A stretch of 11,462 bases of DNA from contig JABIQT010000841.1 of assembly GCA_018667995.1 (NCBI GenBank), forward strand, positions 1 to 11,462. The letters run 5' to 3'. The notes beneath the pieces are model-generated. The model did no database searches. It was not told where the DNA came from and was given only the letters and a program-made list of their open reading frames with translations. Source of the DNA: Candidatus Latescibacterota bacterium. GTDB lineage: Bacteria; JAAXHH01; JABIQT01. Below are positions 1 through 11,462 of the stretch, piece after piece; the stretch's first letter is position 1, and each line of letters begins with the position of its first letter. The translations under genes and the position numbers were made by a program.

Positions 1-1115
1 CGAGAATACCCGGCTTTGAATAGAAGGTCATCGGTGTCTCCACCCAGAGATGGGGGTGGTACGTCGGACCCGGTCGCAAGATTTTCAAATCGAAACGGCG
101 GGGCGACCTGTCTGCTCGATGATCCGTCGGTGGCATCCAGGTCTGAGAATGTGCCCCGGTGTTTGAATTGCGGGTCGTTCTGGATCTCTTTGACATCATA
201 TACGGGGCCACAGGGGACATCATGGCTCTGGAGCAGTTTGTCCCAATATGATCGGGTCTCAGTCTTGAAAATCGACGTCAACTTCTCCTTAATCTCGGCA
301 GAGCGAATGGATCGCTCATGTGTCGTGAGGTCCTGCCATTCTTGAATGTCCAGGGCGTCGCACATATTTCCCCAGAAGTGAGATTCGTAGACGATACCAA
401 TGCTGAGATAGAGATCGTCTGAAGTCTTGAACACATCATAGTGGGGGAGACCCGAGAGGAGTGGCCGATCCGGGGCCTCTTCCATGTCATGGGCTCTGGC
501 TATTTCGGGGGCCATCCAAGAGACCACGGCGTCTGTCATGGAAAGATCGATATACTGCCCCAAACCAGAAGAATCCCGGTGTCGGAGCGCAGCCAGGACC
601 GCCATTGCGGCGTACATGCCGGATGCCATATCCGAAATTAGGACAGGTGGCGTCGATGGGCGGTCATTCGCAATCTCTGCCTGACCCATGAGTCCACCGA
701 TGGAGATGTAGTTCACGTCATGGCCAGCGCGTCCGCGGTACGGCCCCGTCTGTCCGAATCCTGAAATAGAGCAGTAGACTATATCCGGCTTTATCCCTTT
801 TGCCATGTCATAATCCGCTCCGAGTCTCTGGACCACGCCCGGTCTGAATCCCTCCATCAATACGTCTGCCGTCTTTAGCAGCCTCTGGAGGATTTCTTTA
901 CCTCTGTCGTTTTTCAGATTCAGTGTTATGCTTCGTTTGCCCCGATTCACGCTGGCAAACATGGATGGAAACGCCCGCAGAGGGTCTCCGGAGAGTGACT
1001 CCACCTTAATCACATGTGCGCCGAGGTCAGCCAGATGCATGGTGCAGAAGGGCCCGGGGATCTGAGTGGTCAGATCGATGATACTGATACCAGAAAGTGG
1101 AAGGGGGATGGTCAT
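1..1115 (-). CDS. Family III CoA-transferase / alpha-methylacyl-CoA racemase-like protein (CaiB/BaiF), 3' end outside window
   Basis: My translation gives 371 codons without a stop before the window edge, so only the C-terminal tail is missing (family members are usually about 380-400 residues). The start MTIPLPLSGISIIDLTTQIPG matches the family opening, followed by LADLGAHVIKVE (28-39), NRGKRSITLNL (57-67), the FRPG motif (90-93) and SISGFGQTGPY (116-126). GHDVNY (131-136) and SDMASG (161-166) place His132 and Asp162 thirty residues apart, the spacing of the His/Asp pair in alpha-methylacyl-CoA racemase. Asp162 is also the position of the acyl-carrying Asp of family III transferases. The product therefore either moves CoA between carboxylic acids or epimerises a 2-methylacyl-CoA; sequence alone does not decide. 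An in-frame TAG lies directly before the ATG, so no earlier start exists. It is the last visible gene of the minus-strand operon, 91 bp after the acyl-CoA synthetase fragment. Confidence 0.93.
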   Translation of the reverse strand, partial: MTIPLPLSGISIIDLTTQIPGPFCTMHLADLGAHVIKVESLSGDPLRAFPSMFASVNRGKRSITLNLKNDRGKEILQRLLKTADVLMEGFRPGVVQRLGADYDMAKGIKPDIVYCSISGFGQTGPYRGRAGHDVNYISIGGLMGQAEIANDRPSTPPVLISDMASGMYAAMAVLAALRHRDSSGLGQYIDLSMTDAVVSWMAPEIARAHDMEEAPDRPLLSGLPHYDVFKTSDDLYLSIGIVYESHFWGNMCDALDIQEWQDLTTHERSIRSAEIKEKLTSIFKTETRSYWDKLLQSHDVPCGPVYDVKEIQNDPQFKHRGTFSDLDATDGSSSRQVAPPFRFENLATGSDVPPPSLGGDTDDLLFKAGYS

Positions 1116-1206
1116 CTACTCATTGGGTGATTGATGGGCTTCGGAGGAGGCGGTTCTGTTCCTTGAGCTAACGGGGGCGTGGGGTGAGAAACTCGACTTC
1201 TATCTA

Positions 1207-1902
1207 CTAAAGCAATCGCTCTGTACCGCTTCCGAGGTGTTTGGCATTTTCCTCACGCAGCGTGAGCATGAGTCCTTGTCTCCAGGCATCCAGTAGCTGG
1301 ATATCGAACTTGGAATCTCCGTGGGTATACATCGCCGGCTGGCCGTCAGGGGAATCCGGAAGAATGAACAAACCCGCTTCGTGAGGCAACGTGCGGCAAG
1401 TTTCAAAGTCGACAGAAGACATGGATACTCTTCTATCATAGTCGATCCATCCGTCTCGCTCCCATCCAATCAGAATGCGATTCTTTATCTGAGGCATTTC
1501 GCTGGCCAGTGTTTCAATCAGATCAGCATGCTCTGTTCCGACGACAACGGATTCCGCATCGGAGTGCTGTATTTGTTCGCGAACACTTTCGTCCGTTGAG
1601 GCTTCTGAAGACAGGACCGCGACGATACCAGCTCTCATACAACCCAAAATGATTTCCCACCACTCCAAACATAATGGGAGCATGATCAGTACTCGATCGC
1701 CTCGGCTTATGCCCTCTCGGGTCAACATATTGGCCACTTTGCACGAGCGTATGCTGAAGTCGCGGAAAGTTACTCTGTCCACGTCTCCTTGATCGTCGAA
1801 CCACTCCAGAGCCACCATTCCAGGTGTGCTGGCGTGAAGATCGATGACGTCGGTCGCGAAGTTCGCTACAGATTCTGATCTGGCCACGAGCACTCCTGTC
1901 AA
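1207..1902 (-). CDS. Truncated AMP-forming acyl-CoA synthetase homologue (N-terminal part of adenylating domain only)
   Basis: The 231-residue product resembles the first 40% or so of acyl-CoA/acetyl-CoA synthetases, especially the medium-chain group: ALEWFDDQGDVDRVTFRDF (31-49), a KVANML segment (55-60), GDRVLIMLPLCLEWW (68-82), ILGCMRAGIVAV (85-96), then DGWIDYD (150-156). Where the ATP-binding P-loop (consensus TSGTTGxPK) should be, residues 181-190 read LPDSPDGQPA. The protein ends about 40 residues later, so all later adenylation motifs and the C-terminal lid domain are absent. Full-length relatives have about 500-550 residues. Catalysis is therefore unlikely; a binding, regulatory or decaying role is possible. 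The listed start is a TTG whose last two bases belong to the SDR stop (TTGA overlap). A GTG at 1885-1887 with GGAG five nt upstream is an equally good start and would remove five residues. The other frames downstream do not restore the motif, so a simple frameshift does not explain it. Confidence 0.75.
   Translation of the reverse strand: MTGVLVARSESVANFATDVIDLHASTPGMVALEWFDDQGDVDRVTFRDFSIRSCKVANMLTREGISRGDRVLIMLPLCLEWWEIILGCMRAGIVAVLSSEASTDESVREQIQHSDAESVVVGTEHADLIETLASEMPQIKNRILIGWERDGWIDYDRRVSMSSVDFETCRTLPHEAGLFILPDSPDGQPAMYTHGDSKFDIQLLDAWRQGLMLTLREENAKHLGSGTERLL
1893..1896 (-). promoter_or_regulatory. Ribosome binding site for the alternative GTG start of the acyl-CoA synthetase fragment
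   Basis: GGAG on the minus strand lies five nt before the GTG at 1885-1887. It lies inside the longer TTG-initiated reading, so either the TTG start is used by coupling to the SDR stop, or this site directs initiation at the GTG. I slightly favour the GTG. Confidence 0.45.
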
Positions 1903-2627
1903 TCCATCAGCAGTCCACCATTTACGTCGATCAGCTCGCCCGTAATGTGCCGGGAATCATCGGAGGCGAGGAAGAGAGCACAGGCAGCAACATCGGCTGG
2001 TTGTCCCTTTACCCCCAATGGGATGGCATCGACGAAAGACTGAGGGTGATTCGCTGTTAACTGGGTATCTATGATCCCTGGCGCGATGGAATTAGCGCGT
2101 ACGCCGAAGGCCGCGAGTTCTCGTGCGAGACATTTAGTGAGGCAGTCGATTCCCGCCTTTGACACCGAGTATGGTGCTCCGGCTACAATGCCTCCGGTTT
2201 TGCCTGCGATGGACGCCATATTAATGATGACTCCGCTCTTCTGTTCTTTCATGTGGGGCATCGCCGCTTTTGCGAGCAGAAAAGGGCCTTTTAGCTGGAT
2301 ATCGAGTACCTTGTCCCACTCCTCGATGGTGCAATCTTCAACCGATCGAAACAAGGCTATACCGGCATTGTTGACCAGAATGTCAACACTGCCGAAATGC
2401 GCCTTCGTTTCCGAGACAGCGCGTTCAATATCGGATTGGTTCGAGATATCGGCCTTAATGGCGATGGCATCTCCGGGTGATAGCGCGTGGACCACCTCTT
2501 CTGCACTGGACTGATCCAGGTCCACGACCGCGATTCCTGCTCCCTCGGCTGCGAAGGCCTCACAGATCGCTCTGCCAATTCCTCTGCCACCGCCGGTCAC
2601 GATTGCCGATCTTCCTTTGAGTTTCAT
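1899..2627 (-). CDS. SDR-family NAD(P)-dependent oxidoreductase
   Basis: A 242-residue classical short-chain dehydrogenase, the normal length for the family. The cofactor motif TGGGRGIG is at 11-18, NNAG at 86-89, the catalytic Ser in NMASIAG (Ser139), and YSVSK gives Tyr153 and Lys157. PGII (about 183-186) and the C-terminal GELIDVNGG segment are also typical. Asp36 at the end of strand beta-2 (VVDLD) points to NAD(H) rather than NADP(H). The Asn of the Asn-Ser-Tyr-Lys tetrad, normally in a DVNLKG-type helix, is Gln111 here (DIQLKG). The enzyme should interconvert an alcohol and a ketone in the cytoplasm; the substrate is unknown, with a sugar, sugar acid or hydroxyacyl compound fitting the neighbours. 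Its ATG overlaps the nucleoside hydrolase stop by 4 nt (ATGA) and its own stop overlaps the next gene, so it is probably translationally coupled on both sides. Confidence 0.95.
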   Translation of the reverse strand: MKLKGRSAIVTGGGRGIGRAICEAFAAEGAGIAVVDLDQSSAEEVVHALSPGDAIAIKADISNQSDIERAVSETKAHFGSVDILVNNAGIALFRSVEDCTIEEWDKVLDIQLKGPFLLAKAAMPHMKEQKSGVIINMASIAGKTGGIVAGAPYSVSKAGIDCLTKCLARELAAFGVRANSIAPGIIDTQLTANHPQSFVDAIPLGVKGQPADVAACALFLASDDSRHITGELIDVNGGLLMD

Positions 2628-3592
2628 TTGAGTACCCGTTCGTTAAACAGTGAAATGAACGTGTCCGCTTTCACCTGCGTACACACTTTTCCGTTTGGTC
2701 CTTCATCCGGCATGAATGCCGGCCTCAAGTCCGCCACCGTCATGCCGGAGGTCAAATCCCCCGCGGTCTCGACATTGATTTTTGCGTCCACCATTGTGAC
2801 AAGTTCGGGCTGGAATGCCACGGCGACAGCCAGGGCATCGTGAATGAAGCAGCCATCCACATTTCGCCGTTGGCGATGGAAATCGACGTAGTGGTCCGTG
2901 CAATCCTTTACGAATCGTGCCACCTTGCCGCCCTGCTGTGCGTAAAGATCGATATCTGGTGCGCTCAATACAGCTTGCATTGTAACGTCCAGAGGTACGA
3001 AGACCATGGGGATACCCGCACCGCAAACCACCTGCGCGGCGTGTGGATCCGCGAATATGTTGAATTCCGCGACCGGGCTCACATTTCCGTAGACCTGGAA
3101 GGCTCCTCCCATGACAATGAGCTGCTTGAGCTTTTGCATCCGAAAGGGATTGTTGATAACTGCTCGGGCCACGTTTGTTAGGGGGCCCACTGCGATAAGA
3201 GTGATCTCACCCGGATGGCGCTCTATTATCTCGAGGATAAGATCGACAGCGTGTGTGGGGCTCAGGCGATTCTGGGGTGCAGAATATCTGGGCTGGCCGT
3301 CCGCCAAAAGGAGCTTCGACACTCCGCCGAGTCCGTCATCGGCATGAACGTTGTCTGCCAGAGTTACCGCAGATGCCAGAGGGCCATCTTCTCCTCTGGC
3401 GACGGCTGGTATGGATTCAAGCTCAAGCAACTCGAGCGTCATCAGGATATTCCTGACACAGTGATCGACGTGGACATTCCCACTGACCGCGGTAATGGCC
3501 TCAACGGTAAGCTCGGGCGAGCGCATGGCCAGAAGAATAGCCAGGGCGTCGTCGACACCAGTATCTGTATCAAGTATGATTCGCATGCTCAT
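2624..3592 (-). CDS. Nucleoside hydrolase (inosine-uridine preferring family)
   Basis: This 322-residue protein has the family's usual length and motif set. It hydrolyses the N-glycosidic bond of a ribonucleoside to give free base and ribose. The N-terminal Ca2+-binding motif DTDTGVDDA (8-16) supplies Asp10, Asp14 and Asp15, in the same numbering as the Crithidia enzyme. Asn39 (SGN) matches the ribose-binding Asn. The C-terminal pair His251-Asp252 in CFIHDALAV corresponds to the His-Asp that contacts base and metal. Supporting motifs are ALLTNVARA-like VGPLTNVARA (about 135-144), VMGGAF and FNIFADPHAA. Two Met codons lie six nt apart at the start; I keep the first, which is 6 nt after the oxidoreductase stop. 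Base specificity cannot be read from sequence, and distant members act on other glycosides. The flanking oxidoreductases suggest the released sugar, or the glycoside itself, is oxidised. Confidence 0.95.
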   Translation of the reverse strand: MSMRIILDTDTGVDDALAILLAMRSPELTVEAITAVSGNVHVDHCVRNILMTLELLELESIPAVARGEDGPLASAVTLADNVHADDGLGGVSKLLLADGQPRYSAPQNRLSPTHAVDLILEIIERHPGEITLIAVGPLTNVARAVINNPFRMQKLKQLIVMGGAFQVYGNVSPVAEFNIFADPHAAQVVCGAGIPMVFVPLDVTMQAVLSAPDIDLYAQQGGKVARFVKDCTDHYVDFHRQRRNVDGCFIHDALAVAVAFQPELVTMVDAKINVETAGDLTSGMTVADLRPAFMPDEGPNGKVCTQVKADTFISLFNERVLK

Positions 3593-3598
3593 GTACTG

Positions 3599-4738
3599 TC
3601 AGATTCCCAGAGATTGGTTCAGTTCGCGTTGATAGGTGTCTACTTTTCCCGAGACCACATCCTGCACTTTTATGGGGATGCCCCCAGCAGCTGTGGACTC
3701 GTACACTGCATAGCATATGGCCTGGGCCTCCAAGCCCACCATGCCATCAATTTCGGGGCGGCCGCCGGTCTTTATACATTCGAAGAACTCCAGCTGTTCT
3801 AATGTTACAGAATTGGTGATTCCATGGGGAAAAAGATCATCCTGCCGGTAGGTGGCTATGAGTGTTTCACGGTCAACCGGTTCTTCACCATCGCGATTGA
3901 GCACACCATCATTGATGCTTCCCTCGCTGCCGTAAATGACGGTATGTCCGAATCCGGCACCATGCATGGCCCAGCTCTCGGACCATTGACCAAGGACACC
4001 GTTCGAGAATCTGACGATTGCGAGGCCGGTGTCATCTGCCGTGGGTTCAATTGTGGCATGCTCGCCAGTCGTGATTTTACCGCTACGGGAAGACTCAAAT
4101 GTGGCCGTCGCCGCCGTGATTTCTTCCACACTACCAAGCCAGTAAATAAACAGGTCGGCATCATGTACACCGTTGTCCAACATGGGGCCGCCACCCACGT
4201 CTTCTTTCATATGTCGCCAGGGCGTGCCACAGAAGATGCCGCTACCAACTCCGCCGCCCTGTCTGAAAATCATATATGGTCGGCCGATGGCTCCGGCATC
4301 CAGTGCCGCCTTTATGGCCCGCTGCTCTTCGCCGCGCCGGTACTGTTCGGCCACTGCGAGAATGACACCACTACGATCGGCGGCATCAATCATGGTCTTG
4401 CCGGCACGTATGGTGATAGCAAGAGGTTTCTCCGTCATTACATGACAGCCCGCTTCAAGACAGGGAACGGACAGGACATGATGTAGGCGGTGGTCTGTGG
4501 CGATAATCACGGCATCGGGCCGACTGTCCTTAAGCATGAGCCTGAAGTCCCGGTAGGACGTCGGTTGCATCCCCATTTCCTTACGGGCGGTTTTCGCAAA
4601 CTCGGCGGTCCTACTATCCACGGTGTCACATACTGATGTGAGCTGGAAATCGTAGTCATGCTTGTTCAATTCGATAAGGCCGTTCAGATGGGCGCGAGCC
4701 ATACCACCACATCCGATCATGGCAATAGAAAGGGGCAT
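3599..4738 (-). CDS. Gfo/Idh/MocA-family NAD(P)-dependent oxidoreductase
   Basis: The 379-residue protein has an N-terminal Rossmann fold (GCGGMARAH, 9-17), the EKP signature (TEKPLAI, 102-108, with Lys104 the expected catalytic Lys), and a C-terminal alpha/beta domain in which GGPMLDNGVHDAD (183-195) supplies the Asp188 and His192 typical of sugar and inositol dehydrogenases. The family oxidises a ring or chain hydroxyl of sugars, cyclitols or their glycosides with NAD(P), often at C3 or C1. It is cytoplasmic, with no signal peptide. ATG at 4738 fits the fold start; a weak AGGA lies 12 nt upstream. The stop is 6 nt before the nucleoside hydrolase start, so the two are cotranscribed and probably act on linked substrates. 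Which of the two acts first is open. Confidence 0.94.
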   Translation of the reverse strand: MPLSIAMIGCGGMARAHLNGLIELNKHDYDFQLTSVCDTVDSRTAEFAKTARKEMGMQPTSYRDFRLMLKDSRPDAVIIATDHRLHHVLSVPCLEAGCHVMTEKPLAITIRAGKTMIDAADRSGVILAVAEQYRRGEEQRAIKAALDAGAIGRPYMIFRQGGGVGSGIFCGTPWRHMKEDVGGGPMLDNGVHDADLFIYWLGSVEEITAATATFESSRSGKITTGEHATIEPTADDTGLAIVRFSNGVLGQWSESWAMHGAGFGHTVIYGSEGSINDGVLNRDGEEPVDRETLIATYRQDDLFPHGITNSVTLEQLEFFECIKTGGRPEIDGMVGLEAQAICYAVYESTAAGGIPIKVQDVVSGKVDTYQRELNQSLGI

Positions 4739-4822
4739 GTTTGGGGATGGTCCTGTCGTAGTCGAATACTGTTGGGGTGGAACAAGGGGAACAGGTGAAG
4801 TGTTATCTTCCCAGGTATCCTA
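4739..4822. other. Intergenic gap between M14 peptidase and Gfo/Idh oxidoreductase genes
   Basis: This 84-bp gap contains no ORF and no clear promoter or strong hairpin. Only weak matches are seen (a TTGTTC hexamer on the minus strand without a convincing -10). Read-through from the peptidase gene into the operon is possible but not shown. Confidence 0.5.
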
Positions 4823-6409
4823 TCAATTCGCTGGTTCACGCAAAATAGGGTAGTGAGTCGCCTCGTTCAGTGATTTGTCGATGATGGCCCAATTGACCAG
4901 CCCATCATCCGATCTTGGTTCAAGCAGATAGAATACCAGACGTCCCAGGGACTGATCAACTGGCACCACGAGAGTTCCAGCGGGTAGCGTCTCGGTTTTT
5001 GGTTCGTAGGTCCCGAAAAGAGTGCGCTCGTTTCGACCCTGAAAGGGGCGTTCGGCAACCCTGGTCGAATCGATCCGGAACCGCTGTAGATTCATGGTTC
5101 GCGATTCCTCTAAGGGTTCAAACCACACGCCGTGGGCATCTAACCGTTCAGCGACATCCGTCATACCGGAAGGTACGAAGTACGTCTTTGGTGCTACCTC
5201 TGTTTCAGTGGCTTCGAATGTACCGTATTCATACATCTTCTCGACGGTACGCTGATCCGTTCGGCGCAGCATAATCTGGCCGGTATATGGATTTCGTTCC
5301 TCTTCGGCACTGCCAATCAGGATATCAGCCTTGTTCGGTGACCGCATATGCTCCGATCTTACCGCCATGGTGCTTCCGACCACCGATGTCAGATCCACGT
5401 CATCGACGATATCTCGGATTTCCTGTGCATTCGCATGCGCAAAATCGAGGATCTCTTCGACAAAATATAATGAGGCGAGTATGCGATCCTCAAAAGTGGC
5501 GTAGGAATAGGCCTCGCTTAAAATAGCAAAGCGGTTTCGCAAGCCGATATAGTTGTTGTTGAATCTCGGGCGATGATCGAAGGTATACCAACCCCGTTCT
5601 CTCTCAGATCCTCTGAATGGGAGATTCCCGTAGTAATAGAAATCCCAGCTATACTTTTCCTTAACGGAAGATGTCACCGAGGGCAGCCAGTTCTGGCGGA
5701 GGTACTGAACAATGGGTGCGGAGGTGTTTGGGTTCAGTGGAGGAGAATAAGTCAGGTGGTATCCGTGCACAGTGCCGTTTGTGGTATGGAGATCTACCAT
5801 GACATGCGGATCGTAGTCACGCATCAGTTGCACCAGTGATCTCGCCTCCGGGGCATCGAGTTTCATATGATCGCGGTTCAGGTCGAACCCCTGAGCATTG
5901 GGACGTTGTCCCATCCCACCAATGGGACCGTGCTGTCGTGGCCGATTGTAAAGACTGACCCGCTCGTTGCCGTCTGCATTGTAGATAGGGGCGATCAGAA
6001 TGACGAGCGAGTCCGCCCATTCGGCGTGCTCGCCATCGGCGAGATCGCGCACCAGCATCAAGAGAGCTTCTTTGCCGCATACCTCACCGGCATGGATGTT
6101 CGCCTGGATGAAAACCCTTGTCTTTCCGGTACGCCCAACTTCTTCGGGCGAAGCGTCCCAAACGTCACCAAAAACGAGCAGGGGTAACTCGCGTCCTTCG
6201 GTAGTATAACCGAATGTGGTGAACTGTATTTGCTCGGAGGCCAGTACAATGGCATCTAGAAAACTCATGACCTCTTCGTAGCGTGTTGTTTCGGTATAGC
6301 CTGAGATCTCAGCCCTGGTCTGCAGGGATGAAAGATCCATCTCTTGAGCCGCTGTTTCTGATATGCAGATTGCGATGACGGCGACCAGCACCGACAAACG
6401 GCGGTACAT
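4823..6409 (-). CDS. Secreted M14-family zinc carboxypeptidase
   Basis: A 528-residue exported metallopeptidase. Residues 1-21 form a Sec signal peptide (MYRR, then a hydrophobic core LSVLVAVIAICI, then a likely cleavage site near TAA-QEM); there is no lipobox Cys. The M14 zinc site is complete: His106 and Glu109 in NIHAGE, and His208 in VDLHTT. DLNRD (176-180) holds the carboxylate-binding Arg, and Glu299 in ILSEAYSY is the expected catalytic Glu. About 200 residues after the catalytic domain form an uncharacterised C-terminal module ending in PILREPAN. The enzyme should trim C-terminal residues from peptides, or act on amidated or peptidoglycan-like substrates, in the periplasm or outside. 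GAGGGG five nt before the ATG supports the start. A promoter-like element lies about 57 nt upstream. It is the first gene of its strand block, and its link to the intracellular operon below it is uncertain. Confidence 0.94.
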   Translation of the reverse strand: MYRRLSVLVAVIAICISETAAQEMDLSSLQTRAEISGYTETTRYEEVMSFLDAIVLASEQIQFTTFGYTTEGRELPLLVFGDVWDASPEEVGRTGKTRVFIQANIHAGEVCGKEALLMLVRDLADGEHAEWADSLVILIAPIYNADGNERVSLYNRPRQHGPIGGMGQRPNAQGFDLNRDHMKLDAPEARSLVQLMRDYDPHVMVDLHTTNGTVHGYHLTYSPPLNPNTSAPIVQYLRQNWLPSVTSSVKEKYSWDFYYYGNLPFRGSERERGWYTFDHRPRFNNNYIGLRNRFAILSEAYSYATFEDRILASLYFVEEILDFAHANAQEIRDIVDDVDLTSVVGSTMAVRSEHMRSPNKADILIGSAEEERNPYTGQIMLRRTDQRTVEKMYEYGTFEATETEVAPKTYFVPSGMTDVAERLDAHGVWFEPLEESRTMNLQRFRIDSTRVAERPFQGRNERTLFGTYEPKTETLPAGTLVVPVDQSLGRLVFYLLEPRSDDGLVNWAIIDKSLNEATHYPILREPAN

Positions 6410-6414
6410 AAATA

Positions 6415-6420
6415 CCCCTC
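6415..6420 (-). promoter_or_regulatory. Ribosome binding site of the M14 peptidase
   Basis: GAGGGG on the minus strand, five nt before the ATG at 6407-6409. It confirms the start that leaves the signal peptide intact. Confidence 0.75.
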
Positions 6421-6465
6421 AATCGTTTCGGAATGAAGATCTGACTTGTGCAGTTGGTTGGACTG

Positions 6466-6494
6466 ATTATAACCAGATATCGTGGACCCCGCAA
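6466..6494 (-). promoter_or_regulatory. Sigma-70-like promoter for the M14 peptidase
   Basis: On the minus strand a perfect TATAAT (6471-6466) follows TTGCGG (6494-6489) with a 17-bp spacer, in the 100-bp gap upstream of the peptidase. Transcription would start near 6459, leaving a leader of about 50 nt that includes the GAGGGG site. The TATAAT match and the spacing are directly visible; promoter activity is inferred. The same transcript may continue into the oxidoreductase operon. Confidence 0.6.
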
Positions 6495-6509
6495 ACGCTT
6501 TATCACCGA

Positions 6510-6932
6510 TCAATGAGTCTGAAAAAACTCAAGTATCTCTCCACAGGGCCCCTTGAAAAATGCCACGGTAACCTCAAGTCCTCCCAGATTGACCTCTTTC
6601 GGCTCGACTGTTACTTCGTAGCCCGCCTGCCTGACCTGTTCGATGGCTGCCCGGGCATCGGTTGTAGCAAAGGCTACATGCGTCAATGGATCGTTCGGCG
6701 AGGCGCTGTTGGCCTCAGGAGTTTCATGGGTTGGTTGAAAGAGCTCCATGTGGCTGCCGTCGCCCGTATCGAGCAACATGATTTTTCGTTCCGGCGTACC
6801 GAATTCGGCAACGGTCGTCATCCCCATAACATCCTGATACAGCCTCAGGGATGCCTGCCAGTCTCTGGTCTGCACGGCTACATGATGGGTTCCGCAACCG
6901 GGTATTTTCGTGTTTTGTGTGCCTACAGGCAT
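6510..6932 (-). CDS. VOC-family protein (glyoxalase/bleomycin resistance/dioxygenase fold)
   Basis: A 140-residue single-chain vicinal-oxygen-chelate protein. Metal-ligand candidates sit in the four usual places: His16/His17 (CGTHHVAV), Glu63 (SHMELFQP), His85 (LTHVAFAT) and Glu135 (GEILEFF). DWQASLRLYQDVMGM (24-38) is the typical helix after the first strand. Members isomerise, epimerise or oxygenate small substrates, including glutathione-methylglyoxal adducts and methylmalonyl-CoA, or bind drugs; the sequence does not say which. Its ATG follows the argininosuccinate synthase stop by only 3 nt, and its ribosome binding site overlaps that gene's last codons. The pair is therefore one transcription unit, and its function may relate to that synthase. 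Confidence 0.92.
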   Translation of the reverse strand: MPVGTQNTKIPGCGTHHVAVQTRDWQASLRLYQDVMGMTTVAEFGTPERKIMLLDTGDGSHMELFQPTHETPEANSASPNDPLTHVAFATTDARAAIEQVRQAGYEVTVEPKEVNLGGLEVTVAFFKGPCGEILEFFQTH

Positions 6933-6935
6933 GAT

Positions 6936-8180
6936 TTACTCCTCTTCCTTCATTTGGCCTGAAATTTGGAGAGCCCTTGCGCTAACACCGAGCACTCCGA
7001 GAAAGCCCTCAGAATCCTTGTGATCGAATTCGCCGATCCCCTCCATGGAGGCATTCGACTCGGAATATAGCGAATGCGCGACATTCAGCGCCTCTTGGAA
7101 AGCGATGTTTCCTTTGTACAGTGAGACCACGATCTCGCCGTCAGCCAGTCTGCTGAAGGTGTCAACGGACGCTCTCAGCGCCTGTGTTGCAGGATCGAAC
7201 CAGTACCCTTGATAAATCTGTTCGGCAATGGACTCCGATGCCTGATTGAATACGCGTCGTGCGCGCCTATCGAGAATCAGTTGGAGGAGAAACTCGTAAC
7301 ATCCCGCGAGCAGTGACATGCCGGGAGATTCATATACTCCGCGACTCTTGATACCGACGAATCGATTTTCAACGGCATGAATGCCGATTCCGATGCCATT
7401 TCTGCCACCGATCCTGTTTGCCGTCATGATCGCTTCCAGCGGACCGACCGCCGATCCGTTTATCTCGACAGGGATTCCTTGAGAAAATCGAACTCGGAAC
7501 GTTTCGGCTTGATCCGGCGCTTGCTGCGGGTGAACGCCCATCCCTGGTGTAATAAATCCCGATGGCGTAGAGAGGGATTCCAGATTCCCGGCTTCGTGGG
7601 TGAGCCCCAGTATATTGGCATCGGTGCTATATGGTTTCTCGTGGGATGCCTGTACGGGCAGATCGTGTTTGCCGCAGAAATCGATCATCTCTGTACGGCC
7701 CGGAAAAGCATCTAGAAATGTCTGATCACGCCACGGTGCGTAAACACTGATGTCTGGATCCAGCATGTTGGCGACTAATTGAAAACGGACCTGGTCATTG
7801 CCACGTCCTGTGGCGCCATGGGAGAAGATATCTATTCCCTCTTTCTGCATGCTGGGCAACAGCGCTTTGACGGTGATATGTCGTGCGATGCCCGTCGTGT
7901 TCCAGTATCCACCCTCGTAAGCGGCCATACATTGAATAACCTGAAGACCGGCCCGGGCCACGTCCTCCCTGGCATCAATAATATGGGCGTCTTTGGCGCC
8001 ACATTTCATCATCTTGTCGGCTATATAGTCAACGCGCTCTTCGTCAGGCTGGCCAAGGTCTGCTGTAAAACAGACCACATCCACACCGCGGTCTGCTAAC
8101 CAGCGTGTCATCGTACAGCTGTCGAGTCCCCCCGACACTGCGGCACCGACCGTCTTGCCACGTAATTGGTCTACATTCAT
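6936..8180 (-). CDS. argG: Argininosuccinate synthase
   Basis: A 414-residue member of the ATP-pyrophosphatase family that joins citrulline and aspartate to make argininosuccinate, using ATP. The P-loop is SGGLDS (16-21). LGQPDEE (42-48), YWNTTGIAR (92-100), HGATGRGNDQVRF (121-133), EKPYSTDAN (181-189) and NRIGGRNG (255-262) cover the nucleotide, citrulline and aspartate sites. Some motifs resemble the E. coli-type enzyme (LGQPDEE, YSTDxN), others the shorter common type (HGATGxGNDQVRF), so it may belong to an intermediate subgroup. Its length is nearer the shorter type. GGGAG five nt before the ATG supports the start. No argH, argF or other arginine gene is nearby, and the only partner is a VOC protein; arginine biosynthesis is the default role but not proven. 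Confidence 0.9.
   Translation of the reverse strand: MNVDQLRGKTVGAAVSGGLDSCTMTRWLADRGVDVVCFTADLGQPDEERVDYIADKMMKCGAKDAHIIDAREDVARAGLQVIQCMAAYEGGYWNTTGIARHITVKALLPSMQKEGIDIFSHGATGRGNDQVRFQLVANMLDPDISVYAPWRDQTFLDAFPGRTEMIDFCGKHDLPVQASHEKPYSTDANILGLTHEAGNLESLSTPSGFITPGMGVHPQQAPDQAETFRVRFSQGIPVEINGSAVGPLEAIMTANRIGGRNGIGIGIHAVENRFVGIKSRGVYESPGMSLLAGCYEFLLQLILDRRARRVFNQASESIAEQIYQGYWFDPATQALRASVDTFSRLADGEIVVSLYKGNIAFQEALNVAHSLYSESNASMEGIGEFDHKDSEGFLGVLGVSARALQISGQMKEEE
6939..6944 (-). promoter_or_regulatory. Ribosome binding site of the VOC gene inside the end of argG
   Basis: GAGGAG is encoded by the final Glu codons of the synthase, and lies six nt before the VOC ATG with the TAA stop in between. 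This implies translational coupling of the two proteins. Confidence 0.75.
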
Positions 8181-8301
8181 GGTTGCTCCCTACATTGGTT
8201 CGCGTTACATTCGGAATCATCTCATACGTTCAGATACGAGGATCTACTTAGGAATTCGACTGTTCGATTTCCCTGTTCAGCAGGGCGAATCCCGGGCCCT
8301 A

Positions 8302-8329
8302 ATCAAAGATTCATAAGGTCAAAAGTCAA
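8302..8329 (-). promoter_or_regulatory. Possible argG promoter
   Basis: On the minus strand TTGACT (8329-8324) is followed after 16 bp by TTTGAT (8307-8302), a strong -35 with a mediocre -10. It would give a leader of roughly 115 nt containing the AGGGC/GCCCT hairpin near its 5' end. I see no clear arginine repressor box. Confidence 0.3.
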
Positions 8330-8344
8330 GGCGTGAATTGTGCC

Positions 8345-8357
8345 GGATGGCGCATCC
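8345..8357. repeat. Short perfect inverted repeat upstream of the M42 peptidase
   Basis: GGATG and CATCC arms flank a GCG centre, 26 bp before the peptidase's Shine-Dalgarno site. It could be an operator half-site pair or a small RNA hairpin. A 5-bp arm can arise by chance, so this is a weak call. Confidence 0.3.
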
Positions 8358-8382
8358 TGTTTTCGAACCCCTATCCCGTACT

Positions 8383-8388
8383 GGAGGG
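8383..8388 (+). promoter_or_regulatory. Ribosome binding site deciding the M42 peptidase start
   Basis: GGAGGG lies five nt before the ATG at 8394. It favours this start over the GTG at 8340, which would add 18 residues unlike the family's N-terminus. Confidence 0.85.
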
Positions 8389-8393
8389 TCAGA

Positions 8394-9464
8394 ATGCCGA
8401 CACTCGAAGGTCTCCCCGAACTGCTGCAGGAACTGGTTTACGCACGAGGCCCATCCGGGCAGGAAGATGAAGTAAGAGAGATCTGTGTGCGTGAAATGAA
8501 GCCGTTGTGCGACGATGTTCGCGTGGATCCAGCGGGAAACGTGATAGGCTTGATCCGGGGAATGGAACCTGATAGTGGCCCGATTGTTCGTGCCATGGCT
8601 CATATGGATGAATTAGCGCTCATTGTAAAACGTGTCAATGCGGACGGGACATTACGTGTTAACCCCCTGGGTGGCATGTGGCCAGCAAACTATGGGCAGC
8701 TTCCCGTTGAGATTATGGGAGATGAGGCCCTGCTGCCGGGGGTAATATCCATAGGTCCGCAACATACGACAGCAGAATCCACCAAGTCTTGGGATACCAA
8801 GGTCCGTGGAGGTAACAATGCCATGGATTGGGGACATTTGTATGTGTTCACCAGAAAAACACCAGAGCAGCTTGCTGCGGCCGGAGTCCACGCCGGGACA
8901 CGCGTCGTCATAGAAAAGTCTCGGCGTTCATTTTGGGAAATCGATGATTGTCTCGGCGGTTACTTTATGGACAATCGCGCCGCCATCACGGTTCTACTTG
9001 GCAGCGCCGCGTTGATGCAGGCTGAGCGGCGGCGTCCCGCACATGATGTTTACCTGGTTATGACGGTCATTGAAGAGATCGGGGCACATGGTGCATCCTA
9101 CGCTTCGCGTACCCTCCCCGGCGATATCACCCTGGCTGTGGACTCCGGACCAGCCGCCGCAGAGTATGGTGTGTCGTTAACCGCTGAGCCCATTGTCGTA
9201 TACGGGGACGGCCAGGGAGTCTACGATAAGTCCGTCAGTGATCGTCTTCTTGCCTGTGGTCGCTCGCTTGGAATGGACCCTCAGTGTGCCTACTGGCAGA
9301 GCTATGGTTCCGATGCCTCAATAGCCAAAGCACACGGTCAAACTGCTTTGGCCGGATTACTTTGTATAGCCACGGAAAACACCCATGGTTTCGAGATTAT
9401 TCCCAAAGACGGCCTTGGAACCTGTGCGAGGTTGCTGGCGGAGTATCTGGCGGCGCCGGAGTAA
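8394..9464 (+). CDS. M42-family (FrvX/glutamyl aminopeptidase-like) metallo-aminopeptidase
   Basis: From the ATG chosen here the product is 356 residues, the usual length for the family. The two-metal site is in order: His70 and Asp72 (AHMDE), bridging Asp193 (MDNRAA), the Glu227-Glu228 pair (VIEEIGAHGA), Asp250 (AVDSGP) and His331 (ENTHGFE). GPSGQEDEVR (19-28) is the family N-terminal signature, and DWGHLYVFTRKTPEQL (145-160) opens the inserted PDZ-like/dimerisation region. Such enzymes cleave N-terminal residues from short peptides in the cytoplasm, often as large oligomers; a few relatives are annotated as endoglucanases. Motif wording is off-consensus: MDNRAA for DDRxG and NTHGFE for a more usual MHSPxE. 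This suggests a divergent subfamily. An earlier in-frame GTG (8340) is rejected because GGAGGG stands five nt before this ATG. Confidence 0.93.
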   Translation: MPTLEGLPELLQELVYARGPSGQEDEVREICVREMKPLCDDVRVDPAGNVIGLIRGMEPDSGPIVRAMAHMDELALIVKRVNADGTLRVNPLGGMWPANYGQLPVEIMGDEALLPGVISIGPQHTTAESTKSWDTKVRGGNNAMDWGHLYVFTRKTPEQLAAAGVHAGTRVVIEKSRRSFWEIDDCLGGYFMDNRAAITVLLGSAALMQAERRRPAHDVYLVMTVIEEIGAHGASYASRTLPGDITLAVDSGPAAAEYGVSLTAEPIVVYGDGQGVYDKSVSDRLLACGRSLGMDPQCAYWQSYGSDASIAKAHGQTALAGLLCIATENTHGFEIIPKDGLGTCARLLAEYLAAPE

Positions 9465-9716
9465 GATCGGGCAGTTCCTCATTCCGAGGTCGGACCAGAT
9501 AAACGCGCGCGTACGTGCATTTAGAAGCACAGTTGCGTACCAAGTGGTTGCCCGAGATACCAATTCGATAGGCGGAAATTCACGTAATGAGATCGAAGCA
9601 ATAATCAATAGTGATATCGTGGGCAAGATCGAAAGTCAGTAAAGTGTCTGAGCTTGAAATGGCAGGTATGGGATATGAGCACGGCGTTCCCTGCCCTGTA
9701 TTGGGCCTATCGATAT

Positions 9717-9742
9717 GTGCCGCCAGCCTAGCTGAGAGGCAC
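9717..9742 (+). terminator. Possible hairpin terminator after the M42 peptidase
   Basis: GTGCC pairs with GGCAC, and inside it CAGC pairs with GCTG around a CTA loop, separated by a small 2x3 internal loop. TAATATTT follows directly. The weak U-run and the distance of about 250 bp from the peptidase stop make the call tentative; a structured leader for the next gene is the alternative. Confidence 0.35.
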
Positions 9743-9852
9743 TAATATTTACGCCAAGCCCGAGAACCATATGCGGTTAGGCCTGCCGTACATCAAAACC
9801 AAAGATCACGTTGCCAGGTGGTTCAACGGGTCGATCAATCCATCCATCACAC

Positions 9853-9856
9853 GGAG
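9853..9856 (+). promoter_or_regulatory. Ribosome binding site deciding the enolase-superfamily start
   Basis: GGAG lies five nt before the ATG at 9862 and favours this start over an in-frame TTG at 9811 that would add 17 non-family residues. Confidence 0.75.
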
Positions 9857-9861
9857 ATCCC

Positions 9862-11133
9862 ATGTCCCTCAAAGTTGCATCCGTCGACCGTATAGTGGTC
9901 GATGTGCCGTACACGGCGCGGCAGCAGGTAATAGCCGAGAGAACGGTCTATAACTGGTCCATACTGGAGTTATGCAAAGTCACCACAAATACCGGAATAG
10001 TCGGCTGGGGTGAGACGGTACTGCACTATACATATGCTCGTGTAACCGATGAAGCGGTGCAGCGGGTGATTGGGCGGAGCCCGGCAGATCTGATGCAGGA
10101 TGACACTTTGGGAGCTGGGCTTCAGATGGCTCTGTACGATGTCGTCGGCAAGGCGCTCGATGTGCCTTGTTATAAATTGATGGGCGCAAAGTGTCGTGAC
10201 TGGGTTCCGATTTCGTGGTGGTCCAATGAAGGATCCCCCGAAGAGTGGGCAGGCGAAGCTCAGGATGCGGTCCGGAACGGATATACAAGCTTCAAAGTCA
10301 AACAGCGTCCCTGGTGGGACATCATGGCACAAGTTAAGGCTGTTCGGGAGGTGGTACCTGCCGGGTTCAAACTCGACCTTGATTCGAATGGTTCTCTACA
10401 GAATGCCGCCGCCGCAATGCCGGTGCTCCAGCGCCTGCAAGAGTTCGATCTAGTAGCCATGTTTGAGTCCCCGATTCCCCAGAGTGATATTATGGGAAAT
10501 CGTCAAATCAGGCAGGCGATCTGTAGACCAATCGCCATGCATTTTGGAGAACCACCATACCTGACAGCGATACGCGAGGAGGTCTGTGACGGGTTTGTTG
10601 TCGGGGGAGGCGCCTCTCAGGTGCTCCGAGAAGGTACGCTCGCGGCCGAGGCGAATATGCCCTTCTGGCTGCAAGTTGTGGGCAATGGCCTTTCGACCAC
10701 TTGGGCATCCCATTTGGGCGCCGTATTAACCCAGGCCACGTGGCCGGCGATTACATGTCTCAATCTGTACACCGACCATCTGCTGACAGAACCGATCGAC
10801 GTACTTGGAGGACATCACAAAGTGCCCCAGGGCCCGGGACTAGGTGTTGAAATGGATGAGGCTGCTATCGAGAAACACCGGGTTCCGTTCGAGTTGATTG
10901 AGGCCTGCGAGGAACGCGGGGAACCATATAATAAGAGCCGATCGCGGATAATTCGTACCATAAAATACCCCGACACAAGCTGCGTGATAACGAGGAATGT
11001 GAACCCACGCATGGGGCTAATCCCCTATACGCCGGGTGTGCGCGCGGAAGCATGGACAGACGATGGCACCGGTGATTTTGAGGCAATGTGGCAGCGTACG
11101 GAAGATGGTCCGATCAGGGATAGATGGGTCTAG
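9862..11133 (+). CDS. Enolase-superfamily protein (mandelate racemase/muconate lactonizing enzyme-like) with C-terminal extension
   Basis: The product is 423 residues from this ATG. The N-terminal capping domain (LCKVTTNTGIVGWGET, 37-52) and the GLQMALYDVVGKALDVPCYKLMG segment (86-108) are family hallmarks. In the barrel, Lys145-Val-Lys147 is the KxK motif, and Asp174 (DSN), Glu202 (FESP) and Glu230 (HFGEP) are the expected Mg2+ ligands. Such enzymes abstract a proton alpha to a carboxylate, leading to racemisation, dehydration or cycloisomerisation, often of sugar acids. The second catalytic base is unclear: after VGGGAS (247-252) the sequence reads FWLQVVGNG (268-276), with neither the HisAsp dyad motif nor the muconate-type Lys. 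The normal end TEPIDVLGG...GPGLGVEMDEAAI is followed by about 85 more residues not belonging to the fold. The gene stands alone on its strand; a sugar-acid substrate is only a guess. Confidence 0.9.
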   Translation: MSLKVASVDRIVVDVPYTARQQVIAERTVYNWSILELCKVTTNTGIVGWGETVLHYTYARVTDEAVQRVIGRSPADLMQDDTLGAGLQMALYDVVGKALDVPCYKLMGAKCRDWVPISWWSNEGSPEEWAGEAQDAVRNGYTSFKVKQRPWWDIMAQVKAVREVVPAGFKLDLDSNGSLQNAAAAMPVLQRLQEFDLVAMFESPIPQSDIMGNRQIRQAICRPIAMHFGEPPYLTAIREEVCDGFVVGGGASQVLREGTLAAEANMPFWLQVVGNGLSTTWASHLGAVLTQATWPAITCLNLYTDHLLTEPIDVLGGHHKVPQGPGLGVEMDEAAIEKHRVPFELIEACEERGEPYNKSRSRIIRTIKYPDTSCVITRNVNPRMGLIPYTPGVRAEAWTDDGTGDFEAMWQRTEDGPIRDRWV

Positions 11134-11177
11134 TCGCTGGTAATGGTGGCCCCAGAAGCAGGTTTCTCTGTTCTATA

Positions 11178-11462
11178 TTAGACGGTGCCTTCCGACGCCA
11201 TGAGATACATAGCCTGCCATTCGCCATCGCGCGTGGCCCACAGGCGCATGGCTGCTTCAGCAGCTGATCGCTCGTCTTCTGTTACGTAGCCATCGGCGGT
11301 CATTTGAAAGCCTCGCGTCGCAGCAACATCTGCCCAGAGCGTGGCACGTTGTGTGAAATCCGTATCGCTTCTTCGGACAATCTCATGTTGGGGCGAGGTG
11401 GTTACATTGGTCAAACCGACCTGCCTGAGCATGGCCGGCATGCGATCCGCGATATCGTTTTC
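11178..11462 (-). CDS. C-terminal part of a probable SAM-dependent methyltransferase, 5' end outside window
   Basis: The frame is open from the right edge to the stop at 11178, giving 94 visible residues beginning ENDIADRMPAM. An AMLRQVGLTNV segment followed by PQHEIVRR and DFTQRATLWADVA resembles the last strand, helix and C-terminal helices of class I methyltransferases, where a helix ending in AGL/VGL plus a V-x-V strand is standard. The C-terminal WATRDGEWQAMYLMASEGTV also fits that group. No SAM-binding motif is visible because the N-terminal half is missing, so the assignment rests on the tail alone. The Met codon at 11441 is internal and not the true start. The gene converges on the enolase-superfamily gene with 44 bp between stops, and I see no hairpin in that gap. 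Confidence 0.6.
   Translation of the reverse strand, partial: ENDIADRMPAMLRQVGLTNVTTSPQHEIVRRSDTDFTQRATLWADVAATRGFQMTADGYVTEDERSAAEAAMRLWATRDGEWQAMYLMASEGTV

Follow-up and report, generated by a model that had tools for sequence, protein, structure and literature searches.

A stand-alone N-terminal fragment of an acyl-CoA synthetase, without its P-loop, kept under purifying selection in one bacterial phylum

The window analysed here, an 11,462-nucleotide stretch of DNA from a Candidatus Latescibacterota bacterium, carries an open frame that resembles the N-terminus of an acyl-CoA synthetase (ACS) and ends soon after the place where the ATP-binding P-loop should be. Does such a frame encode a protein with a function of its own, or is it the remnant of a decaying gene? 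We compared the frame, its neighbours and its relatives across the phylum to distinguish between these possibilities. The features referred to below are:

3..1115, minus strand: family III CoA-transferase, reaching the contig edge; the downstream neighbour in families f1 and f2 and in genus g3, not in genome G011
1207..1902, minus strand: stand-alone ACS N-terminal fragment, TTG start, 231 aa
1270..1323, minus strand: tail, residues 194-211 (HGDSKFDIQLLDAWRQGL), conserved among the short forms
1333..1362, minus strand: LPDSPDGQPA, residues 181-190, at the P-loop site where TSGTTGxPK is expected
1414..1473, minus strand: core motif, residues 144-163 (in the window, LIGWERDGWIDYDRRVSMSS), the most constrained part
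1885..1897, minus strand: probable true start, AGGAG (1897-1893), a 5-nt spacer and GTG (1887-1885), which fits the orthologue starts
1899..2627, minus strand: SDR oxidoreductase, directly upstream of every stand-alone copy
2624..3592, minus strand: nucleoside hydrolase (NH), in f1, f2 and the checked f3 genomes
3599..4738, minus strand: Gfo/Idh/MocA oxidoreductase, also in the f2 operon with a full-length ACS

The frame and its start

The frame at 1207-1902 runs for 231 unbroken codons from a TTG, and codon statistics preferred it over the other two frames. Its product matched the Pfam AMP-binding profile PF00501 (E 1.7e-21) at positions 7-135 of 384 only, and its closest match among solved structures was the human medium-chain synthetase ACSM2A (2wd9; residues 13-211, E 2.7e-25); homology to the Methanosarcina enzyme Macs (3etc) covered residues 13-168. 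The earlier note's reading of an intact frame for an ACS N-terminal piece thus holds, since the frame is open and the PF00501 and ACSM2A matches are N-terminal only. These matches place the fragment in the ANL superfamily and alongside the medium-chain ACSs, which include NCBIfam NF047394 (MbcS), the family of the full-length enzyme found in family f2 (below). Unlike those enzymes, the fragment is devoid of the P-loop, the acyl pocket and the C-terminal domain. An ANL protein without those parts cannot adenylate or form a thioester.

Where ACSM2A has FTSGTSGLPK and the phylum's full-length relative has FTSGTTGPPK, the fragment reads LPDSPDGQPA, and the comparison confirms the replacement that had been proposed by eye. 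Only 91 nt separate its stop codon from the ATG of the CoA-transferase; therefore the remainder of the enzyme is not encoded downstream, as the earlier note had also held. A frameshift from sequencing or assembly was considered and rejected, as the short form is complete in 12 separate assemblies. AlphaFold2, run on the fragment as a single sequence, returned an uninformative model (mean pLDDT 40.5).

The start codon bears on the claim that the fragment overlaps the SDR stop by 4 nt. That overlap exists for the TTG start only, and it is doubtful because an AGGAG-GTG arrangement lies at 1887 and the orthologues, which begin with MTxSVSNF, start at about the residue matching this GTG. The GTG is probably the true start, giving a protein of 226 aa that would begin about a dozen nucleotides past the SDR stop.

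Distribution and origin of the short form

Our sample comprised 16 genomes of the phylum, all from one order, within a total of 384 genomes searched. Stand-alone copies were present in 14 of the 16. Twelve are complete: the window copy, ten from genus g3 that are each exactly 215 aa long, and the 210-aa copy of G011 (genus g4). The other two (G008 and G015) are cut by contig ends. Apart from those, no copy contains an internal stop, and in 14/14 the SDR gene is the immediate upstream neighbour. In the two interrupted copies (loci L034 and L036, respectively) the contig ends inside the gene, at about residues 132-148, and a different contig carries the rest.

The remaining two genomes differ from these. 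In G001 (family f2), a 528-aa full-length ACS with an intact TSGTTGPPK lies between NH and the CoA-transferase, without an SDR; because it shares 62% identity with a full-length ACS of a genome outside the phylum, we regard it as a normal medium-chain-type synthetase. In G013 the fragment gene is absent from the whole genome, and the SDR is followed directly by the CoA-transferase. The earlier note had taken full-length relatives with a normal P-loop at this locus as the mark of a decaying pseudogene; G001 supplies one such relative, but 14 of the 16 genomes keep the short form.

An alignment search of the 384 genomes placed all matches outside the phylum in full-length frames of 534-644 aa, save one frameshifted gene. 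A 217-aa short frame outside the phylum (G377) was rejected as a second case, since it resolved into two neighbouring pieces of a full-length ACS that are out of frame with each other. A scan of genome contigs returned one distant relative, and a scan of viral contigs for relatives returned none. Among the ten plasmid matches listed, identity was about 27-32%, and those with an annotation were named as acetate--CoA ligase, AMP-binding protein or acyl-CoA synthetase.

When the N-terminal region was used to build a tree, all 12 complete short forms fell into one clade (support 100/100), and the f2 enzyme was the nearest full-length sequence to it, split from other ACSs with 99/97 support. The short form probably arose by one old truncation of an f2-like gene, early in the phylum, although the number of events comes mainly from this tree, in which long branches meet. 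With the short form kept in 14 genomes and the full-length ACS in G001, we take the full-length gene to be ancestral. Unrooted trees of the neighbouring genes grouped f1 with f2, and a CoA-transferase tree rooted on paralogues did not separate f1-first from f2-first branching; should the root lie between f1+f2 and f3, a second truncation would be needed.

The same comparison bears on the CoA-transferase, for which the earlier note had proposed the fragment as a non-catalytic subunit or regulator. As a dedicated subunit, the fragment would stabilise that enzyme or deliver its substrate. The CoA-transferase does adjoin the fragment in f1 and g3 and the full-length ACS in f2, and its ATG overlaps the stop of the preceding gene as ATGA in g3 and f2, an overlap that in g3 makes it the first candidate to consider; in the window, however, the 91-nt gap lies between them. 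G011, a 99% complete genome, has the order SDR-fragment-cupin with no orthologous CoA-transferase, only a 36%-identity paralogue common to other genomes, and G013 has SDR-CoA-transferase without the fragment. The two genes thus do not co-occur as an obligate subunit and its enzyme should, nor do homologues always lie between an SDR and a family III CoA-transferase, as G011 shows. The CoA-transferase is not an obligate partner of the fragment, and with G011 and G013 each keeping one gene without the other, we consider the dedicated-subunit proposal weakened and unlikely.

Within this one operon the two losses are reciprocal and clean, affecting the fragment in G013 (L048:11764-13008) and the CoA-transferase in G011 (L029:6608-7336). 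A cupin gene marks the position, following the fragment in G011 and the CoA-transferase in G013.

Selection and conserved residues

Across five spread species the fragment had a dN/dS of 0.293 (95% interval 0.218-0.379, codon bootstrap), and among ten g3 species the median was 0.29 by NG86 and 0.16 by YN00; these figures describe g3 and the spread species. Other genes of the operon had values of 0.07-0.17 in the five-species set and 0.08-0.18 in the g3 set. The fragment is thus its fastest-evolving gene, which is consistent with a relaxed role, although it is clearly constrained. Over residues 144-163, dN/dS was 0.018-0.027 with normal dS; because dS in this motif is not lowered, the constraint acts on the protein and not on the RNA. 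In a neutral simulation, a lineage of comparable divergence stayed stop-free with a probability of about 0.013 (star-tree approximation). Of the 67 positions that do not vary among the other copies, the window copy retains 50, similar to G011 (50/63).

These values address the suspicion that the frame is a remnant caught early in decay, for which a dN/dS near 1 had been named as the sign. A slowly decaying relic of a full-length ACS, still open by chance, would fit the full-length gene with its intact P-loop in the G001 operon, the fast rate, and the loss in G013. It would not be expected to leave ten orthologues of identical length with no stops, a dN/dS of about 0.3 that is significantly below 1 and a 20-residue core at about 0.02, nor a window copy that retains as much as G011 does. 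Neither the relaxed constraint nor the frame disruptions of a decaying pseudogene were found; the selection analysis already contradicts the relic explanation, which we judge distinctly improbable. What the earlier note had called new to its author, a stable stand-alone half-domain, is what 14 of 16 genomes and purifying selection support, here as a non-catalytic ACS N-terminal piece that has been retained for a long time.

We asked which residues had been lost and which kept. The P-loop pattern [YF]TSGTTGxPK is absent from 12/12 complete short forms, and its site differs by group: LPDSPDGQPA in the window, a YDQG-type sequence in g3 and MPEAPQTQP in G011. The invariant proline of the A2 region is replaced by leucine (L97) in 12/12, several residues of the following segment are also gone, and motifs A5-A10 and the C-terminal domain with its catalytic lysine are missing, the chains ending at 210-231 aa. 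Residues common to the short forms and nearly all ACSs are N14, D18, D21, A24, A31, S53, A57, L60, G64, P76, W81, W152 and H194. Seven others (S114, W147, D154, D156, R157, R158 and V159) are invariant in the short forms and occur in the f2 enzyme too, whereas the consensus of other ACSs differs at these positions. The core motif reads GWERxGWxDYDRRVSLA across copies, and a DNA pattern for WERxGWxD[YF]DRR had a single occurrence in each of 14 genomes of this phylum and nowhere else among the 384 searched.

The short forms also have a characteristic tail, HGDxxxxxxxLDAWR, in which H194, G195, L204, D205 and R208 are invariant. Between the window copy and those of G011 and L024, identity was 56-61% in residues 194-211 and 0-31% in residues 164-193.

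This pattern of losses bears on three further explanations. The subdomain could be a small-molecule sensor or carrier, with an acyl group or nucleotide as its ligand and the pathway as the target of its signal. The operon handles carboxylic acid and CoA chemistry, and H194, beside the old P-loop, is retained; we nevertheless give this proposal little credence, as the P-loop is gone and the residues shown by mutagenesis to bind CoA in the related enzyme MacsMa (Tyr460, Arg490, Tyr525 and Tyr527) lie far beyond the truncation point (PMC10455477). Alternatively, a C-terminal half encoded elsewhere might complement the fragment in trans. There is a precedent in corallorazine biosynthesis, where an active adenylation domain is encoded on two ORFs: a second gene encodes the smaller adenylation subdomain of Crz1/Crz2, and the two pieces together have activity (PMC11342130). 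Like Crz1/Crz2, the fragment is an ANL superfamily member that does not fill one ORF; unlike them, its second piece is missing and the break falls at the P-loop, itself lost. No stand-alone C-terminal half was found in G002, G003 or G007 at E 1e-3, and in G000 and G011 the only candidates were short frames interrupted by the end of a contig (G000) or containing a stop within a gene that would otherwise span the enzyme (G011). We regard a split enzyme as highly improbable. Finally, a mere translational spacer or RNA element between the SDR and CoA-transferase genes, suggested by the tight coupling in g3, has a negligible chance and is already contradicted by the constraint on non-synonymous sites, the unreduced dS of the core motif and the presence of the fragment without the CoA-transferase in G011.

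The G000 candidate, from the window's own genome, is a 207-aa frame (G000:C264) that was rejected as a free C-terminal piece because it runs off its 3.2-kb contig. At G011:C70:8656-10140 lies another ACS gene, whose identity to the f2 enzyme is about 30%; its internal TAA may mark a pseudogene or a sequencing error.

A putative pseudo-synthetase and its candidate partners

We propose that the fragment is probably a non-catalytic pseudo-synthetase kept by selection, which would serve as a scaffold or allosteric partner through the surface around GWERxGWxDYDRRVSLA. The P-loop of a medium-chain-type ACS, together with the whole chain beyond it, would have been lost, probably in a single event early in the phylum; what remained would still fold as the N-terminal subdomain, and the surface around the motif would contact enzymes of the operon. 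Because the motif surface is already present in the full-length f2 enzyme, the non-catalytic role was probably at first an additional function of an active enzyme, and later outlived catalysis. It is plausible that an ACS N-terminal subdomain has thereby become an independent selected protein whose moonlighting function, on a surface taken from its active ancestor, has outlived the enzyme. Against this proposal, G013 lost the fragment and kept the rest of the operon; therefore the fragment is dispensable in at least one lineage.

As partners for such a pseudo-synthetase, the SDR and NH appear better candidates than the CoA-transferase, since the SDR immediately precedes the short form in every case and NH is in every genome checked. 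The f2 enzyme already has the motif but no adjoining SDR, so NH or an unlinked protein may also be the partner.

Many protein families include pseudoenzymes (reviewed in PMC10211241). The fragment resembles them in being without the catalytic motifs of its family yet kept by selection (dN/dS 0.29; core 0.02), and differs in having lost about 60% of the chain instead of the catalytic residues alone. We found no stand-alone N-terminal ACS subdomain in the open-access papers searched, which is weak evidence of novelty as most subscription papers fell outside this scope. In annotation, frames of truncated ACSs readily pass for pseudogenes or fragments. Here, selection has kept one in two families after the loss of catalysis, with a full-length, ancestor-like enzyme in the same operon of a third. 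The short forms and the f2 enzyme thus make a before-and-after pair for non-catalytic roles of ACSs, with one short motif to test.

The wider neighbourhood is that of a putatively catabolic operon. The window's genes are, in order of transcription, argininosuccinate synthase, a VOC-like protein (named by inspection only), an M14 peptidase, Gfo/Idh, NH, SDR, the fragment and the CoA-transferase; argininosuccinate synthase (6936-8180, minus strand) is syntenic with the operon across f1 and f3. In G002, the region 3' of the CoA-transferase (L024:10042-16148) encodes a cupin, an aldo/keto reductase, two Amidohydro_2 proteins, a GDSL esterase and a Gfo/Idh protein, a content that suggests a cluster for the catabolism of sugar acids or lactones. 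Frames matching these in size occur at other g3 loci.
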